Below, piece after piece: positions 1 to 64,000 of a stretch of 64,000 nt of DNA. The DNA comes from Lucinisca nassula (lineage: Eukaryota; Mollusca; Bivalvia; Lucinida; Lucinidae): the NCBI GenBank assembly GCA_963580285.1, contig OY757012.1:172567994-172631993 (forward strand), in the 5' to 3' direction. Under the pieces are notes generated by a model. That model did not search any database and had not been told where the DNA came from. It saw only the letters and a program-made list of their open reading frames with translations. How positions within the stretch are numbered: the first letter of the stretch is position 1; the number at the start of each line of letters is the position of its first letter. A program made the translations under genes and the position numbers.

Positions 1-51
1 TATAAGTGGGGTTCAAGGGGATGAGAATTATATAGACGTGTTTTCATGATG
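1..51 (+). mobile_element. 3' end of a family A palindromic MITE, cut by the window edge
   Basis: The stretch matches the right end of complete family A copies: the GGGGTTCAAGGGG segment followed by the terminal TATAGGCGTGTTTTCGTGATG-type inverted repeat. Only the last 50 bases are present because the window starts inside the copy. It has no coding capacity. Confidence 0.75.
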
Positions 52-510
52 GTTTGCAGACGCGCATGACTATGCGGCTGATTTGAGCCTTAATGTAGAT
101 TTTGTCGAACTCTCCAGCAGTTGAAATGCGCTGTTCCCTATGCTCTGGTTGAGTGAACATTCACTAATTGAGAATCGACACATTCAACAGTATGACAAGA
201 ACGCTTATCAGTCTTTGCATAGCCCGAAGCTGCTGAAAGGCTCAACGGATCTGCGAAGACTCTTATCAGATCGCGTAGATGTGTAGGATATTCAATCCTC
301 GCTAGTCGCACAATACTTTTGGCATCGATTGATTGTCAATCAACCCAGAGTTACTAAGCACAGAAGCTCCTCAGTGCTGATGTTAACGTGACAATCACTG
401 ATTTGTAGGAAATCCAGGATAATGGTTATTTATAAAATGAAAGCTGCGCTATTGATTTTTGCTGTGATGTTAAAGGTTATCTATAGAATCTTGACTGGAA
501 TCATGTTTTG
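52..510. other. Unassigned sequence
   Basis: There is no open frame of note and no repeat shared with the rest of the window that I could see. The stretch contains only scattered short inverted motifs. It may be ancestral host intergenic DNA between MITE insertions. Confidence 0.4.
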
Positions 511-785
511 CATTATGAAAACAAGCCTATACAAATACATTGTAACCTTTATCGCCGAAAAAATTAAAAAAAAAATCAGATGAAAAATTGTGATATTTTT
601 TTCTGCTCAAAATATAGATTGTGGGTACTCGTTACAATAACCTCATCGAGGCGGTTCTACCGAGTACCCACACTCTATAGTTTAGAGCAGAAATTAGGAA
701 ATTAGGTTTACCCCCGTAAACCCAAGTTTTACTGTACAAAAAGGGTTCAAGGGGGTCAAAATAGTATAGGCGTGTTTTCGTGATG
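511..785 (+). mobile_element. Family A palindromic MITE
   Basis: About 275 bp bounded by imperfect terminal inverted repeats (CATTATGAAAACAAGCC left, TATAGGCGTGTTTTCGTGATG-type right). The centre is an inverted repeat, AGATTGTGGGTACTCG... against ...CGAGTACCCACA. A second small hairpin near the right end is made from CCCAAGTTTTAC and AAGGGTTCAAGGGG. It is non-autonomous and encodes nothing. The left loop arm of the palindrome is damaged compared with other copies, which marks this as an older copy. Confidence 0.8.
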
Positions 786-792
786 GGTTTGG

Positions 793-900
793 TAAACAAG
801 GTAGACGCAGATCAGACACGGCAGAATGACAAACAGTGCAGACCCAGATATGACGCCACAGAACGCGGCGTCTGATCAGGGTCTATATTCTTTGCTTACA
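793..900. repeat. GATCAGAC-type palindromic repeat fragment (family I)
   Basis: An ACAGTGCAGACCC stretch is followed by CGGCGTCTGATCAGGGTCT. The same pair of motifs, as a loose inverted repeat, recurs near 3060, 8070, 8917, 20830, 23085 and 61676. It looks like a short non-autonomous DNA element whose ends I could not fix. Confidence 0.45.
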
Positions 901-1010
901 TTACAGGAATTTAAAGGTTAAACGATTTTTTCAGCTTACACTCTGAGACAATCGGCCCACCAGTGCTGTCAGTGCTTTAATTGCAAACTTTGTTGTGTGT
1001 TGCAGCAAAT

Positions 1011-1289
1011 CATTACGATAACACACCCGTGCGTCATGGTGCAATTTTTACATCTCCAAAACGGTCAATTTTCTGATGAAAATGTGTGATATTATCCTTA
1101 TTTATACTCAATACATAGGTTGTGGGTGCTCGTTAGAACCGCCTCATCGAGGCGGTTCTAACGAGTACCCACAACCTATGTCTAGGACTAAAAATAAAGA
1201 AAATAATGTATACCCCTGTAAACCCCTGTTTTCTCTATATAAAGTGGGGTGTAAGATGGTGTTCATTTCACGGACTTGTCAGCGTGATG
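1011..1289 (+). mobile_element. Family B palindromic MITE
   Basis: It has the same central palindrome as family A (GTTAGAACCGCCTC ATC GAGGCGGTTCTAAC) but a different outer left arm (CATTACGATAACACACCCG, then a GTGCAATTTTTACATCTCC segment) and a different right end (TTCATTTCACGGACTTGT...CGTGATG). The palindrome extends out to CATAGGTTGTGGGTGCTCG. The 94-codon open frame across it is an accident of the repeat. Confidence 0.75.
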
Positions 1290-1469
1290 TGATTTTATTC
1301 CGTACATTTTTCTCACCATTAAAAGCTTTTACGCTGAAACATGAAACGGAAATAGTCTGATTATGTATTCGTTTAGCGTAATTTAGTACCCCTGTTAAAA
1401 TAGTTAGTCATAATTAAACATGGCATAGCAAAGTTGAGATTTTACTTAGAAAGGTACTTTAGGTATTAA

Positions 1470-1674
1470 CCCTTGTCCTGCTGAATATTCATATATGCCA
1501 CACCCACTACCAATTATCAACCAATCAGATTACTTGATGCAAACTATTGCAACAAATTCACAATCTGAATGGCAAACAATGTAGATCCTGATCAGATGGC
1601 TTCTTCAGAAGCCATCTGATCTGGATCTACATTGTTTCAAAGAAAAGCCATATCCGGGTCCAGCAGGACAAGGG
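1470..1674. mobile_element. piggyBac-like MITE (family G), intact
   Basis: A 205-bp element bounded by TTAA at 1466-1469 and 1675-1678. Terminal inverted repeats are CCCTTGTCCTGCTG at the left and CAGCAGGACAAGGG at the right, a perfect match. TTAA target duplication is the hallmark of piggyBac elements. The centre is a perfect palindrome around GATGGCTTCTTCAGAAGCCATC. There is no transposase; it would depend on a full-length relative elsewhere. Confidence 0.85.
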
Positions 1675-1678
1675 TTAA

Positions 1679-1990
1679 CAAACCACGCATATGTACATCA
1701 TATGCCCCCACCCCCATCTCCTCGCCCCCGAGAAGACCGTGCCACCAGTCTGAAGTGTCTCTTGCTTGCCGAGACATTGCTCCACTGAATCTACAACCAG
1801 CTTTACAGAGGCGGTTCCTATAGTTATTTATTTTGCTGTTATAAAAGCATAGCTGCACTCCTTAATCACTCGAACAAGAACTTATCTATGTCGAAACAAA
1901 GGCCCGAAATTCTTGCAACAGCCCTCACGTCCGAGTACAGCAAAATCTCTTAACCGGGCCAGATATAAATGAGCCATGCGTAATTCAAAG
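1679..1990. other. Unassigned sequence
   Basis: No feature is supported. Two overlapping short frames lie on opposite strands near 1632-1858, but they cross the MITE boundary and resemble nothing I recognise. Confidence 0.35.
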
Positions 1991-2150
1991 CATTACGAAA
2001 AGACGCCTATGCAAATACTTCGCATTACGCAGACAAACCCATGCGACATAGTGCATTTTTTCACATCTCCAAAATGGCTACTTTTCTGATGAAAATCGAT
2101 GATATATAAAGCAAGCATAGGTTGTGGGTGCTCGTTAGAACCGACTCTCC
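1991..2150 (+). mobile_element. Family A start followed by a truncated family B MITE
   Basis: A family A left end (CATTACGAAAAGACGCC) runs only to about 2022. A family B left end (CATTACGCAGACAAACCC) starts at 2033 and continues into the central palindrome arm, where it stops abruptly at GTTAGAACCG near 2147. Family E sequence follows, so the break looks like an insertion or recombination point. Confidence 0.6.
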
Positions 2151-2310
2151 TAACTCATCAGTGCAAAATCTCAGTGAACACAAATAATCAAACAACCACA
2201 GAGATGAAACAACGTTGAGGACTCGACAGCAAGAAACCACTGAAATGCTGGAGCAAAAAAAAAACAACAGTTAGACGCCGATGGGCCCGACCATTTAGGA
2301 CTGTTTAGAC
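2150..2310 (+). mobile_element. Fragment of family E repeat
   Basis: It begins with CTAACTCATCAGTGCAA and continues through a GAGGACTCGACAGCAAG segment and CCACTGAAATGC. These match the right half of the longer E copies at about 20082-20595 and 22314-22855. The two 68-codon frames read across it on the minus strand are not supported as genes. Confidence 0.55.
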
Positions 2311-2364
2311 TGCTTGAATGCGCCAGCTCATCTACGTCTTCACTGAAAACACTTTCTAGAATAC

Positions 2365-2632
2365 CATACGTGAACAAGTCCGTGAAATGAACAACCCCTA
2401 AACCCCAGTTTATAGAGAAAACGCGGGTTTAATGGGGTATACAAAATTATTTTTCGTATTTCTGTTCCAAGACATAGGATGTGAGTACTCTTTAGAACCG
2501 CCTCAATGAGGCGGTTCTAACGAGCACCCGAACCGCCTTCGGTCATTTTTATTAAATCTGTGTTATCTTTTTTTTTTCAAGAAAATAAACCCAACATAGG
2601 TTCTCAGTGCTCATTAGAACCGCCTCATTATC
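2365..2632 (-). mobile_element. Reverse family B MITE, damaged
   Basis: It starts with the family B end in reverse (CATACGTGAACAAGTCCGTG). The hairpin CCCCAGTTTATAGAG...GGGTTTAATGGGG and the central palindrome with CCTCAATGAGG follow. Beyond 2532 the copy becomes irregular. A second partial palindrome arm (ACATAGGTTCTCAGTGCTC) appears at 2597-2632. Confidence 0.55.
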
Positions 2633-2770
2633 AAAACCATACTGGCATTTCGGACATATATACGAGGATTTGCTATGTCCAGCATATTGCGTATGCATGC
2701 TGGGTTCAAAATATGCTCCTCGAGAGAGCACATTGTGTAAGGGGCACGCTGTAGTTCTATGATGCTCTGT

Positions 2771-2872
2771 CGATCTCGGGCTTTCCAGACTTACGGGTGA
2801 GACTTTAAACCGAGGTCCCGTCTCCGTATGACCTTAGCTGTTGGTGAGACGTAAAACTCAAACACTCACTCA
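2771..2872 (+). mobile_element. 5'-truncated SINE tail (family O) with target duplication
   Basis: About 100 bp containing GAGGTCCCGTCTCCGTATG and ending ACGTAAAACTCAAACACTC. It is flanked on both sides by the same 14 bases, CTATGATGCTCTGT (2757-2770 and 2873-2886). A long target duplication with a simple A/C-rich tail indicates LINE-mediated retroposition. The tRNA-like head is missing. A reverse copy of the same tail lies at about 10710-10780. Confidence 0.7.
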
Positions 2873-2886
2873 CTATGATGCTCTGT

Positions 2887-3545
2887 TCAGAGAAAAAAGC
2901 AAGAAGCATTCTCGTGAGTTGTGTGAGTTTTATGCTATACTTACTTTTTGTACCAGATGGAATCTTCCTCCTTATATACAACAAGAGTCCAATTTCAAAA
3001 TTTAGGGGTGTCAGGTTGTGTTATCTTAAAAATTGATTTCGAAAATGGCTGCATCCTGCGGCGTCTGATCAGGGCCTACACTGTTTGCCAAGGTATCATT
3101 TTAGGGGTTTCTCGTACTGAATGGGTTAAAGACTCATCCGAAAGTCTGGATCGATCAGTCTGTTTGCGTTTTGCCTCCCAACAACAGTTAAGGTAAAACG
3201 GAGTCGGAACCTTGGTATGAAGACTCATCCGAAAGCCCGGAACCGAACCAACAACTCCCAGTTTATGAGGCGGGTAGCATATCAACAAACCATCGAAGCT
3301 TCCCTTCCATTGTCGTGAGTTAGTATCTGGATATAATTACATGTACATTAATTGCTGTATTTTTAATGTTTACCCGTCTTTTCAAAGAGGATATGTGTCG
3401 CTATTGAAGGACATTGTCAAACAGTATGGACAGATCAGACTAACTGACCGTGTAATCTTGGTCGACTAAGTATGCTTAATACACAGTCATTTTTGTAGCA
3501 AATCAAACATACAAAACAAGCATATTAAACATTTTGGTTTGTTTG
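2887..3545. other. Unassigned sequence with two short repeat fragments
   Basis: There is a family I fragment (CGGCGTCTGATCAGGGCC) at about 3058-3093. A degraded family O-like stretch sits around 3186-3290, where GACTCATCCGAAAG occurs twice (about 3130 and 3225). I see no gene. Confidence 0.35.
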
Positions 3546-3680
3546 GGTGGGGTTGAGATGTCATTTTATCTCGTGTGGGGTAAAAGTCACACAAAAATTT
3601 AAGCAACGTCTCCAAAAATGACCCAAATAGTGTTGACGGGGACGTAAAACCGCAATTCAAACAACTAAAACAAACAAAAC
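3546..3680 (+). mobile_element. SINE C, 3' part
   Basis: It matches the tail half of full SINE C copies: GAGATGTCATTTTATCTC, GGGTAAAAGTC, CAACGTCTCCAAAA and GTGTTGACGGGGACGT, ending in AAACAAAC repeats. The head is absent. Confidence 0.7.
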
Positions 3681-3742
3681 GAGCTATGCCACAGTCTCAT
3701 TGTCACATATTAACTGGAAATGTACCCGAGCCATTAGGGGCC

Positions 3743-3798
3743 AACTCTTAAAGGAAAGAATTTGCTTCTGAGGAGCAAATTCTTTCCTTTAAGTGTAG
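3743..3798. repeat. Palindromic repeat (family F)
   Basis: A 55-bp near-perfect inverted repeat with arms CTTAAAGGAAAGAATTTGCT and AGCAAATTCTTTCCTTTAAG around a short TCTGAGG centre. Nearly identical palindromes occur at 6717-6768 and 61437-61489. All three are followed by related sequence ending in a CCTTAAAG or CTTAAAG-type motif, so this is a dispersed palindromic element. Confidence 0.7.
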
Positions 3799-4052
3799 AC
3801 TCCCCTTTCCGTGTGACAGAGTGTATGGAAAAGCGAACAGGAAGGCCCAGAAATTTTCTCTCTTAAAAACTATTGCCAGGTGTATTCATACCCCTTAAAG
3901 GGATATCTCGGTTATTTCGTAGAGTCTGCTTGGTTTAGATTGGAGTTAAACGACCCAGTCAAATTTTAGATTATGTCGAGTCGGTAGTGTTACATGTACC
4001 TAACCACACATATCCGGGGTAGGCTAATTCACAAGCGGTTAACCAGAACAGT

Positions 4053-4336
4053 CATCACGTGAACAAGTCCGTGAAATTAAGACCCCCCTAAACCCAACTT
4101 TATATAGAGAAAACTGGGGTTTAAGTGGGTATACATTTGTTTTCGTATTTCTGCTCCAAGACATAGATTGTGGGTACTCGTTAGAACCGCCTAAATGAGG
4201 CGGTTCCAACGAGCACCCACAACCTATGTGTTTAGTATAAATAAGAAAAATATCACTGATTTTCAACAGAAAATTAGTCATTTTGGAGATGTGAAAAAAA
4301 AAATGCACTAGGATGTACGGGTGTGTTATCGTAATG
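4053..4336 (-). mobile_element. Family B palindromic MITE, full length, reverse
   Basis: It runs from CATCACGTGAACAAGTCC to GGGTGTGTTATCGTAATG, so both terminal inverted repeats are present. The internal hairpin (CCCAACTTTATATAG...AAACTGGGGTTTAAGTGGG) and the central palindrome (GTTAGAACCGCCTAAATGAGGCGGTTCCAAC) are intact except for single changes. It encodes nothing. Confidence 0.8.
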
Positions 4337-4361
4337 GCACAATCTTTCGCCAGAAACCGAC

Positions 4362-4545
4362 AAACTGTGAAATGAACTCCCCACTAAACCCCAACTTATA
4401 TAGAGAAAACTGGGGTTGAAGGGGGCATTCCAATTTTTTCCTATTTCTGCTCCAAGACATAGGTTGTGGGTACTCGTTAGAACCGCCTCAATGGGGCGGT
4501 TCTAACGAGCACCCAAAACCTATGTTTGGAGCAGAAATACAACAA
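4362..4545 (-). mobile_element. Family B palindromic MITE, 3' truncated
   Basis: This second reverse B copy lies directly after the first. It starts at AACTGTGAAATGAACTCC and runs through the hairpin and full palindrome to GGAGCAGAAAT, then stops. Confidence 0.65.
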
Positions 4546-4777
4546 CGCAACCGGCAAGTTAGCACTAGGCCTTCTCTCAGACGCACTTTTGATGTTGTTT
4601 GAGACGAATATCAAAAACGTGCCGAAAGCTTTGTAGCACCGTTTTGAACTCTCCATCACGTGCTTCTGAACTGGTATTTGAGATGATTGACAACCGTCTT
4701 TGAACGTTAAAAGCGTGGGCGGGACAATAGCGCTGTCACTTTGTTACAATCGATTTTCAATATTGCTGAAAAGGAGA

Positions 4778-5229
4778 TTGTGGATACTCGTTAAAACATC
4801 GAAGCGGTTCTAACTAGCAGTACCCACAATCTATAGTCTGCTCAAAACAGAGATTGTGGATACTCGTTAAAACCTCGATGTGGCGACCGGGCTTGAGATG
4901 TCATTTCATCACATCACAATGTCGGGTAAAAGTCCCACAATTCGGAAGCAACGTCTCCAAAATGACCTAGACGTACAGTTGTGTGTATTTCTGCTAAAAA
5001 TATTGATTGTGGATGCTCGTATCGCCTCATCGATTTTTTCTTATTTCTGCTCAAAATATAGATTGTGGATACTCGTTAGTATCGCCTAATCGAGGCGGTT
5101 CTAACGAGTACCCACAATCTATATTATGAGCAGAAATAAGAAAAGTAAGATGTACCTCTGTAAACCCCGGTTATTCTATATAAAAGTGGGGTTCCATGGG
5201 GTCAAAATTATATAGGCATGTTTTCGTGA
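4778..5229 (+). mobile_element. Cluster of family A MITE fragments
   Basis: A lone palindrome copy sits at about 4778-4838 and half a palindrome at about 4851-4880. A longer right part runs from about 4983 to 5229 (palindrome, CCCCGGTTATTC hairpin, and TATAGGCATGTTTTCGTGA end). A SINE C fragment interrupts the cluster at 4881-4968. Repeated partial palindromes suggest recombination or replication slippage at the hairpin. Confidence 0.6.
4881..4968 (+). mobile_element. SINE C fragment
   Basis: It contains GGGCTTGAGATGTCATTTCA, GTCGGGTAAAAGTCCCACAA and CAACGTCTCCAAAATGACCT in the order seen in full copies. Both head and tail are missing. Confidence 0.65.
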
Positions 5230-5261
5230 AGTGGCCAAGCAGGCACTCGACAGTGAATCAA

Positions 5262-5560
5262 GCGTGGTAGCGCAATGGTTAGTGCACTTGCCTGTGATGC
5301 TAGAACCCCCCCCCCCCCCCGCCCCCCGGTTTGATTCCCGGGAGCGGTAATAAAACTGCGGTGTCTGAACATGCTCCGGATGAATGCAACAAAGTACATC
5401 GTCCTCCGCATCGGGACCTTAACTTCGGATCCCCTACACGTGCAGGGAGGCCCATCCTGTGCAGGTTAAAGATTTCTACCGTTATTACACGATTACTGTG
5501 TATGCTTTCATCCTGCAAACATGGAGCGTCAAATGTGACCTGGAAACGCTCCAATACTCA
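5262..5560 (+). mobile_element. tRNA-derived repeat with poly-C expansion
   Basis: It opens with a tRNA-like promoter region: GGTAGCGCAATGGTTAGTGC as box A-like sequence and GGTTTGATTCCCGGG as box B-like sequence. A run of C separates them where the anticodon/variable region should be. The following 220 bp is not shared with other SINEs in the window, so the 3' limit is uncertain. I read it as a decayed SINE or tRNA pseudogene-derived repeat rather than a working tRNA. Confidence 0.5.
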
Positions 5561-5589
5561 TTTGACCGATCACAGAAATAATTTTTGTG

Positions 5590-5937
5590 TTGTTTGAATT
5601 GAGGTTTAACGTCCCGTCAACACTGTTTAGGTTTGTTTTGTTTGTTTGATTTCAGGTTTAACGTCCCCGTCAGCACTTTATAGGTCATTTTAGAGATGTT
5701 GCTTCCAATTTTGTGGGACTTTTACCAGACATTGAGATGAAAAGGCATCACAAGCCCTGTCGCCCAATGAAACCAATAGGGTTTATAAGCGTGGACGGTC
5801 TGACTCGCACCGCTTTGCCTGGGCAGGCTTAGATCCTCTTAAGCGGTTTACCAGTGCTCGTGTGCAGTCGTTTTCAGCTCTGCGTGGAAGCATCATGCAG
5901 CCCATGTATTTCTTCAAGCCCCGATGGGTGGGGGCCG
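5590..5937 (-). mobile_element. SINE C, full length with doubled tail
   Basis: In reverse orientation it carries the tail TTTGATTTCAGGTTTAACG, the body with CTCTGCGTGGAAGCATCATG, and the head CAAGCCCCGATGGGTGGGGG. A second truncated tail (5590-5635) precedes the full copy, as if one SINE had landed in the tail of another. Confidence 0.8.
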
Positions 5938-5990
5938 CAACACATATGGTTCAAGCCCCAAAGTCTTTCGGATCCTTACGAGACACATGT

Positions 5991-6300
5991 ACCGGCCCCG
6001 ATAGCTCAGTTGGTAGAGTGTCCGGGTTCGATCCCGGGCCGCAACATACCAAAGTCGTTAAAAATGGTACTAGCTGCTCCTCGCTTGGCACTCGGATTTA
6101 CGGGGTAGAGCTAGGACTGGTCGACCCAGTGTCAGGATAATGTGACTGTGTGTGGTATCATGTAATGTGTCTGGGACATGATACTTCAGTGAGGCAGCAC
6201 TATAAAGGTGAGCATTGAGCTCCCTGTCGCAACCAGACACCGTCGTGATATGACTGAAAAATTGTTGAAATCGACGTTAAACCCGAATTCACACACACAC
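5991..6300 (+). mobile_element. tRNA-derived SINE, complete, with target duplication
   Basis: The head carries RNA polymerase III boxes (GATAGCTCAGTTGGTAGAG as box A and GGTTCGATCCCGGGCC as box B). The body is about 200 bp. The tail is TTGTTGAAATCGACGTTAAA followed by (CA)n. The flanks share GAGACACATGT (5980-5990 and 6301-6311), an 11-bp target duplication. The tail resembles the conserved 3' region common in mollusc tRNA SINEs. The short open frames over it are not genes. Confidence 0.85.
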
Positions 6301-6395
6301 GAGACACATGTTCATGGTGCTGCCTAACACAACAGCCTATAATACTGGCACAGCATGCAACGCTTCAGATGTCTGTTAACTTTAGCCATAAAGTC

Positions 6396-6570
6396 CCTAA
6401 GCCTGCCCTGGCGAGTTGGACCATCCGAGCATATAAACCATTTCACTGGGATTGAAATGTCATTTTATCTAACTGTTGGGTAAAATTTCACACAAAACTA
6501 GAAGTAATGTCTCAAAATGACCCAAATATTGTTAATGGGGATGTTAAACCTCAAATCAAGTAAACAAACA
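6396..6570 (+). mobile_element. SINE C, 5'-truncated and diverged
   Basis: It has CCTAAGCCTGCCCTGG through GATGTTAAACCTCAAATC and AAACAAAC, in the SINE C order. It carries many substitutions, so it is an old copy. Confidence 0.65.
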
Positions 6571-6716
6571 TTCTAACAGAAACGCAGAAATATTGGTCAA
6601 TTAAAGTCTGTTATTGGTGACATGAAATCTGAGGGAAATGACTTTGCAGATTTTCAAAAGGGGACAACTTTCGGAACTTCCTGTTCTATAAGCTTTGTCC
6701 CACGAAATAGTGATAT

Positions 6717-6768
6717 ACTCTAAAAGGAAAGAATTTGCTCCTCAGGAGCAAATTCTTTCCTTTAAGAG
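6717..6768. repeat. Palindromic repeat (family F), near perfect
   Basis: The arms AAAGGAAAGAATTTGCTCCT and AGGAGCAAATTCTTTCCTTT flank a CA centre, giving about 50 bp of almost perfect palindrome. Sequence to the right (TTGACCCTTATTGACATGGG) is shared with the copy at 61437. Confidence 0.75.
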
Positions 6769-7031
6769 TTGACCCTTATTGACATGGGAGACTAAAATAC
6801 GCTTGAAGGAGTTGCCTCTCCTGAAGGTGTATGCATTCCACTTAAAGTCTCAAAAAAATATTTGCCACTTAATTGTTCGACTCGACGGTTAGTAAAATAT
6901 TTGGGCGGATATTTGCGTGCTCCCAGGAGATCTTATGGGTCCAGCCTTTTAAATTTTGAAACCTTCCTCACAATTGGACAAAAATGGGCGGTAAAAAAGA
7001 GAAGAAACCCAGAAAAACTAACAAGTCTTAA

Positions 7032-7172
7032 CCCTTATCCTGCTGAATAAATAAATTTAGCCACAGCCATTGCTGACTGCCAAACATTAAAACTTCTTAA
7101 CATTATTCACAAGCTGCATGACAAACAGTGTATGACCTCATCTCTGTTTGCAAAAGTAGAGGTTGTTATGGG
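7032..7172. mobile_element. piggyBac-like MITE (family G), decayed
   Basis: TTAA at 7028-7031 is followed by CCCTTATCCTGCTGAATAA, matching the family G left end. The right end reads GTTATGGG before TTAA at 7173-7176. The internal palindrome is reduced to a vestige (ACAGTGTATGACCTCATC). Confidence 0.55.
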
Positions 7173-7225
7173 TTAAATATACACTAAATCCACTTTTTAA
7201 CCGAGTTTCCTGTTGTGCCCATTTC

Positions 7226-7513
7226 TGTTTGTTTGTTTGATTTGAGGTTTAACGTCTCCTTCAACACTGTATAGGTCATTTTGGAGACGCTGCTTCCAAT
7301 TTTGTGGGACTTTTACCCGTCATTGAGATGAAATGACATCTCAAGCCCTGTCACCCAATGAAACCAATAGGGTTTATAAGTATGGGCGGGCTTCCTCGCA
7401 TCGCTTTGCAAGGGCAGGCTTAAATCCTCTAAGCGCTTTACCAGTACTCGTGTAGTCTGCGTGGAAGCCTCATGCAGCCCATCTATTTCTTCAAGCCCCG
7501 ATGAGCGGGGGCC
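7226..7513 (-). mobile_element. SINE C, full length
   Basis: From the tail (TGTTTGTTTGATTTGAGG) to the head (CCCCGATGAGCGGGGGCC) in reverse. It has all the body landmarks seen in the other copies, including AGCCCTGTCACCCAATGAAA. A small deletion lies near the GTGTGCGG region. Confidence 0.8.
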
Positions 7514-7660
7514 GACAATTTCTGTATGTATTGGAATTGCACAAGGCTCTCAGTGTGTGTGTGTTTTGAGCACGCAACGCTGAAACAGCACCGAATCTAT
7601 GGCATTGTGTGCTTCGAGTTAGTCAATCAACAAAAATCTAATCAAATTTATTTCTCTCAG

Positions 7661-7922
7661 CATCGCGAAAACACGCCTATACAAATACACTGCAAACCCT
7701 ATTGCCGAAGAAAAGAAATTGGTTACAATTTTCCAATCTTTGCCCAAAACACAGACCGCGGGTGCCCGCACGAACCGCCTTATCGATGCGGCTCTAACGA
7801 GCACCCCCAATCCAGCCCAGAGCAGAAACAAGAAACAAGGTTTACCCTCTGTAAACTCCAGTTTTGCTGTGTAAAAGTGGGGTTCAAGGAGGTCAAACCC
7901 ATACAGGCCCGTTTTCGCGATG
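7661..7922 (+). mobile_element. Family A palindromic MITE, GC-shifted copy
   Basis: It spans CATCGCGAAAACACGCC to GGCCCGTTTTCGCGATG. The palindrome has decayed (GAACCGCCTTATCGATGCGGC). The 157-codon frame (7526-7999) that runs through it starts outside the repeat and has no recognisable domain, so I leave it uncalled. Confidence 0.7.
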
Positions 7923-8039
7923 GTTTATACAATATGATAACGAGGAGCAAAACGTTGTGCAAACATACTGTTTCCTGTAACAAACTTATTATTTCATGAT
8001 TCATTATTATTATTTATTTTATTTATCCGACCACACCCG

Positions 8040-8145
8040 TTCCTGACTTTAAACCAATCAGATAGCTTATGTAATTTCAAACAGTGCAGATCCCGATCAG
8101 ACTCAGATGCCATCTGGTCTGGATCTGCACTATGTGCAAAGCTAG
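8040..8145. mobile_element. Family G/I palindromic fragment
   Basis: Contains AACAGTGCAGATCCCGATCA and ATGCCATCTGGTCTGGATC, an inverted pair like the core of the family G MITEs. I see no clean TTAA ends. Confidence 0.45.
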
Positions 8146-8390
8146 TTTTTTTTTTATCAAGAACGGCAAGTTTTGCTCAGACTGGTCCGTATGCAGTAAC
8201 TTATGTTCCATTCAAAAAATCATAGAGCATGAAACGTGTGAAAAATAAATGGGCCGTTACAAAGCATGTTCTGCACGAGCATGTGTAGTTTGGTAAATGT
8301 TCAGACGTGTGGCCAACACGCTAAAGAAAAATATGAATGGGATATTATGTTCACTCCAGAGTGGTAAGTGTAATAAAATATTATATATGC

Positions 8391-8392
<2 letters not shown>

Positions 8393-8468
<76 letters not shown>
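8393..8468 (+). repeat. (CT)n microsatellite
   Basis: An almost pure run of CT dinucleotides, about 75 bp, with one phase slip (TCTCC) in the middle. It yields spurious SLSLSL and RERERE frames on the two strands. Confidence 0.95.
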
Positions 8469-8471
<3 letters not shown>

Positions 8472-8512
8472 CTCTCTTAACCAGCCAATACACAGGTGTA
8501 AACAGATATATT

Positions 8513-8629
8513 CATTACGAGTACACGCCCATACAAATACACTGCAAACCCTACCGCCGAAAAGAACGAATATTTTCCGATGAAAAACTGATATCCGACA
8601 CAGATCGTGGATACACGTTAGAGCCATTG
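8513..8629 (+). mobile_element. Family A MITE, left half only
   Basis: Starts CATTACGAGTACACGCCC and runs to the first arm of the palindrome (GTGGATACACGTTAGAGCC), where it ends. Confidence 0.6.
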
Positions 8630-8916
8630 TGTACAAAGTTGATTTGTGAAAGCAGGGTTAATTTTAAATATTAGGTAATAGTAATTTTCTCTAGTATGAT
8701 AAGCGCTAGGACGTAGCAACACTAAATCAAGATTATAGATAAAGGTATGCACATGTATGTAATCAGACCCGGACAGTCGTCGACAGTCGCGAGCGGACGA
8801 CAAAGGCGAACAGCGCAAAAGGGAAGCGTCCCCGACTGCCACCGGGTGTAGGCTGGGAAAATAGTCCCGGACTGAGATCCAAACTTTCGTTCAAGCCCTA
8901 ACTTCCACTTTTTATG

Positions 8917-9052
8917 TAAACAGTGTAGACCCCGATCAGACGCCGATAGAATGACAGGTAAAGTAGCCTATGTCATTAAAGATCCGCGCTTTTTGGTTGT
9001 ATTTTGACGCCGCGTTCTGTGGCGCCTGATCTGAGTCTCCATTGCTTGCCAA
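8917..9052. repeat. Family I palindromic repeat
   Basis: Left arm AACAGTGTAGACCCCGATCA with GACGCC and right arm GGCGCCTGATCTGAGTCTC form a long imperfect inverted repeat with a 70-bp loop. Confidence 0.5.
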
Positions 9053-9528
9053 GCCCCTCACAGCTAATACACGCTAACTGGTGATTGATTTTTTACATGA
9101 CCCGTGGCGTCCAGACAATATTAAATATGGAGAGCGGCGCAGTAGATTTTGACAATCGCTTAGCCCCGCCTCTCCTGTGGGTTAACTGGTATTGGATGGT
9201 GATGTTAAGTATTGATTACCGTTACATTGACAAACTTGTCACTTTTAACACCAATTCTGGTGTGGCGTGTCAGCGTTTTTTGACGTATCTGATGAACCGG
9301 CGGAATATGGCGTACTGCTAACTTGCCGGTTGCCCTGTTGTAAGGCAAATATCACACATTTTCATCAGAAAAATACCTTTAAATGCACTATATCACACGG
9401 ATGTTTTAACGTAATGTAAATGCCATCTTTGTCTTCTGAGTATACATGTACACTATGATCACACACCTATGTATGTTACATAAGGATTTTTTTCACAGCC
9501 TTTTTATGAAGTTGGCTGGTTATTAAAT
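9053..9528. other. Unassigned sequence
   Basis: An open frame of 78 codons (9085-9321) has no recognisable domain. TTTTCATCAGAAAAATACC and the following region to about 9420 resemble a worn family B arm. Nothing further is supported. Confidence 0.3.
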
Positions 9529-9960
9529 AGAAGTGAGGGCAATGCAATCACCTTATACACATACACAGACCTAATGGAATAAAACATAAACATAAAACGA
9601 CTGGAAAACCAAAAGGACACATTACGAAAACACACCTATACAAATACATTGTAACCTTTATCACCGAAAAAATGAAAATTTTAAGATGAAAAATTGTGAT
9701 ATTTTTCTGATTTCTGTTCAAAATATAGATTGTGGGTACTCGTTATGCCGTTTCGGTGAAGCGGTTCGAACGAGTATATACCCACAAGCTATATTTTAGA
9801 GCAGAAATGAAAAAATAAAGTATACCCAGTAAACCACAGTTTTACTATATAAAAGTGGGGTTCAAGGGTGTAAAAGAATATATATACTGGCGTGTTTTCG
9901 TGATGCATTCCCGTCCAACGACAAAACGGCTATCCAAAATAAAAAATAAAAAATAGCAGT
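9529..9960 (+). mobile_element. Family E fragment split by a family A MITE
   Basis: E-like sequence (GAAGTGAGGGCAATG through AACCAAAAGGACA) runs to 9619. After the MITE, E-like sequence resumes with ACAAAACGGCTATCCAAAAT at about 9919-9955. So the MITE landed in E, the reverse of the nesting at 20 kb. Confidence 0.5.
9620..9905 (+). mobile_element. Family A palindromic MITE, full length
   Basis: Both ends are complete (CATTACGAAAACACACC and GGCGTGTTTTCGTGATG). The palindrome stem AGATTGTGGGTACTCGTT is intact, but its loop region is altered (ATGCCGTTTCGGTGAAGCGG). Confidence 0.85.
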
Positions 9961-10052
9961 TTTCGCCCTTTGTTCGTTTTATAATTCAAATCAGTATCCA
10001 CATCTAAGGTTTTCGATTTTCGAGCAGTAATAAAGGAAAACACATTATTTAT

Positions 10053-10356
10053 GCCCCCGCCCATAGGGGCTTGAAGAAATATATGGGCTGCATGATGCTT
10101 CCACGCAGAGCTGAATCTGGCCCGCACACTAGTACTGGTAAACCTCTTAGAGGATCTAAGCCTGTCCAGGCAAAGCGGTGCGAGGCGGACCGTCCATGCT
10201 AATAAACCCTATTGGTTTCATTGGGCGACAGGGCTTGAGATGTCATTTCATCTCAATGTCGGGTAAAAGTCCCACAAAATTGGTAGCAACGTCTCCAAAA
10301 TGACCTTTACAGTGTTGACGGGGACGTTAAACCTCAAATCAAACAAAACAAACAAA
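10053..10356 (+). mobile_element. SINE C, full length
   Basis: A reference-quality copy. The head is CCCCGCCCATAGGGGCTTG, followed by CTGCATGATGCTTCCACGC, TGGTAAACCTCTTAGAGG and CATTGGGCGACAGGGCTTG. The tail is GTGTTGACGGGGACGTTAAA with CAAACAAAACAAACAAA. Confidence 0.85.
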
Positions 10357-10382
10357 TCCGTCGTAACCCCCACTATTCTCGG

Positions 10383-10691
10383 ATTTTTGTTTGTTTGATT
10401 TGAGGTTTAACGTCCCCGTCAACACTGTAAAGGTCAATTTGGAGACGTTGCTTTCAATTTTGTGGGACTTTTACCCGACACTGAGATGATGAAATGACAC
10501 CTGAAGCCCTGCCGCACAATGAAACCAATAGGGTTTTTAAGCATGGACGGTCCGACACTCGAACCGCTTTGCTTGGGCAGGCTGAGATCCTCTAAGCGTT
10601 TTACCATTACTCGTGTGCGGGTCCGTTTCAGCTCTGCGTGGAAGCATCGTGCAGCCAATTTATTTCTTCAAGCCCAAATAGGCGGGGGCCG
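10383..10691 (-). mobile_element. SINE C, full length, with target duplication
   Basis: A reverse copy bounded by the 12-bp direct repeat CACTATTCTCGG (10371-10382 and 10692-10703). Together with the AAACAAAC-type tail this shows spread by retroposition. The head reads AAGCCCAAATAGGCGGGGGCC. Confidence 0.85.
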
Positions 10692-10783
10692 CACTATTCT
10701 CGGGTAGGGAGAGCGTGAGCGTGTTTCAGTTTTACGTCCCACCAACAGCTAAGGTCATACGGAGACGGGACCTCAGTTTAAAG

Positions 10784-11055
10784 CATTACGAAAACAGGCC
10801 TATACAGATACATTGTAAATTTTACCGCCGAAAAATAAAAGATGAAACACTGTGATATTTTTCTTATTTCTGCTCAAAACATATATTGTTGATACTCGTT
10901 AGAACCGCCTCATCGAGGCGGTTCTAACGAATACCCACAACCTTTATTTTAGAGTAGAAATAACAAAAATAAGGTTTACCCTTGAAAACCCCAGTTTTGC
11001 TATATAAAAGTGGGGGTTCAAGGGGGTCAGAATTATATATGCAAGTAGTCCTGAT
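10784..11055 (+). mobile_element. Family A palindromic MITE
   Basis: Left end CATTACGAAAACAGGCC, perfect inner palindrome (GAACCGCCTC ATC GAGGCGGTTC) and hairpin CCCCAGTTTTGCTATATAAA. The right terminal repeat is worn (GCAAGTAGTCCTGAT). The segment just before it (10710-10780) is a reverse SINE O tail. Confidence 0.8.
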
Positions 11056-11116
11056 AAATTTCATTTTGTTAAAACCTCGATTCTTAGATATGTAACAGGT
11101 GAAAAAAATCCCTATC

Positions 11117-11181
11117 ACCTTTACTCGCGATCGAACCCGGGTCGTCAGAGTGACAGACCAACATTCTACCGCGTCGCTATA
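11117..11181 (-). other. tRNA-like sequence, probably a pseudogene or SINE head
   Basis: On the minus strand the order is TAGCGACGCGGTAGAATG (box A/D-arm-like), then CTGTCACTCTGACGACC, then GGGTTCGATCGCGAG (T-arm-like). The acceptor ends do not pair well. A working tRNA is unlikely. Confidence 0.4.
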
Positions 11182-11548
11182 AAAGCCGTTTGTAACGCAG
11201 GGCAGCACAAATGAACTATATACCTATCCCTATGACACATACATGTATAGCAAATGTACAAACATGTTTTTTTTTTTTTTTTTTTTTTTGTTTTTTCTGA
11301 AAAAAAAAAAAAATTGGAGTGACTTTTGCCTTTACCAAACCTACTCACATTTTTGCAGCAAACATACCAGCGTATTGGATATTGTACTTGCTGGATTAGT
11401 TAATACTTCGACCACTAACGAGCTCGTTAAGCTAACGATGCTTTGAGCAACTGGGCCCGGGTGAAATTTAACCCTTGTAAACCGTGTTACATGTACGCGT
11501 TACCACCAACAACTCATATTTGACACAGAGAAACATACCATGCATTCA

Positions 11549-11828
11549 CAGCTATATAATTTTGACCCCCCCCCCCCCCCCGTTTAACCCAAATTTTATA
11601 TAGTAAAACTGAGGTTTTCAGGGGTAAACATTATTTTTCTTATTTTTGCTCAAAAACATAGATTGTGGGTACTCGACAGAACCGCCTCGTCGCGGCGGTT
11701 CTATCGAGTTTCCGCAATCTATGTTTTCAGCAAAAATAAGATAAATTTCATTTTTTTTTTATCTGGAAATTTTCCTTTTTGGATGGTAAAATCTTCCAAT
11801 TTATTTGTATAGGCGTGTTATCGTAATG
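11549..11828 (-). mobile_element. Family A palindromic MITE, reverse
   Basis: It carries the C-run and CCCAAATTTTATATAG hairpin side. The stem AGATTGTGGGTACTCG has loop GAACCGCCTCGTCGCGGCGG. The distal end is GTATAGGCGTGTTATCGTAATG-type. A T-run expansion is present at 11750. Confidence 0.75.
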
Positions 11829-11889
11829 GAACCTGAATAATGTTAATTCTGGATCCAAAAACAATAGGGCCATGATGGCCCTTGGTCGC

Positions 11890-12850
11890 TCACCTGATCC
11901 ACACTGTAGAAATGAAATGGTAGGTAATATAGTAAGGTGCCTTGTCAGAAGGAAAATACATGCCAAATATGAAGGCTCTATATCAGATGGCTCCTAAGTT
12001 ATGATTAAGTAGGTAACATTTCAAGGTCAAGGTCACAAGTCAAAGTTTTTTGCATGGGTGAGAAGGTTTTGTCACAAGGTACCTACATGCCAAATATGAA
12101 GGCTCTATCTTCAACGGTTAAAAAGTTATAAAAAAGAAGGTCAAAGGTCAAGGTCACAGGTCAAAATCTTTGTGTGGATGGAAAGTCCTTGCCACAAGGA
12201 ACATACATGCCAAATATGAAGGTTCTACCCCAAATGGATCAAAAGTTATGATAAAGTAGGTCACATGTCAAGGTCACAAGTCATTTTTGTATGAATAGGA
12301 ATCCTTTGTCACAAGGAAACTACATGCTTAATATGAAGGCTCTATCTCAAATGCTTGAAAAATATGACAAAGCAGGTCAAAGGTCAAGGTCATAAGACAA
12401 AAATTTTTTATGGGTGGCAAGATCTTTTCACAAGGAACATACATGCCAAATATGAAGGCACTACCTCAAATGGTTCAAAAGTTATAACAAAGTAGGTCAA
12501 ATGTCAAGGTAACGGTCACAGATCATTTTATGTATGAATAGGAAGCCCTTGTCGCAAGGAACCTACATGCCAAATATGAAGGCTGTATCTCAAATGCTTC
12601 AACAGTTATGACAAAGGAGGTCAAAGGTCAAGGTGGTGGGTCAAAATTTTTGAATGGTTGGGAAAACCTTGTCACAAGGAACATATATGAAGGCTCTATC
12701 TCACATGGTTCAAAAGTTTTGATAAAGTAGGTTACAGGTCAAGTTCACAGATCATTTGTATATGAGTGGGAAACATTTGTCACAAGGAACGTACATGCCA
12801 ACTATGAAGGCTCTATCTCAAACGGTTCACAAGTTATGACAAAATAACCT
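11890..12850. repeat. Tandem array, about 120-bp unit
   Basis: About eight diverged units share CATGCCAAATATGAAGGC, TCAAAAGTTATGA, AGGTCAAAGGTCAAGGTCAC and TTGTCACAAGGAAC. The array is internal to K1. Confidence 0.8.
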
Positions 12851-14350
12851 ACTGAACTACTTTTTGATTTGACATGACCCGTATTCGAACTTAACTGAGA
12901 TATTGTCCAGATGATCATTCTTAGTATCTTTTTTGATGATTGGACTAAAACTGTGGTCTCTTAGAGTGTTCACAACGTTTTTTCTATGATTTGATCTGCT
13001 GACCTACTTTTTGACCCGACATGACCCATATTTAAACTCGACCTAGAAATTGTCAAGATGATCATTCTGAGCAAGTTTGACGATGATCAAACCAACACTG
13101 GGGCCACTAGTTTGTTCACAAGGTTTTTTCTATGATCTGAACTACTGACCTACTTATTGACCAGACTTGATCCATATTCGAAATTAAACGAGATATTGTC
13201 AAATGATAATTCTGAGCAAGTTTGATGACGGTCGGACCCAAACTATGGCCTCTAGAGTGTTCGCAAGGTTTTTATATGATTTGACCTACTGACCAACCTT
13301 TTGACCCGACATGACCCATGTTAGAACTTGACCGAGATATTGTCAAGGCTATCATTATAAGCAAGTTTGATGATGATCGGACCAAATATTTTGGCCTCTA
13401 GTGTGTTCACAAGGTTGTTCTATGATTTGACCTGCTGACCTACTTTTTGACCAGACATTACCCATATTCTGCTGACCTAATTTTTGTCTCGACAAAACCC
13501 ATATTCGGATGATCGGACCAAACCTGTGGCCTCTAGAGTGTTCACAAGATTTTTCAATGATTTGACCTGCTGACCTACTTTTTGACCCGACATGACCCAT
13601 ATTCGAACTTGTCAAGATGATCATTCTGGGCAAGTTTGATGATGATCGGACCATAACTGTGGTCTCTATTGTGTTCACAAGGTTTTTCTATGTTTTGACC
13701 TACTGACCTACTTTTTGACCAGACATTACCCATATTCGAACTTGATCGAGATAATGTCAAGATGACAATTCTGGGCAAGTTTGATAATGACTAAACCTTT
13801 GGCCTCTAGTGTGTGCACAAGGTTTTTATATGAATTGACCTACTGACCAACCTTTTGACCCGACATGACCCATATTTGAACTTGACCGAGATATTGTCAA
13901 GGCTATCATTCTGAGCAAGTTTGATGATGATCGGACCAAAACTATGGCCTCTAGTGTTTTCACAAGGTTTTTCTTTGATTTGACCTACTGACCTACGTTA
14001 TGATCCGACATGACCCATATTCGAACTTGACCGAGATATTGTCAAGATGATCATTCTGAGTAAGTTTGATGATGATAGGACCAAAACTGATTTGACCTAC
14101 TGTTTGACCCGACATGACCCATGTTCGAATTTGACAGAGATATTGTAAAGATGATCATTCTGAGCAAGTTTGATGATGATCGGGACCAAAACTGTGGCTT
14201 CTAGTGTGTTCACAACATTTTTCTTTGAACTGACCTTTTGACCTGCTTTTTTGACCCGACATGACCCATATTCGGACTTGACCGAGATATTGTCAAGATG
14301 ATCATTCTGAGCAAGTTTGATGATGATTGGTCCAAAACTGTGACCTCTAG
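12850..14350. repeat. Tandem array, about 145-bp unit
   Basis: About ten diverged units share TTTTTGACCCGACATGACCC, ATATTGTCAAGATGATCATT, AAGTTTGATGATGATCGGAC and GTGTTCACAAGGTTTTTCT. One unit is shortened near 13470 and one near 14090. Minus-strand frames of 67-114 codons across it are repeat artefacts. Confidence 0.8.
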
Positions 14351-14476
14351 TGTGTTCAAAAGAAAAGTTTACGCACGGACGACGCAAGGCGGACGACGCA
14401 CGACGGACGACGAACGATGACGCCGGATATCTCGCGGTCACAAAAGCCCACCAAGACCTCTGGTCAGGTGAGCTAA

Positions 14477-14899
14477 AAAAAGTATATCACACTGACACTA
14501 CTAGTCACGAGTCTATAAGCACTCTGAGTAGTTACACTGTACTTATTCATTACGTAAATGGTATTATTGAAAGAACGTGTCTACATAGGTGACAATTAAA
14601 GTAAAAGGATAAGCAGTCTGGAACCTCCAGCTCATAAACTTCACTTGTATGTCCATACAAAAAATTTAGATCTCGCGTGATGAATTAAATAATCATTAAG
14701 CAATTGTACGAGCGTTCATTGACAATATGATTTCTTTCATAGCATTTGTTCTAAATGTCATTACAATCCGTTTGACACATCCGTAGTGGAGTTTACAATG
14801 ATGCTCATCGTACGAACGTGCTACGTATGATACCCGTATGACATTATGATACCAACGACGCTGTTCCGCTGCCAACAGGAATGATGTGTGCAATTGTTT
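14477..14899. other. Unassigned sequence
   Basis: No repeat shared with the window and no convincing coding signal. Two short frames on opposite strands have no recognisable content. Confidence 0.35.
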
Positions 14900-15178
14900 C
14901 TTTACGAAAACACGCCTATACATATACATTGCAAACTTTACAGCCGAAAAAACGAACATTTTAAGGAGAAAAATTGCAATATTTTTCTTATTTCTGCTCA
15001 AAATATAGATTTTGGGTACTCTTTAGAACCGCCTCTTCGATGCGGTTCTTATGAGTACCCACAATCTATATTTTGGAACAGAAATAAGAAATAAAAGTGC
15101 ACCCCTGTAAACCCCAGTTTTACTGTATAAAAGTGTGGTCCGAGGGGTTCAAAATTATATAGGCGTGTTTTCGTAATG
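14900..15178 (+). mobile_element. Family A palindromic MITE, full length
   Basis: TTTACGAAAACACGCCTATA at the left and TATAGGCGTGTTTTCGTAATG-type at the right. The palindrome stem is present with a loop change (CTCTTCGATGCGGTTC). The hairpin CCCCAGTTTTACTGTATAAA is intact. Confidence 0.85.
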
Positions 15179-15214
15179 CTTCTTTCATTTCAGTCCTTAA
15201 ACAAGATTTTGTCG

Positions 15215-15464
15215 TCCAATCCCCAAAGTGGTTACTTTTCTGGTAACTCTGTGTGATACTTAGCGTATTTATACGTCAAACATAGGTTGTGGGTGCTTTA
15301 ATAAATGCCTCTGCGAAGCTATTCTAACGTGTATCCATAATCAAGGTTTTTGTTTAGCAGGTATAAGAAAAAATGTATACCCCTGTAAATCCGAGTTAAA
15401 CCACATATGTATACAAAAGTGGGTTTTAAGGCGATCAAAATTATATAGGCGTGTTACCGTGATG
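15215..15464 (+). mobile_element. Chimeric family B/A MITE
   Basis: The left arm is family B-like (CCAAAGTGGTTACTTTTCTG, then CATAGGTTGTGGGTGC). The right terminal segment is family A-like (TATAGGCGTGTTACCGTGATG-type). The palindrome is badly worn. This supports recombination between the two families. Confidence 0.55.
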
Positions 15465-16106
15465 TACAGACAAATGGCGTTGACATATCATCAGGTGAAC
15501 CGTCATATGAACAATTTATATACTCGTAGATAAAACTGAAATTAACTAGGGTATACATTATTATCAGTCATAGGAATAACGCCAGATGTAAACAAAAAGG
15601 TTGACCTCAGAATCAAGTGCAAATTGTTCACAATATAAGAGGTTTTACCACCTTCCCAGCCTTTACTCTCATCTAGCTGATAATATCTGACAGGTCTGCA
15701 GCCAATGTTTAGATAACACATTTATATACCACCATCACTGAAAACTTCCACTTCATTTTTTAAAAAAGACCTGTATTGTAAAATATTAACGAAAAGGAAT
15801 CATTTACTTCTAATTTCTAACAGACTTACAAAGATGAAATGACGCCATCAACATCGATTCTAAGTCAAGACGTTACATATACGTTGATATGACGTTATTT
15901 CGAAGGCGTTCAAACTTGTTAGTTAATAATTCGTTCAGACTTTGATCATTAAATATGGCAAATATACTAATATATTTGCTGAAAAAAATGTGAGTAGCTT
16001 TCATTTTTTTCAGCAAAAATAACACAATTTTAGATATTGCACTTATGCTAGAACAGTTAACAATCTGACCACTAAGCTAACGATACTTTGAACAACTGGC
16101 CCCTAA
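15465..16106. other. Unassigned AT-rich sequence
   Basis: No coding or repeat signal beyond a hairpin-like pair near 15975-16015 (CTGAAAAAAATG and CATTTTTTTCAG). Confidence 0.35.
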
Positions 16107-16398
16107 TTTTGTTTGTTTGATTTGAGGTTTAACGTCCCCGTCAACACTGTAAAGGTCATTTTGATGACGTTGCTTCCAATTTTGTGGGACTTTTACCCGA
16201 CATTGAGATGAAATGACATCTCAAGCCCTGCCACCCAATGAAACCAAAAGGGTTTATAAGCACGGCAGCGCTTCGCCTGGGCAGGCTTAGATCCTCTAAG
16301 TCGTTTACCAGTACTCGTGTGCGGGTCGGTTTCAGCTCTGCGTGGAAGCATCATACAGCCCATCTATTTTTTCCAGCCCCGATGGGCGGGGGGGGGGG
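16107..16398 (-). mobile_element. SINE C, full length with small deletions
   Basis: A reverse copy from GTTTGTTTGATTTGAGG to CCAGCCCCGATGGGCGGGG. It lacks about 15 bp near the GACGGTCCGAC region. The head runs into a long G-run (16388-16416). Confidence 0.8.
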
Positions 16399-16546
16399 GG
16401 GCGGGTGGGGGGGGGCGTAACTGATGTATAACCTATTGTTAGCATAGTTGAAATGCATATGACATATAACAAGTGTCATAGATCGTAACCCATCGCCAGC
16501 ACTAACCATCAACACAGTTTGTGTGTGTGTGGGGGGGGGGGGGTTT

Positions 16547-17912
16547 AGCTCACCTGTCACGTAGTGACGAGGTGAGCTTTTGGGATCACTTTTTGTCCGT
16601 CGTCCGTGCGTCCGCGTGTGCGTCCGTGCGTGCGTCCGTAAACAATTTCAAATAAGTATATCTCTAATACCCCATGGCCAGTCTTGATCAAATTTCATGT
16701 GAAGCAACATCAGGCTGCATAAGGTTTTTGGGCTGATCAGATTGGAATTTTGGTTGCCATGGCAACATATAGCTCCCATAGACTTATAAAGGGAAAAATT
16801 TTAAAAATCTTCTCCTCTGAAACCACAGGGCCCAGAGCTTAGATATTTAGCATGTAGCAAGGGCAAGTGGTCAACTACATAATTCCTGCCAATCATGCCC
16901 CTGGGTTCCAAATGGGCCACGCCCCGGGGCCCCTTCGCTCCCATAGACTCATAATGGAAAAAAAAGCTTCAAAAATCTTCTTCTCTGAAACCACAGGGCC
17001 CAGAGCTTAGATATTTAGCATGTAGCAATAGCAAGTGGTCACATACATAATTCCTGCCAATCATGCCCCTGGGTTCAAAATGGGCCGCGCCCTGGGGACC
17101 CTTTGCTCCCATAGACTCATAATGGAAAAAAGCTTCAAAAATCTCCTTCTCTGAAACCAGAGGGCCCAGAGCTTATATATTTAGCATGTAGTAACGGCAA
17201 GTGGTCACCTACATAATTCCTGCCAATCATGCGCCTGGGGTCCAAACGGACCACACCCCGGGGCCCCTTAGCTCCTATAGACTCATAATGGAAAAAAGCT
17301 TCAAAAATCTTCTGCTCTGAAACCACAGGGCCCAGGCCACCTACATAAATCCTGCCAATCATGCCCCTTGGGCCAGAATTGGCCACATCCATGGCCCATT
17401 AGCTACCATGGATGGACTTTAAATGGAAAAAAAAACTTAAAATGGAAGAAAAAAACTTGAAAAATATTCTTCTGTGAAACCATAAGGCCCAGAGCTTAGG
17501 TATTTAGCATGTAGCAACATGGAGTTGTTGCCTACATGAATCCTGCCTGAGTCTTGCCCCTGGGGTTCAAATTGGCCAAATCCTGTGGCTTCTTAACTCC
17601 AATAAACTTATAATGGAAAAAAAAAGTTTAAAAATCTTCTTCTCAGAAACCATGAAGTACGGACCTTAGATATTTAGTATATAGCAACATAAAATGGTCG
17701 CCTACATAAATCCTGCCACCCATGCCCTTTGGGTCAAAATTGACCTATGGACTTATACTGGAAAAAAAATCAAAAATCTTCTCCAAAGCCATAAGGCCCA
17801 GAGCTCAGATATTTAGTATGTAGCAATGTCAAGTGGTCTCCTACACTTATGATTTTCTGGTACACAGGTGAGCGATATAGGGCCATTGGGCCCTCTTGTT
17901 TTTTTTTTTTTT
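16547..17912 (+). mobile_element. Element K2: GCTCACCTG-ended transposon with tandem array
   Basis: It opens with TTTAGCTCACCTGTCACG and a GTCCGTCGTCCGTGCGTCCG block. It closes with CAGGTGAGCGATATAGGGCC, the ATTGGGCCC hairpin and CTCTTGTTTTT. The interior is a satellite of about 168 bp, unrelated to those of K1, K3 or K5. Confidence 0.7.
16785..17860. repeat. Tandem array, about 168-bp unit
   Basis: About seven units share TTCTCTGAAACCACAGGGCC, CTTAGATATTTAGCATGTAG, CCTGCCAATCATGCCCCTGG and CTCATAATGGAAAAAA. Units near 17330 carry deletions, and divergence grows toward the 3' side. Confidence 0.85.
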
Positions 17913-18360
17913 TTTTTTTTTTGGCAATCTCAGAAAATCTACCAGAAGCCCAAGTTCTAAATATGAATGATCTTTGATAAGTGACTGTCTAGGAACAAGC
18001 ATTTGAAAATAATAATAAATACTACTACTACTACCACTACTACTACTACTACTACTACTAATAAAAATAATAATAATTAGCAGTAATGCATAAACCAGAG
18101 CTCTACAATCTTCATACATGTACAAGGAGCTAAAAACTGTCCCGAACGAGGACTAAGACTGTTCCCTTCAACCCTTTAATGTTTTAGCTGCAAACAAACA
18201 ATGTAAAACCTGATTATATGCCACATTCTGATCTGGGGCTACACTGTTTGCCAACTACACTGTTTGCCAGCTGAGCGATCTAGGGCCATCATGAAACTCT
18301 TGTTTTTTTGTTTGTTTGTTTTTGTTGTTGTTGTTTTTTGTTGTTGTTGTTGTTTTGGGA
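17899..18360. repeat. Simple repeats and a family I fragment
   Basis: In order: a T-run (17899-17922), a TAC/ACT trinucleotide tract (about 18020-18062), a family I fragment (about 18195-18270), and a TTG tract (about 18305-18355). No gene. Confidence 0.75.
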
Positions 18361-18469
18361 GGGGGGGGGTAGTCAATTGACCACCTTCATGGGGGAGTAT
18401 TGTTCACCTGCTGACCACACAGCACAACACAAGCTGCAGTGTGTATTAATTAAACGTTAAAACAAATAA

Positions 18470-18749
18470 CATCACGAAAACACGCCTATATTAATTTGAC
18501 CCCCTTGAACCCCACTTTTATATAGTAAAACTGGGGTTTACAGGGGTAAACCATATTTTTTTATTTATGCTATAAAACATAGATTTAGGGTACTCGTTAG
18601 AACCGCCTCGATGAGGCGGTTCTAACGTGTACCCACAATCTATATATTTTGAGCAGAAATCAGAAAAATATCACAATTTTTCATCATAAATTTTACATTT
18701 TCACGGCCGTAAAATCTACAGTGTATTTGTATAGGTAGTTTACGTAATG
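18470..18749 (-). mobile_element. Family A palindromic MITE, full length, reverse
   Basis: CATCACGAAAACACGCC at the left. Then CCCCACTTTTATATAGTAAA hairpin, perfect inner palindrome (GAACCGCCTCGATGAGGCGG) and a terminal GTTTACGTAATG. Confidence 0.85.
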
Positions 18750-19274
18750 TCAGAGGAAATTTAATTGTTAACACGTTATGTAGGACATGAAACGAATCCG
18801 ATTTTTTTTTTTACCGAATAAATGTTAATTTGTAAAAGTTTAGCTTTTGGTTTTTATAAATATAAATTAATACAAATAATAACTCATATTTCTGTATTAT
18901 GAGAATTCTGCGATAATTTTACATCTATACAAAAGTGTACAAGCATGTTGTGTGTCAAGGGAAAAAAAAACAAAACAAACAAAAACAACAAAAAAAAAAC
19001 AAAAAAAAAACAAATATACAGGTAATGCTAAGGTCAGTTAAACAGAAAGTATACATTGCACTTTTGAACATTGCCACAAAATTGCACCAAATCAAGTCTA
19101 GTCTGGGTTGACAAAAGCAATACATGTGGTCTATTTGCAGCATTAATAAGAATACATATCACGGACTTTGATCAGAAAAGCAGCCGTTTTGAAGAGGTAA
19201 AACAAAGCACGGTACTTCGTGGGTGTATTATCGTAATGCTAAGTCGCGTGATATAATGATGTCGTTCATTGTTT
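18750..19274. other. Unassigned AT-rich sequence
   Basis: Contains A/C-rich simple sequence (18960-19010). A short family B-like end (GGGTGTATTATCGTAATG) lies at about 19220-19238. No supported gene. Confidence 0.35.
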
Positions 19275-19680
19275 TATTACCACTATTTGCAGATAAAAAG
19301 TAGCATGTTTCTTATATACGTATCTGCGCTCACTTTTATAATTGGGCAGTCAAAACGAATACCGCCAATAAATAATTGAGAGCTGAAATTAAGAAAATTA
19401 ATGTAAACCCTGCAAACTCCTGTTTCCCAATATTTTCTGGGGGCTGACATGCACTTCCAATGACCGCTTCATATAGAGGAAAGTGTGGCTTGTATAGGAT
19501 GTACATGTATGTTTTTTCTTATTCTTGTCCAAAATATAGACTATGGATGCTCGATCCATCAGTCTTTCTAATGGGTAACTACAACCAATATCTGAAACAA
19601 AAAATATATCACAGATTTTCGGCAGAAAAACGCCTACTTTGAGGCATGTAAGGTACGATATACCATTACCTTAAATGTGT

Positions 19681-19957
19681 TTTGTTTGTTTGCACTGGAG
19701 TTTAACGGCCAAGGCCAACACTATTTTAGGTAACATAAGTTTACTATCCCCACGTTTTAGGGCAGGCTTATACGTAAGCTGTAAACCAGTACAGTGCACA
19801 TTATTTCGCCAGAAACTGAACTGTCCTTCTTGAATCAGCGGAAGGGCGAGAATGACTGTACAAAAGATTTCATGATCAATCTCCACGAACGAATGTTGCC
19901 GACCAAGGCAGGTATCGAACCAGTCAGACGCGCTTCCGACTGAGCTACCGAGGTCGG
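19681..19957 (-). mobile_element. SINE D (tRNA-derived), copy in duplication 1
   Basis: On the minus strand the head reads GGTAGCTCAGTCGGAAGCGC (box A) and CTGGTTCGATACCTGC (box B). The body follows and the tail is GGCCGTTAAACTCCAGTGC with CAAACAAA. The flanks share TTAAATGTGTTT (about 19671 and 19964), a target duplication. Confidence 0.85.
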
Positions 19958-20002
19958 TATACTTTAAATGTGTTTGTTATTCTTATCAATCACAACAGTT
20001 TT

Positions 20003-20783
20003 CATCACGAAAACACGCCTACATAATTTTGACCCCCTTGAACCCCACTTTTATACAGTAAAACGGGTTTACAGGGGTAAAATAGAAGTGGTGGCAATGA
20101 TCAGGAATCGATACAATTAACCCAACGCTGCCATCAGAGACACCAAAGGGAAGGGGACACAAACATGAAACAACAGACCCAAATAGAAACATCAACAGCG
20201 GAAAGCCAGAAGGACAGTTATCCTCTCACAAAATGGCCAATAGGCTATCCAAAATAAACAATATAAGCGACACAACAACCAAAGACAAACCATAACAAAA
20301 AAGCGACAGAAGAACAGCATTGGAATGGTCAGCGGAAACGAATTCCACTTTACGTGGCCACAATCCTCGCCCTTACTTCCGTCGCGATTTAGACAAATAA
20401 TTTGTTCAGTCCGCATGAAGGCCTCCTAACTCATCAGTGCAACATCTCCGTGAACACAAAAAAATCAAACAACAACGGTGAGGACTCGACAGCAAGGAAC
20501 CACTGAAATGCCGGAGCAAAAGAAAACCAGCAGACTCCGAATGGCCCAACCAGAGACATAGTATCAGGCACCAACCAACGTTACATTGAATTAAAACCTT
20601 ATTTTTCTTACCTTTGCTCTAAAATCTCGTTAGAACCGCCTCATCGAGGCGGTTCTAATGAGTACCCACAATTTATATTTTGAGCAGAAATAATAAAAAT
20701 ATCACAATTTTTCTTCCTAAAATTTTCATTTTTTCGGCGAAAATGTATTTGCAATGTATTTGTATAGGCGTGTTTTCGTAATG
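20003..20783 (-). mobile_element. Family A MITE interrupted by a family E element (duplication 1)
   Basis: The MITE's reverse left part (20003-20081, ending CAGGGGTAAA) and right part (about 20596-20783, starting CCTTATTTTTCTT and ending GGCGTGTTTTCGTAATG) are continuous with each other in other copies. The E element fills the gap. Confidence 0.8.
20082..20595 (+). mobile_element. Family E repeat
   Basis: About 515 bp from ATAGAAGTGGTGGCAATGAT to CATTGAATTAAAA. It is AT-rich at its edges and has no terminal inverted repeat that I could see. Parts recur at 2150, 9529, 22314, 38178, 54513 and 63510. The 74-codon minus-strand frame inside is present in copies but shows no domain. The class of element is unresolved. 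Confidence 0.65.
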
Positions 20784-20829
20784 TCATCTGCTTTGTTTTT
20801 TGCTGGTCATTGTAAAAGTAAATGTTGCA

Positions 20830-20937
20830 ACTAGTGTGGACCAAGATCAGACCGCGTCTCAGCCTGGTCAGGATCCACACAGTATTGACCTAGATCAGAC
20901 TGCTGTGTTCCTCGGAGCAGTCCGATCATGTCCCACA
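20830..20937. repeat. Family I palindromic repeat (duplication 1)
   Basis: AGTGTGGACCAAGATCAGAC, GGTCAGGATCCACAC, then a second arm pair CAGACTGCTGTG and CGGAGCAGTCCGATCATG. Two nested inverted pairs make a complex hairpin. Confidence 0.5.
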
Positions 20938-21288
20938 CTATATATGTCTGTGTGCAAGATGAAGCATACGAAATAAACGAACGACATTTTCAGATGCAGT
21001 TTTCTAGGTGTTTTAAGGTTAATAAGAAATGCAGATATGGCGTTAAAATAGCTGTTTTCACTAACATACCCAAAACCGGTATGGGTCGGTTGGTCGGTCG
21101 CAAAAACTGTTTATTTTTGTCAAAATTTTATTGGATACAAAAAAGAAAAAAAAAAAACAGTAACAAAAACAAAACAAAAAAACATTAAAACGGCTAAATT
21201 TTACCTATATTACCTGAAAACATTCAAATAACGCGGTAAAAACCATCCAGAAAGCAAAAGAACATGGTTTCAGGTATTAGTTTAGTAT

Positions 21289-21495
21289 TAGTGTATACCT
21301 TATTGTCCTTATTTCTTCTCTAAAATATAGATTGCGGGTACTCGTTAGAACCGCCTCGATGAGGCGGTTCTAACGAGTGCCCACAATCTATATTTGTTGC
21401 AGAAATAAGAAAAATATCACAATTGTTCAGCATAAAATGTTCATTTTTTCGGCAAAAAAGGTGGCAATGTATTGTATAGCCGTGTTTGCGTAATG
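21289..21495 (-). mobile_element. Family A MITE lacking one end, between the duplicated blocks
   Basis: It runs from TATACCTTATTG through a perfect palindrome (GAACCGCCTCGATGAGGCGG) to GCCGTGTTTGCGTAATG. It sits exactly at the junction between the two duplicated blocks, so it may mark the recombination point. Confidence 0.7.
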
Positions 21496-21910
21496 GTTTT
21501 GTAACCACCATTTGCAGATAAAAAAAGCAGCATGTTACTTATATACGTATCTGCGCTCACTTTTATAACTAGGTGGTCAAAACGAATACCGCCAATAAAT
21601 AATTGAGAGCTGAAAATAAGAAAATTTATGTAAACCCTGCAAACTCCTCTTTCCCAATATTTTCTGGGGGCTGACATGCACTTCCAATGACCGCTTCATA
21701 TAGAGGAAAGTATGACTTGTATAGGATGTACATGTATGTTTTTTCTTATTCTTGTCCAAAATATAGACTATGGATGCTCGATCCATCAGACAATCTAATG
21801 GGTTACTACAATCAATATCTGAAACAAAATATATATATCACAGATTTTCGGCAGGAAAAACGCCTACTTTGAGGCATGTAAGGTACGAAATACCATTACC
21901 TTAAATGTGT

Positions 21911-22188
21911 TTTGTTTGTTTGCACTGGAGTTTAACGGCCTAGGTCAACACTATTTTAGGTAACATAAGTTTACCTATCCCCACTTTTTAGGGCAGGCTT
22001 ATACGTAAGCTGTAAACCAGTACAGTGCACATTATTTCGCCAGAAACTGAACTGTCCTTCTTGAATCAGCGGAAGGGCGAGAATGACTGTACAAAAGATT
22101 TCATGATCAATCTCCACGAACGAATGTTGCCGACCAAGGCAGGTATCGAACCAGTCAGACGCGCATCCGACTGAGCTACCGAGGTCGG
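21911..22188 (-). mobile_element. SINE D (tRNA-derived), copy in duplication 2
   Basis: Same insertion as in copy 1, with the same flanking TTAAATGTGTTT repeat. It was therefore inherited through the duplication and not inserted independently. A single change in the box A region (GCGCATCCGAC) separates the two. Confidence 0.85.
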
Positions 22189-22233
22189 TATACTTTAAAT
22201 GTGTTTGTTATCCTTATCAATCACAACAGTTTT

Positions 22234-23037
22234 CATCACGAAAACACGCCTACATAATTTTGACCCCCTTGAACCCCACTTTTATACAGTAAAACGGGTT
22301 TGCAGGGGTAAAATAGAAGTGGTGGCAATGATCAGGAATCGATACAATTAACCCACCGCTGCCATTAGAGACACCAAAGGGAAGGAGACACAAACATGAA
22401 ACAACAGACCCAAATAGAAACATCAACAGCGGAAAGACAGAAGGACAGTTATCCTCTCACAAAATGGCCAATAGGCTATCCAAAATAAACAATATAAGCG
22501 ACACAACAACCAAAGACAAACCATAACAACAAAAAAAAAAAAAAAAAAAAAAAAGCGACAGAAGAACAGCATTGGAATGGTCAGCGGAAACGAATTCCAC
22601 TTTACGTGGCCACAATCCTCGCCCTTACTTCCGTCGCGATTTAGACAAATAATTTGTTCAGTCCGCATGAAGGCCTCCTAACACATCAGTGCAACATCTC
22701 CGTGAACACAAAAAAAAATCAAACAACAACGGTGAGGACTCGACAGCAAGGAACCACTGAAATGCCGGAGCAAAAGAAAACCAGCAGACTCCGATTGGCC
22801 CAACCAGAGACATAGTATCAGGCACCAACCAATGTTACATTGAATTAAAACCTTATTTTTCTTACTTTTGCTCTAAAATCTCGTTAGAACCGCCTCATCG
22901 AGGCGGTTCTAATGAGTACCCACAATTTATATTTTGAGCAGAAATAATAAAAAATATCACAATTTTTCTTCCTAAAATTTTCATTTTTTCGGCGAAAATG
23001 TATTTACAATGTATTTGTATAGGCGTGTTATCGTAAT
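22234..23037 (-). mobile_element. Family A MITE interrupted by family E (duplication 2)
   Basis: Same structure as 20003-20783: MITE parts at 22234-22312 and about 22856-23037, with E at 22313-22855. The terminal repeat has decayed to GTGTTATCGTAATA. Confidence 0.8.
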
Positions 23038-23672
23038 ATCATCTGCTTTTTTTTTGCTGGTCATTGTAAAAGTAAATGTTGCAACTAGTGTGGACCAAGA
23101 TCAGACCGCGTCTCAGCCTGGTCAGGATCCACACAGTGTGGACCTAGATCAGACTGCTGTGTTCCTCGGAGCAGTCCGATCATGTCCCACACTATATACC
23201 TGTGTGCAAGATGAAGCATACGAAATAAACGAACGACATTTTCAGATGCAGTTTTCTAGGTGTTTTAAGGTTAATAAGAAATGCAGATATGGCGTTAAAA
23301 TAGCTGTTTTCACTAACATACCCAAAACCGGTATGGGTCGGTTGGTCGGTCGCAAAAACTGTTTATTTTTGTCAAAATTTTATTCGATACAAAAAAGAAA
23401 AAAAAAAAAACAGTAACAAAAACAAAACAAAAAAACATTAAAACGGCTAAATTTTACCTATATTACCTGAAAACATTCAAATAACGCGGTAAAAACCATC
23501 CAGAAAGCAAAAGAACATGGTTTCAGGTATTAGTTTAGCTATTTTGACAGTTTGATGATTTTTATCAAAAGTGCTAGAAAATATTTAGGTCGGTAGATGA
23601 GAAAATAATTTTATTTTTTTCTGGATGACAATAAAAGTTGCAGGATCGTCACAAAAAATCAGGATCGGTCGT

Positions 23673-23969
23673 CATCACGACAAAACACCTATAAAACTTT
23701 GACCCCCTTCAACCCCACTTTTATATAGTAAAACTGGGGTTTGCAGGGGTAAACCATATTTTCTTATTTCTGCTCTAAAATAAAGATTGTGGGTATTCGT
23801 TAGAACCGCCTCATCCGTTAGAACCGCCTCGATGAGGCGGTTCTAACGAGTACCCAATATCTATATTTTGAGCAAAAATAAGAAAAATATCACAAATTTT
23901 CATCCTAAAATTTTCAATTTTTCGGCGATAAAGGTTACAATGTATATGTATAAGCGTGTTTTCGTAATG
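23673..23969 (-). mobile_element. Family A MITE with a partly doubled palindrome
   Basis: Both terminal repeats are present (CATCACGACAAAACACC and AGCGTGTTTTCGTAATG). In the centre the arm GTTAGAACCGCCTC is repeated twice in a row before the opposite arm, as expected from slippage at a hairpin during replication. Confidence 0.8.
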
Positions 23970-24103
23970 GCGTTAGCGGAAACACGACTATTTTAGGTCT
24001 ATGCAGCTAGACGTCAGTGAAACATTCATATCACCCTGACTATGTCTTACTTGGACTCACTTCGTCTTATGAAAATAGTCGAAAACCAGTGCTTCAGCTG
24101 AAG

Positions 24104-25188
24104 TGCACGACCCGCCGGTTGCTTTTAGCTTTATGGGTGTTACCATATATGGATATGGCGGCCATTTTGGTCATGTGACCTGGACCTTAAACGGTTCCCC
24201 CAATAAATGCGCCTTATCGTAAGCAGCAAAAATATATCTTATACTTTAGTACTGTATTCTGAATCGTTTGCTGGATAAAATGCATTCTCGCTTTTCCAAT
24301 ACAAAAGCATATGTGTCAAAGTTTGACCTAGGCACAAAGAAGGTCAAGGTCAACCCAGGGTCACCATTTAAGCAATTTATGATGGGCCTACGTCCCAGAT
24401 GCTATTTATCAAGTTTCGTGGAAATCTGCCCAGTGGTTCTGGAGAAGACTATTTTTGAAGGGTTTTTACCATATATGGCTTGGCGGCCATTTTGGTCATG
24501 TGACCTGGACCCCATGAGCAAATTTTGGTTTCCCCCATCCCATAGAGGCACCATATGAAATTTGACTTCAATCGGCACAACGGTTTCCGAGGAGAAGCAG
24601 TTCGAAAATTTTCACATTTTTCGCCTCGGCGAGGCTATACTAAATGGAATGTAATATTTCGCAAGTTCATTGGTCACATCTCATTGATATCTATCAGTTT
24701 GCCAAAAATTGTTTAAATATTCCAAGCGGTTAAGTCACTATCACCAATTTTCACAAACGGGTTACGGACGGACAGACAGACAGACCATATATGGCTTGGC
24801 GGCCATTTTGGTCATGTGACTTGGATTCCATGAGCAAATTTTGGTTTCCCCCATCCCATAGAGGCTCCATATGAAATTTGACTTCAATCGGCCCAACGGT
24901 TTCCGAGGAGAATCAGTTCGAAAATTTTCACATTTTTCGCCTCGGCGAGGCTATACTAAATGGAATGTAATATTTCGCAAGTTCATTGGTTAGATCTCAT
25001 TGATATCTATCAGTATACCAAAAATTGTTTTAATATTCCGAGCGGTTAAGTCACATCACCAATTTTCACAAACGGGTTACGGACGGACAGACTGACAGAC
25101 TGACAGAATGACAGAATGACACGATGATTTTAGGGCACTCTTAGAAATCAACCGACTTCAGTCGGTTGCTTTTTCTGCGGGTCGTGCA
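24104..25188. mobile_element. TIR element M with an internal 315-bp tandem duplication
   Basis: The ends are inverted: TGCACGACCCGCCGGTTGC at the left and CTGCGGGTCGTGCA at the right. The segment from ACCATATATGGCTTGGCGGC to GGACGGACAGACAGAC occurs twice (about 24468-24782 and 24783-25095). A 96-codon frame at 24268-24558 is repeat-derived. I see no target duplication or transposase. Confidence 0.6.
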
Positions 25189-25596
25189 ATATGTTTCGGA
25201 ACGAAATAACCGCGATATGCTTTCCACTGGGTTATCACTCTCGTGTGACAAAGCGCATCCTTTCATAGCTCAAAATTGGCATTGGAGCCGGGGCAAAGCA
25301 TTTTCTACAATTTACATGTACATACGAAGAATCGGATCAGCCTGCACATCCATATAGTCTGACCAGAGACTTCTCTTGTTGTATGAAGGCGCATTGGTTC
25401 CTTAGCTATCCTTAGAGCGCACAATAAAGAGTCTTATCAGACTGTCCGGATGCGCAAGCTAATCTGAGTCTTGGGTGGGCGCAAATGTTAATTGTAGGAA
25501 ATGCTGTGACCCGGCTCATTTCTGATTAGATAAATTAATATGTTTCTTATTTCTGCAACAAACATTGATAGGGAGTTCGTAAGAATCAGTTCTAAT
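25189..25596. other. Unassigned sequence with a family I fragment
   Basis: TCTTATCAGACTGTCCGGATG at about 25431 matches the repeat at 61680. Nothing else is recognised. Confidence 0.35.
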
Positions 25597-25706
25597 CATT
25601 ACGCAAACACGCCTATACAAGGACATTGCCACCTTTATCGCCGAAAAAATGAACATTTTTATGCTGAAAAATTGTGATATTTTTCTTATTTCTGCTGCAA
25701 ATATAG
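25597..25706 (+). mobile_element. Left part of a family A MITE split by the retrovirus-like element
   Basis: Runs from CATTACGCAAACACGCC through a poly-A stretch to TTTCTGCTGCAAATATAG, where the LTR begins. The rest of the MITE resumes at 35906. The last four bases, ATAG, are repeated there, giving the target duplication. Confidence 0.85.
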
Positions 25707-26229
25707 TATAACATAGTCATGTTATGCACATGATATTTTGCATAGGCATGTTATCATGTGTATGACTGAAATGTTGTTGAAGGTGTGTAAGAATGTTGAT
25801 ATGACTGAATGAGTGTTGAAAAGGCAGTAAGCTTCTGTCTCAGTACTATTATGAAAATATTAAGCTTCAATTCTTATTATGAAACAGCTTCATTTTAAAA
25901 CTCTGAAACATCAATTATATAACTTTGCATAAAATGCAGAGATGCACTTGAATTACACATACATGTACCTTACATGTACCTGGCAGCCATTCAAATCATA
26001 ATTTCGTAATATCATATGACTCTGACATTTCCTTTTAAAGGTTATTTAAGCAGGTGTTCATGTGAAGTACTTTAGAAACCTGATGAAACTGCATTTTAAA
26101 GATCATATTATTGGTGCAGTCATCAAAATCATGACAGATAGCTTATAGTTAGAAGAGATTTTGGCAAGAGTTGCGATAACAAGCATGATGCAATGAGAGA
26201 GGGATATTGCGTGAGATTTTTGTAGTGAT

Positions 26230-26237
26230 TATAAATA
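26230..26237 (+). promoter_or_regulatory. TATA-like box of the 5' LTR
   Basis: TATAAATA lies at offset 523 of the LTR and is followed by ACTGGGG. The same motif sits at 35697-35704 in the 3' LTR. It is the only well-formed TATA box in the second half of the LTR and lies about 110 bp before the polyadenylation signal. Confidence 0.6.
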
Positions 26238-26343
26238 CTGGGGTTTCTGACCAAGACTTCAGAAGACTTCAGATGTCTACTTGATCAGCTTGCAGACCGT
26301 TAGTCTGGTTTAGGAGTTGTGCACTCGTATGAGGTGCCTGCCT

Positions 26344-26349
26344 AATAAA
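26344..26349 (+). promoter_or_regulatory. AATAAA polyadenylation signal in the LTR
   Basis: AATAAA in the sequence GCCTAATAAAGCTG. The equivalent at 35811-35816 in the 3' LTR would end the genomic transcript. Confidence 0.6.
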
Positions 26350-26503
26350 GCTGCTGAAACTCTCAATATGACTTTAGTTATATTTTATAATTAAGAAACA
26401 CTATACGATCACAGTCAAAGGTGTATAGCTACGCTATATATCTTGCTTTGTTGCCGTGCTGCGGATAAATTAAAAAAGGAACCTTTCGACAGGAAACAGA
26501 AAA

Positions 26504-26517
26504 ATGGACACCAAGGT
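26504..26517 (+). promoter_or_regulatory. Four-codon leader ORF ending at a splice donor
   Basis: An ATG at 26504 opens four codons (ATGGACACCAAG). They are followed at once by GTAGGT, a good 5' splice site (AAG/GTAGGT). The reading phase at the junction matches both downstream acceptors (AG at 31776-31777 before env, and AG at 34163-34164 before the small ORF). If unspliced, the leader frame continues to a stop at 26606-26608 as a 34-codon hydrophobic uORF upstream of gag. The splice is inferred from sequence and has not been observed. Confidence 0.75.
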
Positions 26518-26695
26518 AGGTGGCGTTTACTTTTACTTTTTCTGGTTATGTTTGTTGTTTGTTCTGTCACCAATTATCATGCAAAATTATGGTAGAAAAT
26601 TAATCTAAAACGAAAAACTAAAAATGTAGGCCAAAATTAATTTTAGATTAATTTATTTATTTATTTATTTTTATTCATTTTTTTTTCTTTTCAAT

Positions 26696-27628
26696 ATGGC
26701 TCAACAAGGACAAGCCCAAGCACAGGCTCAGCATCAACAACAGCTTGATCCTGCTGCACAGGCTTTTGTTAATATTCAATTAGAACTAGCCAATGTGTCA
26801 CAAGCATTAACGACACAGGGGGCCTCAACAAGCGTGATCAAATTTGATGGCAACTCCAAAAACTTTAGAGAATGGATAAAATCCATTGAAAAATATTCAA
26901 TTCTTGCTGATATACCTGAGGCAAGAAAGAAGTTGATTGCATATCAATCTTCTGGGGGAGCAGTTAGTGGTTTTATACAGAGGTATATGGCGGCTAACCC
27001 AGACGGAAATTGGCAACAACTTAAAGAACAATTAGCTGTCCGTTTCAGTGATGTTACGGATAGGCAAATGGCGCTGTCATTGTTACGCAGCGTAAAACAA
27101 AAAGTAGGGGAAAACATACAGCTTTTCGCTGAAAGAATTCTTTCTTTAGCGGAAGAAGCCTACCAAAACCAAGGAGGCGACGCTGTAGAACGTCAACTTA
27201 TTGACATTTTTGTTGATGGGTTGACCCAAGATAACTTAAAATTAAAGATTCTTAGAGATCAGCCAGATACATTGCAGGGGGCGATTGCAATTGCCACTAA
27301 TGAGCAGAATCTTAGGGCTAGGGTTCAAATGTCGCATACATTTCACCCACAAAGAAAAGAAGCACCTATGGATGTTGACCATTCTAGAGGTCAACGGTTT
27401 AAATTTAGAAATTTTAATAGGGTTAATAGCACCCAGCAAAGTAGAAACTTTAAGGTAAAGTGCTGGAATTGTGGTCAAGAGGGTCACATTTCCAGAGATT
27501 GCAAAAACAAAGAACATCAAAGTAGACCACCTATGGGTCATGGAAGACCTAGACATCAGAACAATGTACAAAATGTAGTACCTGGTCAGGAAAACTGGGA
27601 CACTCATTGCATACAGGGGTCGATGTAA
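26696..27628 (+). CDS. gag: Gag polyprotein of the Ty3/Gypsy retrovirus-like element
   Basis: A 310-residue structural protein that would build the particle and package RNA. The N-terminus is glutamine-rich and low-complexity (residues 1-20). The middle (about 45-210) reads like a retrotransposon Gag capsid domain, starting at IKFDGNSKNFREWIKSIEKY. One CCHC zinc knuckle (C-x2-C-x4-H-x4-C, about residues 256-269) is preceded by basic residues for RNA binding. The ATG lies after a T-rich tract and downstream of the leader uORF, so leaky scanning or reinitiation may be needed. The stop TAA overlaps the pro ATG (TAATG). Confidence 0.93.
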   Translation: MAQQGQAQAQAQHQQQLDPAAQAFVNIQLELANVSQALTTQGASTSVIKFDGNSKNFREWIKSIEKYSILADIPEARKKLIAYQSSGGAVSGFIQRYMAANPDGNWQQLKEQLAVRFSDVTDRQMALSLLRSVKQKVGENIQLFAERILSLAEEAYQNQGGDAVERQLIDIFVDGLTQDNLKLKILRDQPDTLQGAIAIATNEQNLRARVQMSHTFHPQRKEAPMDVDHSRGQRFKFRNFNRVNSTQQSRNFKVKCWNCGQEGHISRDCKNKEHQSRPPMGHGRPRHQNNVQNVVPGQENWDTHCIQGSM

Positions 27629-28359
27629 TGAGTAAAGAAAACAATAGACATTTACCTCATCAAAAGTTTAAGATCAATGTTTCAGGCAGTCCAAATTCTT
27701 GTTTAGTTAAAATAGGTAAACAAAGGTTTAGAACTCTTGTAGACACTGGAGCTGAATGTTCGTTAATGCACCGTAGAATTTATGAGCAGCTTAAGAATAA
27801 ACCAAGACTCACCCAAAAGAAAGTTTGCTTACAATCTGCAAATGGGAGTGAGCTTAAGTGTGACGGTTGCATTACTGTACAGTTTTGTATCGGTGGTACC
27901 GAAATGTCTCAAGACTTCTATGTGATCCGAGATTTAAATAGAAATTTGATACTTGGTTTGGACTGGCTTAAACAGAACAACGTTAGGATATATTTTGATT
28001 TAAAATGCTTAAGAATTAATGGTAAACACTATGTTAATTTAGAGGAGGATATACATATAGCTTCAACAGTTAGGATGAAAAGAACATGTTTAATAAAACC
28101 TAATACAGCCATGATATGCTACGGAAAAGTAAGAGAAAATCCAGACTTACCAGTAGGTTCGTCATATGAGGTTTCGCAAATAGATAAAGGATTTTTAACT
28201 AATCAACCAGGCTTACAAATTATTAACACTGTTTCTACATTAGCAAAAGATAGATCTTTGCCAGTTTTAATTGTTAACAACACCAACAAGTATATTAAAA
28301 TTTATAGACATGGTTTGTTAGCTAAAATTTCAGAGCTTCAAATAATGTTACACATGTAG
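27628..28359 (+). CDS. pro: Retropepsin-type protease ORF (pro)
   Basis: This frame is -1 relative to gag. The frame is open from 27553, so it could be reached by -1 frameshifting, or by reinitiation at the ATG that shares a base with the gag stop (TAATG). About 40 residues in is the aspartic protease motif LVDTGAECSLM (DTGA active site). A later ILGLDWL resembles the conserved ILG.D.L flap-side motif of retropepsins. The enzyme would cut Gag and Pol. No standard slippery heptamer was found in the overlap, so the mechanism is open. After the protease fold there are about 100 residues of linker. Confidence 0.9.
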   Translation: MSKENNRHLPHQKFKINVSGSPNSCLVKIGKQRFRTLVDTGAECSLMHRRIYEQLKNKPRLTQKKVCLQSANGSELKCDGCITVQFCIGGTEMSQDFYVIRDLNRNLILGLDWLKQNNVRIYFDLKCLRINGKHYVNLEEDIHIASTVRMKRTCLIKPNTAMICYGKVRENPDLPVGSSYEVSQIDKGFLTNQPGLQIINTVSTLAKDRSLPVLIVNNTNKYIKIYRHGLLAKISELQIMLHM

Positions 28360-31040
28360 ATTCAGTCATTCAAAATAACAGTTGTGAAAATAAATTAGAC
28401 TTAAAAGACCTTGATGTACCTGAAAAATATAGGTCAAAAATTGAAAATCTTATCTTGAGAAATAGAGACTTATTTGCAAATAAAGATTCTGAATTAGGAA
28501 AAACAGACACAGTTAAAATGCAAATTGATATAGGTAATCATGAACCAATTAAAATGAAACCTTATAGAACTCCAATTAAGAACAGAGAGGTAATTGACAA
28601 AGCAATTAACGAAATGTTAGATGCAAATGTAATTAAAAGGTCAAGATCACCTTGGTCATTTCCTGTTGTGATTGTTGACAAGAAAGATGGCAGTAAAAGG
28701 TTCTGTGTTGATTTTCGAAAATTAAATCAAATAACAAAGAAAAATTCATTTCCTTTACCCTTAATAGATGATATCTTAGCCTTACTTGGTAGAGCAAAAT
28801 ACTTTACATCTTTGGACTTGAAAAGTGGATATTGGCAGGTTGCCATGGATGAGAAGGACAAAGAGAAAACAGCTTTCGCATGCCACAAAGGGTTATTCGA
28901 GTTCAATGTGATGCCCTTTGGCCTTTCTAATGCTCCTGTGGTATTTCAAGAACTTATGTCTGTTGTGTTACAAGGTTGCAATGATTTTGCTACAGCATAC
29001 CTTGATGATATATTGATTTTCAGCTCAACATTGGAAGAACATTTGAGACATCTTAGTTTGGTCTTTGACAAATTAAGACAGCATAATTTGAAACTTAAGC
29101 TTAAGAAATGTGGTTTTCTTAAATTAGAAACTAATTATCTTGGCTTTGTTATTAGTGAACAAGGAATCAAACCTGATGAAAAGAAGGTTGATGCGATAAG
29201 ATCTTTACCTGTTCCAACTTGTGTAAAAGAAGTAAGATCATTCATTGGTATGTGTTCTTACTACAGAAGATTTATTCCAAACTTCTCTCAGATAGCTGAA
29301 CCAATCATTGCTTTGACAAGAAAATATGCACATTACAAGTGGTCAGATGTACATCAAACTGCGTTTGAATTCTTAAAAGAAAGTTTAACAGCTGTCCCAC
29401 TTTTAGTTTATCCAGATCCAAATAAACCGTATGTTCTTTATACAGATGCTAGCAACTCGTGTGTTGGTGCATGCCTTACACAAGAGTGTGAAGGTGATGA
29501 AAAACCAATTTATTATTTGTCCCACAAACTTAGTAAGTCCCAATGTAAATGGGCTGTAGTAGAAAAAGAAGCATTTGCTATACATTTTGCTCTTCAGAAG
29601 TTAGATTATTATCTGCACAATGCTCAGTTTGTCATTAGAACTGATCATAAACCTCTGAAATACTTGCTTGAATCTCCTATGCAAAACAAAAAGATTCAAC
29701 TTTGGGCTTTGAGTATGTCAGGCTATAATTGTACTATAGAGTACATTGCTGGTACAACAAATACATGCGCTGACCTACTTTCTAGGCATCCAGATAATGT
29801 AAACAAAACCGAGGAAAGTACAGTTAGTGAAGACGTAGAAGTAGAAAAGGCACTTGATGTCAATGACAACTTATATCAGGTGAATGTGTTAGACTCTAAT
29901 CAGTTTGATCCAAAAGCGTTTGCTGGTTGTAGTCTTCCAAATGAAGATACATTTGAAAAGTGTGACTGTTCTGATTTTACAAAAGAAGGCTTTGACATGA
30001 AAATTGAACAAACTAGGGATGATGATATCTCAAACATTAGGTCAATGATTTTGAATGGGGAAGAGAGTAAAGATGTTCAAAAACATTATCTCTTGGTAGA
30101 TGGATTGGTATACTATTTATCAAATGCCAATGACGATCCAAATTTAAGATTGTATATTCCAAAACATCTTAGATCTTTGGTTGTAACTCAGTATCATGAC
30201 AGTAATGGTCATATGGGGGTACAGAAAACTTTTAATTCTATTCGTCAGAAATACTTTTGGCCAAATTTGTTTAAAGAAATTCACAAGTATGTTTCTGATT
30301 GTATGACTTGCAGAACTAGGTCAATGCAGAAAACGAAACATCCATTACAAGAAACAGATATTCCACCATACCCTATGGCAAAACTCAGTCTTGATCTTTC
30401 GGGTCCATATCCAACAACTTTGTCAGGCAATAAATATATCATTGCATTTGCTGATTGGTATAGTGGTTGGCCTGAAGCTTTTGCAGTTCCTGATAAGACT
30501 GCTGAAACAGTAGCTGAATTGATCATTGGACACATTTTCCCACGTTTTGGCTGTCCTTTACAGATCGTGACGGACAATGGAACTGAGAACGTAAACAAGA
30601 TGGTCAGGGAGACATTGGAAAAACTTAATGTTGACCATATTTTGACAAGCGTGTATCATCCTCAGAGCAATGCAAAAGTTGAGAGATTCCATAGAACTTT
30701 GCATGACATTTTAGCTAAAATGGTAGCTGATAATCAACAGAGTTGGGATTTGTATCTTTGTCAAAGTTTAGCAGCAATTAGATTTAATGTTAGTGAATCT
30801 TCTAAATTTTCACCTTATTATTTGCTGTACAACAGAGATGTAGTATTGCCAGTTGACAATATATTACAGCCTAGGAGGAAATATTTAGGTGAAGATTTTC
30901 ACCAAGTTGCTTTACAAGAACAGCACAGAGCTTTTGTACATGTCAGAAATTACTTACAAAAAGCAAAGAAGCGCCAGGCTAAATATGCAGACAAAAGAGG
31001 TAGAGTTAAAAATAGGAGATCCAGTTTATTATCAAAATAA
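28326..31040 (+). CDS. pol: Pol: reverse transcriptase, RNase H and integrase
   Basis: The frame is open from 28326 and is -1 relative to pro; the overlap is 34 bases. Numbering from the codon at 28455: RT spans about residues 45-230, with LDLKSGY (Asp121) and YLDD (Asp184, Asp185). RNase H spans about 325-445, with YTDAS (Asp331), EKEAF (Glu372), TDHKPL (Asp397) and a final CADLLSR. Integrase has an HHCC zinc module (His581, His586, Cys616, Cys619). Its DDE core is LSLDLSG (Asp647), VTDNGT (Asp707) and AKVERF (Glu743). All catalytic residues are present. The RT and integrase order is that of Ty3/Gypsy. No chromodomain is seen. The frame breaks shortly before the integrase C-terminal GDPVYY-type motif, which lies in the next ORF. 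Confidence 0.95.
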   Translation, partial: NFRASNNVTHVDSVIQNNSCENKLDLKDLDVPEKYRSKIENLILRNRDLFANKDSELGKTDTVKMQIDIGNHEPIKMKPYRTPIKNREVIDKAINEMLDANVIKRSRSPWSFPVVIVDKKDGSKRFCVDFRKLNQITKKNSFPLPLIDDILALLGRAKYFTSLDLKSGYWQVAMDEKDKEKTAFACHKGLFEFNVMPFGLSNAPVVFQELMSVVLQGCNDFATAYLDDILIFSSTLEEHLRHLSLVFDKLRQHNLKLKLKKCGFLKLETNYLGFVISEQGIKPDEKKVDAIRSLPVPTCVKEVRSFIGMCSYYRRFIPNFSQIAEPIIALTRKYAHYKWSDVHQTAFEFLKESLTAVPLLVYPDPNKPYVLYTDASNSCVGACLTQECEGDEKPIYYLSHKLSKSQCKWAVVEKEAFAIHFALQKLDYYLHNAQFVIRTDHKPLKYLLESPMQNKKIQLWALSMSGYNCTIEYIAGTTNTCADLLSRHPDNVNKTEESTVSEDVEVEKALDVNDNLYQVNVLDSNQFDPKAFAGCSLPNEDTFEKCDCSDFTKEGFDMKIEQTRDDDISNIRSMILNGEESKDVQKHYLLVDGLVYYLSNANDDPNLRLYIPKHLRSLVVTQYHDSNGHMGVQKTFNSIRQKYFWPNLFKEIHKYVSDCMTCRTRSMQKTKHPLQETDIPPYPMAKLSLDLSGPYPTTLSGNKYIIAFADWYSGWPEAFAVPDKTAETVAELIIGHIFPRFGCPLQIVTDNGTENVNKMVRETLEKLNVDHILTSVYHPQSNAKVERFHRTLHDILAKMVADNQQSWDLYLCQSLAAIRFNVSESSKFSPYYLLYNRDVVLPVDNILQPRRKYLGEDFHQVALQEQHRAFVHVRNYLQKAKKRQAKYADKRGRVKNRRSSLLSK

Positions 31041-31647
31041 ACAAAGAAAGGGTAAATTAGGACAGAAATGGAAACCTTATTATAGAATAATTGAGAAAAC
31101 TGGACCTGTATCTTTCATAATTAAAAACCAATTAGATGGTACAACAAGTAGAGTATATGCAGGCGATTTAATGTTGGCAAATGTAGAAGATTGGCCAGTT
31201 TCCAAAAATGAAAGTAGTAGAAAACTTAGGGACGCAGCATATGTAATTCCACCTCACGCCTCTGAAACAGAATCTGATTCTGATTCAGAAGAACAAATTC
31301 CCTTGGCTAAGTTAGTCAAGAAATACAGACAAGAAAGAGAAACGTCTTCTGATGAAGAAGACATACCTTTACTGGAGTTACAGAAAAGGTTAAAACACAA
31401 AGAAGCTAGGCAAGATCAAAGTGAAGAAACTGAGGTCAAGGACATGGAATGTAATGACGATTTATCCTCTGATAATTCCTGTTCTATGCCTTTGGTTGAA
31501 AACGATGATTTAGCTAGTGATATAGATGTGAATGTAGTTTATTCACAGCAGCCACTGTCTAATAGTGTAGCCAGCGAGACAGTTAGGCCATTGAAAAAGA
31601 GACGAAGGAAGTCTCGAGATAAAGCAGAGCTTGAGGTTAATGTCTAA
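30889..31647 (+). CDS. Integrase C-terminal part and acidic tail, out of phase with Pol
   Basis: The first 35 or so codons overlap Pol in another phase and are not meaningful. From about 30,990 on, the reading matches the integrase C-terminal motif seen in Gypsy elements (IGDPVYYQNK, then KWKPYYRIIEK). In other Gypsy elements this joins Pol without a break, so a one-base phase change near 30,985-31,015 separates them here. That may be a mutation, a sequencing error or a programmed shift. The tail is rich in Asp, Glu and Ser and repeats an acidic-then-IPL pattern (EEQIPLAKL, EEDIPLLEL). It ends in a basic KKRRRKSR cluster that could be a nuclear localisation signal. Confidence 0.75.
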   Translation: MKIFTKLLYKNSTELLYMSEITYKKQRSARLNMQTKEVELKIGDPVYYQNKQRKGKLGQKWKPYYRIIEKTGPVSFIIKNQLDGTTSRVYAGDLMLANVEDWPVSKNESSRKLRDAAYVIPPHASETESDSDSEEQIPLAKLVKKYRQERETSSDEEDIPLLELQKRLKHKEARQDQSEETEVKDMECNDDLSSDNSCSMPLVENDDLASDIDVNVVYSQQPLSNSVASETVRPLKKRRRKSRDKAELEVNV

Positions 31648-31775
31648 TATGTTATAAAATGACCTCGTAATGTTATGTCTTTAATGAGGTAAAGGCCTCA
31701 TGTATGTTAATTGAGGTGAATTGTAAATAAGTACCTCGTTTAACAGTGTAGTAATGCCCATTTTTATTTAATTTC

Positions 31776-31777
31776 AG
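31776..31777 (+). promoter_or_regulatory. Splice acceptor before env
   Basis: The T-rich tract CCCATTTTTATTTAATTTCAG ends at this AG, ten bases before the first env ATG (31787). Reading from the base after it, three codons lead in frame to that ATG. The phase also agrees with the leader codons at 26504-26515, so spliced env RNA could start at the leader ATG. Confidence 0.75.
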
Positions 31778-31786
31778 ATTAACAAT

Positions 31787-33757
31787 ATGATGATCACATT
31801 AATCTTGGGATCATTGTTTGTTAGCCAGGCATTCGGACTCTTTACATCCGAAAATGTTGTGTTTCAAAAGACTAATGAAGTCTTTATTAACGATGCACAC
31901 TGGTCTGTAACATTTATTCATGATTTGAGACCGTTTGAAAATTTGATTTTAAAGATTCAAAACGATCTTGTTCGCACTGATGAAATTGTGAAATATATGA
32001 CAAGATTTTATCAGAAGTCAAATTTAACGGGATATGTAGAAACATTCCAAAGTTTACATGTTGAAGTTAACCTTTTAACAGATACATACAAGTCTGTTTA
32101 TGAAAACTTTGATGAGTACCAGACACTTTCAGTAAACAGTCATGAACACAAAAGGTCATTAATTCCTATAATAGGACAATTAATGAGCACTCTTTTTGGC
32201 ACTGTATCAGAAAGTGACCTTGAGAACATAGATAGAAATATCAAAACCTTGGCACTTAACCAAGATCAGATTATACATGATCTTGATGTAAGTTTATCTG
32301 TACTTAATTTAACAAGAATGCAAGTAGCAGAAAATAGGAGATCAATAATGGATCTCATCATAGTTATTCAGAAGCTTGACCATAAAATAAGATTGCTCGA
32401 AAGAACAATCGAACAACAGTTTGTTAGACTTGAACAATTTATTCATACATACTTACAGTTCAAAATGATACTTGATGAAATTAGGCTTACCACGCAAGAT
32501 GCTATATTTTATCTTGAGAGCTTAAAATCTGAACTAAACATGTTGTCAGTGCATCATTTATCAACTAATACAATCTCTCCTAAAGATCTGAAGCAATTAT
32601 TAATTGAAGTAGAAACAAAACTTCCTAATAACTTTGAGCTTCCTAAAAATCCTCGTAAGGATATTTGGTATTTTTATAAGACATTGACATGTATAACATA
32701 CCTTGAAAATAATGAAATTAGAATTATTCTTAAGATTCCACTAATTAACACGAAAGAGGAATATGAAGTATATAAAATACATAACTTACCACTACCGCTA
32801 CTCTCAAATAATCAGACAGATGTATTATTAAAATACAGTTTAGAGAATGAAATGTTATTGGTCTCAAAGGATAAAACAAAGTTTTCCCTTCTATCTGAAA
32901 GTACATTTCAGATGTGTAATAACTATCATTTTCAGTTCTGCAATCCTGAGACAGCATTTTATCAGACCAACGTAAATAAGTTTTGCGTTGTTGCTCTCTT
33001 CATGCAAAACCTGCATGACATTAAAAAGTATTGTAAACAAGTAGTTGTGTTGGATGAAAGGTTGCCAACTACGAAGTACTTGTCATTTGGTATTTGGATT
33101 GTTGTTACAAATAGACCTCTGACATTTACATTAAATTGTCAGTCATATGAACCGAAGAATGCTGACATTAAAATCACACCACCACTTGGCATTATCCGGT
33201 TAAATAACACATGTAAAGCCTCAAACAAATATTTACAGTTACCTGAATATTTTGGCAGACATAGTAACTTTGAAAGGTCAGATCCTTTGCAAGCACTTTT
33301 GAAATTACATAATGTTTCAACCTTTTACCTTTGGCCTGATAGTAAAACTAAACTAGGATCTAAACCAATGAAGTTGCCACCACATTTGTCAGGTTTGAAA
33401 GAGATTCCTTTACAAAATTTACTCCATGAAACAAGAAATTATAAACCTGTGATATTAGATGAGAATAAATCCAATACTAGTTGGATACATGTTATGTTAA
33501 TCAGTATTGCATCGACGGTATTATTAATTGCAATTATCTTAATCATCTTACGTAGAAGAAACTTTGTCTATAAGATAATTGGTGTAAGACAGGCTAACAC
33601 ACATGATCTTGAGAAGGTGAATGTGAAACGGTCACCGATCAAAGGTGATGTTATAGAGATGTCCACTCTGATCGAAGAACAAAACGTCGATAACGTTGAG
33701 GAAGGACAAAAGACCTTCAAGTGGACTGATGCAACGGCAGCATGGGCAAAGAAATAA
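31787..33757 (+). CDS. env: Envelope-like glycoprotein (baculovirus F / gypsy Env type)
   Basis: 656 residues from the first in-frame ATG. Residues 1-17 form a hydrophobic signal peptide ending at a plausible cleavage point (AFG/L). A basic pair Lys122-Arg123 is followed by a fusion-peptide-like stretch (about 124-140, with IIGQLMSTLFGT) and an acidic/amphipathic region like that of baculovirus F and insect gypsy Env. A long heptad-rich coiled coil lies at about 145-255. A cysteine-bearing domain (Cys302, 377, 385, 400, 416, 451, 476) precedes a transmembrane helix at about 568-588 and a tail of roughly 68 residues. NxS/T sites include Asn79, 174, 342, 509 and 563. The cleavage site lacks an Arg at P4, so it is not a strong furin site. 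The ORF has no stop or frameshift. Family assignment is by architecture and needs a profile search. Confidence 0.87.
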   Translation: MMITLILGSLFVSQAFGLFTSENVVFQKTNEVFINDAHWSVTFIHDLRPFENLILKIQNDLVRTDEIVKYMTRFYQKSNLTGYVETFQSLHVEVNLLTDTYKSVYENFDEYQTLSVNSHEHKRSLIPIIGQLMSTLFGTVSESDLENIDRNIKTLALNQDQIIHDLDVSLSVLNLTRMQVAENRRSIMDLIIVIQKLDHKIRLLERTIEQQFVRLEQFIHTYLQFKMILDEIRLTTQDAIFYLESLKSELNMLSVHHLSTNTISPKDLKQLLIEVETKLPNNFELPKNPRKDIWYFYKTLTCITYLENNEIRIILKIPLINTKEEYEVYKIHNLPLPLLSNNQTDVLLKYSLENEMLLVSKDKTKFSLLSESTFQMCNNYHFQFCNPETAFYQTNVNKFCVVALFMQNLHDIKKYCKQVVVLDERLPTTKYLSFGIWIVVTNRPLTFTLNCQSYEPKNADIKITPPLGIIRLNNTCKASNKYLQLPEYFGRHSNFERSDPLQALLKLHNVSTFYLWPDSKTKLGSKPMKLPPHLSGLKEIPLQNLLHETRNYKPVILDENKSNTSWIHVMLISIASTVLLIAIILIILRRRNFVYKIIGVRQANTHDLEKVNVKRSPIKGDVIEMSTLIEEQNVDNVEEGQKTFKWTDATAAWAKK

Positions 33758-34162
33758 GGAAAATCTGTGCACAGTGTTTTAAAGCAGATTATTTTTGAAT
33801 ACTAGTTATATGAACGTGTTTGTTAACTTAGGAATAAGTTAACAGTGTTTAGCTATTCAACAGAATATAGCTATTATTGTTACATGTTATGAACTATTTG
33901 CATAACAGATGAACTTTATTTATCGTACGATGTGTTTTCATCATGTATATAGCTCATGTGATCGTAATAGTACTAATGGTTATAGTACATTGACATTTCA
34001 GTGACATTTATTTGTGCCTTGTATAGTCCTGAAGACTATGCATTGACGAAGACTTAGTGATCAGAACTTTAAGTGACTTTAAAATAATAAAGTCCTGAGT
34101 ATGCCCCTTAAGGTCATGCTTAGGTGAAGATATACATGTGACATTGAACTTTATTTTATTAC

Positions 34163-34164
34163 AG
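34163..34164 (+). promoter_or_regulatory. Splice acceptor before the small fourth ORF
   Basis: ACTTTATTTTATTACAG ends here. The codons after it (CCA GAC GAC...) are in the same phase as the leader ORF that ends at the donor at 26515. No in-frame ATG exists between the previous stop and this point. Confidence 0.7.
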
Positions 34165-34407
34165 CCAGACGACATTAGTGTTGTACAGGAACACTATGGA
34201 TATTGTAAAGAACATCCACCACATCCAACTTACCTTATTACTAACCTACACCACCAGCAAATACACAGCTCAGATAACAACGATGGGATACTAACAGCGA
34301 ATAAAATTTACAGAGTTCCGGTTATACCTATTCCACAACCTCCGACAGTTATAAACTTGAGGGAAGAACAATGTGACTGTGTAAATTCACCATCCAAAAA
34401 GGAATAA
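34165..34407 (+). CDS. Small ORF without its own ATG: predicted spliced accessory protein
   Basis: An 80-codon exon-like open frame between env and the 3' LTR. The only upstream start in its frame is a GTG inside the acceptor tract, so it is best explained as the second exon of an RNA that begins with the four leader codons at 26504. The residues are hydrophilic and proline/histidine-rich (KEHPPHPTYL, IPIPQPP), with a CDC motif near the C-terminus and a basic end (SPSKKE). No signal peptide, membrane helix or known domain is seen. Its position after env and its splicing mode are like those of retroviral accessory genes; its function is unknown. A chance open frame of this size is possible, but the phase match argues against it. 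Confidence 0.6.
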   Translation, partial: PDDISVVQEHYGYCKEHPPHPTYLITNLHHQQIHSSDNNDGILTANKIYRVPVIPIPQPPTVINLREEQCDCVNSPSKKE

Positions 34408-34599
34408 AAACTTAATCTAAAAACAGTGTGTTTAATGAGCCCTTTATTGGTCTTACAGTTTGTAGAAATCCTGGTTACAAGTATATTGCTTATCCTGGTA
34501 ATTAGGAAGTCTACTAGATTAGAAGGGTTTATTAAAAGAATTGATTAAAGGAAAACATCTTAGACATTTAATTAACAATTAAACTTTGAAACTTCGTTT

Positions 34600-35060
34600 T
34601 AATCCTGGTCTTAATCCTGGTCAAATCCTAATCAAATGTTTTTATTAGATCCTTGTCACATAGTAGCTTAACTACATAGTAGATTAATTATAATCCTAGT
34701 CACATGAAACATACATGACATTAATTAATTAACTAATCTTGATTGATGATATGTTATTCATCCTGGTCTTCATCCTGATGAGTAATATATGTATCATATA
34801 ATCCTGGGCACTTATATATGTGAATGGATCCTTGACACTAACATGTGTTTATGATGTCTTGTTTATTTATGCATGATCCTGGTCACTGACGTGTGTTTAT
34901 GATATATGTTGACAATATCATGTTACTATTTAGATATCATCCTGGTTACTGATATACGTTGGTGATCATCCTGGTCACTGATATATGTTGATGATATCTT
35001 GTTTATTGCATACATCCTGGTCACTGATGTATGTTGATGATATTTTGTTTCATTATATAT
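34600..35060. repeat. Imperfect short repeats in the element's 3' untranslated region
   Basis: ATCCTGGTCACTGATATA and close variants recur about ten times with variable spacing (such as 34609, 34871, 34935, 34967, 35014), mixed with TGTTGATGATAT. The block lies between the small ORF and the 3' LTR. Its role is unknown; it could be an RNA element or a minisatellite in the making. Confidence 0.65.
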
Positions 35061-35173
35061 TAATTGTGTATACAGTATATGTACAAGAGGTTTTGGTCAG
35101 AATTAGATAAATTAATTAAGGGGTTAATTAAATTAATTAAGGGGTTAATTAATTTACTCAACAGTGGAAGGTA

Positions 35174-35905
35174 TATAACATAGTCATGTTATGCACATGA
35201 TATTTTGCATAGGCATGTTATCATGTGTATGACTGAAATGTTGTTGAAGGTGTGTAAGAATGTTGATATGACTGAATGAGTGTTGAAAAGGCAGTAAGCT
35301 TCTGTCTCAGTACTATTATGAAAATATTAAGCTTCAATTCTTATTATGAAACAGCTTCATTTTAAAACTCTGAAACATCAATTATATAACTTTGCATAAA
35401 ATGCAGAGATGCACTTGAATTACACATACATGTACCTTACATGTACCTGGCAGCCATTCAAATCATAATTTCGTAATATCATATGACTCTGACATTTCCT
35501 TTTAAAGGTTATTTAAGCAGGTGTTCATGTGAAGTACTTTAGAAACCTGATGAAACTGCATTTTAAAGATCATATTATTGGTGCAGTCATCAAAATCATG
35601 ACAGATAGCTTATAGTTAGAAGAGATTTTGGCAAGAGTTGCGATAACAAGCATGATGCAATGAGAGAGGGATATTGCGTGAGATTTTTGTAGTGATTATA
35701 AATACTGGGGTTTCTGACCAAGACTTCAGAAGACTTCAGATGTCTACTTGATCAGCTTGCAGACCGTTAGTCTGGTTTAGGAGTTGTGCACTCGTATGAG
35801 GTGCCTGCCTAATAAAGCTGCTGAAACTCTCAATATGACTTTAGTTATATTTTATAATTAAGAAACACTATACGATCACAGTCAAAGGTGTATAGCTACG
35901 CTATA
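35174..35905 (+). mobile_element. 3' LTR, 732 bp
   Basis: Same length and, on reading through both, the same sequence as the 5' LTR. A short purine-rich tract (GTGGAAGG, 35164-35171) lies just upstream as a candidate polypurine tract. ATAG (35906-35909) repeats the 4 bases before the 5' LTR. The match between LTRs means very recent insertion or gene conversion. Confidence 0.95.
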
Positions 35906-36080
35906 ATAGATTGTTGGCACTCGTTAGAACCCCCTCATCGAGGCGGTTCTAACGAGCATCCACAATCTATATTTTAGAGCAGAAATAAGAAAAATAAGGT
36001 ATACCCCCAGAAACCCCAGTTTTACTATATAAAATTGGGGTTCAAGGGGGTCAAATTTATATAGGTGTGTTTTCGTGATG
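35906..36080 (+). mobile_element. Right part of the family A MITE split by the retrovirus-like element
   Basis: It resumes inside the palindrome stem (ATAGATTGTTGGCACTCG). It continues with the opposite arm, the CCCCAGTTTTACTATATAAA hairpin and the terminal GGTGTGTTTTCGTGATG. Joined to 25597-25706 it would be a normal-length MITE, which gives an independent empty-site reference. Confidence 0.85.
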
Positions 36081-36345
36081 GAATAACCGCAGTCTGTACT
36101 TTTGAGCAAAAAAAAAACGTGTGTACATGCACCATTGTTTTATTCTATAAAGTGGACTTTCATTAATGAGGCCTCATTGGCCGAAACTAGCTAGTATGGC
36201 CCAGAAAATATGTACACTTCATATTTTCCAGTTCTGTGGTGTATTCCTTGCTTCCAAAGGTTAACCCTTTTATAGAACATATTTCATTGGTTTGTTTACA
36301 TGGATTTTTTGTTAACTTGATGGTCTGCTAATGTTCCACTTGGGG

Positions 36346-36619
36346 TTGCTTTATTTTAGGCTTAACGTCCCCGCCAACACTATATAGGTCATTTTGGAGA
36401 CGTTGCTTCCAATTTTATGGGTCCTCTACCCGACATTGAGATGAAATGTCATCTCAAGCCCTGTCGCCCAATGAAACCAATAGGGTGTATAAGCATGGAC
36501 GGTCCGACTCGCACCGCTTTGCCTGGACAGGCTTAGATCCTCTAAGCTGTTTACCAGTACCCGTGTGCTGCTTGGAAGCATCATGCAATCCATCTATTTC
36601 TTCAAACCCCGGTGGTCGG
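36346..36619 (-). mobile_element. SINE C, nearly full length
   Basis: A reverse copy from TTTATTTTAGGCTTAACG to TTCAAACCCCGGTGGTCGG, with a small gap near the GTGTGC region. Flanking sequence to 36869 is otherwise unassigned. Confidence 0.75.
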
Positions 36620-36879
36620 AGCTGGTTCTTCTTGGTGACAATGCTGGTTTTTTTATCTTTGTAAATCGTCTTTGTGGTCTAAGTTAGAGTTTTCACGAAA
36701 TTCTAGAACAGACTGTGTTCTAAATTGCCCAATTTCCATGTTGGGTTTGACTTTCATGTTCTGAGGAAGCTTTCTATAATAGCTAGAATTTTGATCAGCC
36801 AACTGTCTAGAAAATGGGCTGTAAACTCAGGTACAGTCTAATTTGTGCATTTGATGATCGTTTGGTCAACATCAGTAAA

Positions 36880-37160
36880 GTCTGACTGGTGATCAGGAGG
36901 ACGCGGGTTCGATACTTGCCGGGGTCGGCAACATTCTTTCGTTGAGATTGATCATGAAATCTTTTCTACGGTCATTCTCTCCCTTCCGCTGATTCAAGAA
37001 GGGCAGTTGTCAGTTTCTGGCGAAAGAATGTGCACTGCGCTGGTTAACCGCTTACGTATAAGCCTGCCTAAGAAAAGGTGTTGATAGGTAAACTGACCGG
37101 CTCAAAAATGACCTCAAATAGTGTTGACTGGCCGTTAAACTCTAATACAAACAAATAAAA
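36880..37160 (+). mobile_element. SINE D, 5'-truncated, with target duplication
   Basis: It starts within the tRNA-like head (TCTGACTGGTGATCAGG), keeps box B (GGGTTCGATACTTGCC), and ends GTTGACTGGCCGTTAAACTC with ACAAACAAATAAAA. ACATCAGTAAA flanks it on both sides (36869-36879 and 37161-37171). Confidence 0.85.
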
Positions 37161-37229
37161 ACATCAGTAAAAAATTAGTATCGCATCAGTCCAAAAAAAA
37201 AAACTGAAAAACAGAAAAGTTTAGAATTA

Positions 37230-37576
37230 CAGTAAAACTCCGATGGCTCGAACACCGATGGCTCGTTACCATGGTTGAGTCGAACCCATTATTTAGCCCC
37301 TAGAGAAACCCTGTACGTAAGAAATAGTGGGATAATTTAAGAGATTTTCGCCTTTTTTTTGCTTGCAAATGTATGCTGTGTGTACTCATTAGAATCGCCT
37401 CGATGAGGCGATTCTAATGAGTACACACAGCATGCATTGTCATTATAGAACACCAAAACGATGCCAAAAAGGATATCCTTAGGTCTCCTGGCAGTAACCC
37501 TGAGTGGCTCGAACCACCCCTGTCTCGAACAGATTTTCGAGGTCCTAAAGGTGTTCGAACCATTGAAGTTCTCCTG
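37230..37576. mobile_element. pogo/Tigger-like MITE carrying a family A-type palindrome
   Basis: TIRs are CAGTAAAACTCCGATGGCTC at the left and, read in reverse, CAGGAGAACTTCAATGGTTC at the right. TA dinucleotides abut both ends (37228-37229, 37577-37578), as for Tc1/mariner/pogo elements. It is 347 bp with no transposase. Its centre is a palindrome (TTAGAATCGCCTCGATGAGG) strikingly like the core of families A and B, although the flanks are unrelated. Confidence 0.7.
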
Positions 37577-37952
37577 TATAAGGGTACGGTACACACTTTA
37601 TTTTTCAAAGGTACATGATAGAACTGCCACACTACTGTGTCGAACAATGCTGACAAGACAATCTAATTACTATTAGACAGTGTCATTCCATCTATTATTA
37701 TCACTATTTCATCATATTCTCATATTCTCGTGGGAGCAGTCTCCTTTATAGGTGTGGTACATGTCATACACAATTTTATTTTCCTTTCATGTTGGTTGAG
37801 CAAGAGTTTTAGTTATAACTAAATTACTCCATTTTGACAACAGGCTTGGGACCGTGTTGACCCGCTCACGAGTCACGGCTGCCGATCCGGGTGATATGCA
37901 GCCATCCTTTAACCCGTAGCTAAATCAGCTACCCTGAAGTGGTTTACTAATA

Positions 37953-38105
37953 ACGTCCGTGTAATGAACACCCCGTGCATACCCCATAGAGGCAACTTGG
38001 AATTACAAGGTAGTCATTATTTGTTTTATTTCTGCTCCAAGACATTGCTTACAGGTAGTCGTCGTTAGAACTGACTCAGTGATGCGGTACCCGCAAGCTA
38101 TGTTC
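37953..38105 (-). mobile_element. Decayed family B MITE
   Basis: GTCCGTGTAATGAACACCCC, TTTATTTCTGCTCCAAGACA and a ruined palindrome (GTTAGAACTGACTCAGTGATGCGG) follow the family B order. Confidence 0.5.
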
Positions 38106-38157
38106 GATTTTACTTTAAAAGTCCAGAATACATGCAATAATAGATAAAGTGGTTTTA

Positions 38158-38158
38158 G

Positions 38159-38189
<31 letters not shown>

Positions 38190-38505
38190 ATACACACACA
38201 CACCCTACCCAGTGAAAATCGTTTCACTGACCGTTCCAAGGAGGTTCTTCTGTCGCGGTTTAATTTTGTTATAGTTTGTCTTTGAGCGTGTGTATCGCTT
38301 ATAGTTTTTTTTTTTTTTTTTTTTTTTTGATAGCCAATTGACCATTTATGGGAAAGTAACTGTCGTTTTGACTTTCCGCTATTGATGTTTCCATTAGGCT
38401 CTAGTTATTTCATGTTTGTGTTTCTTTCCCCTTGGTGTCTCTGATGGGAGCTGTGGGTTAATTGTAGCGATTCCTGATCATTGCTTTCACTTCTATTTTG
38501 CATTT
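38158..38505 (-). mobile_element. Family E fragment next to C-run and (CA)n
   Basis: After a C-run and CA repeats (38158-38205) the sequence GAAAATCGTTTCACTGACCG through TGATCATTGCTTTCACTTCT is E in reverse, with a T-run expansion at 38308-38328. The right half of E is missing. Confidence 0.6.
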
Positions 38506-38891
38506 TGCCTGTGAATATGGTAACCGTTACTGAACATGTTTTGTTTATAAAGTGTAATCTTTTTTTTTAATCCAGTGTGTGTATGCGTATCTTGTGGTCA
38601 CGTTTACAGTCGGTCATTCACTTGACATAAACTGGTAGAAATGGAAACTCATTTCAGCACCTTGATTAGTCTTGAGCTTCAGATGTACATGACAGAATGT
38701 ATTTACAACTCCGTTAGCGACATCCGTCTTTTACTTGATATAACGATGGGCGTTTGCCGGAGATCCATTAAAATGAATGAGACATGCATTTTGATGGCAT
38801 CAATAACTTACTTCAAAGCCAATATACCCAAGTCAGCAAGTTGACTGAATAGTTTAGTATGATTTTTCAGGAGTATCCATGGTTTCAGAAC
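38506..38891. other. Unassigned sequence
   Basis: A 67-codon frame (38641-38844) has no recognised domain. I do not call it a gene. Confidence 0.3.
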
Positions 38892-39175
38892 CATAACGAA
38901 AACATGCCTATTCAAATATATTGATATTTTTACCACAAAAAAAATGAAAATTTTCAGATAAAAATTTCTAATATTTTTCTTATTTCATTTCAAAATATAG
39001 ATTGTGGGTACACGTTAGAACCGCCGACGAGGCGGTTCTAACTAGTACCCACAATCTCTATTTTTTCAACAGAAATAAGAAAAAATATATACCCCTGCAA
39101 ACCCCAGTTTTACTGTATAAAAGTGGGGTTTAATGGGGTTAAAATTATATACATGTAGTTGTATTTTTCGTGACG
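38892..39175 (+). mobile_element. Family A palindromic MITE, full length
   Basis: CATAACGAAAACATGCC left and ATTTTTCGTGACG right. The palindrome stem is intact with a shortened loop (GAACCGCCGACGAGGCGG). CCCCAGTTTTACTGTATAAA hairpin present. Confidence 0.8.
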
Positions 39176-39249
39176 ACAAGCTGGTCGTATCTCAGCCCGT
39201 AAGCACGTGGAATAATTGTAACAACCGATAGAAAGTTGGTGTCATGTTT

Positions 39250-39459
39250 CTAGCAATTATCAAGTTTGCCGCATTTAGAGGGCTTGAACCATAACTCTCC
39301 TCCAATCTGCCTGGCATAATGAACCAGTAGTATAAGAACCTCCGTGTCAGGTGATATGATTAAGATACTTCCAAACCCAGCTTGAACAGCTACTGTTGCA
39401 TGAGATGATTCGCGTGTCTGCTTCTTCGTGGGAGCAGCAGAGACTTTGAATCTTTGCAA
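39250..39459 (-). pseudogene. Short conserved-looking coding fragment, unassigned
   Basis: A 69-codon frame with an ISPDTEVLILLVHYA motif and a following ELWF. This resembles a D-T-D/E-V-hydrophobic segment I associate with repeat-borne ORFs in invertebrates, but I cannot name the family. There is no start context and no continuation upstream or downstream. It is probably a remnant of a mobile element. Confidence 0.35.
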
Positions 39460-39668
39460 CTTAGTTTGATTCTACAAGAATCGCAGAGGACGGGCCATCT
39501 GTTCCACCAGTAATGATTACGATACCAAGTCTCTAGCATATTAGTTGTAATTTAACTTCAGCTTGAGTGTGTGGGGGCAGCAAAATGTCTCCCTGCCCTT
39601 CATCATAGTGTAGTTTTTATTTTCTTGTTGTTTGGGATCATTGATTCCATTGTGAAATTTTAAAAATT

Positions 39669-40552
39669 TTAAGGGGTGGAATACCTTGCCTGTGTTTTCT
39701 TCTGACTGTTAATGTAACTATAGAAATTTCTGAGATTCGCCTTTACATCATCTACCAAGTTATTCACATATAAACCATGTTGTCGTTTAATTTCTGTCTT
39801 AATTTCCCTTCTCAAAGTTTCAAATTTCGATCGAAGTATACTGCCTTTTTTTTTTTTTTTTTGCTTTGGCATGAATTTTATTCCTTCTGTGGATCTTCCA
39901 CAGACATACATTCCAAAGACTCGAGGAAACCGTCCTGCTAGTTTTTGAGGGGTATGCTTATCAGTAGAATTCTGAATGAAGAATGTTATTAGATTAAAGT
40001 TCTCGCGAACAGATCGAGCATCTGAGTGGCCATTAAAATATTTTCCCTTGCAAATCTTAACGCATCCTCCCTCATAGCTTCGTAGTAACCATTCTGGTAT
40101 ATAAACACTTTTCTCCTACTTTTTTTTTTTTTTTGGGGGGGGGGGTTGGGGCTGGAATGTGGATCTTTAAAGATCCTGCAACAATGTCGTGATCACTAAG
40201 TTTGTCTGGAGAATGAATATCTTCAATCTGACCTGGTAAAGAGGTGATGATCAGGACTAAAGTATTCTGATCAAGAGTAGGGAAGTTGACCATTTATTCC
40301 AAGCCATGATCATCCATTATATCCAATAGTATTTGTCCTCAGCATTGTACCTGATTTGCTGAGTCTGTCGGGCCAAACATTTTCCCTATAGTTGAAGTCA
40401 CCTAGGATATGGACCGATGCAGTTTTTTTGCCTTTATGTTGGGACTTCATGTGATTAAGCTGTTCTCGAAACAACTGGAAGTCATCGAGTGTACCATCCG
40501 GTTTGCCACAAATGAGAAGTTTTGTTTGTGTTTTTGAATCGCTCTCGAACAC
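39669..40552 (-). pseudogene. Broken non-LTR retrotransposon (LINE) ORF2 fragment
   Basis: Three minus-strand frames lie in consistent order. 40552-40310 holds SVHILGDFNYRENVWPDRLS, the GDFN motif of an AP-type endonuclease. 40293-40072 holds DKLSDHDIVAGSLK, the SDH motif near that domain's end. 39911-39669 holds the linker toward RT (basic region, then NLRNFYSYINSQKKTQ). Frame changes and a T/G homopolymer (40124-40145) break the ORF. RT itself is missing. Likely a CR1/Jockey-type LINE; the clade is uncertain. Confidence 0.75.
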
Positions 40553-40587
40553 TCATTCCGGATGTTATCACGCACGAGAGAGAGGCA

Positions 40588-40748
40588 GTTATTTCTTACA
40601 TCACTTCTACCCATTTACACCTGGGTGGTGTTGGGCAGTGGCTTAACGTGTATTACCCAAGGACACACATCGGCTCCGGGGTCGAATTCGAACCCAAAAC
40701 CTCTCGATCATAAGTCGAACGCGCTTACCACTGAGCTATCGAGGCTGC
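40588..40748 (-). mobile_element. tRNA-derived SINE head
   Basis: On the minus strand: CTCGATAGCTCAGTGGTAAG (box A), GGTTTTGGGTTCGAATTCG (box B) and a body with GTGTCCTTGGGTAATACACG. This head differs from SINE D and from the copy at 5991. No tail was identified. Confidence 0.65.
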
Positions 40749-40976
40749 CTAAGTTTTATAGAGGCAATTCGGATTTAGTTTCAAATTTCAACGTTGAACT
40801 TATATCTCTTCTACAACAAGGTCTATCGGAACTTGTATTTTATGGTGACTTGATATATAAATTCAGAAAAATATATATTTGCAATGACTTCAGTATCCAA
40901 TTTTGTAAAATCATTGTTCGATATAAAAGGATTTGATACAACATGCTTGTTATATGACAGACTCCATGCATGGCAG

Positions 40977-43900
40977 GGCTCGACAAAGTTAGCAGGATGG
41001 CAGGACAGCAGGATGAAACATGTTAAGTTAGCAGGATGGCAGGACTGCAGGATGAAACATTAAGTTAGCAGGATGGCAGGACAGCAGGATGAAACATAAT
41101 AAGTGAACAGTATGGCAGGACAGCAGGATGAAATATTAAGTCAGCAGGATGGCAGGACAGCAGGATGAAACTAATAATTTAGGCGGATGGAAGAATAGCA
41201 GGATGAGAACTTGTTCTGAATTTCAAAATATATACAACAATGTAATTGGCACCTATAGCTATGTTAGAAACTAGAAATCAAATTTAGTCCCTTCCCGTCT
41301 TTAAAGCGTACGGCCGCGAAAACCCAATTTTCGTCCTGCCACAAATTCACCCAGATGAAAAATTGTTTCAAATCACTAAACTTTTACCATCATGTTGTAG
41401 GCAACAAAAATCTATGTAAGAAAGTGAAAATTATATTTGGCTCCTATCAGCGTTTAAAGCGTACGGCCGTGAAAAATCAATTTTCATCCTGCTGGAAGTG
41501 CAACACCGATTTTCATCCTGCTGAACCTGTCAAGTTAGCAGGATGGCAGCACAGCAGGATGAGAAATTCTTCTGAATTTCAAAATAATTACCACCATGTT
41601 GTAGGCATCTAAAAACTATGTAAGAAACTAGAAATCAAATTTAGCCCTTTCCCGTCTTTAAAGCGTACGGCCGCAAAACCCAATTTTCGTTCTGCCACAA
41701 ATACACCCAGATGAAAAGTTGTTTCAAATTACAAAACATTTACCATCATGTTGTAGGCAACAAAAATCTATGTAAGAAAGTGAAAATTAAATTTGGCTCC
41801 TATCAGCGTTTAAAGCGTACAGCCGTGAGAACTCAATTTTCATCCTGCTGGAATTGCAACACAATTTTCATCCTGCTGAACCTGTCAAGTTAGCAGGATG
41901 GCAGCACAGCAGGATGAGAAATTCTTCTGAATTTCAAAATAAATACCACCATGTTGTAGGCATCTAAAAACTATGTAAGAAACTAGAAATCAAATTTAGC
42001 CCTTTCCCGTCTTTAAGGCGTACGGCCGCGAAAACCTATTTTTCGTCCTGCCACAAATACACCCAGATGAAAAATTGTTTCAAATCACATAACATTTACC
42101 GTCATGTTGTAGGCAACAAAAATCTATGATAGAAAGTGAAAATTAAATTTGGCTCCTATCAGCGTTTAAAGCGTACAGCCGTGAAAACTCAATTTTCATC
42201 CTGCTGGAAATGCAACATCAATTTTCATCCTGCTGAACCTGTCAAGTTAGCAGGATGGCAGCACAGCAGGATGAGAAATTCTTCTGAATTTCAAAATATT
42301 TACCACCATGTTGTAGGCATCTAAAAACTATGTAAGAAACTAGAAATCAAATTAAGCCCTTTCCCGTCTTTAAAGAGTACGGCCGCGAAAACCCATTTTT
42401 CGTCCTGCCACAAATTCACCCAGATGAAAAATTGTTTCAAATCACAAAACATTTACCATCATGTTGTAGGCAACAAAAATCTATGTAAGAAAGTGAAAAT
42501 TAAATTTGGCTCCTATAAGCGTTTAAAGCGTACGGCCGTGAAAACTCAGTTTTCATCCTGCTGGAAATGCAACATCAATTTTCATCCTGCTGAACCTGTC
42601 AAGTTAGCAGGATGGCAGCACAGCAGGATGAGAAATTCTTCTGAATTTCAAAATATTTACCACCATGTTGTAGGCATCTAAAAACTCTGTAAGAAACTAG
42701 AAATCAAATTTAGCCCTTTCCCGTCTTTAAACCGTACGGCCGCGAAAACCCATTTTTCGTCCTGCCACAAATACAACCAGATGAAAAATTGTTTCAAATC
42801 ACAAAACATTTACCGTCATGTTGTAGGCAACAAAAATCTATGTAAGAAAGTGAAAATTAAATTTGGCTCCTATCAGCGTTTAAAGCGTACAGCCGTGAAA
42901 ACTCAATTTTCATCCTGCTGGAAATGCAACATCAATTGTCATCATGCTGAACCTGTCAAGTTAGCAGGATGGCAGCACAGCAGGATGAGAAATTATTCTG
43001 AATTTCAAAATATTTACCACCATGTTGTAGGCATCTAAAAACTATGTAAGAAACTAGAAATCAAATTTAGCCCTTTCCCGTCTTTAAAGCGTACGGCCGC
43101 GAAAACCTATTTTTCGTCCTGCCACAAATTCACCCAGATGAAAAATTGTTTCAAATCACAAAACATTTACCATCATGTTGTAGGCAACAAAAATCAATGT
43201 AAAAAAGTGAAAATTAAATTTGGCTCCTGTCAGCGTTTAAAACGTACAGCCGTGAAAACTCAATTTTCATCCTGCTGGAAATGCAACATCAATTTTCATC
43301 CTGCTGAACCTGTCAAGTTAGCAGGATGGCAGCACAGCAGGATGAGAAATTCTTCTGAATTTCAAAATATTTACCACCATGTTGTAGGCATCTAAAAACT
43401 ATGTAAGAAACTAGAAATCAAATTTAGCCCTTTCCCGTCTTTAAAGCGTACGGCCGCGAAAACCCATTTTTCGTCCTGCCAAAAATACACCCAGATGAAA
43501 AATTGTTTCAAATCACAAAACATTTACCATCATGTCGTATGCAACAAAAATCTATGTAAGAAAGTGAAAATTAAATTTGGCTCCTATTAGAGTTTAAAGC
43601 GTACGGCCGTGAAAACTCAATTTTCATCCTGCTGGAAATGCAACATCAATTTTCATCCTGCTGAACCTGTCAAGTTAGCAGGATGGCAGCACAGCAGGAT
43701 GAGAAATTCTTCTGAATTTCAAAATATTTACCACCATGTTGTAGGCATCTAAAAACTATGTAAGAAACTAGAAATCAAATTTAGCCCTTTCCCGTCTTTA
43801 AAGCGTACGGCCGCGAAAACCTATTTTTCCTCCTGCCACAAATTCACCCAGATGAAAAATTGTTTCAAATCACAAAACATTTACCATCATGTTGTAGGCA

Positions 43901-45245
43901 ACACAAATCTATGTAAAAAAGTGAAAATTAAATTTGGCTCCTGTCAGCGTTTAAAACGTACAGCCGTGAAAACTCAATTTTCATCCTGCTGGAAATGCAA
44001 CATCAATTTTCATCCTGCTGAACCTGTCAAGTTAGCAGGATGGCAGCACAGCAGGATGAGAAATTCTTCTGAATTTCAAAATATTTACCACCATGTTGTA
44101 GGCATCTAAAAACTATGTAAGAAACTAGAAATCAAATTTAGCCCCTTCCCGTCTTTAAAGCGTACGGCCGCGAAAACCCATTTTTCGTCCTGCCACAAAT
44201 ACACCCAGATGAAAAATTGTTTCAAATCACAAAACATTTACCATCATGTTGTAGGCAACAAAAATCTATGTAAGAAAGTGAAAATTAAATTTGGCTCCTG
44301 TCAGCGTTTAAAACGTACAGCCGTGAAAACTCAATTTTCATCCTGCTGGAAATGCAACATCAATTTTCATCCTGCTGAACCTGTCAAGTTAGCAGGATGG
44401 CAGCACAGCAGGATGAGAAATTCTTCTGAATTTCAAAATATTTACCACCATGTTGAAGGCATCTAAAAACTATGTAAGAAACTAGAAATCAAATTTAGCC
44501 CTTTCCCGTTTTTAAAGCGTACGGCCGCGAAAACCCATTTTTCGTCCTGCCATAAATACCCCCAGATGAAAAATTGTTACAAATCACAAAACATTTACCG
44601 TCATGTTGTAGGCAACAAAAATCTATGTAAGAAAGTGAAAATTAAATTTGGCTCCTATAAGCGTTTAAAGCGTACAGCCGTGAAAACTCAATTTTCATCC
44701 TGCTGGAAATGCAACATCAATTTTCATCCTGCTGAACCTGTCAAGTTAGCAGGATGGCAGCACAGCAGAATGAGAAATTCTTCTGAATTTCAAAACATTT
44801 ACCACCATGTTGTAGGCAACTAAAAACTATGTAAGAAACTAGAAATCAAATTTAGCCCTTTCCCGTCTTTAAAGCGTACGGCCGCGAAAACCCATTTTTC
44901 GTCCTGCCACAAATATACCCAGATGAAAAATTTTTTCAAATCACAAAACATTTACCATCATGTTGTAGGCAACAAAAATCTATGTAAGAAAGTGAAAATT
45001 AAATTTGGCTCCTATTAGCGTTTAAAGCGTACGGCCGTGAAGACTCAATTTTCATCCTGCTGAACCTGTCAAGTTAGCAGGATGGCAGCACAGCAGGATG
45101 AGAAATTCTTCTGAATTTCAAAATATTTAACACCATGTTGTAGGCAACAAAAATCTATGTAAGAAAATAGAAATTAAATTTGGCTCCTATCAGCGTTTAA
45201 AGCGTACGACTGTGAAAACACAATCTTCTTCCTGCTGTTATGCAA
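40977..45245 (+). repeat. Left arm: 357-bp tandem array
   Basis: It begins with about five short units of AGTTAGCAGGATGGCAGGAC / AGCAGGATGAAACAT. About eleven 357-bp units follow (starts near 41355, 41711, 42067, 42424, 42781, 43138 and so on). Each unit is a dimer of two related halves of about 180 bp: one has TGTAGGCAACAAAAATCTATG and AAGCGTACAGCCGTGAAAAC; the other has TGTAGGCATCTAAAAACTATG and AAGCGTACGGCCGCGAAAAC. Because 357 is a multiple of three, an 85-codon frame recurs in most units; this does not by itself show coding. Confidence 0.92.
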
Positions 45246-45554
45246 CATTATTAAACGTTTTTTTAATCATATGACGTTGTTGATAAGCAGTGGATAACGT
45301 CGTGTAATAAAAATCGTATGACCACACGTGTAATAACACTTTGGCGGGATTAAGTAACGTCATGTCGACGTCCATGTCAACCATGCATTTTTTTTTTCAA
45401 ATTGTCAGATAAAAAGGCGATAAAATCCAATTTAAAGTGGTCATATGATAAACAGAATCTTTCACTCGTGGTCATTTCATATGAAATTTATGAAACTCGC
45501 CAAAGGCTCGTTTCATAAATTTCAAATGAAATGACCACGAGTGAAAAATCGTCT
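45246..45554. mobile_element. Palindromic MITE-like sequence at the loop edge
   Basis: A long inverted repeat at 45462-45546 has arms TTTCACTCGTGGTCATTTCA and TGAAATGACCACGAGTGAAA around a CGCCAAAGGCTCG loop. The left flank (45260-45460) is rich in GTCATATGA-type motifs. Confidence 0.6.
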
Positions 45555-46436
45555 ATACCCGACATTGAGATGAAATGACATCTCAAGCCCTGTCGCCCAA
45601 TGAAACCAATAGGGTTTATGAGCATGGACAGCCCGATTTGCACAGCTTTGCCTGGACAGGCTTAGATCCTCTAAGTAGTTTACTAGTACTCGTGCGTGGT
45701 AAGTTCCAGCTCTGCGTGGAAGCATCATGCAGCCCGACCCATCTTTTCTTTAAGCCCCAATGGGGACGTAAAACTTTAAATAAAATCACATTTGTTGTAA
45801 AGCAAACTCAGTCACTAAATCCGTTTAGGCTTGTGAAAAAGTTGGCAAAAAGAAAGAAAAATGATGTGTATCAGCGTATGTAAACATAATGATGCATAAG
45901 AAATAAAAAGTCGCCCCGCCCATAGGGGCTTGAAGAAATATATGGGCTGCATGATGCTTCCACGCAGAGCTGAATCCGGCCCACACTCTAGTACTGGTAA
46001 ACCGCTTAGAGGAACTAAGCCTGTCCAGGAACCGCGGTGATAGACGGACTGTCCATGCTAATAAACCCTATTGGTGGGGACGTTAAACCTCAAATCAAAC
46101 AAACAAAGAAATAAAAAGCAATAAGTAGAGGTAAAAAATAAAAAAAAAAACATGGAAAAATCAAGACTCGAACACGGGTCGCTAGCGTGAGAGCGTGAGA
46201 GTCGACGCGGTTGCTTATCGCGCCATAACACCTTTCAATTATATTAATTAAAAATGTCTGTGGTGATTATTTTATTTTAGGTTTAACTTTCAAGTCGACA
46301 GTGTAATGGTTATTTTGGAGACGTTGCTTCCCATTTTGACGGACTTTTACCCGGCATTGAGATGAAATGACATCTCAAGCCCTGCCGCCCAATGAAACCA
46401 ATATGGTTTTTAAACATGGACGGGCCGACACGCACA
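45555..46436. mobile_element. Three partial SINE C copies
   Basis: 45555-45765 is reverse and lacks its tail. 45913-46108 is forward and has lost about 110 bp internally (CCCTATTGGTGGGGACG joins body to tail). 46270-46436 is reverse and lacks its head. A tRNA-like stretch (46150-46232, with CGAACACGGGTCGCTAGCG) lies between the last two. Confidence 0.7.
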
Positions 46437-46983
46437 GATGACAAATTTTTTTTTATTTTTATTATTTATTTATTTTATTATTGTCGTTTTTTTTGGCTGT
46501 TATTTATTTATTTATTTTATTTTATATATTTATTTATTTATTTTTTGCGGGCTATCTCATTAGGAAAGTGTTGTCGCCCTTGCTTCGCCACTTAGATGCC
46601 CAATGACCGCATCAAAGAGTTTAAATCCCCTTAAACATGTGACACATATAAGGGGCCCCGTGGGGAAGTCTTAGAACCATCTCTTCGAGGATGTTATAAA
46701 GAGCATTAACAGTTTTATTTTTGAAAGCAAAAACAAATATTGGGGTGCTCCTTAGAACCGCCTCATTGGGGCAGTTCAAAAGAGCACCCGTAATATGTTT
46801 GCTTTAAAATATTGACTGGGGGTAATTATTAGAACCATATTATCGAGGCATTTCTAACGAGACCCAACAGTCAATATTTGGGGCAGAAATAAGGAAAATT
46901 TCATTTTTTTTTTTTTCTTAAATCTTTTTTTTTTTTAGTGTTAAAGTTTTCAAATATATTTAAATAGACGTGTTTTGGTAATG
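46437..46983. mobile_element. Simple AT sequence and a worn family A MITE
   Basis: 46445-46545 is TTTA/T-rich simple sequence. From about 46739 to 46983 a decayed family A copy is visible: two palindrome remnants (GAACCGCCTCATTGGGGCAG; then GAACCATATTATCGAGGC) and the end GACGTGTTTTGGTAATG. Confidence 0.55.
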
Positions 46984-46985
46984 TG

Positions 46986-47177
46986 CTCGACACTGAGATG
47001 ACTTCTCAAGCCCTGCCGCCAAATGAAACCAATATGGCTTTTATGCATGGACGGTCCGACTCGCACCACTTTCCTGGGCAGGCTTAGGACCTCATAGTAG
47101 TTTACCAGTAGTCTCAGCTCTGCGTGGAACTATCATGCAACCCAATCTATTTCATCAAGCCCCGAAGGGCGTGGGCC
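46986..47177 (-). mobile_element. SINE C, tail missing
   Basis: ACACTGAGATGACTTCTCAAG through TCATCAAGCCCCGAAGGGCG in reverse order. It directly abuts the end of the worn MITE. Confidence 0.65.
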
Positions 47178-47370
47178 AACAGGCCTATGTAATAATTCAA
47201 TGCGTACCCAAATGTATATCAAGAAATTAAATGGTCAAAACCAGCTTGTGTCCCTGTACCCTTTGAATGAATGGTCCCGCACTTTCGGTATTGGGATATA
47301 TTGCAAATATATCTCTCCCAATGGAAGTGTCTTTGAGATAGTTTCGTTCAAATTCTTAAACCTGCATTTT

Positions 47371-49420
47371 TAGCTCACCTGGGCCGAAGGCCCCAAGGGA
47401 GCTTATAGAATAGTGGGTCGTCCGTCGTCCGTCCGTCCGTCGTCCATCCGTCCACACTTTTGAGCAGCTATATACCTGCAGCCTGCAGGCTAATCTCAAT
47501 CAGTTCTCGTCTGTAGCATGCCTCTGGTGGGGCATTATGGCATAAGCTTTCTTTCATCTCGCACGAAAACTTTAGTTGCTATGGCAACCACAAGGTCCCA
47601 TAGACATACAATGGTAAAATGCTTGTCATCACCGTAGCGCCTTCAGTTTTGATCGAATCTTTCTGAAACTTATATGTAAGGTGGCTTGGGATAAAATCTC
47701 AGATGAGTTCGAAAACCAGCCAAGTTGGCCCATTTATCATAGAGTTATGTCCCTTTGATTGCTGAAAATGCCGATTTTTGACCTTGTCATCACCGTAGCC
47801 CCTTCAGTTTTGATCGGATCTTTCTGCAACTTATGCGTATGGTGGCCTGGGATAAAATCTTGAAAGTGTTCGAAAACCAGCCAACTCGACCTATTTTTCA
47901 TAGAGTAACGTCCCTTTGATTGCTGAAAATGCCGATTTTTGACCTTGTCATCACCGTAGCCCTTTCAGTTTTCATCGGACCTTTCTGAAACTTATATGTA
48001 AAGTGGCTGGGGATAAACCCTCGGATGAGTTCAAATATCGGCTAAGTTGGCCCATTTATCATAGAGTTACGTCCCTTTGATTGCTGAAATGTCGATTTTT
48101 GACCTGTCTATCACCGTAGTCCCTTGAGTTTTGATTGGATCTTTTTGAAACTTATATGTAAGGTGGCTGGGGATGAAACCTCGGATGAATTCGTAAACCG
48201 GCCAAGTTGGCCCATTTATCATAGAGTTATGTCCCTTTGATGGCTGAAAATGTAGATTTTTGACCTTGTCATCACCGTAGCCCCTTCAGTTGTAATCGGA
48301 TCTTTCTGAAACTTATATGTGAGGTGGCTGGGGATAAAACTTTGGATGTGTTCGAATACAGGTCAAGTTGGCCCATTTATCATAGAGTTACGTCCCTTTG
48401 ATTGCTGAAAATGTCGACTTGTGACTTTGTCATCACCGTAGCCTCTTCAGTTTTGATAGGATCTTTCTGAAACTTATGTGTAAGGTGGCTAGGGATAAAA
48501 TCTCGGACGAGTTCGAAAACTGGCCAAGGCGGACCATTTTTTATAGAGTTATGTCCCTTTCATGGCAGAAAAAGTAGATTTTCGCCCTTGTCATCACCGT
48601 AGCCTCTTCAGTTTTGATCGGATCTTTCTGAAACTTATATGTCAGGTGGCTGAGGATAAAACCTCGGATGAGCTCGAATACTGGCCAAGTCGGCACATTT
48701 ATCATAGAATTACGTGCCTTTGATTGCTGAAAATGCCTATTTTCGACCTTGACATCACTGCTGCCCCTTCTGTTTTGATCGGATCTTCATGAAACCATTT
48801 ATCATAGAGTTACATCCCTTCGATTGCTGAAAATGCTAAATATTGACCTTGTCATCACCATAGCTCCTACAGTTTTGATCAGATCTTCCTGAAACTTATA
48901 TGTAAGGTGGGTGGGAATAAAACCTCGGATGAGCTCGAATACTGGCCAAGTCGGCACATTTATCATAGAATTACGTGCCTTTGATTGCTGAAAATGCCTA
49001 TTTTCGACCTTGTCATCACTGCTGCCCCTTCTGTTTTGATCGGATCTTCATGAAACTTACAAACAAGTAATTCAGGCAGAAAAGCTCGGAGGAGTTTGAA
49101 AACTCTTGAGTTCTTTTATCATAGAGTAACATTCCTTTGATTGCAGCAGTTAATTGCTTATTTTTGAAATTGTCATCACCCCAGCCCCTTCAGTTTATAC
49201 CGGAGCTTCTTAGCAAGTCAGGAATAAAAGCTTGAATGAGTTTGAAAACCGTGAGGTCAGCCTATATATCATAGAGTTACATTCTACTTGATTTGCAGAA
49301 AATGCTGACCCCGTCGTCACCTTGTCCTCCCATAATTCCTTCAGTTAAGTTTGGCACTTCCTGAAACTTTGAATCTGTCAGCTCAGGTGAGCGATACAGG
49401 ACCATCTTGGTCCTCTTGTT
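47371..49420 (+). mobile_element. Element K3: GCTCACCTG-ended transposon with tandem array
   Basis: Starts TAGCTCACCTGGGCCGAAGG with a hairpin (GGGCCGAAGGCCC) and a GTCGTCCGTCCGTCCGTCG block. Ends CAGGTGAGCGATACAGGACC, hairpin ACCATCTTGGT, then CCTCTTGTTTG. The interior is about ten units of a 160-bp repeat. Confidence 0.75.
47620..49370. repeat. Tandem array, about 160-bp unit
   Basis: Units share CATCACCGTAGCCCCTTCAG, TTTTGATCGGATCTTTCTGA, TTATATGTAAGGTGGCTGGG and TTATCATAGAGTTACGTCCC. Starts fall near 47628, 47788, 47948, 48109, 48271, 48431 and 48591. Divergence and deletions increase toward the 3' end. Confidence 0.88.
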
Positions 49421-49794
49421 TGTTTCTCTGATTGGGTTTCTTTTCAGTTACTTTGTGAACTTGTAGCATGTCTTTCTTGTTTTCTGTTTCCTCTTAAAAA
49501 TTAAGTAATTAAATGAATAATTGAATAAGTAAAAATATAAATATCAAGAATTAAATGAACAAAAGTGAACAAATAGCTAAAAAAAAAAGTTGGTTGATTG
49601 GCAAATAAATGAAAAAAAGTAAATAATATAATATTATAAAAGAGCAAACTGAATAAATGAAATCATAAAGCTAATATAATAAATTTATAATCCATAAGTA
49701 CAGATAAATGCATCTAAATAAAGATAAAATAAATAATGCAGTAATGCAGAAGACAGGAATGTCATGCTACAAACCCCTGAATTCTGATACTTAG
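49421..49794. other. AT-rich unassigned sequence
   Basis: Strongly A/T-rich with AATAAATGAA-type short words. No gene or shared repeat. Confidence 0.4.
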
Positions 49795-50260
49795 CTCGCC
49801 TGAGCCGAAGGCACCGGGGGGGGGGGGGGGGGGCTTTTGTGATCATGATCAGTCACCTTCCGTCGACATCCGTCTAAAGGTCCGTACTTCCGTCCGTCCA
49901 CAATTTCTTTAATAATAAGAGATCTCCTTCTAAACCGCTCAACAGATTTTGACCCAAATTGGCTGAAATGATCCTTGGGTAGTCCTCTCTGACTTGTTTA
50001 AAGAATTCCATTCTATGCAGAACTCTGGATGCCATGGCAACCAAAAGGGGAAAATTAGGGAAAAAAACTTCGTTTGAAACCAGAAGGCCTAGGTCTTTGA
50101 TATTTGATATGAAGCTTCATCTAGTGGACCTCTACCAAGATTGTACAAATTATTATCTCTTCCTACGTGAAGGAAGGCACCATAGGAGGAATGTGTATTC
50201 CTACCTGGCCATTTGGGGGCCCGAGACAACTTGCGCCGATCTCGTTAGCGACGTAGTTAG

Positions 50261-50556
50261 TTTTGTTTGTTTGATTTGAGGTTTAACGTCCCCGTCAACA
50301 CTGTAAAGGTTATTTTGGAGACGTTGCTTCCAATTTTGTTGGACTTTTACCCGACATTTAGATGAAATGACATCTCAAGCCCTGTCGCCCAATGAAACCA
50401 ATAGGGTTTATTAGCATGGACCCTCGCCTCGCACCGCCTTTCCTGGACAGGCTTAGATCCTCTAAGAGGTTTACCAGTGCGGGCCGGATTCAGCTCTGCG
50501 TGGAAGCATCATGCAGCCTATATATTTCTTCAAGCCCCTATGGGCGGGGGCCGACA
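50261..50556 (-). mobile_element. SINE C, full length, with target duplication
   Basis: Reverse copy with ACGTAGTTAG on both sides (50251-50260 and 50557-50566). Head CAAGCCCCTATGGGCGGGGG and tail TTTGTTTGATTTGAGG are complete. Confidence 0.88.
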
Positions 50557-50986
50557 ACGTAGTTAGTACAAATTGATATAATCATGCAGGTCGCATACAA
50601 TCGCCCACCTGCGCACGTGCGCAGTCGAGCGCTCCAATGCGATTTTGTTTTTTATGTTTCATATTTACAGTTAAAATGTTTGAATTCGTTTTTTGGGAGA
50701 AAACTCTTCTTCTTCTATCTCCAGGTTTTTTAATCTCTCTTTTTTTCTATACTATCTTCTCTACTGTATTCTTACCCTCCATGCGTCCGTCCGTCCGTAA
50801 ACAATTTCTTCAAACAACATCTCTTAAACCAGTGATCGGATTTTGACAAAATTTCACTGAAATGATCCTTAGGTGGTCCCCTTTCAATGTTGTTCAAATG
50901 GTTTCGGTCCGTTGCACATCTAGGTCACAGGAGCCAAAAATAGATTTTTTTTCACCGAAAAGTTAAAAACTCTTCTTCTCTGAAAC

Positions 50987-51279
50987 CCCCGCCCATAGGG
51001 GCTTGAAGAAATATATGGGCTGCATGATGCTTACACGCAGAGCTGAATCCGGCCCGCACACTAGTACTGGTAAACCGCTTAGAGGATCTAAGCCTGTCCA
51101 GGAACCGCGGTGCGAGGCGGACCGTCCATGCTAATAAACCCTATTGGTTTCATTGGGCGACAGGGCTTGAGATGTCATTTCATCTCAATGTCGGGTAAAA
51201 GTCCCACAAAATTGAAAGCAACGTCTCCAATATGACCTTTACAGTGTTGACGGGGACGTTAAACCTCAAATCAAACAAA
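50987..51279 (+). mobile_element. SINE C, full length, with 13-bp target duplication
   Basis: A forward 293-bp copy from CCCCGCCCATAGGGGC to CAAATCAAACAAA, inserted in a K4 repeat unit. TCTTCTCTGAAAC occurs immediately before and after (50974-50986 and 51280-51292). This copy fixes both ends of the family most precisely. Confidence 0.92.
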
Positions 51280-51489
51280 TCTTCTCTGAAACCACAAAGC
51301 CTATGTCTATGATATTTGGTTTGAAGCTTCATCTAGTGGAACCCCACAAGATTGTTCAAATTATAGTTCTGGGACCAAAAATGCCCCCGCCCTGGGCCCT
51401 TTGGTTTTACATAGGATTATATAGGGAGCATCTTTAAAAATCTTCTTCTCTGAAACCACAAGGCCCAAGTCTTTGATATTTGGTAAAAA

Positions 51490-54394
51490 TTTTGTGATTT
51501 GAAACAATTTTTCATCTGGGTGAATTTGGGGCAGGACGAAAAATGGGTTTTCGCGGCACTACGCTTTAAAGACGGGAAAAGGCTAAATTTGATTTCTAGT
51601 TTCTTACATAGTTTTCAGAAGCCTACAACATCGTGGTAAATATTTTGAAATTCAGAAGAATTTCTCATCCTGCTGGGCTGCCATCCTGCTAACTTGAAAG
51701 GTTCAGCAGGATGAAAATTGATGTTGCATTTCCAGCAGGATGAAAATTGAGTTTTCACGGCCGTACGCTTAAAACGCTGATAGGAGCCAAATTTAATTTC
51801 CACTTTCTTACATAGATTTTTGTTGCCTACAACATGATGGTAAATGTTTTGTGATTTGAAACAATTTTTCATCTGGGTGTATTTGTGGCAGGACGAAAAA
51901 ATAGGTTTTCGCGGCCGTACGCTTTGAAGACGGGAAAGGGCTAAATTTGATTTCTAGTTTCTTACATAGTTTTTAGATGCCTACAACATGGTGGTAAATA
52001 TTTTGAAATTCAGAAGAATTTCTCATCCTGCTGTGCTGCCATCCTGCTAACTTGACAGGTTCAGCAGGATGAAAATTGATGTTGCATTTCCAGCAGGATG
52101 AAAATTGAGTTTTCACGGCCGTACGCTTTAAATGCTGATAGGAGCCAAATTTAATTTCCACTTTCTTACATAGATTTTTGTTGCCTACAACATGATGGTA
52201 AATGTTTTGTGATTTGAAACAATTTTTCATCTGGGTGTATTTGTGGCAGGACGAAAAATAGGTTTTCGCGGCCGTACGCTTTGAAGACGGGAAAGGGCTA
52301 AATTTGATTTCTAGTTTCTTACATAGTTTTAGATGCCTACAACATGGTGGTAAATATTTTGAAATTCAGAAGAATTTCTCATCCTGCTGTGCTGCCATCC
52401 TGCTAACTTGACAGGTTCAGCAGGATGAAATTTGATGTTGCATTTCCAGCAGGATGAAAATTGAGTTTTCACGGCCGTACGCTTTAAACGCTGATAGGAA
52501 CCAACTTTAATTTTCACTTTCTTACATAGATTTTTGTTGCCTACAACATGATGGTAAATGTTTTGTGATTTGATAAAATTATTCATCTGGGTGTATTTGC
52601 TGCAGGATGAAAAATAGGTTTTCGCGGCCGTACGCTTTAAAGACGGGAAGGGGCTAAATTTGATTTCTAGTTTCTTACATAGTTTTTAGATGCCTACAAC
52701 ATGGTGGTAAATATTTTGAAATTCAGAAGAATTTCTCATCCTGCTGTGCTGCCATCCTGCTAACTTGACAGTTTCAGCAGGATGAAAATTGATGTTGCAT
52801 TTCCAGCAGGATGAAAATTGAGTTTTCACGGCCGTAAGCTTTAAACGCTGATAGGAGCCAAATTCAATTTTCACTTTCTTACATAGATTTTTGTTGCCTA
52901 TAACATGATGGTAAATGTTTTGTGATTTGAAACAATTTTTCATCTGGGTGAATTTGTGGCAGGACGAAAAATGGGTTTTCGCGGCCGTACGCTTTGAAGA
53001 CGGGAAAGGGCTAAATTTGATTTCTAGTTTCTTAAACAGTTTTAAGATGCCTACAACATGGTGGTAAATATTTTGAAATTCAGAAGAATTTCTCATCCTG
53101 CTGTGCTGCCATCCTGCTAACTTGAAAGGTTCAGCAGGATGAAATTTGATGTTGCATTTACAGCAGGATGAAAATTGAGTTTTCACGGCCGTGCGCTTTA
53201 AACGCTGATAGGAGCAAAATTTAATATTTTCACTTTCTTACATAGATTTTTGTTGCCTACAACATGATGGTAAATGTTTTGTGATTTGAAACAATTATTC
53301 ATCTGGGTGTATTTGCTGCAGGACGAAAAATAGGTTTTCGCGGCCGTACGCTTTGAAGACGGGAAAGGGCTAAATTTGATTTCTAGTTTCTTACATAGTT
53401 TTTAGATGCCTACAACATGGTGGTAAATATTTTGAAATTCAGAAGAATTTCTCATCCTGCTGTGCTGCCATCCTGCTAACTTGACAGGTTCAGCAGGATG
53501 AAAATTGATGTTGCATTTCCAGCAGGATGAAAATTGAGTTTTCACGGCCGTACGCTTTAATCGCTGATAGGAGCCAAATTTAATTTCTAATTTCTTACAT
53601 AGATTTTTGTTGCATACAACATGATGGTAAAAGTTTTGTGATTTGAAACCGTTTTTCATCTGGGTGTATTTGTGGCAGGACGAAAATTGGGTTTCCGCGG
53701 CCGTACGCTCTAAAGACGGGAAAGGGCTTAATTTGATTTCTAGTTTCTTACATAGGGTTTAGGTGCCTACAACATGGTGGTAAATATTTTGAAATTCAGA
53801 AGAATTTCTCATCCTGTTGTGCTGACATCATGCTAACTTGACAGGTTCAGCAGGATGAAAATTAATGTTGCATTTCCAGCAGGATGAAAATTGAGTTTTC
53901 ACGGCTGTGCGCTTTAAACGCTGATAGGAGCCAAATTTCATTTCCACTTTCTTACATAGACTTTTGTTGGCTACAACATGATGGTAAAAGTTTTGTGATT
54001 TGGAACAATTTTTCATCTGGGTGAATTTGTGGCAGGACGAAAATTGGGTATTCGCGGCCGTACGCTTTAAAGACGGGAAGGGGCTAAATTTGATTTCCAG
54101 ATTCTAACATAGCTATAGGTGCCAATAACATGGTTGTATAGATTTTGAAATTCAGAACAAGTTCTCATCCTGCTGCTCTTCCATCCTCCTCAATTATTAG
54201 TTTCATCCTGCTGTCCTGCTATCCTGCTGACTTAATATTTCATCCTGCTGTCCTGCCATCCTGTTCACTTATTATGATTCATCCTGCTGTCCTGCCATCC
54301 TTCTAACTTAATGTTTCATCCTGCTGTCCTGCCATCCTGCTAACTTAACATGTTTCATCCTGCTGTCCTGCCATCCTGCTAACTTTTTTGAGCT
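51490..54394 (-). repeat. Right arm: 357-bp tandem array, inverted
   Basis: The same unit as the left arm in reverse, about seven to eight copies (frames at 51615, 51973, 52329, 52686, 53402 and 53828). It ends in the short TCATCCTGCTGTCCTGCCAT units at 54170-54390. One unit pair is fused into a 166-codon frame (52686-53186) where the internal stop has changed. The arm is shorter than the left one. Confidence 0.92.
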
Positions 54395-54512
54395 GCATGG
54401 CAGTTAATCCAATCACGGTTTAAACTTAATAGCTTCCCTCTTTACTGCATGACGGTGGGTCAGGCCGGATCCAGCGTAAATGCTTACTAAGAATAAAATC
54501 ATTTTTTTTTTG

Positions 54513-55070
54513 TAATGTTGGTAGGTACCTGATGGACTGTTTCCGGTCTAGCCCATCGGAGTCTACTCGTAACTGTCGGTTTTCTTCTTCTCCAGCATTT
54601 CTGTTGTTTCTTGCAGTCGAGTCCTCACTATTGTGTTCTCAGAGATGTTGCACTGATGAGCTAGGAAGCCTACATAAGGACTGAACACATTATTCGTCTA
54701 AATCTAAATAGCGACGGAAGTAAAGGTGAGAATTGCGGCCGCGTAAAACCGATTTACAGAAGCCCCCCCCCCCCCCCCCCCCCACGTGACCGTTCCAAGG
54801 CGGTACTTCTGTGGCGGTTTATTTATTTTTCAAAGTTCGTCTTTGAATGTTTGTACCGCTTATTTCTTTTTATTTTGGATAGCAAGTTAGCCATTTTGTT
54901 GGAAAGTAACTGTCCTGTTGGCTTTCCGCTATTGGTGTTTCCACTAGGCCACTAGGGTCCAGTTAGTTCACGTGTGTGTTTCTTTCCCTTTGGTGTCTCT
55001 GTTGAAAGGTGTGGGTTGATTGTATCAATTCATGATCATTGCCTTCACCTCTATTTCGTCACAATCGCTT
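54513..55070 (-). mobile_element. Family E, longest reverse copy
   Basis: Runs from the E right end (TGTAATGTTGGTAGGTACC) through GAGTCCTCACTATTGTG, a NotI-like GCGGCCGC site, a C-run (54763-54783) and CTTTCCGCTATTGGTG to CATTGCCTTCACCTCTATTT. It adjoins a family A/B palindrome half at 55070. Confidence 0.65.
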
Positions 55071-55165
55071 CGATGGGGTGGTTCTAACGAGTACCCACAA
55101 TCTATGTTTGAAGCAGAAATAAGAATTATTACAAATATCCCTGTTTTTCTATATCAAATGGGTCA
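55070..55165. mobile_element. Half of a family A/B MITE
   Basis: Loop and one arm only: CGCTTCGATGGGGTGGTTCT, then CGAGTACCCACAATCTATG and GAAGCAGAAATAAG. The other arm is absent at the junction with E. Confidence 0.6.
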
Positions 55166-55439
55166 ACATTGGTATTTATTTATCATATTGAACTGTTAAC
55201 CCTTATCTTGCTGTTCACGACAACCCCTATCTTTTCAAACAGTGTAGATCCAGATCAGATGGCTTCTGAAGAAGCCATCTGATCAGGATCTACACTGTTT
55301 GGCATTCAGTTTATGAATTTGTAGCAATAAATTATAGGCGAGGTCTGCTGACAGCCGGCTGGCACCAGACTTTTAGGTCTAGTGACAGCCGGCTGTCACC
55401 AGACCTAAAAGTCTGCTGACAGCCAGCAATAATATTTCT

Positions 55440-55935
55440 TCAATACTAAGTACATTTTCATATTCTTATCTTCACCATATGTCTGGATCCAATTATAGAA
55501 CTAGAAATGTATAAAGTTTGATTAAAATTCATCAATTGGGCATGAGCTAGGGTGCAGAAAACCAATTTTTGGCTGAAAATCAAGTTTTCTGGAGCCTATG
55601 ACCTTAAAAATTAGGACTAGGTCACCAAAGTCTAATTAATTTTTTGTTGCTGGTATATTGAAAAGTTGGACCAAAATCCATTGATTTGTTCATGAGATAG
55701 GGTGCAAACAAGCCGTTTTTTGTCCAAAGTTGGCAGTTTTTAGGGGCCTTGGCCTTTTAAAACCAAAACATGACATATTTCCCCTTCCTAGTGAACCATG
55801 TAAGATTGGTCACAAATCCACAATCCATCCATAGGTTCAGGAGATATAGTGCCTAAATCAGGATATACCGAGCCGCTGTCGCTGATGGAAACAGGATCTG
55901 CACCTAAAACAACATATCCTTCTCCCCGTTATTTT
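55440..55935. repeat. Short diverged tandem repeat inside H
   Basis: Two to three units share TTGGACCAAAATCCATTGAT-type sequence, CATGAGATAGGGTGCA, and CCAATTTTTGGC/CCGTTTTTTGTC. Unit length is roughly 125-150 bp. Confidence 0.5.
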
Positions 55936-55936
55936 T

Positions 55937-57392
55937 TTAGCTCACCAGAGCCGAAGCTTATGGAATAGGCAGTTGTCTGTCAACACTTTTAAATTACAAC
56001 TCCTCTGAAGCCACTGGGCCGATTCAGCCCAAACTTAATCTGTAGCATCCTTGGGCTGGGGGATCGAAAGTTTGTGTTTTTTTATGAAAATGGGCCCATT
56101 AGTTTGTTTGCTGTGGCAACTTGGAGTTTCCATGGGGAAAATAGAAAAATGGCATTTACTGCCAAGCCTTTGACAAAAAATTTATAGAAATGTTCCTTGA
56201 GTAAATTTCTTTCAGCCATATACTTTTATGCCAACCTGGGAGTCTTGGAAACCATTCAGATCCCCACCCCCAAACCATATATACTCTTGTTCTTTGTGAT
56301 AAGACACACTCAGTGACACCAACCTGGGGATCCCCTGGTTGTGCTGGGGCCATGCCCCATCCCCTCCACTTAGTTAATCCAATATCTCAGAAACCGTTCA
56401 AATCCGCATCCCTAAACCATATTATTCTTGTTCCTTATAAGACACATTCAGTGATACCAACCTAAAGGTCTCCCAGGGTGTGCCTGAGTGCCATGTCCCG
56501 ACCCTCCACTTCAAAAAAGGCGAAATACCTGAGAAACTGTTCAGGTTACCCCATCCCTAAACCACATTAAATTTTTTTCTTATGATAAGACGCATTCAGT
56601 GATACCAACATGTGGGCCAAAGGGGTGTTCCGGGTCCGCCGGCCCACCCCTCCACTTCATAAAAAGCCATATATTTCAGAAACCATTAAGATCCCCGCCC
56701 CTAAACCATATATTTTCTTATTCCTTATGGTAAGATTCATTCAGTCACACCAACCTGAGGGTCTCTTTGTGCTGCAGCAATGTGCTGGGGCATGCCCCGC
56801 CCCTCCACTTCATAAAATGCCATATATCATAGAAGCCATTCAGATCCCAGACCCATAATCATATGCATTCTTATTCCTTATAATTAGACATATTAAATCA
56901 CACCAACTTGTGGGGTCCTCTCCCCTCCATTTCACAAAAGGGCCTCATATCTCAAAAACTGTTCAAATCCCGACCCTTAAACCATATATATTCTTGGTCC
57001 CTATGATAAGACACATTCAGAGACAACACAATCTAGAGCTTTTCTGGTGTCCAGCGGGGCCATGCCCCAACCCCTCTGATGCCGAAAAGGCCTTGTATCT
57101 CAAGAATCATACAGATCCCCACCCTTAATCCATATTATATTCTTGTTCCTTTTGATATGGCGCATTCAGTGATACCAACCATGGCTTCATTGGGTCCATG
57201 CCCCATCCCCGCCACTTCATAAAATAACAAATATTTCAGATACAGTGTCGACATGGGTGCTCCGGGGTATGGGGTTATGTTTGGGAGACTTTAAAATCGG
57301 TATATTAAAATCATATGTTAAAATATATTGCTGCCAGTGGACAGTGCCCAACTGAGATCTGGTGAGCAAAGTGGCCTATGGACCTCTTGTTT
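55937..57392 (+). mobile_element. Element K5: GCTCACC-ended transposon with tandem array
   Basis: Opens TTTAGCTCACCAGAGCCGAAG and closes CTGGTGAGCAAAGTGGCC with GGACCTCTTGTTTTTG. Interior units of about 160 bp share CATATATTCTTGTTCCTTAT, AGACACATTCAGTGATACCA and CATGCCCCACCCCTCCACTT. Short frames at 56610 and 56910 are repeat artefacts. Confidence 0.7.
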
Positions 57393-57659
57393 TTGTTTTG
57401 GTTTTATGGCCCTTTCAAGATTTTCACTTATTTTGAGCTGGTTGATAATGAGGTGGGCAAAAACCAGAGTTCCCAGATAAAAACCACATGACCGTCCCTT
57501 GCAGAACCTCCTAATGATTAACAGTTGGTGCTTTTACCCACTAGGCCATGAAGTCTATTTGTTGGGGGACATAATTCTGGTCATACTTGATAGTCATAAC
57601 AAAGCATTGATTCTACCTACAGTGACATTATATTCTGAGATGTCTTAGAAGCTAGACTA

Positions 57660-58750
57660 ATTATACCCCCGGCATATGAAGTATGCTATACGAGTATATA
57701 GTTTTAGCCTGTCATTCGACCATTTGTCTGTCCACCCGTCCATGTGTCAGTCTTTGTCCCAACGGTAACATTTTGGTTAAAGTTTTTGTTTTGTTTGAGT
57801 TGCGGTTTTACATCCCCATCAACACTATTAAGTTAATTTTGGAGACATTGCTTCCAATTTTGTGGGACTTTTACCCGACATTCAGAGATGAAATGACATC
57901 TCAAGCCCTACCACCCATAAAAAACGTTATGGTTTAAGGAGCCATCCAACTCGCATCACTTTTCCTGGGCAGACTTAGACCTAAGCTATTTACCAATATT
58001 CAAGTTCGGTCGGTTTCAGCTCTGCGCAGAAGCACTGTGCAGCACAATCTATTTCTCCAGGCCCCGATGTGGGGGGGAGGGTGCTTGGTTAAAGTTTTGC
58101 GTCAAAGTTTCTGAGAGATTTTATCTTCTGAACCCTTTGATAGATATAGTTGATACTTCATTGAAGTTACATACTGGTCTCAAATTTCATTGATGCATGT
58201 CCCACCCCCACAGTGACCTTGAGGTCAAGGTTACAGACTCAGAAATTTTACATTTGGTTAAAGTTTTAAGACAAAGTTTATAGATGTGTGTATGTTCTAA
58301 ACTCTAAGACAAACTCAGTTGATGCTTGCATCAATGTTGCATACCAGTCCAAATATTTTGTGATGTATGTCCCTTCCCTAACCCACGGTGACCTTGACCT
58401 CAAGGTCACAGACTTAGAAATTTTACATTTGGTTAAAGTTTTATGACAAAGTTTATACATGTAGATGCCTGTATTTTCTAAATTCTAAGACAAATTCAAT
58501 TGATACTTGCATGGATGTTGCATACCAGTCCAAAGATTTCATTGATGTATACCCCACCCTGCTGCTTCAGTAACATGGATGCCCCCACCCTTCAGTAACT
58601 TTGATGCCCTCACTCCATTGGTCCATTTAGAAATTTTATGTTTGGTTTAGCTTTTACAAGCACATAATAGTCATTTGTAGATTCTTATAGCTTCTTGACT
58701 TCTTCATTCATATTACATAAAGCTTGAAAGATATATCAAAGGGTGGTGCT
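57660..58750 (+). repeat. Tandem array (about 180-bp unit) with a SINE C insertion
   Basis: Units share TTTGGTTAAAGTTTT, GACAAAGTTTATAGATG, AAATTCTAAGACAAATTCAA, GCATACCAGTCCAAA and a CTTGACCTCAAGGTCACAG hairpin. The block starts with CCCCCGGCATATGAAGTATG and CTGTCCACCCGTCC, like the lead-in of other repeat carriers. SINE C interrupts the first unit. Confidence 0.7.
57787..58084 (-). mobile_element. SINE C with target duplication
   Basis: A reverse copy flanked by TTGGTTAAAGTTTT (57773-57786 and 58085-58098). The head ends CCCCGATGTGGGGGGGAGG; the body has several substitutions. Confidence 0.85.
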
Positions 58751-58837
58751 GACCGGGGGTTTGCGTGACTCTTTCTCTAGTTTTTAAGCACTCATATTTT
58801 CCAAACCATTTGATGGATTGGGTCCATATTTGGAATG

Positions 58838-59136
58838 TGTTTGTTTTAATTGAGGTTTAACATCCATGTCAACACTTATTGAGGTCATTTTGGAGACGTT
58901 GCTTCCAATTTTGTGGGACTTTTACCTGACATTGAAATGAAATGACATCTCAAGCCCTGCTGCCCAATGAAACCAAAAGGCTTATATGCATTGGACAGTC
59001 TGACTCATTCCACTTTAACTTAGCAGGCTTAGTCCTTCGAAGCGGTTTACCAGTACTCATGTGTGGTCAGTTTCAGCTCTGCGTGGAAGCAGCATGCAGC
59101 CCAATTTATTTCTCCAAGCCCCGATGGGCGGGTGCA
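58838..59136 (-). mobile_element. SINE C with target duplication
   Basis: A reverse copy flanked by GGTCCATATTTGGAATG on the left (58821-58837) and GGTCCATATTGAATG on the right (59137-59151). The two differ by two bases, so the insertion is older than the copy at 50987. Confidence 0.8.
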
Positions 59137-59796
59137 GGTCCATATTGAATGATCATAGTTGTTTTTATAAAGTTTAATCAGCCATACACCCCACCACCAC
59201 ACAAACACCTATGCCAATAACCTCAAAGGAGAGATATGCTGTCTGATGACAAGTGTTGTTACATGCCTTTTTTTGGGGTGAGGTGAGCCCCTAGACCGGG
59301 GCATCTGTGTCGTATTGACACATTTCTAGTTCTGTCAGTGCTGTTCAAACCCAGATGAAGTGTATGCCCATCACTCTTCTCAAGTTTGTACATGTAAGTT
59401 CTGCTGATGGTATGCCTAGAAATCACCTTATGATTTATGATTTAGAACTAAGCTGCAATAATACCAGCATTGTTACATAAAGTTTGAACAAAAATACAAG
59501 TCCCCATTAGAAATTATTGCATCCTTCACTGTTCAACAAAGTTCTGTAAGCAGTATGGTAGCTCATGAAACAGGGTAAGTTATTTAGTTAAAAAGAATAT
59601 GCTTATTATTGAGTAAATATTATAGCCGGCTGTCAGCAGACTTTTAGGCCTGGTGACAGCCGGCTGTCACTAGACCTAAAAGTCTGCTGCCAGCCGGCTG
59701 TCAGCAGACACTTCCTAAATTATATCAAGTACTTTGATTGGTTGATAGACAGAAATGGGTGTGGCTTATATGAATATTCAGCAAGAGAAGGGTTAA

Positions 59797-60819
59797 CCTG
59801 TTGTTACCGTAACCCCGAAAATAATGCGTCATATAATCAAGCATCTGCCCACTGCCTCTGCCTTAATTAGTTCGTGCTAGTTCGTGTGTGGGTTTTTTTT
59901 TTGTTTTACTAAAAATTTAGGCACACGCCCGCTCTTTTGCTGATTTGATTGGTTCTGTCTGTCTGTGGCGGAATGAGTGGTAATCGATAAAACGTTGCTT
60001 TTGGGCGTGCCAGTGCTGTCATTCGTGCGACACAGAGATTAACATTTCCGGTTAGATAAGTGGCGTGTATATGCTTCACTTTGATTGTGACTAAAGTTAT
60101 ACCTCAGCCCAATTTTACCTGCGTAAAACGCTTATCTGTTACTGCCTTATTAGGGTTAGGAGTCCCGCCAAAAACAAACATAGTGATTTTGTTTGATATC
60201 GAATAGCTGTGTTGTACTTTTCTGCTCGCGCAGGATAAAAATTCCAATAGACAGAGAGATTTCCCTATAAATATATTTACTCTATGTGGGCATTTTGTAT
60301 GAAAAAGATTACACATAATCGTATATGAACTTGAATATTTTCAGATTCCACTAGTTTTGTTTTTCGGAAGATCTTTCACCATCATTCAAAGGAATATATT
60401 TGAATATATCCGGAATTGTATTATTTTGTCGTGAAAGAACAGTATCATATTCTCCGTAATGCAGACACAAGGCAGATAACAACGCATTTCAGTGCATTTC
60501 ATAACAAGATAAAACAGGGAAATATTGCATATCAAAAGGTAAGACGTCTACGTGATAATATTTTTTTCTATGTCATTAAATGGTTTGGCCAAAACCTCCC
60601 TCTGACTGCGCATGATCAGCGTTAAACGCGTTTTGATTGGCTATCGAACGTTACAGAGTATGCCGTATCGATAAGAAACCTGGTATTAAAGAAGACAGAT
60701 TCATTGAATGCAAAGAAGAAATCTGGTTATGAAGGGCTAACTCGTTAGTCTGAAATAAGCACATGAATAGACTTTGTAAGTGTAATATGTTTAGTGGGCA
60801 TCATGTGTTAACAATTTTA
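59797..60819. other. Unassigned sequence, possibly unique host DNA
   Basis: The longest stretch (about 1 kb) with no repeat shared within the window. Two frames of about 70 codons on opposite strands (60104-60316, 60416-60625) have no recognised domain. A TATA-like and purine-rich context is present, but I cannot support a promoter or exon. Confidence 0.4.
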
Positions 60820-61044
60820 CATCGCGTGAACAAGTCCGTGAAATGAACACTCCCTAAACCCCAGTTTATAAAACTAAACTGGGGTTTAAGGGGGTATCCA
60901 TTAGTTTTCTTATTTCTGCTCCAAGACATAGGTTGTGGGTACCGACAAGCTATGTTTGCTGTATGAATAAGAAAAACATCACGGATTTTCATCAGAAAAG
61001 CAGCCAATAACTGCACTATGTCACAAGGGGTCGTTATGGTAATG
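60820..61044 (-). mobile_element. Family B MITE lacking its central palindrome
   Basis: Both ends are present (CATCGCGTGAACAAGTCC and GGTCGTTATGGTAATG). Where other copies have the palindrome this one reads GGGTACCGACAAGC, so the hairpin has been precisely removed. Confidence 0.75.
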
Positions 61045-61211
61045 AATATGACTTGCTCATGTTCTTATAAACTGATACATGATATACTGAATAAAATTGA
61101 CTTAAACAAACAAATGTGCTCGCCAGAAGCAGAGTTGACAAGGGAAATAAAACGTTCTTGAAACAGTCAACTATTCGAATTCGAAAGTATAGTCATTCTG
61201 CTTTGACGATG

Positions 61212-61489
61212 TATCACGAAAACTGTCCTATATAATTTTGACCCACTTGAATCCCACTTTAATATAGGAAAAAGGGGGTGTGGGGGGGGTGGGGGGTACA
61301 GGGGTAAACCTTATTTTTCTTCTTTCTGCTCAAAAATGGGGGTTTACAGGGGTAAGCCTTATTTTTTCTTCTTTCTGCTCTAAAATATAGATTGTGGGTA
61401 CTCGTTAGAACCGCCTCGATGAGTCTACTCTTAAAGGAAAGAATTTGCTCCTCAGGAGCAAATTCTTTTCTTTAGGAGTTGACCCCTAT
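61212..61489 (-). mobile_element. Family A MITE half joined to a family F palindrome
   Basis: A reverse family A part (to 61425) has a doubled inner segment (AGGGGTAAACCTTATTTTTC twice). It stops in the palindrome loop at CGCCTCGATGAG. The F palindrome (CTTAAAGGAAAGAATTTGCT and partner) starts 12 bp later. Confidence 0.65.
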
Positions 61490-61781
61490 TGACATGGGTA
61501 ACAAAAATACTTTTGTAGCAGTTGCCTCCCCTGAAAGCGTTCCATTCCCCTTAAGCCAGATAAGGTTAAAAGGCTGCAGATAATTGTTGTACATGTATGT
61601 ATGTGCGCTTTGCATTCGATTAATTATGACACACCCTTCCCTCTCCGCCTCGCAAAGCTAGCACACAACGAACAGTCTGATCAGACTGTCCGGATGTATG
61701 GGCTGATCGGAGTCTTCACTGGTTGCACATACTAGAAGACACATTAGGGCTAGTAGTAAGAATGTTTGTTTTCATCGACGG
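61490..61781. other. Unassigned sequence with family I fragment
   Basis: AGTCTGATCAGACTGTCCGG (about 61675) belongs to family I. The rest is not recognised. Confidence 0.35.
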
Positions 61782-62070
61782 CCCCCGACCATAGGGGCTT
61801 GAAGAAATATATGGGCTGCATGAGGCTTCCACGCAGAGCTGAAACCAACCAGCACACGGGTACTGGTAAACCGCTTAGAGGATCTAAGCCTGTCCAGGAA
61901 CCGCGGTGCGAGGTGGACCGTCCATGCTAATAAACCATATTGGTTCATTAGGCGAAAGGGCTTGAGATGCCATTTCATCTCAATGTCGGGTAAAAGTCCC
62001 ACAAAATTGGAAGCAACGTCTCCAAAATGACCTTTACGGTATTGACGGGGACGTTAAACCTCACTTCAAG
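61782..62070 (+). mobile_element. SINE C, full length
   Basis: Head CCCCCGACCATAGGGGCTTG to tail GACGTTAAACCTCACTTCAAG. A small loss is seen at TATTGGTTCATTAGG. No clean target duplication was seen. Confidence 0.8.
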
Positions 62071-62439
62071 CATACCAATCGACCATACGACTGGCTAAAT
62101 GTACCTTTTACACTTTTCAAAGTCCAGGATACATGTAATAATAGGAAAAGTGGTTAGACAAGAGATCCTAAAACGGTCTAATAGAAAATGTAACTCAGAT
62201 AATTCGTTCAACTAAAAGTCGATGAACGCAATTCTGCGAAATTTATTGCGTTTCAATGTAATACTAAAAGCAAAGTATATTAAATTTATTACTAGAATCC
62301 GATGTACATTTGTTTTGGCAATTGATCACGATGAAAAAAAGTTTATATCAACACCATTAGTACGAAAAATCCATGCGATACAGTGACACAATGCTAGTAT
62401 TCTCCATTATCATGATGATAAATGATATTGTTATTCCCC

Positions 62440-62475
<36 letters not shown>

Positions 62476-62510
62476 CATGTGTGTGCGTGTGTGCGTATGC
62501 GAGTGCGTTT
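62440..62510 (+). repeat. (GA)n and (GT)n microsatellites
   Basis: GA dinucleotides with one AA interruption (62440-62474), then a GTGTGCGTGTGTGCG stretch. They create RERER and LSLSLS frames. Confidence 0.9.
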
Positions 62511-62718
62511 TTGCTTGAATGTATTTATTTGTTACTTCATTATGTGCTTTTGAAATGGATATGACATAAGAAGGCACCTTTAAAAGCACGATGGGATTTT
62601 GGACAACAATATGAAGCTGGCAATGTACAATTGACACGTATATACATACCGATAAACATACAACGACTCTGTATGTGTACTTTTGATAATAAAATAGATC
62701 TTGTAGGTACTCTGTAAT

Positions 62719-62992
62719 GGCCTCCGCCCATCGGGGCTTGGAGAATAGATTGGGCTGCGTGGTGCTTCCTAGCAGAGCACACTTTGACCACACATGAGTA
62801 CTTTTAAACCGCTTAGAAGGCCAACGCCTGCCCAGGCAAAATGGTAAAACCGTCCATGCATATAATCCCTATTTGTTTCATTGGGCGACATAACATCTCA
62901 ATGTCGGGTAAAGGTCCCATAAAATTGGAAGCAAGGTCTCTAAAATTACCTAAATAGTGTTGGCGTGGACGTTAAATCTCAAATCAAACAAA
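62719..62992 (+). mobile_element. SINE C, diverged
   Basis: Head GCCTCCGCCCATCGGGGCTTG to tail ACGTTAAATCTCAAATCAAA. GTACTCTGTA / GTACTCCATA flanks it as a worn target duplication. It lacks about 20 bp around GGGCTTGAGATG. Confidence 0.75.
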
Positions 62993-63505
62993 GTACTCCA
63001 TACTACAAGCAATACGGATAATTACACTGCAGTCAATGGAATGTAGTCGGAAAATGCGTCGTCATATAAAATAAGAATAGACTGTGGCCACTAATGGCCA
63101 CTTATGGTGGACATTACAGCAGAGCCAATAAATGCGAGTTGGAGAACGCAATAGGATGCATATATTTGATGTAGAAGCCAACTTACAGAAAGACAGCGTA
63201 CAGTTTAGGTTTCTACAATGCTTCAGTGCAATAACTCAAAAACTCTAATTTATTAAGAATGTGTCGAAAAAATATGTTCGATCGCAATTCTGGGCACCCA
63301 GAATGAGAAATGCTATTTACCCTTTGGTTAGCTTTTAAATTTCGAAAATCGACGTGCATTGGGGGGGGGGGGGAGACAAGACGTGTCTGTGAAACACCAA
63401 TTCAAGCTGACAAATGTCTTGATCGAGGTCACAGGTTCGAAATATTGTCTCCAAGAGAAAGATCTTTATGGCAAGTAATAATGGGGATAACACATCTGTG
63501 TGACA
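62993..63505. other. Unassigned sequence with a G-run
   Basis: No gene. A G-run is at 63361-63373. A tRNA box B-like GGTCACAGGTTCGAAATATT occurs at 63427, but without a matching box A. Confidence 0.35.
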
Positions 63506-64000
63506 CAAGGCAGTCTTTCGAGGATTGCGGCCGCGTAAAATCGATTTAAGCTACCCAGTGGAATTCGTTTCACTGACCCCTCGAAGGCGGTTCTACTGTT
63601 ACGGTTTATTTTTGTTAAAGTTTGTCTTTGAGTGTGTGTATCGCTTATATTTTTGTTTTGGTTAGCCAAAAGGTCATTTTGTGGGAAAGTAACTGTCCTT
63701 TTGGCTTTCCGCTATTGGTGTTTCCACCAACAGTTGGACTCGAGACCTTTCGCCGATTGCTTATGTATCGACCTAACATTAACATTTAAATTTGAGTTAT
63801 GTTGCAAATGTTCACGCAATTATCACTGATCGGGGAAGGTTTGTTTTGTTTTGGATAGCCAATTGGCCAATTTTGGGAAAGTAACTGTCCTTTTGGCTTT
63901 CCGATGGTGTTTCCATTAGGGTCTAGTTATTTCATGTTTGTGTTTCTTTCCCTTTGGTGACTCGGATGGGAACTGTGTGTCACTTCTATTTTTCATTTCT
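63506..64000 (-). mobile_element. Family E, reverse, with an internal insertion, cut by the window edge
   Basis: GATTGCGGCCGCGTAAAATCG through CTTTCCGCTATTGGTGTTTC (63506-63724) is E. About 115 unrelated bases follow. E then restarts further back (TTTTGGATAGCCAATTGGCC) so that the segment with AAGTAACTGTCCTTTTGGCT appears twice. It runs off the window end. Confidence 0.6.

Follow-up and report, generated by a model that had tools for sequence, protein, structure and literature searches.

Complex retroviruses and alpharetroviruses use one splice donor in the leader together with alternative acceptors, and in the avian alpharetroviruses the first codons of env come from gag. Splicing from the leader to env is already known in Drosophila errantiviruses of the ZAM and Beagle subclades (Senti et al., PMC12992720). 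Cer1 of C. elegans, a Ty3/gypsy element, is described as making a non-Env accessory protein, CERV, from a spliced message, and CERV as being required for the export of unspliced RNA (PMC10309623). In elements of the mdg1 group (Metaviridae) two small ORFs, sORF1 and sORF2, were reported to have low dN/dS (PMC11952523).

Here we describe an element in a stretch of 64,000 nucleotides (the window; G000:C3:172567994-172631993) of the 2.93 Gb genome of Lucinisca nassula. Judging from its sequence and that of its copies, it is likely that one leader donor of this element is spliced alternatively to env or to a small gene which lacks an ATG. The leader-to-env half of this plan is already known, and the novelty lies in the second gene; the open-access literature, as far as the available texts go, was not found to describe a further gene spliced from the leader and lying downstream of env in an element of this type.

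Architecture of the element

By its sequence the window element is classed as a Ty3/gypsy endogenous retrovirus with an env-like ORF and multiple copies in the genome (Table 1). The order protease, reverse transcriptase, RNase H, integrase is that of the Metaviridae (Ty3/gypsy), as are the LTRs and short target-site duplication, here identical repeats of 732 bases with ATAG on both sides. From the coordinates, the steps from gag to protease and from protease to pol each go one base back in frame. The integrase-tail region is a single open frame in five of the seven other copies read, so the window copy is damaged there despite its identical LTRs. At the expected primer-binding site (26439 onward) the window copy has no TGG start, and this place varies among copies; in the window it includes a four-base block (within 26439-26470) that differs between them. 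Palindromic repeats around CGAGGCGGTTCTAACGAG lie on both sides of the insertion (22882-22953, 23816-23887, 35922-35993 and 37387-37458).

Table 1. Features of the window element (positions are those of the window)
Feature	Position	Strand	Basis or remark
Target-site duplication ATAG, 5' side	25703..25706	none	sequence
5' LTR, 732 bases	25707..26438	+	identical to 3' LTR
TATAAAT and AATAAA, both within the 5' LTR	26230 (TATAAAT); 26344 (AATAAA)	+	by inspection
Leader codons ATG GAC ACC AAG (MDTK)	26504..26515	+	sequence; seen in other copies
Splice donor GTAGGT (predicted)	26516..26521	+	top-scoring donor in element
uORF of 34 codons, hydrophobic, from leader ATG on unspliced RNA	26504..26608	+	
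gag	26696..27628	+	CCHC zinc knuckle; Retrotrans_gag and Ty3_capsid matches below their cut-offs
Protease reading frame	27553..28359	+	
pol: reverse transcriptase, RNase H, integrase core	28326..31040	+	
Integrase tail	30889..31647	+	by inspection; frame differs from pol in window copy
env splice acceptor (predicted)	31767..31777	+	AG ends at 31777
env-like ORF, 656 aa	31787..33757	+	ATG at 31787, stop ends at 33757
Small-ORF splice acceptor (predicted)	34154..34164	+	AG ends at 34164; top-scoring acceptor in element
Small ORF (putative accessory gene), 80 codons, without ATG	34165..34407	+	under purifying selection
3' LTR, 732 bases	35174..35905	+	identical to 5' LTR
Target-site duplication ATAG, 3' side	35906..35909	none	sequence

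By inspection, the env-like ORF has a signal-peptide-like start, a basic HKR site before a hydrophobic stretch and a C-terminal hydrophobic segment. It had no Pfam match at E up to 10, its best PDB match (E 0.25) was an unrelated enzyme, and its AlphaFold model (mean pLDDT 32) was too poor for fold comparison. Neither env nor pol had a relative in scans of viral contigs, whose reach is limited to close relatives.

Predicted splice sites and messages

A preliminary description of this DNA had proposed that a leader of four codons and its donor are in phase with both env and an ORF without ATG. The coordinates and phases were found to be as described there. The leader ATG (26504-26506) begins ATG GAC ACC AAG, which ends at 26515 and is followed directly by GTAGGT. 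The env acceptor, TTTAATTTCAG/ATT AAC AAT ATG ATG, has its AG ending at 31777 and leads in phase 0 into env; the small-ORF acceptor, TTTATTACAG/CCA GAC GAC, has its AG ending at 34164 and leads in phase 0 into the 80 codons that end at 34407.

When the sites were scored with a rough consensus matrix, the leader donor ranked first of the 481 GTs in the element, and the small-ORF and env acceptors ranked 1 and 15, respectively, of the 590 AGs. Fifteen acceptor-like sites had scores equal to or above that of the env acceptor. Seven of these open at least 80 codons in phase 0 (most of the seven fall within gag, pol or env), hence phase agreement in a single sequence is only modest evidence. The agreement of both acceptors, on which the proposal relied, is present but is less telling for env, whose own ATG lies nine bases past the acceptor. 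Open length alone is weak evidence for the small ORF: among 1000 dinucleotide shuffles of the post-env region, 25 reached 102 open codons and 126 reached 80. It is the comparison among copies that lifts the proposed scheme above chance. An acceptor-like AG at 26761, inside gag, ranked third of the 590; its use would put MDTK in frame with gag.

That the leader ATG opens four codons holds up to the donor, but on unspliced RNA the same ATG opens a uORF of 34 codons with its stop at 26606. This ATG is in good context and the uORF, which has 27 codons in subfamily B (see below), terminates upstream of gag. Between the inferred transcription start and the leader there are three more AUGs. The uORF was also considered as a conserved micropeptide; this was not supported (dN/dS 0.85 to 2.03 on 8 or 9 changes).

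In the proposed scheme the unspliced RNA would serve for Gag-Pro-Pol, and alternative choice of the 3' splice site from the one leader donor would produce two singly spliced messages, both supplied by the leader exon with the start codon and MDTK. One message would encode Env, for which the ATG of env itself could also serve as start. The other would encode the 80-codon accessory gene, with a protein of about 84 residues. From the sequence we infer that the spliceosome would use these sites and that translation would start at the leader AUG.

Conservation of the leader and the acceptors among copies

The env query gave 69 match rows (best 67 of 1325 candidates scored), 16 of them with stops. 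With the small ORF as query 150 match rows were obtained (best 150 of 390 candidates scored), 10 with stops and 140 free of internal stops. Three groups of copies can be told apart: the main family A, subfamily B (small ORF 70 to 72% identical) and a small number of intermediates. Subfamily-B matches also occur in pairs spaced by about 9.48 kb (C22:87658085 and 87667566; C16:121155913 and 121165399), the spacing expected of tandem proviruses with a common LTR.

The leader was present in 32 of the 39 copies in which it was sought (all in the same genome, examined in pieces); the donor GT was kept in all 32 and the ATG in 31. By group, it was found in 23 of 26 copies of family A, in all six of subfamily B, in the single copy C1:95656257 and in two of six intermediate copies (L063 and L091), and was not found in the pieces fetched for the other four. 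For family A an initial search gave 15 of 20; wider or new pieces added three of the five misses and five of six new copies, and one miss reads N. All 23 family A leaders have the GT at the same distance (22 GTAGGT, one GTAAGT), and 22 have the ATG.

The env acceptor TTTCAG was located at the corresponding site in 35 of the 40 copies searched (7/7, 7/7 with the window excluded, 20/20, and 1/6 of the intermediate copies), in phase 0 in 34 of the 35. In the pieces fetched for the remaining five intermediate copies it was not found; the piece for L062 stops just short of the site. In L005 the env phase was lost through loss of one base. The copy at C1:222732481 (L117, L141) breaks beside the env acceptor, where about 340 bases are inserted with TTTCAG left in place.

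The AG of the small-ORF acceptor was seen in 50 of 51 copies. The samples were 20/20, 13/13 (two already counted) and 20/20 (one already counted), i.e. 50 distinct copies, plus L052, which lacks the AG and whose upstream part is foreign. Of 40 copies read onward, 35 were open in phase 0 for at least 79 codons, L002 and L064 with an altered tail included. Four of the exceptions (L008, L058, L061 and L067) have shortened frames. In the fifth, L055, a gain of one base puts the leader and the small ORF out of phase, though leader and donor are kept. L052 shares this one-base difference and a neighbouring repeat boundary, so that L055 and L052 represent one decayed lineage.

Comparison thus supported the retrovirus-like splicing scheme of the preliminary description, the donor, both acceptors and the phases being kept in most copies examined, also in the subfamily with only about 71% protein identity in the small ORF. 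Disagreement of phase, which would have spoken against the scheme, was sought among the related copies. Most agree, and the two exceptions, L005 for env and the L055/L052 lineage for the small ORF, appear to reflect the decay of individual insertions.

Probes spanning the predicted junctions detected no copies of spliced products in the genome. With at most one mismatch they gave 6 and 3 matches (reversed controls: 4 and 1), and the sole exact match sits in unrelated sequence. In L052 (C4:96437080) the sequence is that of the element from precisely the small-ORF acceptor onward. A retrocopy was rejected here, the flanks matching a repeat that is also found in the window (38499, 20095 and 22326). 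The repeat boundary of L055 (C7:79231963) is at the point matching 34508 and is common to L052. In the one repeat copy that was compared, 3' of L052, there was no continuation into a donor at that place. The L052 junction was treated as recombination.

Selection on the small ORF

Between the window and the subfamily-B copy L011 the small ORF differs by 62 substitutions in 240 bases, with no indels. The values for this pair were dS 1.15, dN 0.19 and dN/dS 0.17, comparable to env (0.14). In the frame set by the acceptor 23 amino-acid changes were observed, whereas none of 20,000 neutral placements of these substitutions yielded fewer than 29. The other two frames, both with stops, showed no such depletion (40 and 42 changes; neutral means 36.9 and 38.4). 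The neutral chance of finding no stops in the small ORF was 0.13, so their absence is by itself uninformative. Indels between A and B were present upstream of the acceptor and none within the ORF, and family A copies also differ in length directly before the acceptor. Against the window, dN/dS was 0.06 for L028, 0.28 for L068, 0.42 for L049 and 0.50 for L055 (L061, at 0.77, was left out for its frameshift); in single older copies the value probably includes neutral decay. Because of the frame-specific amino-acid constraint, the lack of indels and the low dN/dS, the small ORF is very probably a real gene.

An ATG is lacking from the small ORF in the window copy and in 15 of the 20 family A copies sampled, which makes the spliced leader its likeliest start. 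The other five of the 20 have an internal ATG, and in the five B copies read there is an in-frame ATG at codon 7. As encoded in the window copy, the protein lacks methionine; the leader reads MDTK. Cys14, His17, His20, Cys70 and Cys72 were invariant in all seven aligned sequences, three of them B copies. A basic tail is present in subfamily B and in L055. By inspection the protein of the window copy has no hydrophobic stretch. Neither Pfam nor PDB gave a match at E up to 10, and the predicted structure (mean pLDDT 41) was uninformative. By analogy, the protein is perhaps a regulatory or accessory factor, possibly nuclear, of a Rev- or CERV-like kind.

Conserved noncoding flanks

In the A-B pair the noncoding sequence upstream of the small-ORF acceptor differs by 6% over 184 compared bases, while the synonymous sites of the ORF are near saturation. 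The contrast was much weaker between the window and L049, L055 and L068 (flank 10 to 13%, dS 0.22 to 0.29). The noncoding stretches before both acceptors, 33958-34164 and 31658-31777, are far more conserved between A and B than the synonymous sites of the small ORF. Such flanks may be under constraint, in the manner of signals for splice control or export, or be mosaic from recombination. In env, dS ranged from 0.10 to 1.01 among windows of 80 codons; this points to mosaics, and recombination may shape part of the conservation pattern. Before the env acceptor the RNA may be drawn with hairpins, but the 29 pairs predicted on four sequences showed no covariation, since in none had both partners changed.

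Alternative explanations

The small ORF could be a real gene and yet be reached by double splicing or from another donor, for example one inside env. The element does contain other donor-like sites, such as 33617 and 29880, and complex retroviruses make doubly spliced accessory messages. On the other hand, the leader donor is the best of the 481 and its phase fits; moreover, an ORF without ATG in the window and in 15 of the 20 sampled A copies needs an upstream phase-0 start there. We therefore regard such a route as improbable. Translation of the small ORF without splicing, by a non-AUG start, an IRES, reinitiation after env or the codon-7 ATG of subfamily B, seems very unlikely. In the window the open frame reaches 22 codons upstream of the acceptor, five B copies have the ATG, and gypsy was reported to have two IRESs (PMC4276936), but the upstream extension is not kept, the lengths before the acceptor differing among copies, and the B codons that precede the ATG stay in frame.

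It might also be that the phases agree by coincidence and that the 3' ORF is open by chance or represents a conserved RNA. Its length is not rare, as the shuffles indicated, and in the A-B pair the flanking noncoding sequence is conserved as well. Frame-specific selection and the lack of any indel over 240 bases with 62 substitutions speak against coincidence, to which we give hardly any credence.

Comparison with known systems

If alternative splicing from the leader donor is borne out, a Ty3/gypsy retrovirus would share the two-message plan commonly associated with complex vertebrate retroviruses, and ordinary ORF annotation would miss ATG-less accessory genes of such a kind. The export and balance of unspliced RNA would become a testable question in an element with many open copies. 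A further-reaching reading is that a Ty3/gypsy element evolved the programme of complex retroviruses independently of the Retroviridae, a single leader AUG and donor serving both env and a regulatory gene without need of its own start codon, with the Cys/His protein governing the export or splicing of unspliced RNA and with the noncoding stretches before both acceptors as targets; we find this conceivable but doubtful.

The ZAM and Beagle errantiviruses have, like the window element, the order gag, pol, env, and the available text of PMC12992720 mentions no second gene downstream of env on the same leader. In the window element the third-ORF position is taken by an env-like ORF of 656 aa to which no Pfam profile, baculovirus F protein included, was matched. 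CERV of Cer1 is given as a protein of 517 aa, encoded in five exons at the env position (PMC10309623). The window ORF, likened to it by description, has 80 codons, lies downstream of the env-like ORF and would be joined across one predicted intron. The sORFs of the mdg1 group sit upstream of gag on RNA reported to be unspliced, and sORF2 is described as a membrane protein (PMC11952523). The features of sORF2 and FAST-like fusogens, a transmembrane segment and an N-myristoylation motif, were not seen in the small protein of the window by inspection only. From complex retroviruses and alpharetroviruses the window element differs in its order from protease to integrase and in its gag and pol matches, which are Ty3/gypsy-like.
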